32,106 bases of DNA from a virus. The translations under genes and the position numbers were made by a program. Shown here piece after piece: positions 1-32,106 of the stretch. The notes below the pieces were generated by a model. It had not been told where the DNA came from and searched no databases. It was given only the letters and a program-made list of their open reading frames with translations. The stretch covers positions 1-32,106 of IMG/VR virus record IMGVR_UViG_3300033978_000234; one strand, written 5' to 3'. Numbering within the stretch: position 1 is the first letter of the stretch; the number at the start of each line of letters is the position of its first letter.

Positions 1-127
1 TATTGCGATAGGTCGACGCTGCCGTACTTCTCTCGGTACAGGATGCCGCCGACTGCCGGATCCTTGCACCGACCGGCAACCCACCGGGCAGCCGCACCAC
101 CATACGAGCCGTCCGAGTAGCCGGCGA
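1..127. repeat. Terminal direct repeat, left copy (circular overlap)
   Basis: This 127-bp block is identical to 31980-32106. A perfect overlap of exactly this length at both contig ends is what an assembler working with k-mers of 127 leaves on a circular molecule. The peptidase reading frame continues without a break through the join, so the repeat is an assembly overlap or terminal redundancy rather than a gene duplication. The unique genome length is 31,979 bp. Confidence 0.95.
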
Positions 128-620
128 ACGTCACCGGAGGAAGCCTGCCGGCCGTGCGAGAGCCGCCGTAGATCGGCTCCGTGGCCACCATCTTCGGTGG
201 TGCCGGCAGCTCGCCGGCAGCCCACGAGACGCTTTGCCCGATCCAGCTTCCCATGCCCCACGCAAAGCTGACGCATGAACCGTGGCTGCCTTGGTTCCAC
301 GGCGCGAACGGCTTGCCGTAGACGGCGCGGCTGGCCTTGTCGGCGGCCCGATACAGGAACGTGTCGATGCCCTTGGCTTTCGCCACCGCATCGGCGCCGG
401 CCTGGCGGAAGTTGGGCTGCTCGAGCTCGTCGAGAAACTGTCGCGTGCCGACAGGATCCGGCGTGTAGCCGTAGTTCGTGTCGCCGGTGATCGCCAGCTC
501 GGCGTGGAACAGCGCCCGCGTGGCCAGCCACGCGGCCACGGCGACGAGGATGCCGCCGACGATCGCTCGCCAGCTCATCGGGTCGTAGACGAGCAGGTCG
601 CCGTTTTCATCGCGCGGCAT
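1..620 (-). CDS. Papain-like (C1A) cysteine peptidase, N-terminal part; continues at 31979
   Basis: Starting at ATG 620 there are 206 codons before the window edge. The codon split at bases 2-1 is completed at 31979, and the frame stops at 31502, giving 365 aa in total. Residues about 17-37 form one hydrophobic segment, suggesting an N-terminal membrane anchor or signal anchor. Residues 109-116 read NQGSHGSC, the papain-family signature with the oxyanion Gln (Q110) six residues before the catalytic Cys (C116), the same spacing as papain Q19/C25. No long pro-domain is evident. The start overlaps the upstream gene by 14 bp. The gene is split only by where the circle was opened. The family cleaves peptide bonds; the target here is unknown. 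Lysis, entry and particle maturation are all possible. Confidence 0.9.
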   Translation of the reverse strand, partial: MPRDENGDLLVYDPMSWRAIVGGILVAVAAWLATRALFHAELAITGDTNYGYTPDPVGTRQFLDELEQPNFRQAGADAVAKAKGIDTFLYRAADKASRAVYGKPFAPWNQGSHGSCVSFAWGMGSWIGQSVSWAAGELPAPPKMVATEPIYGGSRTAGRLPPVTFAGYSDGSYGGAAARWVAGRCKDPAVGGILYREKYGSVDLSQ

Positions 621-1164
621 CGTTGGCAGCCCTCCCGACATCGCGGAACGCTGCCACCCATGCCGACTGCTGCTCCGGCGTCAGCGGTCCGCCTGACGTG
701 CCGGCGACCTGGTCGAGGTAGGCCTTGACGGCGTCGCGGGCGTACGGCTGCCGGGCACCGAGCGACACGCCGCGGAGCCGGGCCTCGCGGGCTGCCAGCC
801 GAAGATCTTCGATGGCCGCCCCGGTCTTGATCCTGGGCTCCGCCTGCGCGAAGTCGAAGTCGAGCACGTTGGCCAGCTCATCGCACAAGGCGCCGAGCGT
901 GGCCGCGTCCTGGCTGGCGGTCGGGCCGATGAACTTCCCCTCGAGCGAGAAGCCGTTAGGCGGGGCCGGCGTCGGGGCAGGGGGCGACGTGTCCATCCGC
1001 GGGACGTACACAGCGGCAGCCGCCACCAGCAGGGCCACAGCGGCGACGCTCTTCGCGTCCACGGCCGGAAGTGTGCTGTTCGCGAACAGCGAACGCAGCC
1101 GGTCGCCGAGCTGCTTGCCGGCGAGCAGGTAAACGGCAGCGAGTACGAGCAGGGCCGAGATCAT
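607..1164 (-). CDS. Membrane-anchored hypothetical protein (185 aa) of the putative lysis cassette
   Basis: The start at 1164 forms an ATGA overlap with the stop of the upstream gene; an upstream in-frame extension exists but lies inside that gene. Two hydrophobic segments (residues about 2-15 and 42-54) are followed by a Pro-rich linker (about 58-69) and a helical, Arg-rich domain of about 115 residues containing GKFIGPTA and ARQPYARDAVKAYL. I associate this C-terminal domain with conserved proteins of Planctomycetes and their phages, from memory. The function is unknown. Its position between a holin-like protein and a membrane-anchored peptidase suggests an envelope role. It could also be a spanin-like or anchoring component, without direct evidence. 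Confidence 0.8.
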   Translation of the reverse strand: MISALLVLAAVYLLAGKQLGDRLRSLFANSTLPAVDAKSVAAVALLVAAAAVYVPRMDTSPPAPTPAPPNGFSLEGKFIGPTASQDAATLGALCDELANVLDFDFAQAEPRIKTGAAIEDLRLAAREARLRGVSLGARQPYARDAVKAYLDQVAGTSGGPLTPEQQSAWVAAFRDVGRAANDAAR

Positions 1165-1517
1165 GTGGTGCCTCGTGTGATCTGGAGAATCGCCTCGATG
1201 CCGCCGCCGGCGATCGCCACGATCAGCAGCCGTGTCCCCGGCCGGACGATCAGCCACGCTGGCCACAACGCCATCGGGACACACATGTCGGCAAACTGAT
1301 CGAACAGAGCGCCGACGGCCGTGAGCACGATCGCCTTTTTCTCTGGACCCGTGAGGCTCGTCACGACGTCCAGGCTGGCCACCATGAGGTGGAGCAGCTC
1401 GACGAGCAGGCGGCCGAACTCCGACCACGTGAGGCCGTCCTTGGCCTTCTCGTGGGCAGATGTCAGGAACACACTGACCTGCGCGGCGATCGTGGTCACG
1501 TTGTCGGCTGCGTTCAT
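1161..1517 (-). CDS. Small membrane protein, holin-like candidate (118 aa)
   Basis: The N-terminal 60 residues are an amphipathic helical region. The C-terminal half holds two hydrophobic stretches (about residues 74-91 and 96-110) around a WPAW turn and a short RPGTR loop, fitting a two-helix membrane hairpin. Size and topology match class II holins, but the N-terminal helical domain is longer than usual. It is coupled on both sides by ATGA overlaps: the upstream zinc ribbon ends at 1514 and the downstream 185-aa gene starts at 1164. Holin is an inference from topology and from the peptidase two genes downstream; I recognise no family motif. Confidence 0.75.
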   Translation of the reverse strand: MNAADNVTTIAAQVSVFLTSAHEKAKDGLTWSEFGRLLVELLHLMVASLDVVTSLTGPEKKAIVLTAVGALFDQFADMCVPMALWPAWLIVRPGTRLLIVAIAGGGIEAILQITRGTT

Positions 1518-1681
1518 CGCTTACGACTCCAGACCTCGGTGGCGGGGACAAGACGTTTGCGGCGGGCGTGGCAGCAGGTGCATTCCAGACGCTGGACCTG
1601 GTCGGCGCCGGTGCGGCGCGACGTGATCACCCGGCAGCGCTGGCCGCATTCGCGGCATGCCCTACTTGATTCTTGGTGCAT
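1514..1681 (-). CDS. 55-aa zinc-ribbon protein
   Basis: The start at ATG 1681 lies 20 bp inside the end of the protease gene and the stop overlaps the next start as ATGA, so the frame fits the tight operon. The protein has CRECGQRC at residues 9-16 and ECTCCHARRK at 33-42. The Cys pairs C9/C12 and C34/C36/C37 sit about 22 residues apart on a basic background, as in NrdR-type or Com-type zinc ribbons. The role is probably nucleic-acid binding, for example a regulator of the late cassette. It is too short for most gene callers. The ordered cysteine pattern and perfect coupling argue that it is real. Confidence 0.75.
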   Translation of the reverse strand: MHQESSRACRECGQRCRVITSRRTGADQVQRLECTCCHARRKRLVPATEVWSRKR

Positions 1682-2675
1682 TGGTTTTCAGCCTCGCGGT
1701 GACGAGCCGTGCCGAGGCTGACGTCAAGGCGTACTGCCATCGGCGGCGCCGGTCGGCGGCCTCGTCGGCAGCCGGCCGTGAGTCCTTGCGTGTCTCCAGC
1801 GCGACGATGCCCTCGGGATAGTCGTCAATCCAGACATCGACCGAGATCCCGCGGGCCGCGGCCGCGTCTCGTTTTTGCGTCGTATGGCCGCACAGCACGA
1901 TGTCCGTGACATCCGTACCAGCGAACGCCGACCGGATCTCTTCGACGTTCTGCTCGGTCTCTTCACGCCGGCTGATGCAGATGACGGTATTGCCACGCTC
2001 GTAGGCAAGCGCGACGAACGAACGCCACATGCCGGGCGCTGCCGTGAACGTCCTGTCGTAGTCCAGCGAGATCACGAGGCCTGAGCCCTCGGCACGCTGC
2101 TGGATCTGGCCCACTGCTGCCTTCCACGCGCCGAGCGACCGCAGGGCGGCCGTGGCCTGCGGATAGGCGCCGCGAGTCACGACGGAGACGTCGTACAGGT
2201 TGGCGACGTTGGTGACGGTGCGGAGCGTGGAGCCATCGGCCTCCTGCGTCCACGACTCGCCGCCCTGGGCGATCGAGAAGGCGAAGGATGCCCCGAACAG
2301 GTCGCCACGACGGACGAGCGTGACGATGTCCCGGCCGAGCGTGGTGTCGGGTGGCGAGATGGCATAAGCGAGGCCGCGGTCGGCAATGGACAGTTTTAGG
2401 GTGTCGTTTGTCGTCCTGCCGATCGGCTGGCCTTCGTGGTCGAAGAGGGCGACGACGTCAACGCCGCCACGCGGATCATTCCTGTGCCGGCCCACGACCT
2501 TGTCGAAAGCGTTGGGCGTAAAGACCTCGCGGAAGCCGCCAAGGTCGACAGACTGCGAATTGAACGGAGGGCTGATGCCTTTGATCACCGGGGCGGCTGC
2601 CGACCGCTCCTCGAGCTCGATCGGCTCGACGACGGACGGCACGTAGCGGCGCTCGATCTCCATTGGTTCAGGCAT
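1662..2675 (-). CDS. HK97-type prohead protease fused to a HAD-like domain
   Basis: Residues about 25-181 are an HK97-family (U35) prohead protease: FDHEGQPIGRT carries the catalytic His (H80), GASFAF the Ser (S130), and DVSVVTRGAYP closes the fold. It would cleave the capsid delta domain and scaffold during head maturation. Residues about 198-292 form a second domain with HAD motifs in order: DYDRT (D205, D207), ISR (S235), K268, and IDD (D284, D285). Phages often encode this small HAD protein separately; here both parts are one uninterrupted frame. The start at 2675 has AGGAGG upstream and overlaps the portal gene by 8 bp. The protease call is secure. The HAD substrate is unknown. Confidence 0.93.
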   Translation of the reverse strand: MPEPMEIERRYVPSVVEPIELEERSAAAPVIKGISPPFNSQSVDLGGFREVFTPNAFDKVVGRHRNDPRGGVDVVALFDHEGQPIGRTTNDTLKLSIADRGLAYAISPPDTTLGRDIVTLVRRGDLFGASFAFSIAQGGESWTQEADGSTLRTVTNVANLYDVSVVTRGAYPQATAALRSLGAWKAAVGQIQQRAEGSGLVISLDYDRTFTAAPGMWRSFVALAYERGNTVICISRREETEQNVEEIRSAFAGTDVTDIVLCGHTTQKRDAAAARGISVDVWIDDYPEGIVALETRKDSRPAADEAADRRRRWQYALTSASARLVTARLKTNAPRIK

Positions 2676-4035
2676 CGATGTTGTCCTCCTGGTCCGGCGC
2701 GATCAGGTCTTCCGGCTCGATCGTGTCGGCCGGGAACTGCTCGACGTCGCTGGGCTCGTCAGGCGCTGGCCCCATCGGCGAAGCGTCCGGCCCGGTGCCG
2801 GTGGCCGAGGTGCCCAGCGGCGCGAAGCCAAGCTGCATGTAGGTCTCGTTGGCTGCCGGGTTCTCCAGCAGGTCGAGGTCTTCGAGGTCTCGCAGCTCGT
2901 TGGGCGAGATCGCGCCGGTGTTGAACAGGAACTGGTACAGGGCCACGCGGGCCTGCGTGTCGCCGCGGAGCAGTGCCCGGCTGTCGAGCCGGCAGTAGTG
3001 CCGGCCGTCCATCGGGTTGTCGTAGGTCCGCAGGATCGAGCGGTCGATCGCGCCCTCGAAACGCTTCTGCCATGGCAGCAGGCCGAACACGTGAGCGGTC
3101 ACGAACTCCTGCTCGACGTTGGAATACTTGGCCATCGCATCGTCACCGAGGAGCGTGGTCGGAATGCCGTAGACCCGCGCGATGTCGGGCAGCATCGACT
3201 TGCGAAGCTCCATGAACTGGTTCGCTTCCTGCGAATTGCCGTCGATGGGCTTGAACTGTGTCTTCTTGGGCAGGATCGCGGTGGAGCCGCGCTTTCGGCT
3301 GCCGCCGTAGATCTCGTTCCACTGCCGGCGGAACTGGGCCTGCGCTTCGGCGGGGATCTCTTCCTGCGTTTCGATCACGCCGTCGGGCCGGGCGCTGTTG
3401 TCCCAGAACGATGTGGCTGCCAAGTCGAGCTTGCGGGCCAGGGCGACGCTCGTGGCGCACAGCTCGGCCGGGAGCTGACCCTCGAACCCGTTGTCCGAGA
3501 GCCATCGGTAATGCACGATCTCCGATTGCCGGAAATCCTTGAACAATCCCTTAGGCAGCAGGTAGCGGTAGATCAGGCTGCCGTCGGAACCACGCAGGCA
3601 CGACATCCGGCTCGGATGGAGCGGTTCGAGAGACGAGCAAAACCCGTTGTCGCCGGCGACGATCCGCGAGTAGGCCCGACCGTACAGGGCCAGGTGGTAG
3701 CACGTGGTTTCCTTGTATTCGAAGTCTGACTGCCACGAGTTAGGCCGCCACGTCAGCACGTCGTAGCACGGCAGATCGTGGGCGTGTGTCTTCGGCATCC
3801 CGGGCCGCCGACGCATCACCTCGGTCGGCATGCAGGCGATCGAGCTGGAGATGAACCGGACACAGGCGAGAATGCACGTAACACGGACGGCGACGTCGGC
3901 AGACATGCTGTCGGCCTGCATGACCGTGCCAAGCGGCAGATGGTCGGCCAGACCACGCAGCTCGTAGCGCTCAGGGGTCGACTTCTTGGCCCGGGGCCGC
4001 TTCGCCGCAGGCTTTAGATCTCGATTATTTGCCAT
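2668..4035 (-). CDS. HK97-family portal protein (455 aa)
   Basis: The portal dodecamer occupies one capsid vertex, docks the terminase and conducts DNA. The protein shows the HK97-portal pattern: an N-terminal VRVTCILACVRFISSSIA helix, a LTWRPNSWQS segment, LALYGRAYSRIV, an FRQSEIVHYRW core and the C-terminal YGIPTTLLGD, KYSNVEQE and NTGAISPNELR segments. The length is normal, with a low-complexity acidic tail after residue about 410. The start at 4035 overlaps the end of the terminase gene by 22 bp and has no strong Shine-Dalgarno, so translation is probably coupled. The prohead protease follows directly, the usual order. Confidence 0.96.
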   Translation of the reverse strand: MANNRDLKPAAKRPRAKKSTPERYELRGLADHLPLGTVMQADSMSADVAVRVTCILACVRFISSSIACMPTEVMRRRPGMPKTHAHDLPCYDVLTWRPNSWQSDFEYKETTCYHLALYGRAYSRIVAGDNGFCSSLEPLHPSRMSCLRGSDGSLIYRYLLPKGLFKDFRQSEIVHYRWLSDNGFEGQLPAELCATSVALARKLDLAATSFWDNSARPDGVIETQEEIPAEAQAQFRRQWNEIYGGSRKRGSTAILPKKTQFKPIDGNSQEANQFMELRKSMLPDIARVYGIPTTLLGDDAMAKYSNVEQEFVTAHVFGLLPWQKRFEGAIDRSILRTYDNPMDGRHYCRLDSRALLRGDTQARVALYQFLFNTGAISPNELRDLEDLDLLENPAANETYMQLGFAPLGTSATGTGPDASPMGPAPDEPSDVEQFPADTIEPEDLIAPDQEDNIDA

Positions 4036-5627
4036 GCGTCGGGGCTCATCTCGGGTTCAGCCGTGCTCGCCACCGCCAGGCCGCAGACGGCAGCCACGAT
4101 CCCGTCGGTTTTCTCGGTCGATCGGCCTTTGTCCGGTTTCTGATTTCCTGCGTGATCGACGTACAGGCACACATTCCCAGCCATCCACTGGAGTACGGGC
4201 GACGGGCACCGAAAACGCTTCTCGTGGATCAGGCCCTCGAGCAGCTTGGACGGTGCCGTCATCCGGCCCACGTTCTGCCCCACAGCAGACACTTCGATAC
4301 CGTGCCGGTGAAGTTGCGTGGCGACGCTGCCCAGGTTCCACGGGTCGGCGCCGACGCCACGGATCTTGTGCGTCTGTCCGTAGGCGATGAGGTCTGCGGC
4401 GACCTGGTCGTGATCGAGCCGAACACCTGGCGTGGTGCGGATCCAGCCGTCGGCGATCCACTGCCGCAGGGGCACGCGCGCCTCGCGCTCACGCTCGGCC
4501 ACGTTGTCGCTCGGCATCCAGAACATCGCGTCGGCGTCGTAGCCGCCCTGGCCGTCGGGGAACAGGGCGACGGCTGCCGTCAGGTCGAGGTGGTCGGCAA
4601 GATCAAGGCCGATGAAGCAGGCACGGCCGTCGAGGGGCTCGGCTGGCTGGGCCACGCATGGGGCGTAGACCTCGGGCGTGAACCACCGGTTGTCCGGCGT
4701 GCTCCAGACGTTCAAGGAATATCGGAGCCAGCGCTGTCGCTTGACAGGACTGGTCAAGGAGTCCTGCCAGTCGGCTCGGAACTCCTCCTCGGGGAACGTG
4801 ATGCCCATCGACGGATTCGCCTTGCGCCAGACTGCCGGATCGTCGAAGTCATCGTCGGGTGACGCCGCGTAGATGAGGCCGAAGAATGTCGGGTTGGCGG
4901 CCGGGTTCTTCATCACGAGCTCGGCATCCTGCCACCACTGGTAGCCAGGGCCTTTGCGGTCGTCGCCAGCCGTGCTGATCGCGAGGACCAGGCCGTTTGG
5001 CGTGGCGCGTGTTGCGTAGGCCAGCGCCGAGATCAGCTCGTCGTTTTTGTGCGCGTGGATCTCATCGACGATCACCGAGCCGTTCAGGCCCTCGTTCCGC
5101 CATGCGTCGGCGCTCAGGCAGCGCAGGATGTTTCCGTGCTTCCGGTTGCGGATGATCGACTTACTGTCGACGACCTCGAGCACCTTGGACAGCGGCGATG
5201 ATTCCACGCTGCGTTTCAGCATGCGGTACAGGATGCGTGCCTGCTCACGGTCGACGGCCGCTGGATAGACGTCTGCGTGTGGAAGGTGCGACGTAAGGAG
5301 GTACTGTGCGAGCTGCGACATCAGAAACGTCTTCGCGTTCTTCTTCGGCACGAACACAGCGCCTCGGCGATACCGCAGGCGGCCGTCCGGTCGCTTCCAC
5401 CCGAACAGCGGCGCGATCACCGAGTCTCGGTGCCACGGGATGATTTTCACCGGCGACGGGTCGCCGCCGTCCTGGCTGGGAAAGCGACAGAGCTGCTCGA
5501 TGAACTCGGCGGGCCGGGCTGCGGCCTCGGCATCCCAGACGTAGCCGGGCACGTACTCGGGGCGATCGCTGCCGGGTTCAGCCGGTGAAGGCGCGGAGCG
5601 CGGCCTCTTCGGCGTCTTCTTCGACAT
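4014..5627 (-). CDS. terL: Terminase large subunit (537 aa)
   Basis: This is the packaging motor: an N-terminal ATPase and a C-terminal RNase H-fold nuclease. The ATPase shows a variant Walker A, VPKKNAKT (K99, T100), preceded by RRGA, and Walker B VIVDEIHAH (D188, E189). The nuclease acidic residues are visible as GLDLAD (D342), GADPWN (D428) and KTDGIV (D508). The variant P-loop is typical of the terminase family that pairs with P27-like small subunits. The start at 5627 lies inside the end of the small-subunit gene (50-bp overlap). Length and motifs are complete. HNH, small subunit, large subunit and portal in order suggest an HK97-like cos packaging phage, by analogy. Confidence 0.97.
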   Translation of the reverse strand: MSKKTPKRPRSAPSPAEPGSDRPEYVPGYVWDAEAAARPAEFIEQLCRFPSQDGGDPSPVKIIPWHRDSVIAPLFGWKRPDGRLRYRRGAVFVPKKNAKTFLMSQLAQYLLTSHLPHADVYPAAVDREQARILYRMLKRSVESSPLSKVLEVVDSKSIIRNRKHGNILRCLSADAWRNEGLNGSVIVDEIHAHKNDELISALAYATRATPNGLVLAISTAGDDRKGPGYQWWQDAELVMKNPAANPTFFGLIYAASPDDDFDDPAVWRKANPSMGITFPEEEFRADWQDSLTSPVKRQRWLRYSLNVWSTPDNRWFTPEVYAPCVAQPAEPLDGRACFIGLDLADHLDLTAAVALFPDGQGGYDADAMFWMPSDNVAEREREARVPLRQWIADGWIRTTPGVRLDHDQVAADLIAYGQTHKIRGVGADPWNLGSVATQLHRHGIEVSAVGQNVGRMTAPSKLLEGLIHEKRFRCPSPVLQWMAGNVCLYVDHAGNQKPDKGRSTEKTDGIVAAVCGLAVASTAEPEMSPDAWQIIEI

Positions 5628-6072
5628 GCGCAGCCTCCGGTGGGAATCGTGTCTCTGCCGCCGGCGTCAGGCCGTACTCGCGGGCGAACGTCAGGAAGTC
5701 TCGGCGAGCGTCACGCAGGAGCCTGGCGACCGGGCTGGCCGCCTGGCCCTTGTCGGTGGCCGTGATCCACCCCTCGGCAGCGAGCTGTGTGGCGAGCTCA
5801 CGGCAGTCGGCGTACAAGTGCGCGACGAGCGACAGCCCCTCGACGTTGTCATCACGCAGGCGACCGGCAGCCGCGAGCGATCCTGCGTGGGCGTCCCAGA
5901 ACGCCAGCGCCACCGGACGAGCTGCGACGTCTGCCGGTGTGTCTGGGCACTGCGTGGCTTGCATTGGCTGCGGATGCGACGAGCCGAGAGCCTTGCCGAT
6001 CGCAGCGGCGCGAGCCAAGGCCGCCTGCGTGCGTTTGCTGTTTGGGTCAGGATGTCGGCCGCGACGGCCCAT
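5578..6072 (-). CDS. terS: Terminase small subunit, P27 family (164 aa)
   Basis: The small subunit recognises phage DNA and directs the large subunit to the cut site. The N-terminus MGRRGRHPDPNSKR matches the basic MGRRG-type start of P27-like small subunits, and the rest is helical, ending in an acidic tail. The frame is open further upstream, but ATG 6072 is chosen because GGAG lies about 10 bases before it and the family signature begins there. It overlaps the large subunit by 50 bp. HNH lies 113 bp upstream, a common partner for this terminase type. Confidence 0.88.
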   Translation of the reverse strand: MGRRGRHPDPNSKRTQAALARAAAIGKALGSSHPQPMQATQCPDTPADVAARPVALAFWDAHAGSLAAAGRLRDDNVEGLSLVAHLYADCRELATQLAAEGWITATDKGQAASPVARLLRDARRDFLTFAREYGLTPAAETRFPPEAAHVEEDAEEAALRAFTG

Positions 6073-6185
6073 AGGTCCGCTCCAGTTTGGCGTTAGTTGG
6101 TCAGTTTCACGCGCAGAAGCGGCATGGGGTCTTGGACAGAATGGCAGTTTGTCATTTTGACCCACCCCGGGCGCCGCATTTTGCG

Positions 6186-6476
6186 TCAGTATCCTCGCGC
6201 CTGCTGTTCGCGTCTTGTCTTCGCGCCGTGGCATGACACGCAGAGCGTTTGTAGGTTCGTGTCGTGATCGGTGCCGAAGTCTTCGAGAGGGATGATGTGG
6301 TCGACGTGTGCGTCGCGGCCATGCACCACCACGCGACAGACACAGCACGTGTACGCATCACGCACGAGGATCTTCAGGCGACGTGCCGACCAGTCAGCGG
6401 TGCGGTAATGCTGCGTTTCCTTCATCGGCTTCGCTCGTGCGTGTGCTGGCTTCCAGCGTTTGATGGCATCGGGCAT
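6186..6476 (-). CDS. HNH endonuclease (96 aa)
   Basis: The protein has a CCVC zinc knuckle, then HVDHIIPLEDFG (the HNH core with the His pair), NLQTLC (the central Asn) and CVSCHGAKTRRE with the second Cys pair and the final His. That is a complete ββα-metal nuclease of normal size for the phage family encoded beside terminase genes, where such enzymes assist cos cleavage and packaging. GAGGTGACC precedes the start. It could be a free-standing homing nuclease, but its location beside the small terminase favours a packaging role. Confidence 0.93.
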   Translation of the reverse strand: MPDAIKRWKPAHARAKPMKETQHYRTADWSARRLKILVRDAYTCCVCRVVVHGRDAHVDHIIPLEDFGTDHDTNLQTLCVSCHGAKTRREQQARGY

Positions 6477-6484
6477 TGGTCACC

Positions 6485-6787
6485 TCACGTCAGATCGTCA
6501 GGGTCGAAGGCCTTGGGTCTCATGACACGCAGGCGTCTGGCGTCGACTTCGGCACGCCGTTGGGCGATCTGCTCGGGCGACGGATCCACAGCAGGGCCGC
6601 GACGTCCACCGCGCCCACGACCACGCCGCAGGTCTCGCACCTGGTCCTCGAGCCGTGCGGCCAGCACGAACACCGTCACACCTGCAAGGAACGCAGCCTC
6701 TCGGCACGTGGCGCCTCGGGCGTACGCATCGCGCACCACACACTCCTGCTCGCCGGTCAGCCATTTCTTCACCCCCTTGGCAGGCAT
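6485..6787 (-). CDS. Helix-turn-helix phage protein (100 aa)
   Basis: The start at 6787 is shared with the RusA stop as TAATG; the longer upstream frame would run through RusA. Residues about 10-45 (LTGEQECVVRDAYARG, then REAAFLAG) form an HTH resembling resolvase/sigma-like domains. A basic Gly/Arg stretch (about residues 51-60) and an acidic C-terminus follow. It probably binds DNA. Its place between RusA and HNH at the end of the early genes makes a late-gene regulator possible, as in lambdoid phages where an antiterminator lies next to the RusA-type resolvase. No activity can be assigned. Confidence 0.75.
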   Translation of the reverse strand: MPAKGVKKWLTGEQECVVRDAYARGATCREAAFLAGVTVFVLAARLEDQVRDLRRGRGRGGRRGPAVDPSPEQIAQRRAEVDARRLRVMRPKAFDPDDLT

Positions 6788-7209
6788 TACGCATCCTCTC
6801 GGATGGTGATGACCGTACGTGGCTTCTCGTTGCGAGCGGCGTATCGTTTTCGGATTGACCAGCAGACGACCTGGTCGTCGTCGGGCCACACGCCAGCGTC
6901 GGTCAACGCATCGGCCACACCTTTCAGGACGTTGTCACCATCGGCCCTCGGCCAGGGCGGCGCGTCGGGCCGAAGGTCGTGTTTCCTCCAGTGCGATGGC
7001 GGGCGTTCAAACACCGCATCGACCACCAGCGCCGTCGGCCCGGCGATCGTCTTGCCTGACGCTCGTGCCACGAGCTCGATGGCCTGTCGGTATACGTGGA
7101 TCGGATGTCGTGTCGGCGTATAGGCACGACCTATCCCCCCACGTGTTGACACACGCGGCCTCGGCTGGGGAACTGGCTGGCCTGGCACCTCGAGCACGAT
7201 CTCTGTCAT
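6787..7209 (-). CDS. rusA: RusA-family Holliday-junction resolvase (140 aa)
   Basis: The protein begins with the RusA-type PGQPVPQPRPR strand. The metal-binding region is RADGDNVLKGVADAL followed by WPDDDQVV, matching the DxDN...DD pattern of the family. It resolves branched DNA before packaging. The start at 7209 is chosen because AAGGAGGAGAC directly precedes this ATG; an in-frame GTG at 7227 would put the Shine-Dalgarno inside the gene. The stop overlaps the next start as TAATG. Length is about that of RusA (120 aa) with a C-terminal strand. Confidence 0.95.
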   Translation of the reverse strand: MTEIVLEVPGQPVPQPRPRVSTRGGIGRAYTPTRHPIHVYRQAIELVARASGKTIAGPTALVVDAVFERPPSHWRKHDLRPDAPPWPRADGDNVLKGVADALTDAGVWPDDDQVVCWSIRKRYAARNEKPRTVITIREDA

Positions 7210-7257
7210 GTCTCCTCCTTGAGACACAGACGAGTGTGCATATTCGACTTCACCAGT

Positions 7258-7401
7258 CTACTTAGCGTTCATGGCCAGACCGACGTTAGCCAGGGCGTAG
7301 CCGAACCACGCGATGGCCATTCCGGGGCTGCCTTTCGACCACTGGTCGATGCCGACCATCAGGTAGACGAACCCGACGCACAGGATCAGGGTCGAGCTCA
7401 T
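7258..7401 (-). CDS. Small two-helix membrane protein (47 aa)
   Basis: This 47-residue protein is almost entirely hydrophobic: helix one about residues 3-17, a GIDQWSKG turn, and helix two about residues 28-44 ending MNAK. The start forms an ATGA overlap with the upstream gene. I recall similar small GIDQ...G..AMA.VWFGYALAN proteins in many phages, with no known function. It might be a superinfection-exclusion or membrane-modifying peptide; nothing in the sequence decides this. The 48 bp between its stop and RusA hold the RusA Shine-Dalgarno. Confidence 0.7.
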   Translation of the reverse strand: MSSTLILCVGFVYLMVGIDQWSKGSPGMAIAWFGYALANVGLAMNAK

Positions 7402-7691
7402 TTCAGTCTCTCCAGCATCGAGCGAAGCGTGGGGGCGTGTGGGCCTCCGACGAACTCCGCGTACCACTCGATCGCGTTTCGCTCATCGTCGGTCAACCGC
7501 ACCGTTTCGCAGCCCTTTACGGCACCATCTCGCAGCCGCTTAACCTCGGCGCACAGCCGATCGATCACGTTGGAACGCACCTTGTCGCGCCACTGGAGAA
7601 CCTCGATCAGCGCGGCCGAGTCTTCGCACAGCGCGTCGCCGGCCTTGGTGCTGTAGGCCCTGTCTCGCAGCCTGTCGACGATATTGCTCAC
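7398..7691 (-). CDS. Conserved phage hypothetical protein (97 aa)
   Basis: The N-terminal MSNIVDRLRDRAY...LCEDSAALIEVL and VKRLRDGA segments resemble the short helical 'ERLR / AADEIERLR' proteins found in many phage early regions. The C-terminus (DDERNAIEWYAEFVGGPHAPTL) is also helical. No catalytic motif is present. It is coupled by ATGA overlaps to the LexA-type HTH upstream (7688) and the membrane protein downstream (7401). Function unknown. Confidence 0.75.
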   Translation of the reverse strand: MSNIVDRLRDRAYSTKAGDALCEDSAALIEVLQWRDKVRSNVIDRLCAEVKRLRDGAVKGCETVRLTDDERNAIEWYAEFVGGPHAPTLRSMLERLK

Positions 7692-7936
7692 GTGGCAGCC
7701 TCCTGTGGCATCTCCTCGAGCTGCTCGACGCCGGAGGGCGTGACACGCAGTGTCCGTGCCATGCCCGGCTGGCGTGTCACGAGCCCATCACGCTCCATCC
7801 GCTCCAGGTGCTGGTGGACGTTAGCCGTGGTCTTCCAGCCGAAGGCACGGCTGATCTCGCGAACCGTGGGCGGGAAGCCACGGGCGACGATCCAGTCGAC
7901 GACGAAACGGAGAATCTTGGCCTGTGGTCCTGTCAC
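7688..7936 (-). CDS. LexA-type winged-helix protein lacking the peptidase domain (82 aa)
   Basis: The whole protein matches the LexA N-terminal DNA-binding domain: ILRFVVDWIVARGFPPTVREI, then AFGW and VHQHLERMERDGLVTRQPGMARTL. The C-terminal autocleavage (S24) domain is absent, and the protein ends in an acidic tail after residue about 70. It therefore cannot be inactivated by RecA-stimulated self-cleavage. It may act as a phage transcription regulator or compete for LexA sites. It is coupled by ATGA overlaps on both sides. Confidence 0.88.
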   Translation of the reverse strand: MTGPQAKILRFVVDWIVARGFPPTVREISRAFGWKTTANVHQHLERMERDGLVTRQPGMARTLRVTPSGVEQLEEMPQEAAT

Positions 7937-8781
7937 TGCGCGACCTCCTGTCGTAGTTGCTCGACCATGCGACGTCTTGTCGCCTCAAACCGCGCCGCGT
8001 CGTCGCCGGTGAATCCCTGCGCCGGTGGCTTGTCGTCCGGCCCGCGGTAGCCTCCAGCCGGTCGCTGTTCGCGTGGATTGTCGAACTGGCCGCCGAGCAC
8101 CCGGTCGACGAAGCCAGCCGCCACGAGCTGCGGCAGGGTCACGGGGTCGCGGAAGTATTTGCACCTCGGCAGGGCCTCAATGGCCGCCAGTGCCTTCTCA
8201 AACCATCCCTCCTCGGCCAGGCGGTCTGCGACCTTGTCCGGGGCGTTTGGCAGCTTCCACGGGCGTCCTGTGCCCGCTGCCCACGCCTTGCGGAGCGTGT
8301 CCCAGCCTGCCGGCTGCCCCGGTCCTTGCGCAGCACTTCCCGGGGAAGAAGAAGAATTTCTATCTCCTCTATCTCTTCTCTCTGGTGCGCCACGCGCCGG
8401 TGGTGAGTGCGCCGAAGCGCACGGGGTAGTGCGCTGACGCGCACCATCGGCCCGGACAGCGTGCAAAGCCCGTGATTTAGCGGATTTACTGAACCGACGC
8501 TCCCATCCGGGGATCGCCACAGTTCCGTTGTCCGCATCGATCACGAGCCAGCCCACTTTCTCGACCTCCTGCCAAAACGCCTCGTCGCCGCCGCAGATCC
8601 GGCCGAGCAGCCTAACCGACATCCGGGCCGTCCCGTCGGAGCTGTTGAGCGAGGCCCAGCCCCACAGCATCAGGAGACGGCCGACGACCTGGTCGACCGG
8701 CAGCCCGGTTGCCTCGACGAGCTCGAGCACCTCCGGCTTCTGGGGTAGGCAGACGTCGTATGGGATCCATTCACCGGCCAT
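7933..8781 (-). CDS. Putative replication initiator / replisome organizer (282 aa)
   Basis: Residues about 1-105 (MAGEWIPYDVCLPQKPEVLEL, GRLLMLWGWASLNSSDGTARM, VGWLVIDADNGTVAIPGWERRF) look like the winged-helix N-terminal domain of phage replication organizers. A disordered Arg/Ser/Pro-rich linker (about 110-160) and a C-terminal helical domain (about 160-240, WDTLRKAWAAG to LPQLVAAGFVDRVL) follow. The start at 8781 is preferred over 8799 because AAAGGAGG lies just upstream. The linker-coding DNA contains three 22-bp iterons and an AT-rich tract, as in lambda O where the origin lies within the initiator gene. No helicase, primase or polymerase is visible, so host enzymes would be recruited. 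Assignment rests on pattern and context. Confidence 0.7.
   Translation of the reverse strand: MAGEWIPYDVCLPQKPEVLELVEATGLPVDQVVGRLLMLWGWASLNSSDGTARMSVRLLGRICGGDEAFWQEVEKVGWLVIDADNGTVAIPGWERRFSKSAKSRALHAVRADGARQRTTPCASAHSPPARGAPERRDRGDRNSSSSPGSAAQGPGQPAGWDTLRKAWAAGTGRPWKLPNAPDKVADRLAEEGWFEKALAAIEALPRCKYFRDPVTLPQLVAAGFVDRVLGGQFDNPREQRPAGGYRGPDDKPPAQGFTGDDAARFEATRRRMVEQLRQEVAQ
8346..8383. other. AT-rich purine/pyrimidine tract beside iterons (possible DNA-unwinding element)
   Basis: About 38 bp with 13 G/C bases, inside a gene and genome of about two thirds GC. On the plus strand it switches from an all-purine run (AAGAAGAAGAA) to a nearly all-pyrimidine run of about 27 bases. It encodes the RDRGDRNSSSS part of the initiator linker. 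Its place directly next to three iterons is the classical arrangement of an origin melting region. This reading is inference. Confidence 0.45.
8385..8450. repeat. Three tandem 22-bp iterons inside the initiator gene (candidate origin)
   Basis: GTGCGC begins at 8385, 8407 and 8429, spaced exactly 22 bp apart. Units two and three are inverted repeats, GTGCGC-N4-GCGCAC. Unit one is diverged, with a 3-base spacer and only GCGC in the second arm. A 22-bp period is not a multiple of three, so it cannot come from repeated amino acids and points to selection on DNA. It is close to two helical turns, so bound proteins would line up on one face. Confidence 0.65.
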
Positions 8782-9076
8782 CGGCGGCCTCCTTTCCAAA
8801 CTCAGTTACAGAGCCGTCCTCGTTGACTTTGCCGGCCCTCAACGTCAGCCCGTTCATCTTGTCGCATGCCATGCGGATCAGCGCGCGGCACTGCGGAACC
8901 GTTATTCGCCCATTGAGCTCGGCGTCCAAGATCATCCCTTGAACGCCCATGTCTCTGGTGTCGGTGCTCAATTCAGAAGCTGGCGGGCACCTGAGGTCAT
9001 CTGGACGAAGAAGCAAGTCCTGGTGCAAGGCATCTTCGATCACAATTTCAAAATCGCGCACGATGTCATTTGCCAA
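8771..9076 (-). CDS. Hypothetical protein (101 aa), low-GC segment
   Basis: This is an acidic protein with no recognised motif; the middle (MILDAELNGRITVPQCRALIRMACDKM) is helical. The start is a TTG at 9076 with AGGGG eight bases upstream; no in-frame ATG occurs near it, so the start is uncertain. It overlaps the initiator start by 11 bp and lies 11 bp after the CoiA-like gene. Base composition is lower in GC than most of the phage, as in the neighbouring CoiA-like gene, suggesting joint acquisition. Confidence 0.6.
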   Translation of the reverse strand: MANDIVRDFEIVIEDALHQDLLLRPDDLRCPPASELSTDTRDMGVQGMILDAELNGRITVPQCRALIRMACDKMNGLTLRAGKVNEDGSVTEFGKEAADGR

Positions 9077-9087
9077 AGTTGCGACCC

Positions 9088-10422
9088 CTAGTAGTTATTC
9101 GTGTAGTAAGAAGGGACGCCTTTGGCTCGTTTTTCGGAATCAGCCTCTAATAGTTTCCTGTTTGCTTCGTTAACCCGCCTTCGCTGTACTGCGTCAGTGT
9201 CTCGCGGCTTGCCGCCAAACCATCTAGACGAAGTGATCTCACGGCGCGCAACAACTTGCAGCCTTTCCTGCGCATCGATCACAAGCGGTGTGCCGCGGCT
9301 TTGAGCAACAGACTTAGCGTCAAGTGGTGCAGTGACGCGGGCCTGCTCTGCAATTTGACGCAGCTCGGCAATCTCGTCGGCGGACGCCGAGTGCCGCTGA
9401 TTTATTCGTGAAAGAACTTCTTCCGCTGATGCATGAGCAGGAATCGACGGTGACGCTCGTGGCGAAAGTCTGTTTTTTCTTCCTACAAATGTGCTTGCAT
9501 CCTCTAGGTCTCGTATCAACTGCCTAACCATTTCGAGGACGTACTCGCGGTCGCCGTTCCATGTCATAGAAAAATGCCCACGGAACCGAAACGTGGCATC
9601 AAACCAAGTCTTGCGGTCAATGTTCAGCCGTCTGTTTTCGGTCACAACGTGCGCATTACGCACCTTCATTTTCACCATAAGATGCTTCATGCCGTCGTCT
9701 GCCGTAGCTGCCTTTGATAGCGCGTGGGAGTCGTCGAGCAGCTGCCACCTGTCGCCCCCTGCGCACCTCCAGATGAGGCCAAGATAAAACGCGAACAGAC
9801 ACTCTTCGCCGGCCGACAGAAACACATCCATCACCCTCGGCCTGAACAAGCCCTCGACCACCACGGTCCCGCTTGTTGAGAAGGACGAAATGCAGATCCG
9901 CTCGGAGCCGAACTTAGAGCAGAGGCCTGCCGCAGCCGAGTCAAGTATCCACCAGCAAGTTGTCCCGCCCGCAGACGTGTGCGCAATTTTTGGTCTATAT
10001 CTATCGATGCCGCTGCAAACCACCTCGGCCACGACCGCAGACTCTTTGTGGATCGCGTCCCATATGTAGCCGGATTGACTGTCGGCGATCTCGCAGTCGA
10101 AGCCAACGCTGTGCAGCCCCCGTTTTATGCACAGGTGCGCTGGCGTTTCGCGGCCGGTCGGACAATTGCCTCTTGATGAAGCGTGTGCAAAAAATGGCGT
10201 GCCATTCCTGCCGACGTAATGCCTCATTTGCCCTTTACATTTTGGGCAGCGAAATCCGCTTTCGTACCGATCGCGTCCCGCAACCCGAACCTCGTCAGCA
10301 GTGACTAGCTCGCCAGACTGTACTGCCAGCGCAAACGGGTTAGTTCTTTGCTTGGCTCTGTCGCCATCCGCAAGCGAATCCAGTCTGTCCAGAATGCTTG
10401 CATCGTCCGCAATCGCTTCCAT
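9088..10422 (-). CDS. CoiA-like competence/nuclease family protein (444 aa)
   Basis: Residues about 57-105 carry the CoiA N-terminal pattern: FRCPKC zinc knuckle (C59, C62), FFAHAS (H80), NCPTG (C87) and HLCIKRGL (H96, K100). Then WDA (D122) and AEVV (E133) follow, as in the PD-(D/E)xK nuclease core of CoiA. The roughly 300-residue C-terminus is unrecognised. CoiA acts on incoming DNA in competent bacteria; in a phage such a protein could process DNA or act against competing DNA. The start at 10422 is favoured by GGAGG eight bases upstream and a TGATG overlap with the previous gene. Visibly lower GC and many A/T-ending codons mark it as a likely recent insert. Confidence 0.7.
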   Translation of the reverse strand: MEAIADDASILDRLDSLADGDRAKQRTNPFALAVQSGELVTADEVRVAGRDRYESGFRCPKCKGQMRHYVGRNGTPFFAHASSRGNCPTGRETPAHLCIKRGLHSVGFDCEIADSQSGYIWDAIHKESAVVAEVVCSGIDRYRPKIAHTSAGGTTCWWILDSAAAGLCSKFGSERICISSFSTSGTVVVEGLFRPRVMDVFLSAGEECLFAFYLGLIWRCAGGDRWQLLDDSHALSKAATADDGMKHLMVKMKVRNAHVVTENRRLNIDRKTWFDATFRFRGHFSMTWNGDREYVLEMVRQLIRDLEDASTFVGRKNRLSPRASPSIPAHASAEEVLSRINQRHSASADEIAELRQIAEQARVTAPLDAKSVAQSRGTPLVIDAQERLQVVARREITSSRWFGGKPRDTDAVQRRRVNEANRKLLEADSEKRAKGVPSYYTNNY

Positions 10423-10742
10423 CACGCACACCTCCATTCCCTCTCGCCCCTACCGCTCGAGCTCGTCACCGTCCTGCCCGTCTCAACGATCCTGCCAGCC
10501 TTGGCCAGCTCGGCGATCCGCTTGCCGATCTGGTGCGGCAGCAGCCCGCACCGTGCCGCGATCCCGCTAGCCCCGGCCGGGCCTTCCAGCAGTGCCGCGA
10601 GGATCTGCCGCTGGTGCCGTGTCGCCAGCCCGCCGGCCTGTGCTGCCGCCGCGTGACTGGTGTCCGGGTCTGACGACCTGGCGGCGCCGAACAGCGGCAG
10701 CCCCTCTTCGATCGGTGGCGTGATGTAGTGCGGTCGGTTCAT
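10422..10742 (-). CDS. Winged-helix DNA-binding phage protein (106 aa)
   Basis: The N-terminal SSDPDTSHAAAAQA is a short motif common to many phage proteins and is followed by a winged helix: TRHQRQILAALLEGP, GIAARCGLLPHQIGKRIAELAKAGRI and a basic wing ending GEREWR. The start at 10742 overlaps the stop of the preceding 49-aa HTH gene as ATGA; the longer open frame upstream is a shadow. It is likely a transcriptional or replication accessory protein. No ligand or catalytic site is visible. Confidence 0.82.
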   Translation of the reverse strand: MNRPHYITPPIEEGLPLFGAARSSDPDTSHAAAAQAGGLATRHQRQILAALLEGPAGASGIAARCGLLPHQIGKRIAELAKAGRIVETGRTVTSSSGRGEREWRCA

Positions 10743-10888
10743 TTGGATCCCTTGCCTTTCTCTGCCCGCAGGACCGCCCACACCACGCCACGGGTCACGC
10801 CCTGGCGTCGTGCGATCTGCTCCGCGCTCGCGCCCTGCTTCACGAGCTCGAGAATGCGTTTCTTGTTCACCGACGGTCGTCCTGGCAT
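10739..10888 (-). CDS. 49-aa helix-turn-helix protein
   Basis: The protein opens with MPGRPSVNKKRILELVKQG and continues as a compact HTH, SAEQIARRQGVTRGVVWAVL, with a Lys-rich tail. This resembles a free-standing HTH of the resolvase/MerR-like type. AGAGGTG lies five bases before the ATG, and the stop overlaps the next gene as ATGA. Being below 50 residues it is easily missed. It may regulate the downstream genes or bind the structured leader immediately upstream; both are inference. Confidence 0.75.
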   Translation of the reverse strand: MPGRPSVNKKRILELVKQGASAEQIARRQGVTRGVVWAVLRAEKGKGSK

Positions 10889-10913
10889 GTGTCACCTCTT
10901 CTGCTGTGTATTG

Positions 10914-11050
10914 GCCCCGTTACGTGGGGCATCCGGTCGCGGCATGCGAAGGAGACAACGCATCCGCGACAGCCGGTGTCTAACGCCACCGCCGGCCGGG
11001 CGACCCCTGCGGCTGATGGTGAGAGCCGCTGCGACCAGGGCGGGCCGGCG
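10914..11050. other. Cluster of three inverted repeats in a 167-bp intergenic gap
   Basis: The gap between 10889 and 11055 holds no coding frame I can support. It holds GCCCC/GGGGC (10914-10918 with 10926-10930). A 12-bp stem with one bulge pairs 10936-10948 with 10959-10970 around a 10-base loop. A nested pair joins 10990-10997 with 11043-11050, enclosing 11009-11014 with 11024-11029. In the transcribed (minus) direction these lie between a stop codon and the next Shine-Dalgarno. No T-tract follows, so a simple Rho-independent terminator is not supported. A structured leader or small RNA is possible. Confidence 0.5.
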
Positions 11051-11055
11051 AAAGA

Positions 11056-11355
11056 TCACTCGTACCGAATCACCGCGAACCAGCCGCGCGGGCCGCGGGC
11101 CACACCTCGCTCGACGATCCGGTAGCGGCCGTAGTAGCAGCAGTTGCGGAACGCCTGGTCTGGGCCAGCCGTGCTGAACCCGATGCCTTCCCGCCTGCCG
11201 CCGGCCCGGCCGCAGTGCCGAAGAATGCCGGTTCTCGCCATGTCGTCGGCCGCCTGCTGGGCCGAGACGATCGTCGTCACCGTGAACGACTGATCGCCGC
11301 GGGCCGTCACCGCGCCCATCATCAACACCAGCGTCATCCAGATCATGAACCTCAT
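11056..11355 (-). CDS. Small secreted Cys-containing protein (99 aa), planctomycete-like
   Basis: The start at 11355 is chosen because GGAGGG precedes it and the product then begins with a signal peptide (MRFMIWMTLVLMMGAVTARG, cleavage near residue 20). The mature part has ADDMARTGILRHCGRAGG, EGIGFST, NCCYYGR and a C-terminal RGPRGWFAVIRYE. I recall this domain from many Rhodopirellula-type proteins (MA..G.L.HCG....EGIGFS..., CC...), which is the main hint at the host. A phage copy may be a lysogenic-conversion gene. Function unknown. Confidence 0.8.
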   Translation of the reverse strand: MRFMIWMTLVLMMGAVTARGDQSFTVTTIVSAQQAADDMARTGILRHCGRAGGRREGIGFSTAGPDQAFRNCCYYGRYRIVERGVARGPRGWFAVIRYE

Positions 11356-11414
11356 GTCGATCCCTCCGTGGAACTCACCGAACCATGGGCACCGTGCCCG
11401 ACCGTCACTGACTG

Positions 11415-11666
11415 TCAATCGCCGGTCCAAGTCGGGCCGGGGTCGACCCGCACCACAACCTCCGGCTCGTAGACCCGCAGGCGAGCCCGCAGGTTCGTAA
11501 TCTCAACTCGCATGCGCTCCGCCTGGGGCTCGCTCGTTAGGTACGAGCTGATCGCAGACGACACGTGGCCCGCTGCCGAGTCGCCCCATGCGTCGGAGAT
11601 CAGTTGACGCAGCTGCCACTTGCGGTTCTGCACCCATTCCCGTGTGCTCTCGCTCAAGTTGGTCAT
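11415..11666 (-). CDS. Hypothetical protein with C-terminal coiled coil (83 aa)
   Basis: A helical protein with many charged residues. Residues about 50-68 (AERMRVEITNLRARLRVYEP) have the heptad character of a short coiled coil. The start overlaps the preceding stop as ATGA. About 60 bp separate its stop from the secreted-protein start at 11355. No family recognised. Confidence 0.65.
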   Translation of the reverse strand: MTNLSESTREWVQNRKWQLRQLISDAWGDSAAGHVSSAISSYLTSEPQAERMRVEITNLRARLRVYEPEVVVRVDPGPTWTGD

Positions 11667-11920
11667 GAGTGACCCTCCTGCCAGCGTTGGGCCTGTGCCG
11701 TGATCCTCGCCACGATGTCAACCAGCTGCGGTGCAGCCGCGCGGTACGCAGCCTCTGCGGTGTCGTGCCAGTCAATGCCGGCTGGCTGGAGCGAACCGCC
11801 TGGACGACGTGCGTACCGCTGCCCATCGACCAAGATCGCATCGCCGTGGTCCAGGTAGCCGACCACGCCGCTCTCGTTCACCTCACGGAACACGCTGACC
11901 CGATAGACGTGCCCACTCAT
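11663..11920 (-). CDS. Hypothetical protein (85 aa)
   Basis: The start at 11920 is set by GGAGG nine bases upstream and the ATGA overlap with the SSB-like gene; a longer open frame upstream is a shadow. The first half is β-rich (YRVSVFREVNESGVVGYLDHGDAILVDGQRYARR) and the second is helical (AEAAYRAAAPQLVDIVARI). No motif recognised. It lies in the recombination block but shows no sign of enzymatic activity. Confidence 0.68.
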   Translation of the reverse strand: MSGHVYRVSVFREVNESGVVGYLDHGDAILVDGQRYARRPGGSLQPAGIDWHDTAEAAYRAAAPQLVDIVARITAQAQRWQEGHS

Positions 11921-12510
11921 GCAGCACCTCCGATCAGGGCCACCAGCAGCGGAGCCAGCCACAGGAACGGGATGTCGTCGCTGCCGATCCCCGGTGCCGT
12001 CGCCTTGACCTTTGCGGCAGGCGTCCTCGGCGGCTTCCTCGCCACCTCGGCGGCCTCCGAGGCCAACTGCTGGATGGGCATGAACTTCCACACGTTGACG
12101 AACGTGCGGCCGTTGGTGCCGACCCGGTGGCGGATCTCGGCCACCACGCGCCGGCCTGTCAGGTCGTCCATCTGCGTTTCCGACCACTCCTGAGCGGAAA
12201 GCGCCAGAGCCCCAGCCAGCTGGGCCACCAGCACCCGCGCCCAGCCTTCACCCTTCTTCATGGTCACCTTGACCCACCAGAACTTGCGATCCTCGTGCGC
12301 GAGCTCGAGCACGAGCTGCGTGGTGTCTTCAGACACCGTTTTGATCTTGAGCTCGTGGATGCCCTCGGGCAGGTCCATCCGCTCGGTGCTTTCCGGTGCC
12401 GCTTGCTGCGGCTGATCTACCGAGATGTCCCAATCCATTGCTGTCGCTGTCCTTTCCTGTGTTGGTTGCTTCTTCCGTTTCATCGCCGTCCAAGAGTCAT
12501 GCCACGCCAT
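11917..12510 (-). CDS. SSB-like (DUF669-type) protein with DDIPF motif and hydrophobic tail (197 aa)
   Basis: The core (residues about 44-145: LPEGIHELKIKTVS, WWVKVTMKKGEG, DLTGRRVVAEIRHRV, FVNVWKFMP) resembles phage OB-like ssDNA-binding proteins of the DUF669 type. A Pro/Lys linker leads to SDDIPF (178-182), the SSB C-terminal tip used to recruit partners. It is not terminal here: a 14-residue hydrophobic stretch (LWLAPLLVALIGGA) follows before the stop. The start is uncertain: ATG 12510 has GGAGG upstream, while ATG 12438 (MDWDIS) has AAAGGA and would give 173 aa. The annealing-like protein precedes it and overlaps 14 bp. Confidence 0.72.
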   Translation of the reverse strand: MAWHDSWTAMKRKKQPTQERTATAMDWDISVDQPQQAAPESTERMDLPEGIHELKIKTVSEDTTQLVLELAHEDRKFWWVKVTMKKGEGWARVLVAQLAGALALSAQEWSETQMDDLTGRRVVAEIRHRVGTNGRTFVNVWKFMPIQQLASEAAEVARKPPRTPAAKVKATAPGIGSDDIPFLWLAPLLVALIGGAA

Positions 12511-13147
12511 TTGCCACCACCTCCGGCTCGATCTGCTGGTGGCGCATCGCGATCTTCTTGTCGAGCCGCGCCCGCTGCTCAGTGGTCAACTCGCCGGTAG
12601 ACACGGCGTGGTCGGCGTCGTCGCCAATCGCGCCAAGCTCCTGGACTGTCGACGCTTGGTTGACACGGTCAAACCAGCGGCCCTTCGCCGTTGTGTCAGC
12701 GGCCTCGACGTGCGACATTTCCTCGGCCGGAGTTGTCTCCAAGCCGGCGTCCATCAGCGTCACGACGAACCCGAAGGCCGACCTGCATGCCCGGCTCATG
12801 GCCCGCGTCTGGGCCATGGCGCGGCGAGCGAAAACCGGACGCTTCGACCACAACGACTCGTCGTCGCCGACGAATCCCTCGGCCTCGGCCAGAACCTTGC
12901 CGTCCAAGACGCGCACGACCTGGCCAATGGCCCTGTAGCCGTCCTCCACCCGCTCGACGTTGCGGGCAGATGCCACACAGCCGAAGGCGTTGGCAATGGC
13001 CTGCCATCCTTCGATCTGGATGTATCGGCGTCCCTGAATCTTCATGGCCGTCTTCACGACCAGCTCACGGCACAGCCCAGCCGCGTTGGTCGCCGCCCTG
13101 TGCGAGACGATTGCCGTCGATTCCACCACTGCGATCTCGGTTCCCAT
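12497..13147 (-). CDS. Putative ssDNA-annealing / recombination protein (216 aa)
   Basis: The protein has the pattern of a widespread phage family: KIQGRRYIQIEGWQAIANAFG (about 36-56), a β-hairpin VERVEDGYRAIGQVVRV, WSKRPVFARRAMAQTRAMSRACRSAF (about 100-125) and TPAEEM (about 139-144). Such proteins occur beside SSB-type genes and are often regarded as Rad52/Sak-like, an assignment I hold only loosely. Here an SSB-like gene follows with an overlap and RusA lies further along, together making a recombination module. The start at 13147 is preceded by AGGAAACG, an acceptable Shine-Dalgarno. Confidence 0.65.
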   Translation of the reverse strand: MGTEIAVVESTAIVSHRAATNAAGLCRELVVKTAMKIQGRRYIQIEGWQAIANAFGCVASARNVERVEDGYRAIGQVVRVLDGKVLAEAEGFVGDDESLWSKRPVFARRAMAQTRAMSRACRSAFGFVVTLMDAGLETTPAEEMSHVEAADTTAKGRWFDRVNQASTVQELGAIGDDADHAVSTGELTTEQRARLDKKIAMRHQQIEPEVVANGVA

Positions 13148-13286
13148 TTCTGCGTTTCCTTTCGCTTCCTGTCAGAAAAAGCCCGTTTCGCGTCGTGCTG
13201 GCGGGCGGTGAATTGCTTCCCTGCGATGCCGTCTCCGACGGCGCTCCTTCCGGCCTGCGGTTCCACCGCCGGACGATCCTGTGCGG

Positions 13287-13538
13287 TCAGAACGGCAGCA
13301 CGTTGCCGATGGGCCACGGCCTCGGGTCGACCTCGACGATGTCGTCGGCGGTCTCGACAAGCAGCATGCCGTGGTGGTGGTCGGTCACCCGGCCGTCGTC
13401 GTACGAGCTGTCGCTCCAGCCCTTCAGGCGAAACGAGATGTGGTCGCCGAGGGCAAAGGTGTCGGCGTGTCGTGGCGAGCCGTAGGTTTCCTGCATTCCT
13501 GCGACTGCTGCGGCGTATTCGGCGTGATGTGCGTCCAT
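13287..13538 (-). CDS. Hypothetical protein (83 aa), first gene after a candidate promoter
   Basis: The start at 13538 has AAAGGAG upstream. The protein has a helical N-terminus (MDAHHAEYAAAVAGMQ) and a β-rich C-terminus (FALGDHISFRLKG, DDGRVTDHHHGMLLVE, DDIVEVDPRPWP) that looks like a small SH3/KOW-like barrel. A promoter-like TTGACT-17-TTCACT lies about 30 bp upstream. Function unknown. The 139 bp to the next start (13148-13286) hold a short hairpin, GCCGTC-GGA-GACGGC, and no gene I can support. Confidence 0.7.
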   Translation of the reverse strand: MDAHHAEYAAAVAGMQETYGSPRHADTFALGDHISFRLKGWSDSSYDDGRVTDHHHGMLLVETADDIVEVDPRPWPIGNVLPF

Positions 13539-13568
13539 CGAGGGGCTCCTTTTGAGGTGGTAGGGTCT

Positions 13569-13597
13569 AGTGAACAAACGAACACTTATCGAGTCAA
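13569..13597 (-). promoter_or_regulatory. Candidate promoter for the 13287-13538 gene and early operon
   Basis: On the minus strand, -35 TTGACT (13597-13592), a 17-bp spacer and -10 TTCACT (13574-13569). A Shine-Dalgarno and start follow 31 bp further on. The spacer contains GTTCGTTTGTTC, a direct GTTC repeat. The -10 is weak, but the box resembles that of the 13826-13854 promoter (TACACT). Confidence 0.45.
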
Positions 13598-13635
13598 GGG
13601 GTCGGTTTGTGGCTGAAAAACGAATGTTCGCGGCG

Positions 13636-13651
13636 TGTGCGATGTCGTACA
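13636..13651. promoter_or_regulatory. Operator-like inverted repeat, site 1
   Basis: TGTGCG-ATGT-CGTACA, one of three 16-bp sites with half-sites TGTRCS and CGTACA separated by four bases. This copy has one mismatch in the left arm. It lies just past the stop of the 46-aa gene and about 40 bp upstream of the 13569-13597 promoter. Confidence 0.55.
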
Positions 13652-13660
13652 TACCGAGTG

Positions 13661-13801
13661 CTACAAAAACTTGCTGACGATCGAGATCAGGAAGTCGATG
13701 GCGCTGGCGACCGATTGTGCGGCCTGCGTGTCCGATCCGAGCTCTTGGCCCAGACGAATCAAAACGAGCGACTGAAGAAGTGCGTTCCATCGCTTGCTCA
13801 T
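13661..13801 (-). CDS. 46-aa hypothetical protein under its own promoter
   Basis: The start at 13801 has AAGGAT five bases upstream and an operator-overlapped promoter about 25 bp before it. The peptide begins MSKRWNALLQSLVLIRLGQE, has a polar centre (GSDTQAAQS) and ends in a hydrophobic helix, ASAIDFLISIVSKFL. Two amphipathic or hydrophobic helices in 46 residues suggest membrane association or a small protein partner. It is the first gene of the leftward unit after the excisionase-like gene. No family recognised. Its promoter and ribosome site are the main evidence that it is real. Confidence 0.6.
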   Translation of the reverse strand: MSKRWNALLQSLVLIRLGQELGSDTQAAQSVASAIDFLISIVSKFL

Positions 13802-13825
13802 GACATCCTTGTCCTGTTGGGTGGC

Positions 13826-13854
13826 AGTGTACGTTATCGTACATACCCAGTCAA
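13826..13854 (-). promoter_or_regulatory. Candidate promoter of the 46-aa gene, overlapped by operator site 2
   Basis: On the minus strand, -35 TTGACT (13854-13849), an optimal 17-bp spacer and -10 TACACT (13831-13826). The operator at 13828-13843 covers the -10 and the end of the spacer, so a bound repressor would block polymerase. The predicted start of transcription lies about 18 bases before the ATG. Confidence 0.6.
13828..13843. promoter_or_regulatory. Operator-like inverted repeat, site 2
   Basis: TGTACG-TTAT-CGTACA, the perfect member of the three-site family. Both 6-bp half-sites are exact reverse complements. It overlaps the -10 box of the 13826-13854 promoter. Confidence 0.65.
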
Positions 13855-13878
13855 GGGAATCAGTAATTCAGAAACAGG

Positions 13879-13904
13879 GCGCCCGGTTTTTTCCGGCTGG
13901 GCGC
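13879..13904. terminator. Hairpin after the excisionase-like gene, possible terminator
   Basis: GCGCCC (13879-13884) can pair with GGGCGC (13899-13904), and alternatively CCGG (13883-13886) with CCGG (13893-13896) around a six-T loop (plus strand). It lies 14 bp past the minus-strand stop at 13918. There is no U-run after the stem in the minus direction, so a weak or Rho-assisted terminator is the most that can be claimed. Confidence 0.3.
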
Positions 13905-13917
13905 GGTGAATAGGGGC

Positions 13918-14160
13918 TTATTCGCCCTCGGGGCCGCCGCTTTTCGGTCGACCGCCCTTGCCACCGTCGATGTCTCGGCCGCGGCGACGAATGAACTTGG
14001 CGACGTCGTCTTCATCGAAGACCCAGGCCCGCTCGGTCAGTTTGCGTCCGACGAGCTCGCCGGAGATGGCGAAGCGGCGAACGCTCGCCGTCCGAAGGCC
14101 CATGAGCTGGGCGACCTCGAATGTCGACAGCACCTTTTTGTGGGCGTTCGCCATGACCAT
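13918..14160 (-). CDS. Excisionase/MerR-like DNA-binding protein (80 aa)
   Basis: The protein has the excisionase-family HTH: KVLSTFEVAQLMGLRTASVRR, then FAISGELVGRKL and a VFDEDDVAKFIRRR wing and helix, with a basic Gly-rich tail. Such proteins direct integrase toward excision and often regulate transcription. The frame is open to ATG 14169, but that codon overlaps the predicted -10 box. Starts at 14160 or 14154 fit the promoter and would give an almost leaderless mRNA; no Shine-Dalgarno is visible for any of them. It is divergent from integrase across a 204-bp gap, the usual int/xis arrangement. It is a candidate ligand for the adjacent operator. Confidence 0.78.
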   Translation of the reverse strand: MVMANAHKKVLSTFEVAQLMGLRTASVRRFAISGELVGRKLTERAWVFDEDDVAKFIRRRGRDIDGGKGGRPKSGGPEGE

Positions 14161-14175
14161 GTACCCCATCGTACA
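14160..14175. promoter_or_regulatory. Operator-like inverted repeat, site 3
   Basis: TGTACC-CCAT-CGTACA, the third copy of the 16-bp site, with one left-arm mismatch. It covers the -10 box of the promoter at 14168-14195 and reaches the start codon of the excisionase-like gene. Confidence 0.6.
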
Positions 14176-14195
14176 AACCGCACTTCACGGGTCAA
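14168..14195 (-). promoter_or_regulatory. Candidate promoter of the excisionase-like gene
   Basis: On the minus strand, -35 TTGACC (14195-14190), a 16-bp spacer and -10 TACGAT (14173-14168). Transcription would begin within a few bases of ATG 14160. The operator at 14160-14175 overlaps the -10, the same layout as at 13826-13854. Confidence 0.5.
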
Positions 14196-14256
14196 ACCGA
14201 CCCGCTGGTGGCACCCGGCCCCGGCCAGCCGTAGGATCGACTGACCGGGGCGAAGG

Positions 14257-14287
14257 TTGAACGGAGAGGGCTCCCATCTAGTATACT
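14257..14287 (+). promoter_or_regulatory. Candidate integrase promoter
   Basis: On the plus strand, TTGAAC (14257-14262) and TATACT (14282-14287), five of six to consensus, separated by a long 19-bp spacer. It lies about 78 bp before the integrase start. No closer -35 is evident, so expression may need an activator. Confidence 0.4.
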
Positions 14288-14293
14288 TTCGTT

Positions 14294-14314
14294 CAGTACC
14301 CTATGTTGGGACTG
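14294..14314. other. Hairpin in the integrase leader
   Basis: CAGT-A-CCC pairs with GGG-ACTG around TATGTT, with a single bulged A. It lies in the int/xis intergenic gap just after the candidate -10, so it could be a leader hairpin or an integrase arm or core site. The attachment site itself cannot be located without the host junction. Confidence 0.3.
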
Positions 14315-14364
14315 GCCACCGGGCACAAATCGCATGGAGGCGGTGATGATGGAGAGGTGCGGAA

Positions 14365-15255
14365 ATGCTTTTGCGAGATCTTTTGGGTCGGTATGCGTTG
14401 CTGATGGGCCTGTCGGATCGGTCGGTGGTGCTGTACGCCCACTCGATCGCAAAGTTTGAGCAATTCCTGAAGCGTCCGGCCGACGTTGCCGACCTCGAGG
14501 ACGTGACGGTCGCCCAGTTCCTGAAGTGGCGGGCCACGAACCGCAGGGCGGGCAGGCCGATCAGCGTTCACTCGGTCAACAAGGACCGCTCGCAGCTCCT
14601 GGCGTTGTGGAACTGGTCGTGCCGCAAAAAAATCCACCCGGGCGAATGGCCGGGCCTGCCACGACAGAAGAAGATCAGGAAGACACCCACGGCGTATACG
14701 CTCGACGACATGACCAAGCTGGTCCGAGCAGCTCGTCGCCGGCGGGGCCGTATGGGCGACACGCCGTCGGCCTGGTGGTGGTCGACGTGCCTTCAGGCCC
14801 TGTGGCAGACCGGTGAGCGCTGCGGCGCCCTGCTGGCCGTCCGCTGGGAAGACTTTGACTCCAGGGGCTGCCGGATGACGTTCAGGGCAGAGACCCGCAA
14901 AGGCGGGCTGTCTGACGCTGTGCGGTCGATCACGCCCGAGCTGGCGTCAGAGATCGATCAGCACAGGAAGGCCCCTGGCGGGCTCGTGTGGGCTCGATAC
15001 GGGCACAGGCTGTCGATCTACCCTTCACTGCGGATCCTGTGCAGGATCGCCGGCGTCACGCCCCGCGGGTTCCACGGCATCCGAAGGGCATCGGCGAGCT
15101 ATGTGGCAGCCGGTGGCGGGGACGCGACGGCCCACCTGGGCCATGCCGACCCAGCGATGACCCGCGGGCACTATTTGGACCCGAGGATCACAGAGACGCG
15201 GAAGGGTCTCGATTATTTGCCGACGCTCGACCTTGCTGATCCTCCCGCTTCTTGA
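14365..15255 (+). CDS. int: Tyrosine recombinase (phage integrase, 296 aa)
   Basis: This is the only plus-strand gene. The N-terminal core-binding domain (about 1-95, LSDRSVVLYAHSIAKFEQFL) precedes a catalytic domain with a full active set: TGERCGALLAVRWED (R152), ETRKG (K179), FHGIRR (H237, R240), HLGHA (H260) and TRGHYLDP (nucleophile Y270). No arm-binding domain is obvious, so it is a simple integrase. GGAGAGG lies seven bases before ATG 14365. The 3' end overlaps the convergent nucleotide-modification-like gene by 68 bp. Its presence makes the phage temperate. Confidence 0.96.
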   Translation: MLLRDLLGRYALLMGLSDRSVVLYAHSIAKFEQFLKRPADVADLEDVTVAQFLKWRATNRRAGRPISVHSVNKDRSQLLALWNWSCRKKIHPGEWPGLPRQKKIRKTPTAYTLDDMTKLVRAARRRRGRMGDTPSAWWWSTCLQALWQTGERCGALLAVRWEDFDSRGCRMTFRAETRKGGLSDAVRSITPELASEIDQHRKAPGGLVWARYGHRLSIYPSLRILCRIAGVTPRGFHGIRRASASYVAAGGGDATAHLGHADPAMTRGHYLDPRITETRKGLDYLPTLDLADPPAS

Positions 15256-15574
15256 CGAGGTAGATCAGGCCCCAGTTCACTGCGTCTATGGCTGCGTTTT
15301 CCCAGTCCACTGGCTGGCCATTGGCTTCACGCTGGAGCCTGACCACGCAGTCCGAAAGATCGCACAACGCCCGCCGCCACGGCTCCACGCCGCACTTTGC
15401 GGATGCGGAGACGTTGGCGAACGGGTCGGCCTCGTCGCCGTACTGTGCCGTCTTCTCTAAGTGTAGCTGCCGCAACTCCTCGACGAGCTCGAGGAACGGC
15501 AGCGACCCGGGCCGCTCCGGTGCGTGGGCGTATGCGTCACTGTTCGTCGTCGTCATCGTCGCTGTCGTCGTCAT
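15188..15574 (-). CDS. Nucleotide-modification-associated (DUF1599-like) protein (128 aa)
   Basis: The core reads LHLEKTAQYGDEADPFANVSA, then GVEPWRRALCDLSDCVVRL and DWENAAIDAVNWGLIYLVKK. This is the K..YG...DPF.N ... D...R ... D..N pattern of the DUF1599 / nucleotide-modification-associated group with an all-alpha MazG-like look. Such proteins occur in phages with nucleotide metabolism or DNA-modification genes. The start at 15574 has GGAG nine bases upstream and lies inside the end of the phosphoesterase gene; ATG 15556 is an alternative. The last 22 codons run into integrase coding sequence on the other strand. Confidence 0.7.
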   Translation of the reverse strand: MTTTATMTTTNSDAYAHAPERPGSLPFLELVEELRQLHLEKTAQYGDEADPFANVSASAKCGVEPWRRALCDLSDCVVRLQREANGQPVDWENAAIDAVNWGLIYLVKKREDQQGRASANNRDPSASL

Positions 15575-16466
15575 CCAAGTGTTCTCCAGGTGAGTCGTGG
15601 AAACTTGCGACCAGGCCGGTCTTTTCCGGGTTCCACCGCAGCAGCATCCACCAGCCGCCGAGAGGCCTGGATGACATGCCCTTTTCCACTGCCCACCCAT
15701 CAGTAAGGCATTCTTGTTTGTATGTCGAGGACCGCACCAGGTGGATCGGTTTGATGTGGGCGATCCCGCTGGCCGTGATCCGCTGCCGGCTGGCCTCCAC
15801 GAGCGTCCGCTGGTGGATGTGGCCGGCGTGGACGACGTCGGCATCGGTGTCGACGAGGTAGCGGCTGAAGTCAATCACGCCGCGCGTCACAGGCCCGCCG
15901 CCGCCGTAGCCGTGGTGATACCACAGCTTGTGAACGGCCGTGGCCTTGCCCGACTTGATCGACCGGAACAGCACCCAGCCAGCGTATCCGCCCTGGCGGA
16001 CCCGGCCGCCGTTCATCCGCAGCCGCTCGACCAGCCTGGTCGTCAGGCAGGTCTCCATCCGCTTCCTGACAGCCGTCTCGTGATTGCCCGGCGTGATCAG
16101 CGCCATTTGGTCGCGCCACGGCTCGAGCCACTCGGCACACTGCGTGACGATGTCGTCGAAGTAGTTGCCACGCTGGAACTCGGGCCGGATGTCGTTCTTG
16201 CCGTTGCTCCTCGGATCCCACTTGCCGCCCATGACGTCAAAGTGATCGCCGATCGAGAGCACGGCTGCGTTCACCTTCTTGGCTGCGGCCAGGTCGGCCG
16301 CCAGCTTTTCTCGGTCGCACTTCACGCTGTCCCAGTGCCAATCTGACGTGAGCAGGACCCACAGCCGAGCCCGAAACGTCAGCCGATTAACGCCGCCCTC
16401 GAGCGTCTCGATCGCCCACGGGTCGCTGGCGTTTCGCCGGCGGGGTGGTGCCACGACTCTTGCCAT
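15537..16466 (-). CDS. Calcineurin-like metallophosphoesterase (309 aa)
   Basis: All five metallophosphoesterase motifs are present in order: SDWHWD (D42, H44), SIGDHFD, PGNHE, YHHGYGGG and AGHIHQ. These bind a two-metal centre that hydrolyses phosphomono- or diesters or nucleic acid. The start at 16466 has AAGGAGG upstream. The protein ends in an Asp-rich tail (DDDDSDDDDDEQ), encoded by a GAC/GAT-rich stretch read in another frame as Thr codons at the start of the next gene. Phage enzymes of this type lie near recombination or nucleotide genes; here it sits at the end of the late operon, before the nucleotide-modification-like gene. Confidence 0.9.
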   Translation of the reverse strand: MARVVAPPRRRNASDPWAIETLEGGVNRLTFRARLWVLLTSDWHWDSVKCDREKLAADLAAAKKVNAAVLSIGDHFDVMGGKWDPRSNGKNDIRPEFQRGNYFDDIVTQCAEWLEPWRDQMALITPGNHETAVRKRMETCLTTRLVERLRMNGGRVRQGGYAGWVLFRSIKSGKATAVHKLWYHHGYGGGGPVTRGVIDFSRYLVDTDADVVHAGHIHQRTLVEASRQRITASGIAHIKPIHLVRSSTYKQECLTDGWAVEKGMSSRPLGGWWMLLRWNPEKTGLVASFHDSPGEHLDDDDSDDDDDEQ

Positions 16467-16614
16467 CCTTGGCCTCCTTGCCGGCGGGCCGCCGACGGTT
16501 GAGATAGACGCACCCGTCATCGTCTGGGGTCAGCGACCCCTCGACCTGGTCCTCGTCAGGCAGCCCGTATCCGTCCGGGTCGCCGGTCCAGAAGCGTTTC
16601 GTTTTCTTGGCCAC
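16387..16614 (-). CDS. Small hypothetical protein (75 aa), GTG start
   Basis: The start is a GTG at 16614 with GAGGTG five bases upstream and an 8-bp gap from the previous stop. The longer open frame upstream is a shadow of the 104-aa gene. The N-terminal half (KKTKRFWTGDPDGYGLPDEDQ, then GSLTPDDDGCVYLNRR) is acidic and compact; the second half is basic and low-complexity. The last 80 bp overlap the phosphoesterase gene, including its Shine-Dalgarno, so the two may be translationally coupled. Function unknown. Confidence 0.6.
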   Translation of the reverse strand: MAKKTKRFWTGDPDGYGLPDEDQVEGSLTPDDDGCVYLNRRRPAGKEAKDGKSRGTTPPAKRQRPVGDRDARGRR

Positions 16615-16622
16615 GGCGCACC

Positions 16623-16937
16623 TCAGATGGCATCGACGAAGCCTTCCACGGACGTCCTGCTGACAGCACCGAGGGTCCAGACAAGCGCCCAGCGGAATGT
16701 GCCGGGGCCGAGCGTCGTGGTCTGGGTGTCCGTCAACGAGATATTGATCTTGCCGGCTGCGGCATCGGTGATCGCCGTGGTGAACGTGGCGACCGTCGCG
16801 CCGGTCACCGTCGAGTAGACGGCCGCCGTGGCCGTGTACGACGTCAGGGCGATGTCGAAGTCGAGCAACACCGAAACGTCGTTCCCGACGTTCCAACGCA
16901 GATTCAGGCCGGCGGGCAGTTGGTCATAGGTTGGCAT
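16623..16937 (-). CDS. Tail-fibre-associated β-domain protein (104 aa), paralogue of 21675-22067
   Basis: The protein follows the layout of the N-terminal BppU-like tail domain: PTYDQLPAGLNLRWNVGNDVS, a β-strand core with TATAAVYSTVTGATV, INISLTDTQTTTL and GTFRWALVWTLG, ending VEGFVDAI. The 130-aa protein at 21675-22067 has the same order of elements (FDQIPADT, GDELNI, LNLGLTETQTSSL, GYRWYFRWTD). Both flank the fibre genes, suggesting each joins a fibre to the baseplate or caps it. Confidence 0.72.
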   Translation of the reverse strand: MPTYDQLPAGLNLRWNVGNDVSVLLDFDIALTSYTATAAVYSTVTGATVATFTTAITDAAAGKINISLTDTQTTTLGPGTFRWALVWTLGAVSRTSVEGFVDAI

Positions 16938-17109
16938 CGGTCGTCTCCTGTTGCACCCACACGCAGTTAACCTCGTCGAGCGTCCAGCCTGGGCCGGGGC
17001 ATGGCGGGATCGGCGACTGATTTTTCCCGATCACAGTGCCGCTCTCGTCGCGGACCTCCCATGTGTGCAGACCGTCGATCACGCCGAGATAGGTGATGGT
17101 GACGGTCAT
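16924..17109 (-). CDS. Small hypothetical tail-region protein (61 aa)
   Basis: A β-strand start (MTVTITYLGVIDGLHTWEVRD) is followed by a Pro/Cys-containing loop (PIPPCPGPGWTL) and NCVWVQQ. The start overlaps the end of the fibre gene (17106) and the stop overlaps the 104-aa gene start by 14 bp. It is probably a small virion or assembly accessory of the fibre. No family recognised. Confidence 0.65.
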   Translation of the reverse strand: MTVTITYLGVIDGLHTWEVRDESGTVIGKNQSPIPPCPGPGWTLDEVNCVWVQQETTDANL

Positions 17110-18737
17110 GACAGCCTCGCCCAGTACGCATGCCCAACGGATCCGTTGTATTGTCCAGAACCCTGTGTTGTCAGGATCTCATTGGCACCAGTGCGGACTC
17201 CTTGCACGCGAGGCGACAGGGCAGAGATCACGTGTGGGATAAGCGCACCAGAGACCGATCCCGTATTGGTGGCAGCGATGCACAGTGCCACAGCGTACCG
17301 AGTTCCTGCGTTGAGCGTATAAGACGATGGGTATCCGCCAGTGGAGCTATCGAGCGACCGAGTAAACACCGAGTTGCTGCTGTTGAAAATTGTCGTATCG
17401 CTCGCCGTGCGAGCCACCAGCGTGGCATTGCCAGATGCGTCTGCGGTGTACAGGCCGTAGCGGCAGAGCGTCACGCCTGACGCTGCGGTGGTACAGGCAA
17501 ATGCAATCTGCGTTATGGTGAGCGTGTAAGCCGGCGTAAAAAAGGTCAAATAAATTGCGTTGTTAACCGGCACCGCAGTTGTATTGATAAAGTTGCGGTC
17601 TACTGCGTCGATGAACGATGTAGCCTGGTGCTGCCTTGCCGCTAGAGCAGAAGCGAAAAGTACGTTGCCGCTTAACCTCGCATCCGGCAGCGTCCCGCTC
17701 GTCAGATCAGACGCAGATGTCGTGGCTATCCCGCCACCAGAAGTTCCGACCTCCACGTAGACGGGCGACTCCCACTGGTAGAGCCGCGAGGTGTCCTCGG
17801 CGAGGTACAGTGCGGTCGATGAACCGGTCGCGGGGAAGTCGCTGATAGACGCATAGACCAGCGAGGCTTGGGGGCCTTGCGGCCCGGTTGCACCGGCAAC
17901 GCCCTGGCTGCCGGTGTCACCCTTTGGAAGGACCAGGTTAAGCGTTTGGCTGGGCGAGGCTCCGGTGATCGTTGCAGCGGCAGTCGCGCCACTGCTGACC
18001 GTGCCGATCGACAGTGTGTTCGCAGGCCCAGCCGGGCCGGTACTTCCGGCCACACCTTGGATGCCTTGGCTGCCCGTCGCGCCAGCGGCCCCAGATGGTC
18101 CCGTGTTTCCGCGTGGCAGCACTAGGTTCAGTACCTGGCTCGGCGCTGTTCCGGTGATCGTCGCCCCGACCTCACCTTCACTGACAGTGCCTATCGAAAG
18201 GCTATTCGCAGGCCCGGCCGGGCCGGTGCTGCCGGCCACGCCCTGAGCGCCTTGGCTGCCAGTCGCGCCGGCGGCGCCCGCGCTTCCCGTGTCACCCTTT
18301 GGCAAAACGAGCGACAGCACCTGGCTGGGAGACGACCCGGTAATCGTGGCCGACGCAGACGGGCCGCTGGTGACCGTGCCGATGGTGAGCGTGTTTGCCG
18401 GGCCGGCCGCTCCGGCGCTGCCGGTCGCGCCAGCCTCCCCCTGTGGCCCTGTGCTGCCCGTGTCACCCTTCGGCAGCACGAGGTTCAGCACCTGGCTGGG
18501 GGCAGCGCCAGTCAGCGTCGCAGATGCCGAGGTGCCGCCCACCACCGTCCCGATCGATAGCGTGTTCGCTGGCCCTGTGGCCCCCGCTGCGCCGACAGGC
18601 CCGGCGACGCCTTGCGGGCCGACGCCGCCGCTCGCCGACACGGACGAGCTCGAGCTCGTGACGGTCGCCGACACCGAGGCGCCGCTGGCGGTCACCTTGA
18701 TCGGCTGCGATGTGACTGTCGCGGTGACGCTGCTCAC
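17106..18737 (-). CDS. Collagen-like tail fibre protein (543 aa)
   Basis: After a Ser/Thr/Val-rich N-terminus (about 1-35) there are four copies of a roughly 60-residue unit. Each has collagen-like GPxGxxG runs and a spacer containing GPANTLSIGTV, an ATITG-type segment, PSQVLNLVLPKGDTG. A β-module (LVYASISDFPATG, LYLAEDTSRLYQWES, YVEVGTS) and a roughly 200-residue C-terminal receptor-binding-like β-domain follow. GTG 18737 is the start, with GGAGGGAG before it and a GTGA overlap with the preceding gene. It is expected to form a trimeric adsorption fibre. Its C-terminal fold is not recognised. Confidence 0.85.
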   Translation of the reverse strand: MSSVTATVTSQPIKVTASGASVSATVTSSSSSVSASGGVGPQGVAGPVGAAGATGPANTLSIGTVVGGTSASATLTGAAPSQVLNLVLPKGDTGSTGPQGEAGATGSAGAAGPANTLTIGTVTSGPSASATITGSSPSQVLSLVLPKGDTGSAGAAGATGSQGAQGVAGSTGPAGPANSLSIGTVSEGEVGATITGTAPSQVLNLVLPRGNTGPSGAAGATGSQGIQGVAGSTGPAGPANTLSIGTVSSGATAAATITGASPSQTLNLVLPKGDTGSQGVAGATGPQGPQASLVYASISDFPATGSSTALYLAEDTSRLYQWESPVYVEVGTSGGGIATTSASDLTSGTLPDARLSGNVLFASALAARQHQATSFIDAVDRNFINTTAVPVNNAIYLTFFTPAYTLTITQIAFACTTAASGVTLCRYGLYTADASGNATLVARTASDTTIFNSSNSVFTRSLDSSTGGYPSSYTLNAGTRYAVALCIAATNTGSVSGALIPHVISALSPRVQGVRTGANEILTTQGSGQYNGSVGHAYWARLS

Positions 18738-18844
18738 TGCACTCCCTCCTCGACTGCGTCGATCTCTCGCCTGCGTTCAGCAGCCGGCCGAGTGAATGAG
18801 ACTCGGTCAACACCAGCAGAGCGGCCGTCGGGTTTGGTGGCCAT
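18734..18844 (-). CDS. 36-aa small phage protein between fibre genes
   Basis: The frame runs from ATG 18844 to a stop overlapping the GTG of the fibre gene. It reads MATKPDGRSAGVDRVSFTRP then AAERRREIDAVEEG, resembling short phage proteins with a VxFTRPAAERI motif that I recall near tail and fibre genes. It also carries the Shine-Dalgarno of the next gene. Too short to be called automatically. Function unknown. Confidence 0.6.
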   Translation of the reverse strand: MATKPDGRSAGVDRVSFTRPAAERRREIDAVEEGVQ

Positions 18845-18847
18845 GGG

Positions 18848-18895
18848 TTAGCTGCCGATGGTCGAGCAGACCAGTAGTTCGAGGAGGTGTTTCAT
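18848..18895 (-). CDS. Possible 15-aa coupled peptide
   Basis: ATG 18895 overlaps the LamG-gene stop as ATGA and encodes MKHLLELLVCSTIGS, a tiny hydrophobic peptide with a lone Cys, ending three bases before the next start. Only the coupling supports it. It may merely pass ribosomes from the LamG gene to the 36-aa gene. Confidence 0.2.
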   Translation of the reverse strand: MKHLLELLVCSTIGS

Positions 18896-19863
18896 GATCT
18901 TCCAGATGCCGCCGTTGGAACTGGGATCGTCGCGCCCGAGTACGACCGGCCGCTGCCCTTTGTGATCCGAAGGTCGTCGATGTAGCCGTTAAAACTGAGT
19001 GGGTAGCCGGTAAGCGCGGAGCCTCCAATCCTCAACGCATTGCCGAGGCTGTTGACCGGCGTATATCCCGAGCCAACGGTTATTGTCTGTGCGTCTGTTA
19101 ACAGTGTGCCATTCAGGTACAGGCGGCGTGTGCCTCCAATGACTGAAGCTGCGATATGGTGCCATGTTGAGTGCGCAATTGACGCCGTGGCTCGGAATAG
19201 TGTCCCACTATTTGCCCCATTCCAAGAGTCCAACTGCAAGCCAGTGCCGGTAGTAGTGCTATTGCCCATCACGGCAAGAATCCATCCAGAAATAGGGGGG
19301 ACGCCTGCGTTCCAAGTACTGCATACAGCAGTGCCGCGATTTCCATCAGAATCGGCAGTCGAATTGGCCGTGATATAAACCCACGCCTCAATGGCGAAAT
19401 CACCGCTTTCAAAATCAAAAACGGCGTTGTTTGGGATGGACAGAAAATCCCCGGTGCCATCAAACAATGCGCTTGCCCCGCCGAACTTGCTCTGCGCGGT
19501 GCTGATTCTCGCGTCGCCGTTTGCCGTAACACTAAAAGCATTCAAGCTCGCGTCGGTGAAGCCTGTGCTGGCATCCATCGGGAGCAGCAGGCTAACGGAT
19601 GCGAACTCAGTATCCCACGATGGCAATGCCACCCGCCTCCACGTATTTGTTGCTACGCAGGTGTATTGATAATTGGCGTCATACGCGATCTGCCCCGCCG
19701 TACCAGTAGCCGTCGCGGATGCTGGCACAGATGACCACGAGAGGCCGCCGCCGCCACTTGCCGCGACGAGTTCCCAAGTGTTGTTGCCCGCGTAGACGTA
19801 CTGCCGCCCGTTCTGCGTGCTGGTCTGCCCGACGGTCGGCGATCCGGGGAACGAGAGTGGCAT
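18892..19863 (-). CDS. LamG/concanavalin-like tail adhesin (323 aa)
   Basis: The N-terminal 30 residues (FPGSPTVGQTST, YVYAGNNTWELV) form the repeated tail-attachment motif of fibre proteins. Residues about 90-310 are a LamG jelly roll: SLLLPMDASTGFTDAS, FGGASALFDGTGDFLSIP, DFAIEAWVYI, WHHIAAS, RRLYLNGTLL and FNGYIDDLRITKG. Such domains bind carbohydrate or surface glycoconjugates. It lies between two collagen-like fibres. The central region is less GC-rich than its neighbours, suggesting exchange of the receptor-binding part. Confidence 0.88.
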   Translation of the reverse strand: MPLSFPGSPTVGQTSTQNGRQYVYAGNNTWELVAASGGGGLSWSSVPASATATGTAGQIAYDANYQYTCVATNTWRRVALPSWDTEFASVSLLLPMDASTGFTDASLNAFSVTANGDARISTAQSKFGGASALFDGTGDFLSIPNNAVFDFESGDFAIEAWVYITANSTADSDGNRGTAVCSTWNAGVPPISGWILAVMGNSTTTGTGLQLDSWNGANSGTLFRATASIAHSTWHHIAASVIGGTRRLYLNGTLLTDAQTITVGSGYTPVNSLGNALRIGGSALTGYPLSFNGYIDDLRITKGSGRSYSGATIPVPTAASGRS

Positions 19864-19872
19864 GGATTACTC

Positions 19873-21678
19873 CTACGAGATGCTGAGTACGGCAGTGACG
19901 CGGTCGTTTAGCTCACTGTCCTCGCTGTCCTTCGTGTACACCAGGACGAGATGCTGCCCTGCGGTGACCGACGCCGTGCCGCTAGTTGTCTGCGTTCCGC
20001 TGACCTCACTGGACACGGCCGTCATTGCCGCGCTGCTGGATGGAGATGCCGACGAGATGTGCAGCCGCCCAATGTCGCCGCCAGCCTGTGAACTGGCAGT
20101 CACCGTGTAGCTAAGTGTGCCGGTGACATTGATCAGCAGCCACAGTCGGGCACTATCGTTGGCGAATGAAGAGTTGCCATTGAGCACCGCCGTGACTGTG
20201 GTGGCTCCCGTGACAGAGTGACTAGCACCAGCAGCCCCGTAGCGGTTGGCGTATGTCACTGGCACCGCAGATGGTGCCGCAGGCGTCACCGCACTGCTCG
20301 CTGTCGAGTAGCTGCTAGTCCCCACACCATTCGTCGCGGAGACTCTGAACACAACTGCGGTGCCGTTGGTCAATCCCGTAACCGTCGCACTCGTCGCAGC
20401 CGAGGCCGCCCGCGTGAACGTCGTCCATGTCGAGCCGCTGTTGGTGCTGTATTGGATCGTGTAGTCCGTGATCGGCAGCACGGACAATGCAGCCGGTGCC
20501 GTCCACGACACAGTCGCCTGTGCGTTGCCACCCGTGGCCGTTACGCTCGTCGGTGCTGCAGGTACGAACAGGGCACGCAGGTCCGAGTCAGTTCCGGTGC
20601 CGCCAGCCGTGCCGATCTCGACGTAGACGCTGCCAGACCACCGATAGACGCGGCTCGCGTCGGTGCTGACATAGAGCGTCTGGGCGGCCCCAGTCGCCGG
20701 GAATCCCGCTGCCGTTGCGGCCTCCACGATGTTTGCGGAGCCGCCGCCACCGCCACCGCTCGGAGTCGCCGCAGCCCACGCCGTGCCGTTCCACGTCGGC
20801 ACCTGACCCGTCGTGGCCGACGACTGCGTGAGATCGGCCAGCGAGTGCGTGTGACTCGTCGCGGCTGCGCCCACGTCCGAGGCGGTCAGCGCGACCGCGC
20901 CTGTCTTCATGTTGACGCTCTGAACGGGAGCCGCTGCCGCAGCGCGGTTCGTCGTGTGGTACAGATTGACACTGCCCTCGGTCACGCTGTCCGTCGAGCC
21001 GGGGGACGGCGAAATCTCGATGTAAGCAGAGCCGCTCCATCGGTAGATTTTCCCGGTGTCGCGAGCGACGTAGATTTTGCCGGTCGATTGCTCTGTAAAC
21101 GCCGCGAGATTCGCGTACTCGACGATGTCGTCCACGAAGCTCGGAAGTTGCGCCGACGGGACGGTTCCGCCCACCAGCGTGGCATACGTGCCCGCCGGCT
21201 GCTTGGAATCCAAGGCCGTCTGCAACCCCGTGACGTCGCTCACGGCGTGAACGTGGGCCGCCGGCGTGAACGTAGACGGGATGCCCGACAGCGAAGAGAA
21301 CGTGATCGACCCGACGGCATGGACGTGATCCGCTCGAGCTGCCGTGAGTGCCGTCCCGGCCGACGCCGTGCCCAGCGGCTGCGGTGTCTCGTCGGCCAGG
21401 TTCACGCTGCCGGCTGGCCCTTGCGGCCCGGTGCTGCCCGTGTCGCCCTTCTGGAGCACGAGATTCAGCACCTGGCTGGGCGCGGTCCCGGTGATGGTAG
21501 CCGCGGCCGTGCCACTGGTGACCGTGCCGATCGACAGGCTGTTGGCAGGGCCGGCCGGGCCTTGCGCGCCGGTGGCCCCTGGCGAGTTTGCTGCCGACAC
21601 GGTGACACCGATCGTGTCGCCGGTCGTGGCCTTGATCGTCGGGCCAGTCTGGCCGTTGACGGTGACTGTGATACTCAA
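19873..21678 (-). CDS. Tail fibre with collagen-like unit and fibronectin type III domain (601 aa)
   Basis: The N-terminus (MSITVTVNGQTGPTIKATTG) leads into one collagen-like unit with the same GPANSLSIGTV...PSQVLNLVLQKGDTG spacer as the 543-aa fibre. His-containing β-helical tail repeats (ADHVHAVGSITFSSL, AAHVHAVSDVTGLQTAL, TSHTHSLADL) and two copies of the LYxxxDxxRxYRWSGSxYxEI module follow. Then comes a fibronectin III domain (about 375-465: APTSVTATGGNAQATVSWTA, ITDYTIQYSTN, TATVTGLTNGT-like) and a C-terminal β-domain. It probably makes a trimeric fibre; FN3 domains are common in tail proteins. The start overlaps the preceding stop as ATGA. Confidence 0.87.
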   Translation of the reverse strand: MSITVTVNGQTGPTIKATTGDTIGVTVSAANSPGATGAQGPAGPANSLSIGTVTSGTAAATITGTAPSQVLNLVLQKGDTGSTGPQGPAGSVNLADETPQPLGTASAGTALTAARADHVHAVGSITFSSLSGIPSTFTPAAHVHAVSDVTGLQTALDSKQPAGTYATLVGGTVPSAQLPSFVDDIVEYANLAAFTEQSTGKIYVARDTGKIYRWSGSAYIEISPSPGSTDSVTEGSVNLYHTTNRAAAAAPVQSVNMKTGAVALTASDVGAAATSHTHSLADLTQSSATTGQVPTWNGTAWAAATPSGGGGGGSANIVEAATAAGFPATGAAQTLYVSTDASRVYRWSGSVYVEIGTAGGTGTDSDLRALFVPAAPTSVTATGGNAQATVSWTAPAALSVLPITDYTIQYSTNSGSTWTTFTRAASAATSATVTGLTNGTAVVFRVSATNGVGTSSYSTASSAVTPAAPSAVPVTYANRYGAAGASHSVTGATTVTAVLNGNSSFANDSARLWLLINVTGTLSYTVTASSQAGGDIGRLHISSASPSSSAAMTAVSSEVSGTQTTSGTASVTAGQHLVLVYTKDSEDSELNDRVTAVLSIS

Positions 21679-22067
21679 GGGATCCTCGCCGTGAAGGTGC
21701 CAGCGAGCGCCGTTAGTGTGCGGCCTGCTGTGTCAGTCCAGCGGAAATACCACCGGTAGCCGACCGCCGGGTTGAGTGACGACGTCTGGGTCTCGGTCAG
21801 GCCGAGATTCAGCGTGCCGCCGGATAGCGAGACAGGGGTGATCGTCGGCGTGGTGGCCGTGGCGCCGAGCGTGTAGCCGCCGGATCCGAGAGCGCCGGCA
21901 GGGTTCGAGAACGTGGGGACGTACACCCGAGTCTCGAACGTGTAGCCGGTCAGGTTTACGGGCGTATTGGAGGAGCCGACGGTGATTGCCAGCGCGATGT
22001 TCAGCTCGTCGCCGACGACACACGTGATCGCTGTATCCGCCGGGATCTGGTCAAACGAGGTGGCCAC
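21675..22067 (-). CDS. BppU-like baseplate/fibre adaptor domain protein (130 aa)
   Basis: The layout is ATSFDQIPADTAITCVVGDE, LNIALAITV, LTGYTFETRVYV, LNLGLTETQTSSL, GYRWYFRWTD and AGTFTARIP: a single β-domain of the type that begins BppU-like upper baseplate proteins. It precedes the first fibre gene by an ATGA overlap and is a diverged paralogue of the 104-aa protein at 16623-16937. Likely an attachment piece between tail tip and fibre. Confidence 0.75.
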   Translation of the reverse strand: MATSFDQIPADTAITCVVGDELNIALAITVGSSNTPVNLTGYTFETRVYVPTFSNPAGALGSGGYTLGATATTPTITPVSLSGGTLNLGLTETQTSSLNPAVGYRWYFRWTDTAGRTLTALAGTFTARIP

Positions 22068-22117
22068 GCCTGTACTCCTGCGGTGGTCGGATGGTCACCA
22101 ATCGTGCCGATTCGACT

Positions 22118-22555
22118 TCACCGGTCAACATCGGCCAGGGCCGCTTTCCGGGCGTTGCCGATAGCCCTCCGCACCAGCAGCCGCCCGGCCAGATCGACGA
22201 ACGGCAGCCCGCGAGCCTCGGCCTGCTCGCGGAGCCAGCCCACGATCGTGTCGACGTTCTGCTCGCACCAGTCGCAGCCCTGGCGATCCAGCTCGGCAGC
22301 GCGAGCGTTGCAGCTGCAATCCGGCGTAGCCACGATGCCAACACGGGCGAGCAAATTTTTCAATTCGGTGCCGGGGCCGCGGGTGGGTGGTGCGACAGGC
22401 TCCGGCAGCCGCGACACTCGCGGGTACGCAGGATGCTCCACGTCAATCGTCCACTCGTCGCCGTCCTGTGCGGCCACGCATGGCATCACCTCGTCCAGCG
22501 TGTAGCCACGCTCTGTGCAGCGGGCCTCAAGGTTGGAGCGGTGGGTGGTGATCAT
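22118..22555 (-). CDS. Conserved two-domain phage protein, tail region (145 aa)
   Basis: The N-terminal part reads RCTERGYTLDEVMPCVAAQDGDEWTIDVEHPAYP, and the C-terminal part GPGTELKNLLARVGI, CSCNARAAELDRQG, WCEQNVDTIVGWLRE, LPFVDLAGRLLVRRAI. I recall both modules together and separately in many phages as unassigned tail-region proteins. The CSC and WCEQN cysteines could bind metal. ATG 22555 overlaps the preceding stop (ATGA), so I start there rather than at 22570. The 50 bp to the next gene hold nothing notable. Confidence 0.8.
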   Translation of the reverse strand: MITTHRSNLEARCTERGYTLDEVMPCVAAQDGDEWTIDVEHPAYPRVSRLPEPVAPPTRGPGTELKNLLARVGIVATPDCSCNARAAELDRQGCDWCEQNVDTIVGWLREQAEARGLPFVDLAGRLLVRRAIGNARKAALADVDR

Positions 22556-23316
22556 GGGAGCGGGTTGCACGTGTTGCGCTCGCTCAACACTAGCGTGGCC
22601 GTAAAGCTAGAAAAGTGAGTGTTGTATACCTCACCAATCAGACTTTGCTCGCCAAACTGCGAAGACGAACCCACAAATGCCATGCCGTTTATGGCATCTT
22701 GCGAAAAATTAAACACGGCCACTGCCGGTAGAAATTCTTTTGTAGTGTCTGGGTTAAACCCTGGTGCCCTGTTGCTGCACATCCTCCCTGCTGATGGCGA
22801 GCACTTGTACGCTGATTGGTCAATTATGAAATCTCTCGTTTTGGTAAAAGTTCTTCTACCAATCAGGAAGCCGCGAAAACCTTCGTAGTGTGCCATTTCA
22901 AGCACGACTCGCGTGTAGAGGAATGGCAGGCGTTGCGAGGTGTTGTCGCACCCATAAACAAATGAGTACCTCAAGCTCGCATAGACCGACTCCCTTAGTC
23001 CTTCGTTGAATTCCCGGGCGTAGTCTTTAGTCACGCCGTTCCTGAAATTCGTGCTGTCCCCTACAGCGTTGAGCGTCGTGGTATATGAAACAATCACCCG
23101 CCCCGCTGGCGTGTCTCGCTCGCCACTGTCAGAAATCGTGTTGACAACAGGCGGGCACGCTGGATTTGATCCAAAAGTTGCAACGCAGCTCGGACCGCAA
23201 ACGCCAATGTCTGCCTGTGCTGGGGAGACAAACTGCATTCCTATAGTGCAGTTTTCGGGACATGTGCAGGCTCCGTCGCCGCAGCAGGCCGAGCATTCCG
23301 CACCGAGCATCGCCAT
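22552..23316 (-). CDS. Hypothetical tail protein with Cys-rich N-terminus (254 aa)
   Basis: The first 55 residues hold nine cysteines (CSACCGDGACTCPENC and later CGPSC, ACPP). The rest is β-rich with many aromatic residues (IVSYTTTLNAVGD, YASLRYSFVYGCD, LPFLYTRVVLEMAHY, FTATLVLSERNTC). The cysteines could bind metal or form disulphides in a tail-tip protein. GC content is clearly lower than in the flanking genes, a sign of recent exchange. Position among tail-tip genes suggests a virion component. No family recognised. Confidence 0.65.
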   Translation of the reverse strand: MAMLGAECSACCGDGACTCPENCTIGMQFVSPAQADIGVCGPSCVATFGSNPACPPVVNTISDSGERDTPAGRVIVSYTTTLNAVGDSTNFRNGVTKDYAREFNEGLRESVYASLRYSFVYGCDNTSQRLPFLYTRVVLEMAHYEGFRGFLIGRRTFTKTRDFIIDQSAYKCSPSAGRMCSNRAPGFNPDTTKEFLPAVAVFNFSQDAINGMAFVGSSSQFGEQSLIGEVYNTHFSSFTATLVLSERNTCNPLP

Positions 23317-23319
23317 AGT

Positions 23320-23655
23320 TCAGCACTCCGCCGCTATCAGAATCCACTCGCCGGCGACGTAGGCAATCGCGCATGCCTTGCTGCCGGTGCCCGTGACGTT
23401 GGCAAAATAGTTTTTGACGTCCGAGTACGTCACGCTCGTCAGCGTGGCGTCGGTGACGGTCGCCGTGCCGCCCTTGTTCCACGGAGCCGAGAACGTGCCG
23501 CGTACGATCTCAGCGTCGCCGTAGGCAGTCCGAATCGGCAGCGGTTGCATGTCCTTACTGCCACGCTCAAACGCCAGCACGCACCGCGCGATACGCTGCA
23601 CCGTCGCCGGCGTAAGCGACACACGCTGCCCGGATTTGCGTGGCGGCTTGGCCAT
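23320..23655 (-). CDS. Hypothetical tail-region protein (111 aa)
   Basis: A basic N-terminus (MAKPPRKSGQRVSLTPATVQRIARCV) is followed by a β-rich domain (YGDAEIVRGTFSAPWNKGGTATVTD, KNYFANVTGTGSKACAIAYVAGEWILIAAEC). The second part resembles small β-barrels seen in phage tail proteins. It overlaps the preceding gene by one base and precedes the Cys-rich protein by 3 bp. Virion or assembly role inferred from position. Confidence 0.7.
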   Translation of the reverse strand: MAKPPRKSGQRVSLTPATVQRIARCVLAFERGSKDMQPLPIRTAYGDAEIVRGTFSAPWNKGGTATVTDATLTSVTYSDVKNYFANVTGTGSKACAIAYVAGEWILIAAEC

Positions 23656-24530
23656 TAGCTGGGATTCCCGAACACGGAAAAGTTGGTCTCTGGGTAGAGC
23701 CTGAACGTAAGGGCATCGGGGGCACTGCCGGCGGCCTTGGCTACACCGTTGGACAGCGCCACCGGGCTCTTAACGGGCTTCTTGTCCGCCCCGAGAACCG
23801 CAGCTCGAGCGGTGCCGCCTGCGGTCGGCGTGCCGTTGCTCGACACGAGCTGGTTGAAGCCGACGTCCCAGGGCTTAAAGTCCCACGTCTCGGCTCGGTA
23901 TTGGAACTCCCAGACCACTTCCCAGTAGGGCGATGCGTCCGTCCCCTCGCCGCCCGTCAGGGCTTTTTTGTTTGCGCTTCGGAACGCACACTTGACAGTG
24001 CGAGGTGCCGATGCGTTCCACGTAGTGGCGTTGACGGTGTTACTGTACTGTGCCGCCTGCGACGACCAGGACAGGTCGTCGTATGTCCTGGTGAGCACAA
24101 TCGAGAAGTCGCTCGACTCGCGCTCGGCGCCTTCGATCGGATCCTTAGCGCTGTTGACGATCAGAGCTCCGTCCTTGTCCTTGAACACCGGGATGGTCGT
24201 CGTAGCGGCCGACGCGCTCCAGCAGTCCTTTGGCAAGCCGGTCGCAGCGTCCGGCGTGAGCTCGGCCGGTGGGATGTAGTATTTCACCGTGACCGACCAG
24301 ACCATCCCGTCGCCAGACTCCTCGGCCAGGTCGAACTCCATCAACTTGTGGCTCGCGAGCTCTGGGTGAGCGTCGCCGAATGTCACGCCCGGCGCCCGCA
24401 GGATGCTGTCCATCGGCGTCGATGGCGAGTCGACCCGGATAATCCATTTCCGAGTAAAGACGTACGACTCGCCGAACTTGCCGGAAACACCGGTGCCGCG
24501 GGCGATCTCGACTGTTGCAACTACGGCCAT
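23655..24530 (-). CDS. Putative distal tail / baseplate structural protein (291 aa)
   Basis: It lies directly after the tape measure, where siphophages encode the distal tail protein. The sequence is β-rich throughout (GKFGESYVFTRKWIIRVD, GMVWSVTVKYYIPPA, FSIVLTRTYDDLSWSS, TVKCAFRSANKKAL, WEVVWEFQYRAETWDFKPWDVGFNQLV) and ends in RLYPETNFSVFG. No signature of Dit or Tal is plain, so the assignment rests on position and length. Confidence 0.7.
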   Translation of the reverse strand: MAVVATVEIARGTGVSGKFGESYVFTRKWIIRVDSPSTPMDSILRAPGVTFGDAHPELASHKLMEFDLAEESGDGMVWSVTVKYYIPPAELTPDAATGLPKDCWSASAATTTIPVFKDKDGALIVNSAKDPIEGAERESSDFSIVLTRTYDDLSWSSQAAQYSNTVNATTWNASAPRTVKCAFRSANKKALTGGEGTDASPYWEVVWEFQYRAETWDFKPWDVGFNQLVSSNGTPTAGGTARAAVLGADKKPVKSPVALSNGVAKAAGSAPDALTFRLYPETNFSVFGNPS

Positions 24531-24533
24531 GGG

Positions 24534-26069
24534 TCACGCTCCAGCGAATATGACGCTTTGCTCGATGTCGCCTTCGGACAGGTCGTCGCGAATCATCTCC
24601 AGCACCTCGAGCTGTCGCTCCTGCACGTCCTGGCCGCCGCCACGCATGAGGCGGAACATCTCGGCAATGCCTTCCTTCGACCGGCTGTCGGTCGCCTTGA
24701 GGGCCTCGGTCGAGGTGCCCGTAAACACCTGCTCGGCCGCCGGCGGCTTGACTATCGGTGCGGTGGGCGGGTCTTTGGCCTTCATGTTGTCGCGGGCTGC
24801 CTGGGCAGCGTCAGCAACCAACGTCGCCACTGGCCCCTTCTGTGCTTTTGGCGCCGGGGCGCTTTCACCGAAGGCCCGGCTAAAGTCCTTCCCGGCTGCG
24901 TTGGCAGCCTCAGTCATCGAGCCTGCGATCGAGTTGTTGAATGCGTCTGCGCCCTTGATGAAGTTGTCGACGCCTAGGTCAACACCGACACTCTTCGCCA
25001 GAAAGTCGGCACCCTTGAGTAGTGCCGCGATCGGTGCCGTGAGCCCGAGGACCGCCGCGCCGAAGATTAACTTCAGGGTGTTGCCGACACCCGACAGGAA
25101 CGCAGCCACGCGGTTGCCGAGGTCGAACACAGACGACCACTGGACCCCTATGGACGACACAAACTCGAAGACCGACGTGAGGCCGGCGATGATGCTGTCG
25201 GCTATCGTGGCAAAAAACTCAGCCCCGGCGATGATGCCCTCGCCGATAAACTGGCCGATGTTCGCGCCACCAATCCCGCCGATCAAGTCGGTGAACGTCG
25301 TAGTGATGGCCTCGAGGGCCGGGGCCAGATAGGCCACGACCTGCTGGGTGATTCCGGCCACGGCCTGGCCGGCTTTCTGAAAGCTGTCTCCCATGTTGTC
25401 GACTGCGGTGGCCTGCTGTGCATTCAGCGTCAGCCCAAACCGCTCGGCCTCGGCAGCCGCTTCGGCGATGCCTGCTGCCCCGCCCTCAAACATCGGCAGT
25501 AGCTGGGCGCCCGACTTGCCGAACAGCGCCACCGCCAGGCGGGCACGCTCGGCCGAGTCGGGGACGTTCTGGAGGGCTGCTGCGATCGCTGTGAACCGCT
25601 GGGCCGGATTCATGCCGGCCAGATCCTGCACAGACAGGCCCAGCGACCCGAAGGCAGCCGTGGCGACCTTGGAGCCGCCTGATGCCTTGGCAAACGCAAT
25701 CTCGGCCTTCTGTGCGGCATTGCCGACTGACTCCATCGACACGTCAGCTAGGTCGGCCGCATAGGCGATCCCAGCGAACTCGCCGTATGTCATGCCGAGG
25801 CGGGTCGACAGGTTGCGGGTGGCGTCGACCACGCCAGCCTGCTGGCCGCCGAACGCTGCCATCGACTGGGCGGCGCGAGTTGCAGCAGACGCAATCTGCC
25901 CAAACAGCATCGCGCCCTGTGTTGCGTTCAGAAGCTGCATGCCAGATCGCAGGCCAGACACGTCGCTCGCCAGCTTCTTGAATGATGCCGATGCGTCAGA
26001 GATGCCAGCCTTGAGCCCGGACGTCGAGGCAGAAAAGACGGCGGAGACTTTTCCGATTGTCGAGGCCAT
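24534..26069 (-). CDS. Tape measure protein (511 aa)
   Basis: A helical Ala/Ser-rich protein with an N-terminal coiled-coil region (TSGLKAGISDASASFKKL) and the tape-measure conserved block LSTRLGMTYGEFAGIAYAAD to AQRFTAIAAALQNVPDSAERARLAVALFGKSG (about 90-190). Hydrophobic helices (about 250-360) and a C-terminal Pro/Ala linker and helix follow. It sets tail length. At roughly 1.5 Å per residue, 511 residues would mean a short tail near 75 nm. It follows the G/GT chaperones with a one-base overlap. Confidence 0.92.
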   Translation of the reverse strand: MASTIGKVSAVFSASTSGLKAGISDASASFKKLASDVSGLRSGMQLLNATQGAMLFGQIASAATRAAQSMAAFGGQQAGVVDATRNLSTRLGMTYGEFAGIAYAADLADVSMESVGNAAQKAEIAFAKASGGSKVATAAFGSLGLSVQDLAGMNPAQRFTAIAAALQNVPDSAERARLAVALFGKSGAQLLPMFEGGAAGIAEAAAEAERFGLTLNAQQATAVDNMGDSFQKAGQAVAGITQQVVAYLAPALEAITTTFTDLIGGIGGANIGQFIGEGIIAGAEFFATIADSIIAGLTSVFEFVSSIGVQWSSVFDLGNRVAAFLSGVGNTLKLIFGAAVLGLTAPIAALLKGADFLAKSVGVDLGVDNFIKGADAFNNSIAGSMTEAANAAGKDFSRAFGESAPAPKAQKGPVATLVADAAQAARDNMKAKDPPTAPIVKPPAAEQVFTGTSTEALKATDSRSKEGIAEMFRLMRGGGQDVQERQLEVLEMIRDDLSEGDIEQSVIFAGA

Positions 26070-26736
26070 CAGCTTGTCTCCATCTGCTTTGCGAACGCCG
26101 GAATCTTTGCCAGCTCTGCTCTAATGTCATCCAGTGTCTGCGGCCTCTCTCGGTACGACGGTAGGAACCGCTCCTCAGCGTCTGGGTCTGGCTTGGCACC
26201 GAATGCCGCAGCCGTCACCATTGCCGACCTGGCTGCCATCCGCCACGCATCACCGAACGGCGACACACGCCAGGCGGCCATCCAGAGCTTCATTTGTCGA
26301 ACCGTCAGCTTCTTTTTCCACGCCTCCACGTCCCAGATCCCGAGCTCGATTGCCAGCCGGTAGAGAAACACCTCATCCGGCCGGCTTCTCAGTTTTTTTC
26401 CAGTTCCTCGATCTCCTCGTCGCTGATCATCAGAAGTTTGGTGCCAGCCATCCAAATCTCGTGGAGCGCCCGGGCGCCCTTCTTGCCGAGCTTGGCGACG
26501 TCGGCATCGCTGGCGAACAGCCGTTTGCCGGATTCATCGCACAGGAGCAGACTTGCCATCTTGGCCCGCCACGATGCCTTTTTGCCTTGGTTCGCAGAGC
26601 AGTAAATCTCCCACTCATCCCGCATGTCGGCCGTCGGGTCGAGCAGGTAGACGTCCTTGCCCCACGCTTTGACGTGTAGCAGTGTTGGCGGTCGGAGGTC
26701 GTCGAGCGACAGCAGCTCGTCAGCAGACAATGTCAT
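26069..26736 (-). CDS. Tail assembly chaperone GT, made by -1 frameshift (222 aa)
   Basis: The first 115 residues are those of the G protein. At the end of G the zero frame is GAA AAA AAC TGA. A one-base slip back at A-AAA-AAC lets ribosomes continue as CTG AGA..., giving LRSRPDEVFLYRLAIELGIWD and a further 86 residues to the stop at 26069. No plausible own start with ribosome site exists for the second frame. G and GT bind the tape measure and recruit tail-tube subunits; only a minor share of ribosomes make GT. The T part is helical and ends just at the tape-measure start. Confidence 0.9.
26389..26736 (-). CDS. Tail assembly chaperone G (115 aa)
   Basis: The product of normal termination at 26389. 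ATG 26736 is chosen because the protein then starts MTLSADELLSLDDLRPPTLL, has PTADMRDEWEIYCSANQGK, LLLCDESGKRLFASDADVAKLG and ALHEIWMAGTKLL, and ends with the acidic helix DEEIEELEKN. This is the layout of siphophage G-type chaperones. Upstream in-frame codons belong to a shadow. AAAGG lies 10 bases before the start, and the previous gene stops at 26738, one base away. Confidence 0.88.
   Translation of the reverse strand: MTLSADELLSLDDLRPPTLLHVKAWGKDVYLLDPTADMRDEWEIYCSANQGKKASWRAKMASLLLCDESGKRLFASDADVAKLGKKGARALHEIWMAGTKLLMISDEEIEELEKN
26392..26398 (-). promoter_or_regulatory. -1 ribosomal frameshift site A AAA AAC
   Basis: The heptamer is read from 26398 down to 26392 in the right phase (A AAA AAC) immediately before the G stop codon. 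An AGGAG stretch about 15 bases upstream could act as a stimulatory internal Shine-Dalgarno, and GCCGGCCGG just downstream could pair. The -1 frame joins exactly the open frame that ends at 26069. Confidence 0.92.
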
Positions 26737-26737
26737 G

Positions 26738-27124
26738 TCAGAACCCTGTAAAGGAAAACGTTGCAGACCACTGGGCCGGTTGCCCGACCGCGTGCTCGGA
26801 TTGCAATTCAGCCAAGAACGCTTGCATCGACATCGAGCTACCACCGCCGACAAACGACAGCGTGCCCGTTTGGCCGACCTGGTCGATTGTCAGCGGTGGC
26901 GACCCCCAGAACTTGCAACTGAACGTGCCCGGCTCGACGCTGGTGCAGGTCACTTGTTTACGGATCCGTGCATTACTGCCGGTGCCCAGCACTGGCGACC
27001 GCTTGCCGGTCATGTCATAAACGGTGCCCGCACTAAACGACGGCGTCACGTTCTGCACGTACCCCAGAAACACGCCGTTGAACGACAGCGTAGCGCCTTG
27101 GCTGTCAGGAATGGATCCGGGCAT
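26738..27124 (-). CDS. Tail tube-like protein, second copy (128 aa)
   Basis: The sequence PDSQGATLSFNGVFLGYVQN, TVYDMT, SVEPGTFSCKFWGSPP, GTLSFVGGGSS and SATFSFTGF gives the β-sandwich layout of short major tail proteins. The neighbouring 113-aa protein at 27143-27484 has the same order: DSQGTTFTFNAVEFTARN, TIDVTSL, VITCEYWGTTA and GTASFKLTG. Copy-number or specialised use of the two is unknown; one may be the tube and the other a terminator-proximal or decoration subunit. G follows directly. Confidence 0.8.
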   Translation of the reverse strand: MPGSIPDSQGATLSFNGVFLGYVQNVTPSFSAGTVYDMTGKRSPVLGTGSNARIRKQVTCTSVEPGTFSCKFWGSPPLTIDQVGQTGTLSFVGGGSSMSMQAFLAELQSEHAVGQPAQWSATFSFTGF

Positions 27125-27142
27125 CGCTCACCTCCCGAGCTA

Positions 27143-27484
27143 TCAGCCCGTGAGCTTGAACGAGGCCGTGCCGACGATGAGCTCGCCGACCTGGGCGGTC
27201 AGCTCGAACTCTTCGCAAAACGCATTGCCGCTGATCCCTAGTTTCTGACAGGCGATCGCGTGCGACGCGCCACGTGGCGGGGCTGTCGTGCCCCAGTATT
27301 CGCAGGTGATGACGTCTCCGTCTGCCAACGGTGCCGATTGCAGCAGGCGGGTTGAGCCTGCCGCGGCACTGAGCGAGGTCACGTCGATCGTCGGCCGCGA
27401 CCGCTTGACCTTGACGTTTCGTGCGGTGAACTCGACGGCGTTGAACGTGAACGTTGTTCCCTGCGAGTCGGCAATACTGCTCAT
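27143..27484 (-). CDS. Major tail (tube) protein-like, first copy (113 aa)
   Basis: ATG 27484 is chosen because it lies 2 bp after the previous stop and matches the N-terminus of its paralogue; the longer open frame is a shadow of the tail-terminator gene. The protein is β-rich (FTFNAVEFTARNVKVKRSRP, DVITCEYWG, EEFELTAQVGELIVGTASFKL) with the AADSQG-type start shared with the next gene. The position after the tail terminator and before the second copy and G/GT fits the tail tube. Confidence 0.8.
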   Translation of the reverse strand: MSSIADSQGTTFTFNAVEFTARNVKVKRSRPTIDVTSLSAAAGSTRLLQSAPLADGDVITCEYWGTTAPPRGASHAIACQKLGISGNAFCEEFELTAQVGELIVGTASFKLTG

Positions 27485-27486
27485 TG

Positions 27487-27885
27487 TCACTCCTCCCAAC
27501 GGATTTGGTATGTCTGCTCGACCGAGAATGTTGGCTTGTCCTGGCCGTCGAAAAACACCGGATCGCCGTCGCGTTCCTCGGTCAGCAGGCTCGAGCGAAT
27601 TGTCACGCCGCTTGCCGTGCCGGTGAAGTTGTGCATGGCCTGACGGACCTGGTCGGCAAGCGTCTTCGCCGAGAAGTACGTCACGGCGTAAATCTCGATC
27701 TGGAACTGAGCCGACGGGGTGATACTGACACCCGAAACCACTGCCAAACTCAGGCCGCGATCTGTCGAGGTCCGGCCGTAAACGACGTACGGAAGTGCCG
27801 CAGACTCGGTCGCAATCATCGGGTAGACCTGGCATCCGGCCGCCGCCTCAATCGCACTTTTCACCCACTGCTCAGGAAATGGCAT
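27487..27885 (-). CDS. Tail terminator-like protein, DUF3168 type (132 aa)
   Basis: The pattern VKSAIEAAAGCQVYPMIATESAALPYVVYGRTSTD, then AQFQIEIYAVTYFSAKTLADQVRQAM and the C-terminal TYQIRWEE, matches the DUF3168/gpU-like fold that ends tail-tube growth and joins head. It starts one base into the previous stop and precedes the tail tube gene by 2 bp, the usual order. Confidence 0.85.
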   Translation of the reverse strand: MPFPEQWVKSAIEAAAGCQVYPMIATESAALPYVVYGRTSTDRGLSLAVVSGVSITPSAQFQIEIYAVTYFSAKTLADQVRQAMHNFTGTASGVTIRSSLLTEERDGDPVFFDGQDKPTFSVEQTYQIRWEE

Positions 27886-28379
27886 TACTTGGCAAGCTCC
27901 TGTGCGGTCTTTTCCAGTGCGGTCGCCAGCTCAACCTTCACGGCATTCAGAATCTGGCCGCGCATGGCATCGAGCGTCCGGCGTGCCATGTAGTTTGCTG
28001 GCATAGACCCGCAGAACGCCTTTGTGCCCCTCTTGTTCCGTGCCTTCGTGCCACGCTCGACAAGGATGGCATGGCTGCCGGATCCGCTGATCACGAACTG
28101 GCCCCGCTTCTTGCGGAGCGTTCCCCGGACATACCCGACGACCGCCACTGCCGCCCCATGGGTGGGCTTGTCGTAAACACGGATCTTGGTCTTGAGGCTG
28201 CGCTGGAGGCTGCCTGTGAAGTGCGGCGTGTTCGCGCGTAGCATCGGCTCAAAGGGCTTGGTGGCCCTACGGATGGCCGACCGCATTCGCTTTTTGGCGA
28301 TCTCCTTCGGCAGCTTCCGAAACGCCGCGATGATCGACACAATCTGCCGCTGTACCTGCTCCTCGTTTGCCAGTTCCAT
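27885..28379 (-). CDS. HK97 gp10-like head-tail connector protein (164 aa)
   Basis: A basic protein with an N-terminal helix (EEQVQRQIVSIIAAFRKLPKEIAKKRMRS) and the gp10-family core: NTPHFTGSLQRSLKTK, VAVVGYVRG, HAILVERGTKA and the C-terminal RRTLDAMRGQILNAVKVEL helix. The family acts in tail completion and head-tail joining. It lies between the head-closure and tail-terminator genes with minimal spacing. Confidence 0.87.
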   Translation of the reverse strand: MELANEEQVQRQIVSIIAAFRKLPKEIAKKRMRSAIRRATKPFEPMLRANTPHFTGSLQRSLKTKIRVYDKPTHGAAVAVVGYVRGTLRKKRGQFVISGSGSHAILVERGTKARNKRGTKAFCGSMPANYMARRTLDAMRGQILNAVKVELATALEKTAQELAK

Positions 28380-28382
28380 GGA

Positions 28383-28715
28383 TCACGTCGCTTTCTCGTC
28401 GCAGGTCAGCTCGTGCTCTTCCATGCTGTTCCGCTCGACGACCGACGAGATGTAGAGAATCCGGTTCGACCTCGAGGCCCAGCGGATCCGCATCTTGCCG
28501 GTGATGTCGGGCACGTAGCGGCAGCGGACAACAAACGTCCCAGTGCCACCGATTTGCTTCCTGCGTTCCTGCTCGCTGTAGCTGATCGCCTCGACAGACG
28601 CTCGCCGGTTGGCAAACGTCGACCAGGTCGACACCGACTCGCCGAGGGCGTTCCGCGTGCTCGACTCGTGCTCGATGACGATCGTCTCTCGGAGGATGCC
28701 GGCAGGCAGTGCCAT
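28383..28715 (-). CDS. Head closure / head-tail joining protein (110 aa)
   Basis: The sequence MALPAGILRETIVIEHESSTRN, SVSTWSTFANRRASVEAIS and TFVVRCRYVPDITGKMRIRW, then RILYISSV, is the β-barrel pattern of the SPP1 gp16/HK97 head-tail adaptor family. It plugs the connector after packaging. It starts directly after the connector gene. Confidence 0.88.
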   Translation of the reverse strand: MALPAGILRETIVIEHESSTRNALGESVSTWSTFANRRASVEAISYSEQERRKQIGGTGTFVVRCRYVPDITGKMRIRWASRSNRILYISSVVERNSMEEHELTCDEKAT

Positions 28716-29315
28716 CTACCACCTCCCGGTGATAGATTCCGACGCGAGCAGCGTCTCGAACGCCATCGGGACTACATCGGCACGGTCGGTCGACACGGCC
28801 TCGCGGTGGGCGTAGAGGTGGCCGACGTACAGCAGCATCGCGGCCCGGAGCTGCGGTGGAATCTTGCCGGTCGGCCCGGCCCAGTACGACACGGTGACCG
28901 TGGACGTGTCCAGCACGAGCGGGGCCAACGAGAAACGCAGGAACCCGGGCAGCGAGTCTGAGTCGACAGAGTAGGTGGATGACGAGACGGCCACGCCGTC
29001 GACATCCACGACCACGGGATAGGTGTTGCCGGTCAGCACTGGGGCGATCGGCAGCTCGAGCAGCGTAGGGCCGCTGCCACCACCTCCACGCCTCCAGCCG
29101 TCACCGTCGAGCTCGTAGCGGGCTCGGAGCTGCTGCGGTGCTAGGGCGAGCCCAAGCCGCCTTTCGACGAGCCGGCGGGCGGCTGCGATCAGGCCCACGA
29201 TCAGCGAGTCGTCGTCGGTCTGCTCTGGGAGCAGCGACAGCTGGGCCTTGGCGTCACTCAGGGTGACGGGCTCCACGGTCGGCTGCGTAACCACGACGAC
29301 CGAACGGAGTCTCAC
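28716..29315 (-). CDS. Head-tail connector, gp6/gp15-like (199 aa)
   Basis: The N-terminal EPVTLSDAKAQLSLLPEQTDDDSLIVGLIAAARRLVERRLGLAL is the signature of phage connector/DNA-packaging proteins of the gp6 type. A β-rich insert (about 75-145) and a C-terminal helix (PPQLRAAMLLYVGHLYAHRE) complete the fold. It forms the ring below the portal. The start at 29315 is 3 bp after the preceding 60-aa gene. Confidence 0.92.
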   Translation of the reverse strand: MRLRSVVVVTQPTVEPVTLSDAKAQLSLLPEQTDDDSLIVGLIAAARRLVERRLGLALAPQQLRARYELDGDGWRRGGGGSGPTLLELPIAPVLTGNTYPVVVDVDGVAVSSSTYSVDSDSLPGFLRFSLAPLVLDTSTVTVSYWAGPTGKIPPQLRAAMLLYVGHLYAHREAVSTDRADVVPMAFETLLASESITGRW

Positions 29316-29318
29316 GTC

Positions 29319-29501
29319 TCACCTCTTGATGGCTGCGGTCTCTGCGTGCTGGGGCGCGACGGCCCTTTCTACCTTCGGCTCGGCGTCGACCTCGACGGCC
29401 ACGCCTTCCTGCTTCAGGCACAGGGCAAAGTCCGGGGCGTACTCGACGACGTCGCCGGCCTTGTGGCCCCATGCGTCAGTTGTGAATCTCATCAGCGGCA
29501 T
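29319..29501 (-). CDS. Small head-region protein (60 aa)
   Basis: MPLMRFTTDAWGHKAGDVVEY, then DFALCLKQEGVAVEV and an acidic/basic tail ending AAIKR. Short proteins with the GD..EY...A..L...G.A pattern are common after phage capsid genes. GGAGAG lies five bases before the start and the capsid hairpin lies 22 bp upstream. Role unknown. Confidence 0.75.
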   Translation of the reverse strand: MPLMRFTTDAWGHKAGDVVEYAPDFALCLKQEGVAVEVDAEPKVERAVAPQHAETAAIKR

Positions 29502-29523
29502 AGTGTCTCTCCTGGTAGACGTA

Positions 29524-29553
29524 CGGCCGGTGGCGGGTTAGCGCCACCGGCCG
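29524..29553 (-). terminator. Strong 12-bp hairpin between capsid and next gene
   Basis: CGGCCGGTGGCG pairs perfectly with CGCCACCGGCCG around a six-base loop, starting 24 bp after the capsid stop. No U-run follows, so it may attenuate transcription or protect the capsid mRNA 3' end rather than terminate fully. Either would favour high capsid output relative to downstream genes. Confidence 0.7.
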
Positions 29554-29576
29554 CGTCACTTGTTCACGCTGTCAGA

Positions 29577-30797
29577 CTAGGAAGCAGCCTTGGCGAGACG
29601 GCCGACGAACTCGGGGGCGTGGTTGGCCACACCGAACCGGGTGTTTGCCACGTAGAGCACCTGGCGGTTCCGCATGAGGATTTCCCGGCCGGCTTCGATC
29701 TCCAGCCCGGTGTCCTTGATGCCGACCACCGTCGACATCGCGAAGTCGCCGTACAGGGCCAGCGTCGTCGCGGGCAGGCCCTTGACGATGTAGACAGGAG
29801 CACCGAACACGGTGGGCACCACTCGGCCGCCGCCGACCGTCATGGTCGTCTGCTGGGCCGACCACAGCTTCATCAGGTCGACGAACCCGGCACGGCTGGC
29901 GACCCACGAGCTGGTTCCCATCACGGTCTCGTCGACCTTGCCGACAACGTCGGCCAGGTTGTTGAGCGTGGTCGCGGCCGATGCCCCGACGGTGATGGTG
30001 TTGCCAGCCGCCACCGCACCGGCGAGGCCGGTGATGGACGGGCTGGATGAGTTGCCACCGAGCCACGTGGCGTCGAACTTCTGGGCGTAGCTGAGGGCGA
30101 ACCGCTCGGCCACGAGGCCAGCCACGTCGATCGGCGAGTCCTCCAGCAGGCTGCGAGACACGGCCACGCTGGCCCGCATTTCGTAGAGGGTCAGGTCTGC
30201 CGCGCTCGTCGAGAGATCTTGGTCAGTCGTCGCCGTGCCTTCCGCCACGAAGCTCGCGGTGGCATCGCCCACCTTGGGAAAGTTGATCTTGGCGCCGGCG
30301 GGCCGGATCACCGTGGCGAGCTGGAGGCCCACCGAGGCGTACTGGAGCCGGTTGACGATCGCGTTATAGAGCTCGGTGACGACGTATTCGGCACCCTTGG
30401 CGTCGTACGTGCTGGACGTTTCGCCCATGGCCCGGATCTCGCCGGTGTAGAGCTGCCGGAGGTAGCCACCGACCAGGGCGGCTGCCTTGGCCGAGCTGAA
30501 CGCCTTCACGCCCGATCGGATGTCCGAGCGGTCGGTGCCCACTTCACCCTTCTCGACGGCTGCCCGGGGCTCGCTGTCACCGACCGGCGAGAGCCTCGAC
30601 CGGGCCGCGGCGAGCCGCGACTCGATCGCGTTCTCGCGCTCGACGACGGCGTTGAGCTCGTCGGCACGGTTCAGCGCCCGCTCGAGGGCCGCCGCCGCGG
30701 AGCCGTCCTTGTCGTCGTTGGGGTCGACGTTGCGGAGGTTCTCGATCTGCGGAATGAGGGTGGCGATCTCGTCCTGAGCCAGGCGGAGCTTGTTCAT
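29577..30797 (-). CDS. Major capsid protein, HK97 fold (406 aa)
   Basis: The first 100 or so residues form a charged helical delta/scaffold domain (LRLAQDEIATLIPQIENLRN, ERALNRADELNAVVEREN). The HK97 fold follows: a TELYNAIVNRLQYASVGLQLATVI start, INFPKVGDATASFVAEGTAT (E-loop region), VAVSRSLLEDSPIDVAGLV (spine helix), MGTSSWVASRAGFVDLMKL and GAPVYIVKGLP to NTRFGVANHAPEFVGRL. The fused prohead protease would remove the N-terminal domain. No clear Shine-Dalgarno precedes the ATG, odd for the most expressed gene. The 55 bp upstream hold only a short GTCGT-AA-ACGAC repeat. Confidence 0.96.
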   Translation of the reverse strand: MNKLRLAQDEIATLIPQIENLRNVDPNDDKDGSAAAALERALNRADELNAVVERENAIESRLAAARSRLSPVGDSEPRAAVEKGEVGTDRSDIRSGVKAFSSAKAAALVGGYLRQLYTGEIRAMGETSSTYDAKGAEYVVTELYNAIVNRLQYASVGLQLATVIRPAGAKINFPKVGDATASFVAEGTATTDQDLSTSAADLTLYEMRASVAVSRSLLEDSPIDVAGLVAERFALSYAQKFDATWLGGNSSSPSITGLAGAVAAGNTITVGASAATTLNNLADVVGKVDETVMGTSSWVASRAGFVDLMKLWSAQQTTMTVGGGRVVPTVFGAPVYIVKGLPATTLALYGDFAMSTVVGIKDTGLEIEAGREILMRNRQVLYVANTRFGVANHAPEFVGRLAKAAS

Positions 30798-30852
30798 GAT
30801 TTTCTCGCGGAGGTGGATCGGTTTGTCGTAAACGACGTGGGCAATATCCGAG

Positions 30853-31014
30853 CTACGGTGCTGCCGGTGAACTGGCCTGCTCTACCGTAGATTTTTCTGT
30901 GGCCATGGCCACGTATGCGTAGGCGACCGCCGCCGCAGCTCGTGGGTGTTCCTGATCGATGGCCGCCGGGTCTGCGGACCAGCTCGTCAGCAGCGAGAGC
31001 AGATATGCCCACAT
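30853..31014 (-). CDS. 53-aa hypothetical protein
   Basis: The frame from ATG 31014 follows the preceding stop by 3 bp. It begins with a hydrophobic helix (MWAYLLSLLTSW), then SADPAAIDQEHPRAAAAVAY and AYVAMATEKS, and ends in a polar Ala/Ser tail. A single N-terminal membrane-seeking helix and its position suggest it belongs to the membrane cassette. Below the usual size cut-off. No family recognised. Confidence 0.55.
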   Translation of the reverse strand: MWAYLLSLLTSWSADPAAIDQEHPRAAAAVAYAYVAMATEKSTVEQASSPAAP

Positions 31015-31017
31015 GGG

Positions 31018-31281
31018 TCACCAGCCTTTCCCGTGATCCAGAACACGGTTGCCGTCTCGGTCGTACGCTTGGGCGTGGTAGACCATGTTGGACGCAGGTG
31101 GTGGCGGCTCGGCACACCACATGACCCACAGGCCGACACGCGCCAGCCGCTGGATCAGACGCAAGACCGGGCGCTCACGCTGTGGCTTGATAGGTGAATA
31201 GTCGCTTGTGGCGGCGCACCACGTCACAGCGACTGCCACGATAACGGCGATAAAGATCTTTCGGATGTCGTCCCTGCTCAT
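31018..31281 (-). CDS. Small membrane protein (87 aa)
   Basis: ATG 31281 overlaps the preceding stop as ATGA; the longer frame upstream is a shadow. One hydrophobic segment (about residues 8-24, KIFIAVIVAVAVTWCAA) is followed by a basic amphipathic region (RPVLRLIQRLARVGLWVMW) and a soluble tail ending DRDGNRVLDHGKGW. I recall phage proteins with the same RPVLR...LLW... and VLDHGRGW ends. It may be an inner-membrane partner of the peptidase, for example spanin-like, which is inference. Confidence 0.72.
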   Translation of the reverse strand: MSRDDIRKIFIAVIVAVAVTWCAATSDYSPIKPQRERPVLRLIQRLARVGLWVMWCAEPPPPASNMVYHAQAYDRDGNRVLDHGKGW

Positions 31282-31505
31282 CGGTCGTCGCTCCAGATCG
31301 AGTAGGCAAACAGAACCACGCAGGCACCGACGATGGAGCCGATGAACCCGGCCAGGTGGCCGCCGAACGGCAGTCCGCCGACGAACGAGCCGACCACGCC
31401 CAGGGCGATCGTCGGCAGCCAGCCCGATGGGCACTTGCCGGGCACGATTGCCTTTGCGATGCCGCCGCAGATCGCGCCGAATGCCAGTAAGAAAATCAGG
31501 TTCAT
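31278..31505 (-). CDS. GlsB/YeaQ/YmgE-family membrane protein (75 aa)
   Basis: Three hydrophobic, Gly-rich segments: LIFLLAFGAICGGIAKAIVPG, then WLPTIALGVVGSFVGG and LAGFIGSIVGACVVLFAYSIW. The GGIAKAIVPG start and the two GxxGxxxGG helices match the YeaQ/YmgE (transglycosylase-associated) family of small inner-membrane proteins. Its ATG overlaps the peptidase stop as ATGA and its own stop overlaps the next start. In a lysis cassette it could serve as a pore-forming or holin-like component. That role is not established for the family. Confidence 0.85.
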   Translation of the reverse strand: MNLIFLLAFGAICGGIAKAIVPGKCPSGWLPTIALGVVGSFVGGLPFGGHLAGFIGSIVGACVVLFAYSIWSDDR

Positions 31506-32106
31506 TTTTCGTTCATCCAGTTGCCGTTATGCAAATCCCGGTACTTGAACCCGCCGACCGACCCGATCGCGAACGAGTCGCCTTGCGCGATCATGCTCGT
31601 CGCGTTTTCCTTGGTGATCCAGAAGCTGCCGTCGGGCTGATCCGGCGGCCACTTGGGGCCGGTCACCCACCTATCACCCCACGAGTTGAGGATCAGCACG
31701 CCGTCGCGCCCACTGGTGGCTGCGTGGCGACAGGCCACGGCCACCATCGCGTGATTCCACTGACCGCCTCTTGGGAGGTAGCCCATGGAGTCTCTGACGT
31801 TGGTCGCCGCATATCCGACGTTGCTGCAAATTGCGACCGGGAACCCAGATTCAAGGCTGGCCACCAGCGAGTCGTAATCGTTGATGAGGGCCACGGCCGT
31901 GGCCGTGTGCTCGTGGGCCAGGCGGGCGAGCTCGAGGGGCACGCCTGAGTTTCCCCACTCCCGGGATAGTGGTATCGAGTATTGCGATAGGTCGACGCTG
32001 CCGTACTTCTCTCGGTACAGGATGCCGCCGACTGCCGGATCCTTGCACCGACCGGCAACCCACCGGGCAGCCGCACCACCATACGAGCCGTCCGAGTAGC
32101 CGGCGA
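31502..32106 (-). CDS. Papain-like cysteine peptidase, C-terminal part (continuation of 1-620)
   Basis: The codon completed at 31979 is residue 207 of the 365-aa protein. This part supplies the rest of the papain active site: WNHAMVAV (catalytic His, H283) and LILNSWGDRW (Asn, N305, in the conserved NSWG). With Q110 and C116 at the left edge, the catalytic set is complete. The last third (DGSFWITKENA, SFAIGSVGGFKYRDL) is the β-rich papain C-terminus. The bases from 31980 to the right edge repeat 1-127, so the coding here is the same gene seen twice. The stop overlaps the YeaQ-like start as ATGA. Confidence 0.92.
   Translation of the reverse strand, partial: AGYSDGSYGGAAARWVAGRCKDPAVGGILYREKYGSVDLSQYSIPLSREWGNSGVPLELARLAHEHTATAVALINDYDSLVASLESGFPVAICSNVGYAATNVRDSMGYLPRGGQWNHAMVAVACRHAATSGRDGVLILNSWGDRWVTGPKWPPDQPDGSFWITKENATSMIAQGDSFAIGSVGGFKYRDLHNGNWMNEK
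31980..32106. repeat. Terminal direct repeat, right copy (circular overlap)
   Basis: Identical to 1-127. It should be removed once to give the 31,979-bp circle. Confidence 0.95.

Follow-up and report, generated by a model that had tools for sequence, protein, structure and literature searches.

Phage lambda carries its replication origin in the middle of gene O, between the regions encoding the DNA-binding N-terminal part and the partner-binding C-terminal part of the initiator, and the iterons of ori-lambda are imperfect dyads that adjoin an AT-rich tract (PMC7466680; PMC6022878). Four iterons are annotated in the lambda record, from codon 117 onwards. Furth and Yates reportedly described, in 1978, type-specific O proteins in hybrids of lambda, phi80 and 82, a precedent for the matching of initiators and origins. 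Among plasmids, the staphylococcal RepA_N-type initiators are winged-helix proteins that bind iterons. The Rac prophage also carries an active origin, oriJ (PMC3945230). Origins of the lambda kind are known; what appears to be new here is an initiator family, a swappable cassette and an apparent residue code, none of which we found described in a search of the (mainly open-access) literature that recovered the lambda and Stx origins.

A candidate origin inside the rep gene

The window, i.e., the whole stretch of DNA analysed here, is a 32,106-bp IMG/VR record with a GC content of 63.9%. Its ends carry a direct repeat of 127 bp, which fits a circular or complete genome, and an integrase gene (14365-15255, + strand) marks the phage as temperate. 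A previous sequence-only reading proposed a phage origin within a replication-initiator-like gene. The identity of this gene, rep (Table 1), is supported by a match of Rep residues 7-133, the N-terminal part only, to phrog_2509 (annotated as "replication initiation protein", E=2e-23). Our comparative analysis indicates that the iteron array in rep, nested between the DNA-binding and C-terminal domains, is very probably the replication origin of this phage.

Table 1. Features of the rep locus, in window positions.
Feature	Position	Strand	Comment
rep initiator gene, 282 aa	7933..8781	-	ATG at 8781
N-terminal winged-helix domain	8491..8781	-	codons 1-97
Putative recognition-helix codons 102-111	8449..8478	-	K102, R104 and R110 invariant; 107/111 vary with iteron class
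Iteron 1	8429..8444		perfect dyad GTGCGC-TGAC-GCGCAC; register kept in 26/26 class A genes
Iteron 2	8407..8422		perfect dyad GTGCGC-CGAA-GCGCAC
Iteron 3, adjoins tract	8385..8400		degenerate dyad GTGCGCCACGCGCCGG
AT-rich purine/pyrimidine tract, candidate unwinding element	8342..8383		gene strand AGAGAGAAGAGATAGAGGAGATAGAAATTCTTCTTCTTCCCC
C-terminal domain, about residues 157-282	7936..8313	-	conserved block 160-237

In the AlphaFold2 model of Rep residues 1-125 (pTM 0.73), a winged helix precedes a helix at residues 99-118, the latter predicted with moderate confidence (pLDDT of about 70-80). The linker (residues 119-156) was predicted at pLDDT <50, in line with the earlier suggestion that it is disordered, and the C-terminal domain presumably contacts the replication machinery. 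PDB fold matches of the Rep N-domain are generic winged-helix proteins, including plasmid initiators, and are not significant (Z ≤6). The RepA_N structures 5kbj, 4pql and 4pt7 are among these matches (Z ≤5.9) but they tie with unrelated winged-helix regulators and have no sequence match to Rep, and are therefore not evidence of kinship. Searching solved structures by sequence gave no significant match to Rep, and no Pfam family was found over Rep or over the N-domain of the homologues that we scanned.

A position scan located GTGCGC at 8385, 8407 and 8429, i.e., at the 22-bp intervals reported previously, and Tandem Repeats Finder returned 8385-8444 (period 22) as the best-scoring array of the window. 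Iterons 1 and 2 are full inverted repeats, as had been claimed, and are the only mismatch-free copies of GTGCGC-N4-GCGCAC in the whole window. When the codons of rep were shuffled synonymously 20,000 times, two perfect dyads of the same word were obtained in 28 shuffles, five or more half-sites in 76, and at least one dyad in 8,680; these counts set no period requirement and say nothing on the 22-bp spacing. Sequence conservation of the dyads among relatives (see below) is far stronger evidence than the shuffle test. The AT-rich tract beside the iterons is present as described, although its GC content had been given as 34% and the measured value is 35.9% (8346-8384); only 0.13% of 39-bp windows are equally AT-rich.

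The lambda-like layout recognised by the sequence-only reading, with iterons and an AT-rich tract inside an initiator gene, was borne out, and this architecture is common to the rep array, lambda O and its origin, and their Stx-phage relatives. Successive iterons of lambda begin at distances of 20, 24 and 23 bp, against 22 bp in rep. P follows O in lambda, in contrast to the rep family: no homologue of the DnaB or DnaC of PAN70, lambda P, or the P protein of VW-6S was detected in the window or in 80 relatives, suggesting that a host loader or the C-terminal domain may serve instead; a loader unrelated to these proteins is also possible. A comparison of the Rep N-domain with lambda O using hhalign gave a probability of 0.2% (E 0.26), the two proteins have no common PHROG match, and the KxR-x5-R motif of Rep is absent from lambda O. 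The likeness to lambda is one of architecture, without detected N-domain homology.

Other genes of the window were also annotated. An 82-aa protein (7688-7936, - strand) that overlaps the 3' end of rep consists of a LexA DNA-binding domain only, is matched in 21 of 81 sequences (the window and the 80 loci of relatives), and is possibly an SOS-linked regulator. The product of 9088-10437 (- strand, 449 aa) has a below-threshold match to CoiA_N, and a protein resembling it is found upstream of rep in only three of the 81 sequences. Inside this CoiA-like gene are the genome's sole two DnaA-box matches, at 10125 and 10184 (59 bp apart). A weak match to single-strand DNA-binding protein was obtained for 11917-12510 (- strand), and 17106-18737 (- strand) encodes a tail protein with collagen-like adhesin matches.

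Conservation of the array and tract among close relatives

Viral contigs in IMG/VR contain 80 loci encoding Rep proteins at 65-100% identity, and we analysed 72 distinct relatives with a complete start. A dyad array is present in the linker of all 72, as counted with patterns fitted to each word class, the class B pattern being looser. Three classes were distinguished: class A has the word GTGCGC-N4-GCGCAC (26/72 genes), class B has GGGGCGC-N3-GCGCCCC (41/72) and class C has ACGCGC-N3-GCGCGT (5/72). Centre spacing is mostly 22.0 bp in class A (28 intervals) and class B (54 intervals), and 21 or 22 bp in class C. Iterons start at -61, -39 and -17 from the tract in class A and in about half of class B, while in the rest of class B a different beginning of the purine run offsets the starts by 2 bp. 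The iteron 3 position, degenerate in the window, holds a good dyad in 18 of the 26 class A genes. Within each class the arms are near-invariant and the spacers are free. We counted 139 perfect class-specific dyads inside rep and none outside it in approximately 720 kb of flanking phage DNA.

The alignment of homologues that had been proposed as a check of the origin showed conservation of the 22-bp units and the tract against a background of varying linker residues, and every relative that retains the linker also retains the repeats. Each of the three codon phases is represented among the unit starts of classes A and B, in agreement with the earlier argument that a period which is not a codon multiple cannot be explained by protein repetition. 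A DNA-level search of known phages found no match, and a first scan of genome contigs with the close family found none either.

Nearly every relative uses rare, AT-rich synonymous codons in the tract. Arginine is encoded by AGA at two positions in 72/72 genes (0.9% of arginines outside the linker of the same genes), serine by TCT at two positions in 72/72 (6% elsewhere), and asparagine by AAT in 55/55 (14% elsewhere). The TTCTTCTTC part of the tract is in the same reading frame in 78/78 genes, so frame alone cannot separate protein constraint from DNA constraint; it is codon choice that separates them. This usage indicates selection on the tract that goes beyond the protein and acts on the DNA, or at the least on which codons are used. 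When IMG/VR was scanned with a pattern for the tract, 95 stretches were returned; among the loci examined, all but four encode rep-family genes. The matches in L190, L191, L222 and L229 are without a rep gene and are unrelated.

Residues 107 and 111 and an exchangeable cassette

Residues 107 and 111, located one turn apart on the predicted helix, together identify the word class in 72/72 genes (MI/H(class)=1.00). The remaining fully diagnostic columns are in the linker stretch encoded by the iterons or their surroundings. Mean normalised mutual information reaches 0.48 across residues 104-117 and is 0.07 in both residues 1-100 and the C-domain. Neither the change of word with residues 107 and 111 nor the codon bias of the tract featured in the sequence-only reading.

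Word class changes 10 times on the N-domain tree and 16 times on the C-domain tree, which are quick maximum-likelihood trees of flanking-domain DNA with few well-supported branches; the class A changes that are forced by well-supported branches number at least five and at least eight, respectively. Related pairs of unlike class are 23-57% identical in the helix and iteron segment and highly identical across most of both flanks, and their identity recovers at the tract. Because of the repeated class changes on the flanking-domain trees, these comparisons indicate joint transfer of the helix and the iterons, in a cassette of roughly 110 bp. As the helix adjoins the iterons, co-inheritance of the block explains part of the association between residues and words, and the 107/111 association alone is not proof of contact.

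Homologues in other phages and bacterial genomes

Searching named phages using tblastn identified N-domain homologues including YdaU of Rac and proteins of Pseudomonas and Xanthomonas phages. Several of these distant homologues adjoin DnaC-, DnaB- or P-like genes, one has a DnaT domain, and in several phages they are annotated as replication protein O, primosomal protein I or replication initiation protein. A second genome scan identified 50 loci in Pseudomonas, other Proteobacteria, Planctomycetes, Verrucomicrobia and others. One genome, that of Planctomycetes bacterium TBK1r, has two distant-homologue copies (L357 and L358) approximately 44 kb apart. All of 30 diverse homologues have K102, R104 and R110, as does Rep.

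The members of phrog_2509 and phrog_9474 (Rac YdaU, Pseudomonas phiPSA1 and VW-6S, and Xanthomonas CP2) share with Rep the homologous N-domain, these three invariant residues, and intragenic half-sites with a GA-rich tract. They differ from Rep in their words (GTAACG, GTCCGC, CGTGAC or GTCTAC) and in their C-domains, and several have an adjoining helicase-loader gene. The distant homologues from the genome scan likewise have half-sites of other words at the corresponding position, and in most of them a GA-rich run comes next. In homologues with TAACG words the half-sites are often ordered >><< at 11-12 bp.

We compared residues 107/111 with words in 182 linker-distinct genes, using a word list that was picked after inspecting the data. 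T/V occurs with GTAACG in 107/108 genes, mostly close Pseudomonas relatives, H/A with GTGCGC in 24/24, H at 111 with GGGGCG in 33/33, E/N with ACGCGC in 5/5, and D/K with GTCCGC in 4/5 (the fifth, from Vibrio, has GTCACA). Among 77 representatives, pairs with the same residues at 107/111 share a word in 91% of cases at <40% N-domain identity and in 100% above, and pairs that differ at these positions share one in 3-34%; part of the latter is due to the groups AH, SH, TH and GH, which have one common word.

The origin could be real without residues 107 and 111 being readers of the iterons, their association with words reflecting physical linkage only. We consider this unlikely, although in the window the helix codons stop 5 nt from the first iteron, and the block recombines as a unit. 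Residues 98-106 are equally near the iterons yet lack the correspondence with class seen at 107 and 111, VRH and VDK never vary in class B despite lying outside the iterons, and diverged genes with the same residue pair mostly share a word even at the low N-domain identities given above. Residues 107 and 111 thus probably help to read the half-site. The balance of evidence leans towards a self-contained origin-specificity cassette of approximately 110 bp, in which helix and iterons would be swapped as a unit between related phages and a 107/111 code would hold across the family. Under the proposed code, H/A would read GTGCGC; A, S, T or G with H would read GGGGCGC; E/N would read ACGCGC; T/V would read GTAACG; D/K or E/K would mostly read GTCCGC; A/K would read CGTGAC; and K/Q would read GTCTAC.

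Alternative explanations of the array

An operator for control of Rep transcription, or a partition or packaging site, could also resemble this array, since helically spaced dyads suit any DNA-binding protein, and terminase genes are located approximately 2 kb away. We regard such a function in place of an origin as improbable, given that the array is approximately 340 nt inside rep and adjoins a conserved AT-rich tract with codon-level selection, that rep belongs to a replication-initiator family, and that homologues adjoining helicase-loader genes have the same layout. It is very improbable that the dyads are RNA hairpins in the rep mRNA. On the coding strand GTGCGC-TTCG-GCGCAC would form a very stable UUCG hairpin, but arms are fixed within each class with few G-U pairs (1/162 in class A, 12/266 in class B), the loop varies in sequence and length (4 nt in class A, 3 nt in class B) without any change in the 22-bp period, half-sites in TAACG-word homologues are often in >><< order, and no Rfam match was obtained. 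A chance or protein-level repeat in a GC-rich linker is extremely improbable: short dyads are common in GC-rich DNA, as the shuffles show, but the period is not a codon multiple, all three frames are used in classes A and B, and all 72 relatives have dyads in rep, with no perfect class-specific dyad in the flanking DNA analysed.

Cumulative GC skew, another check proposed by the sequence-only reading, did not favour the origin. Its extremes are at 6596 and 13270, and the sign change at the former runs opposite to that expected if replication started at 8.4 kb; for a 32-kb phage whose genes are mostly on one strand, such evidence is unsupportive but weak.

Proposed mechanism and implications

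In the mechanism that we propose, Rep subunits, which are probably dimeric, recognise the dyads through the helix at residues ~99-118 that follows the winged-helix domain. With approximately one helical turn between half-sites, the bound subunits would be expected to stack along a single face of the DNA. Their stacking would put strain on the neighbouring AT-rich purine/pyrimidine tract so that it opens, and the C-terminal domain would then recruit the helicase, allowing replication to start. As the helix and its target are within about 110 bp, a single recombination event changes both, which would give a new origin specificity with the match between initiator and target kept.

These results would extend the lambda-type matching of initiator and origin types to a family rich in natural variants, where specific residues can be proposed as the likely determinants of origin choice and put to the test, and they show how a replicon could switch origin specificity through a single recombination event. 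They also predict, in a form that can be tested, where the origin should lie in many unannotated prophages. Rac of E. coli K-12 is one of these: we infer that its oriJ is the YdaU array and, if true, the proposed code predicts the oriJ site through this array.
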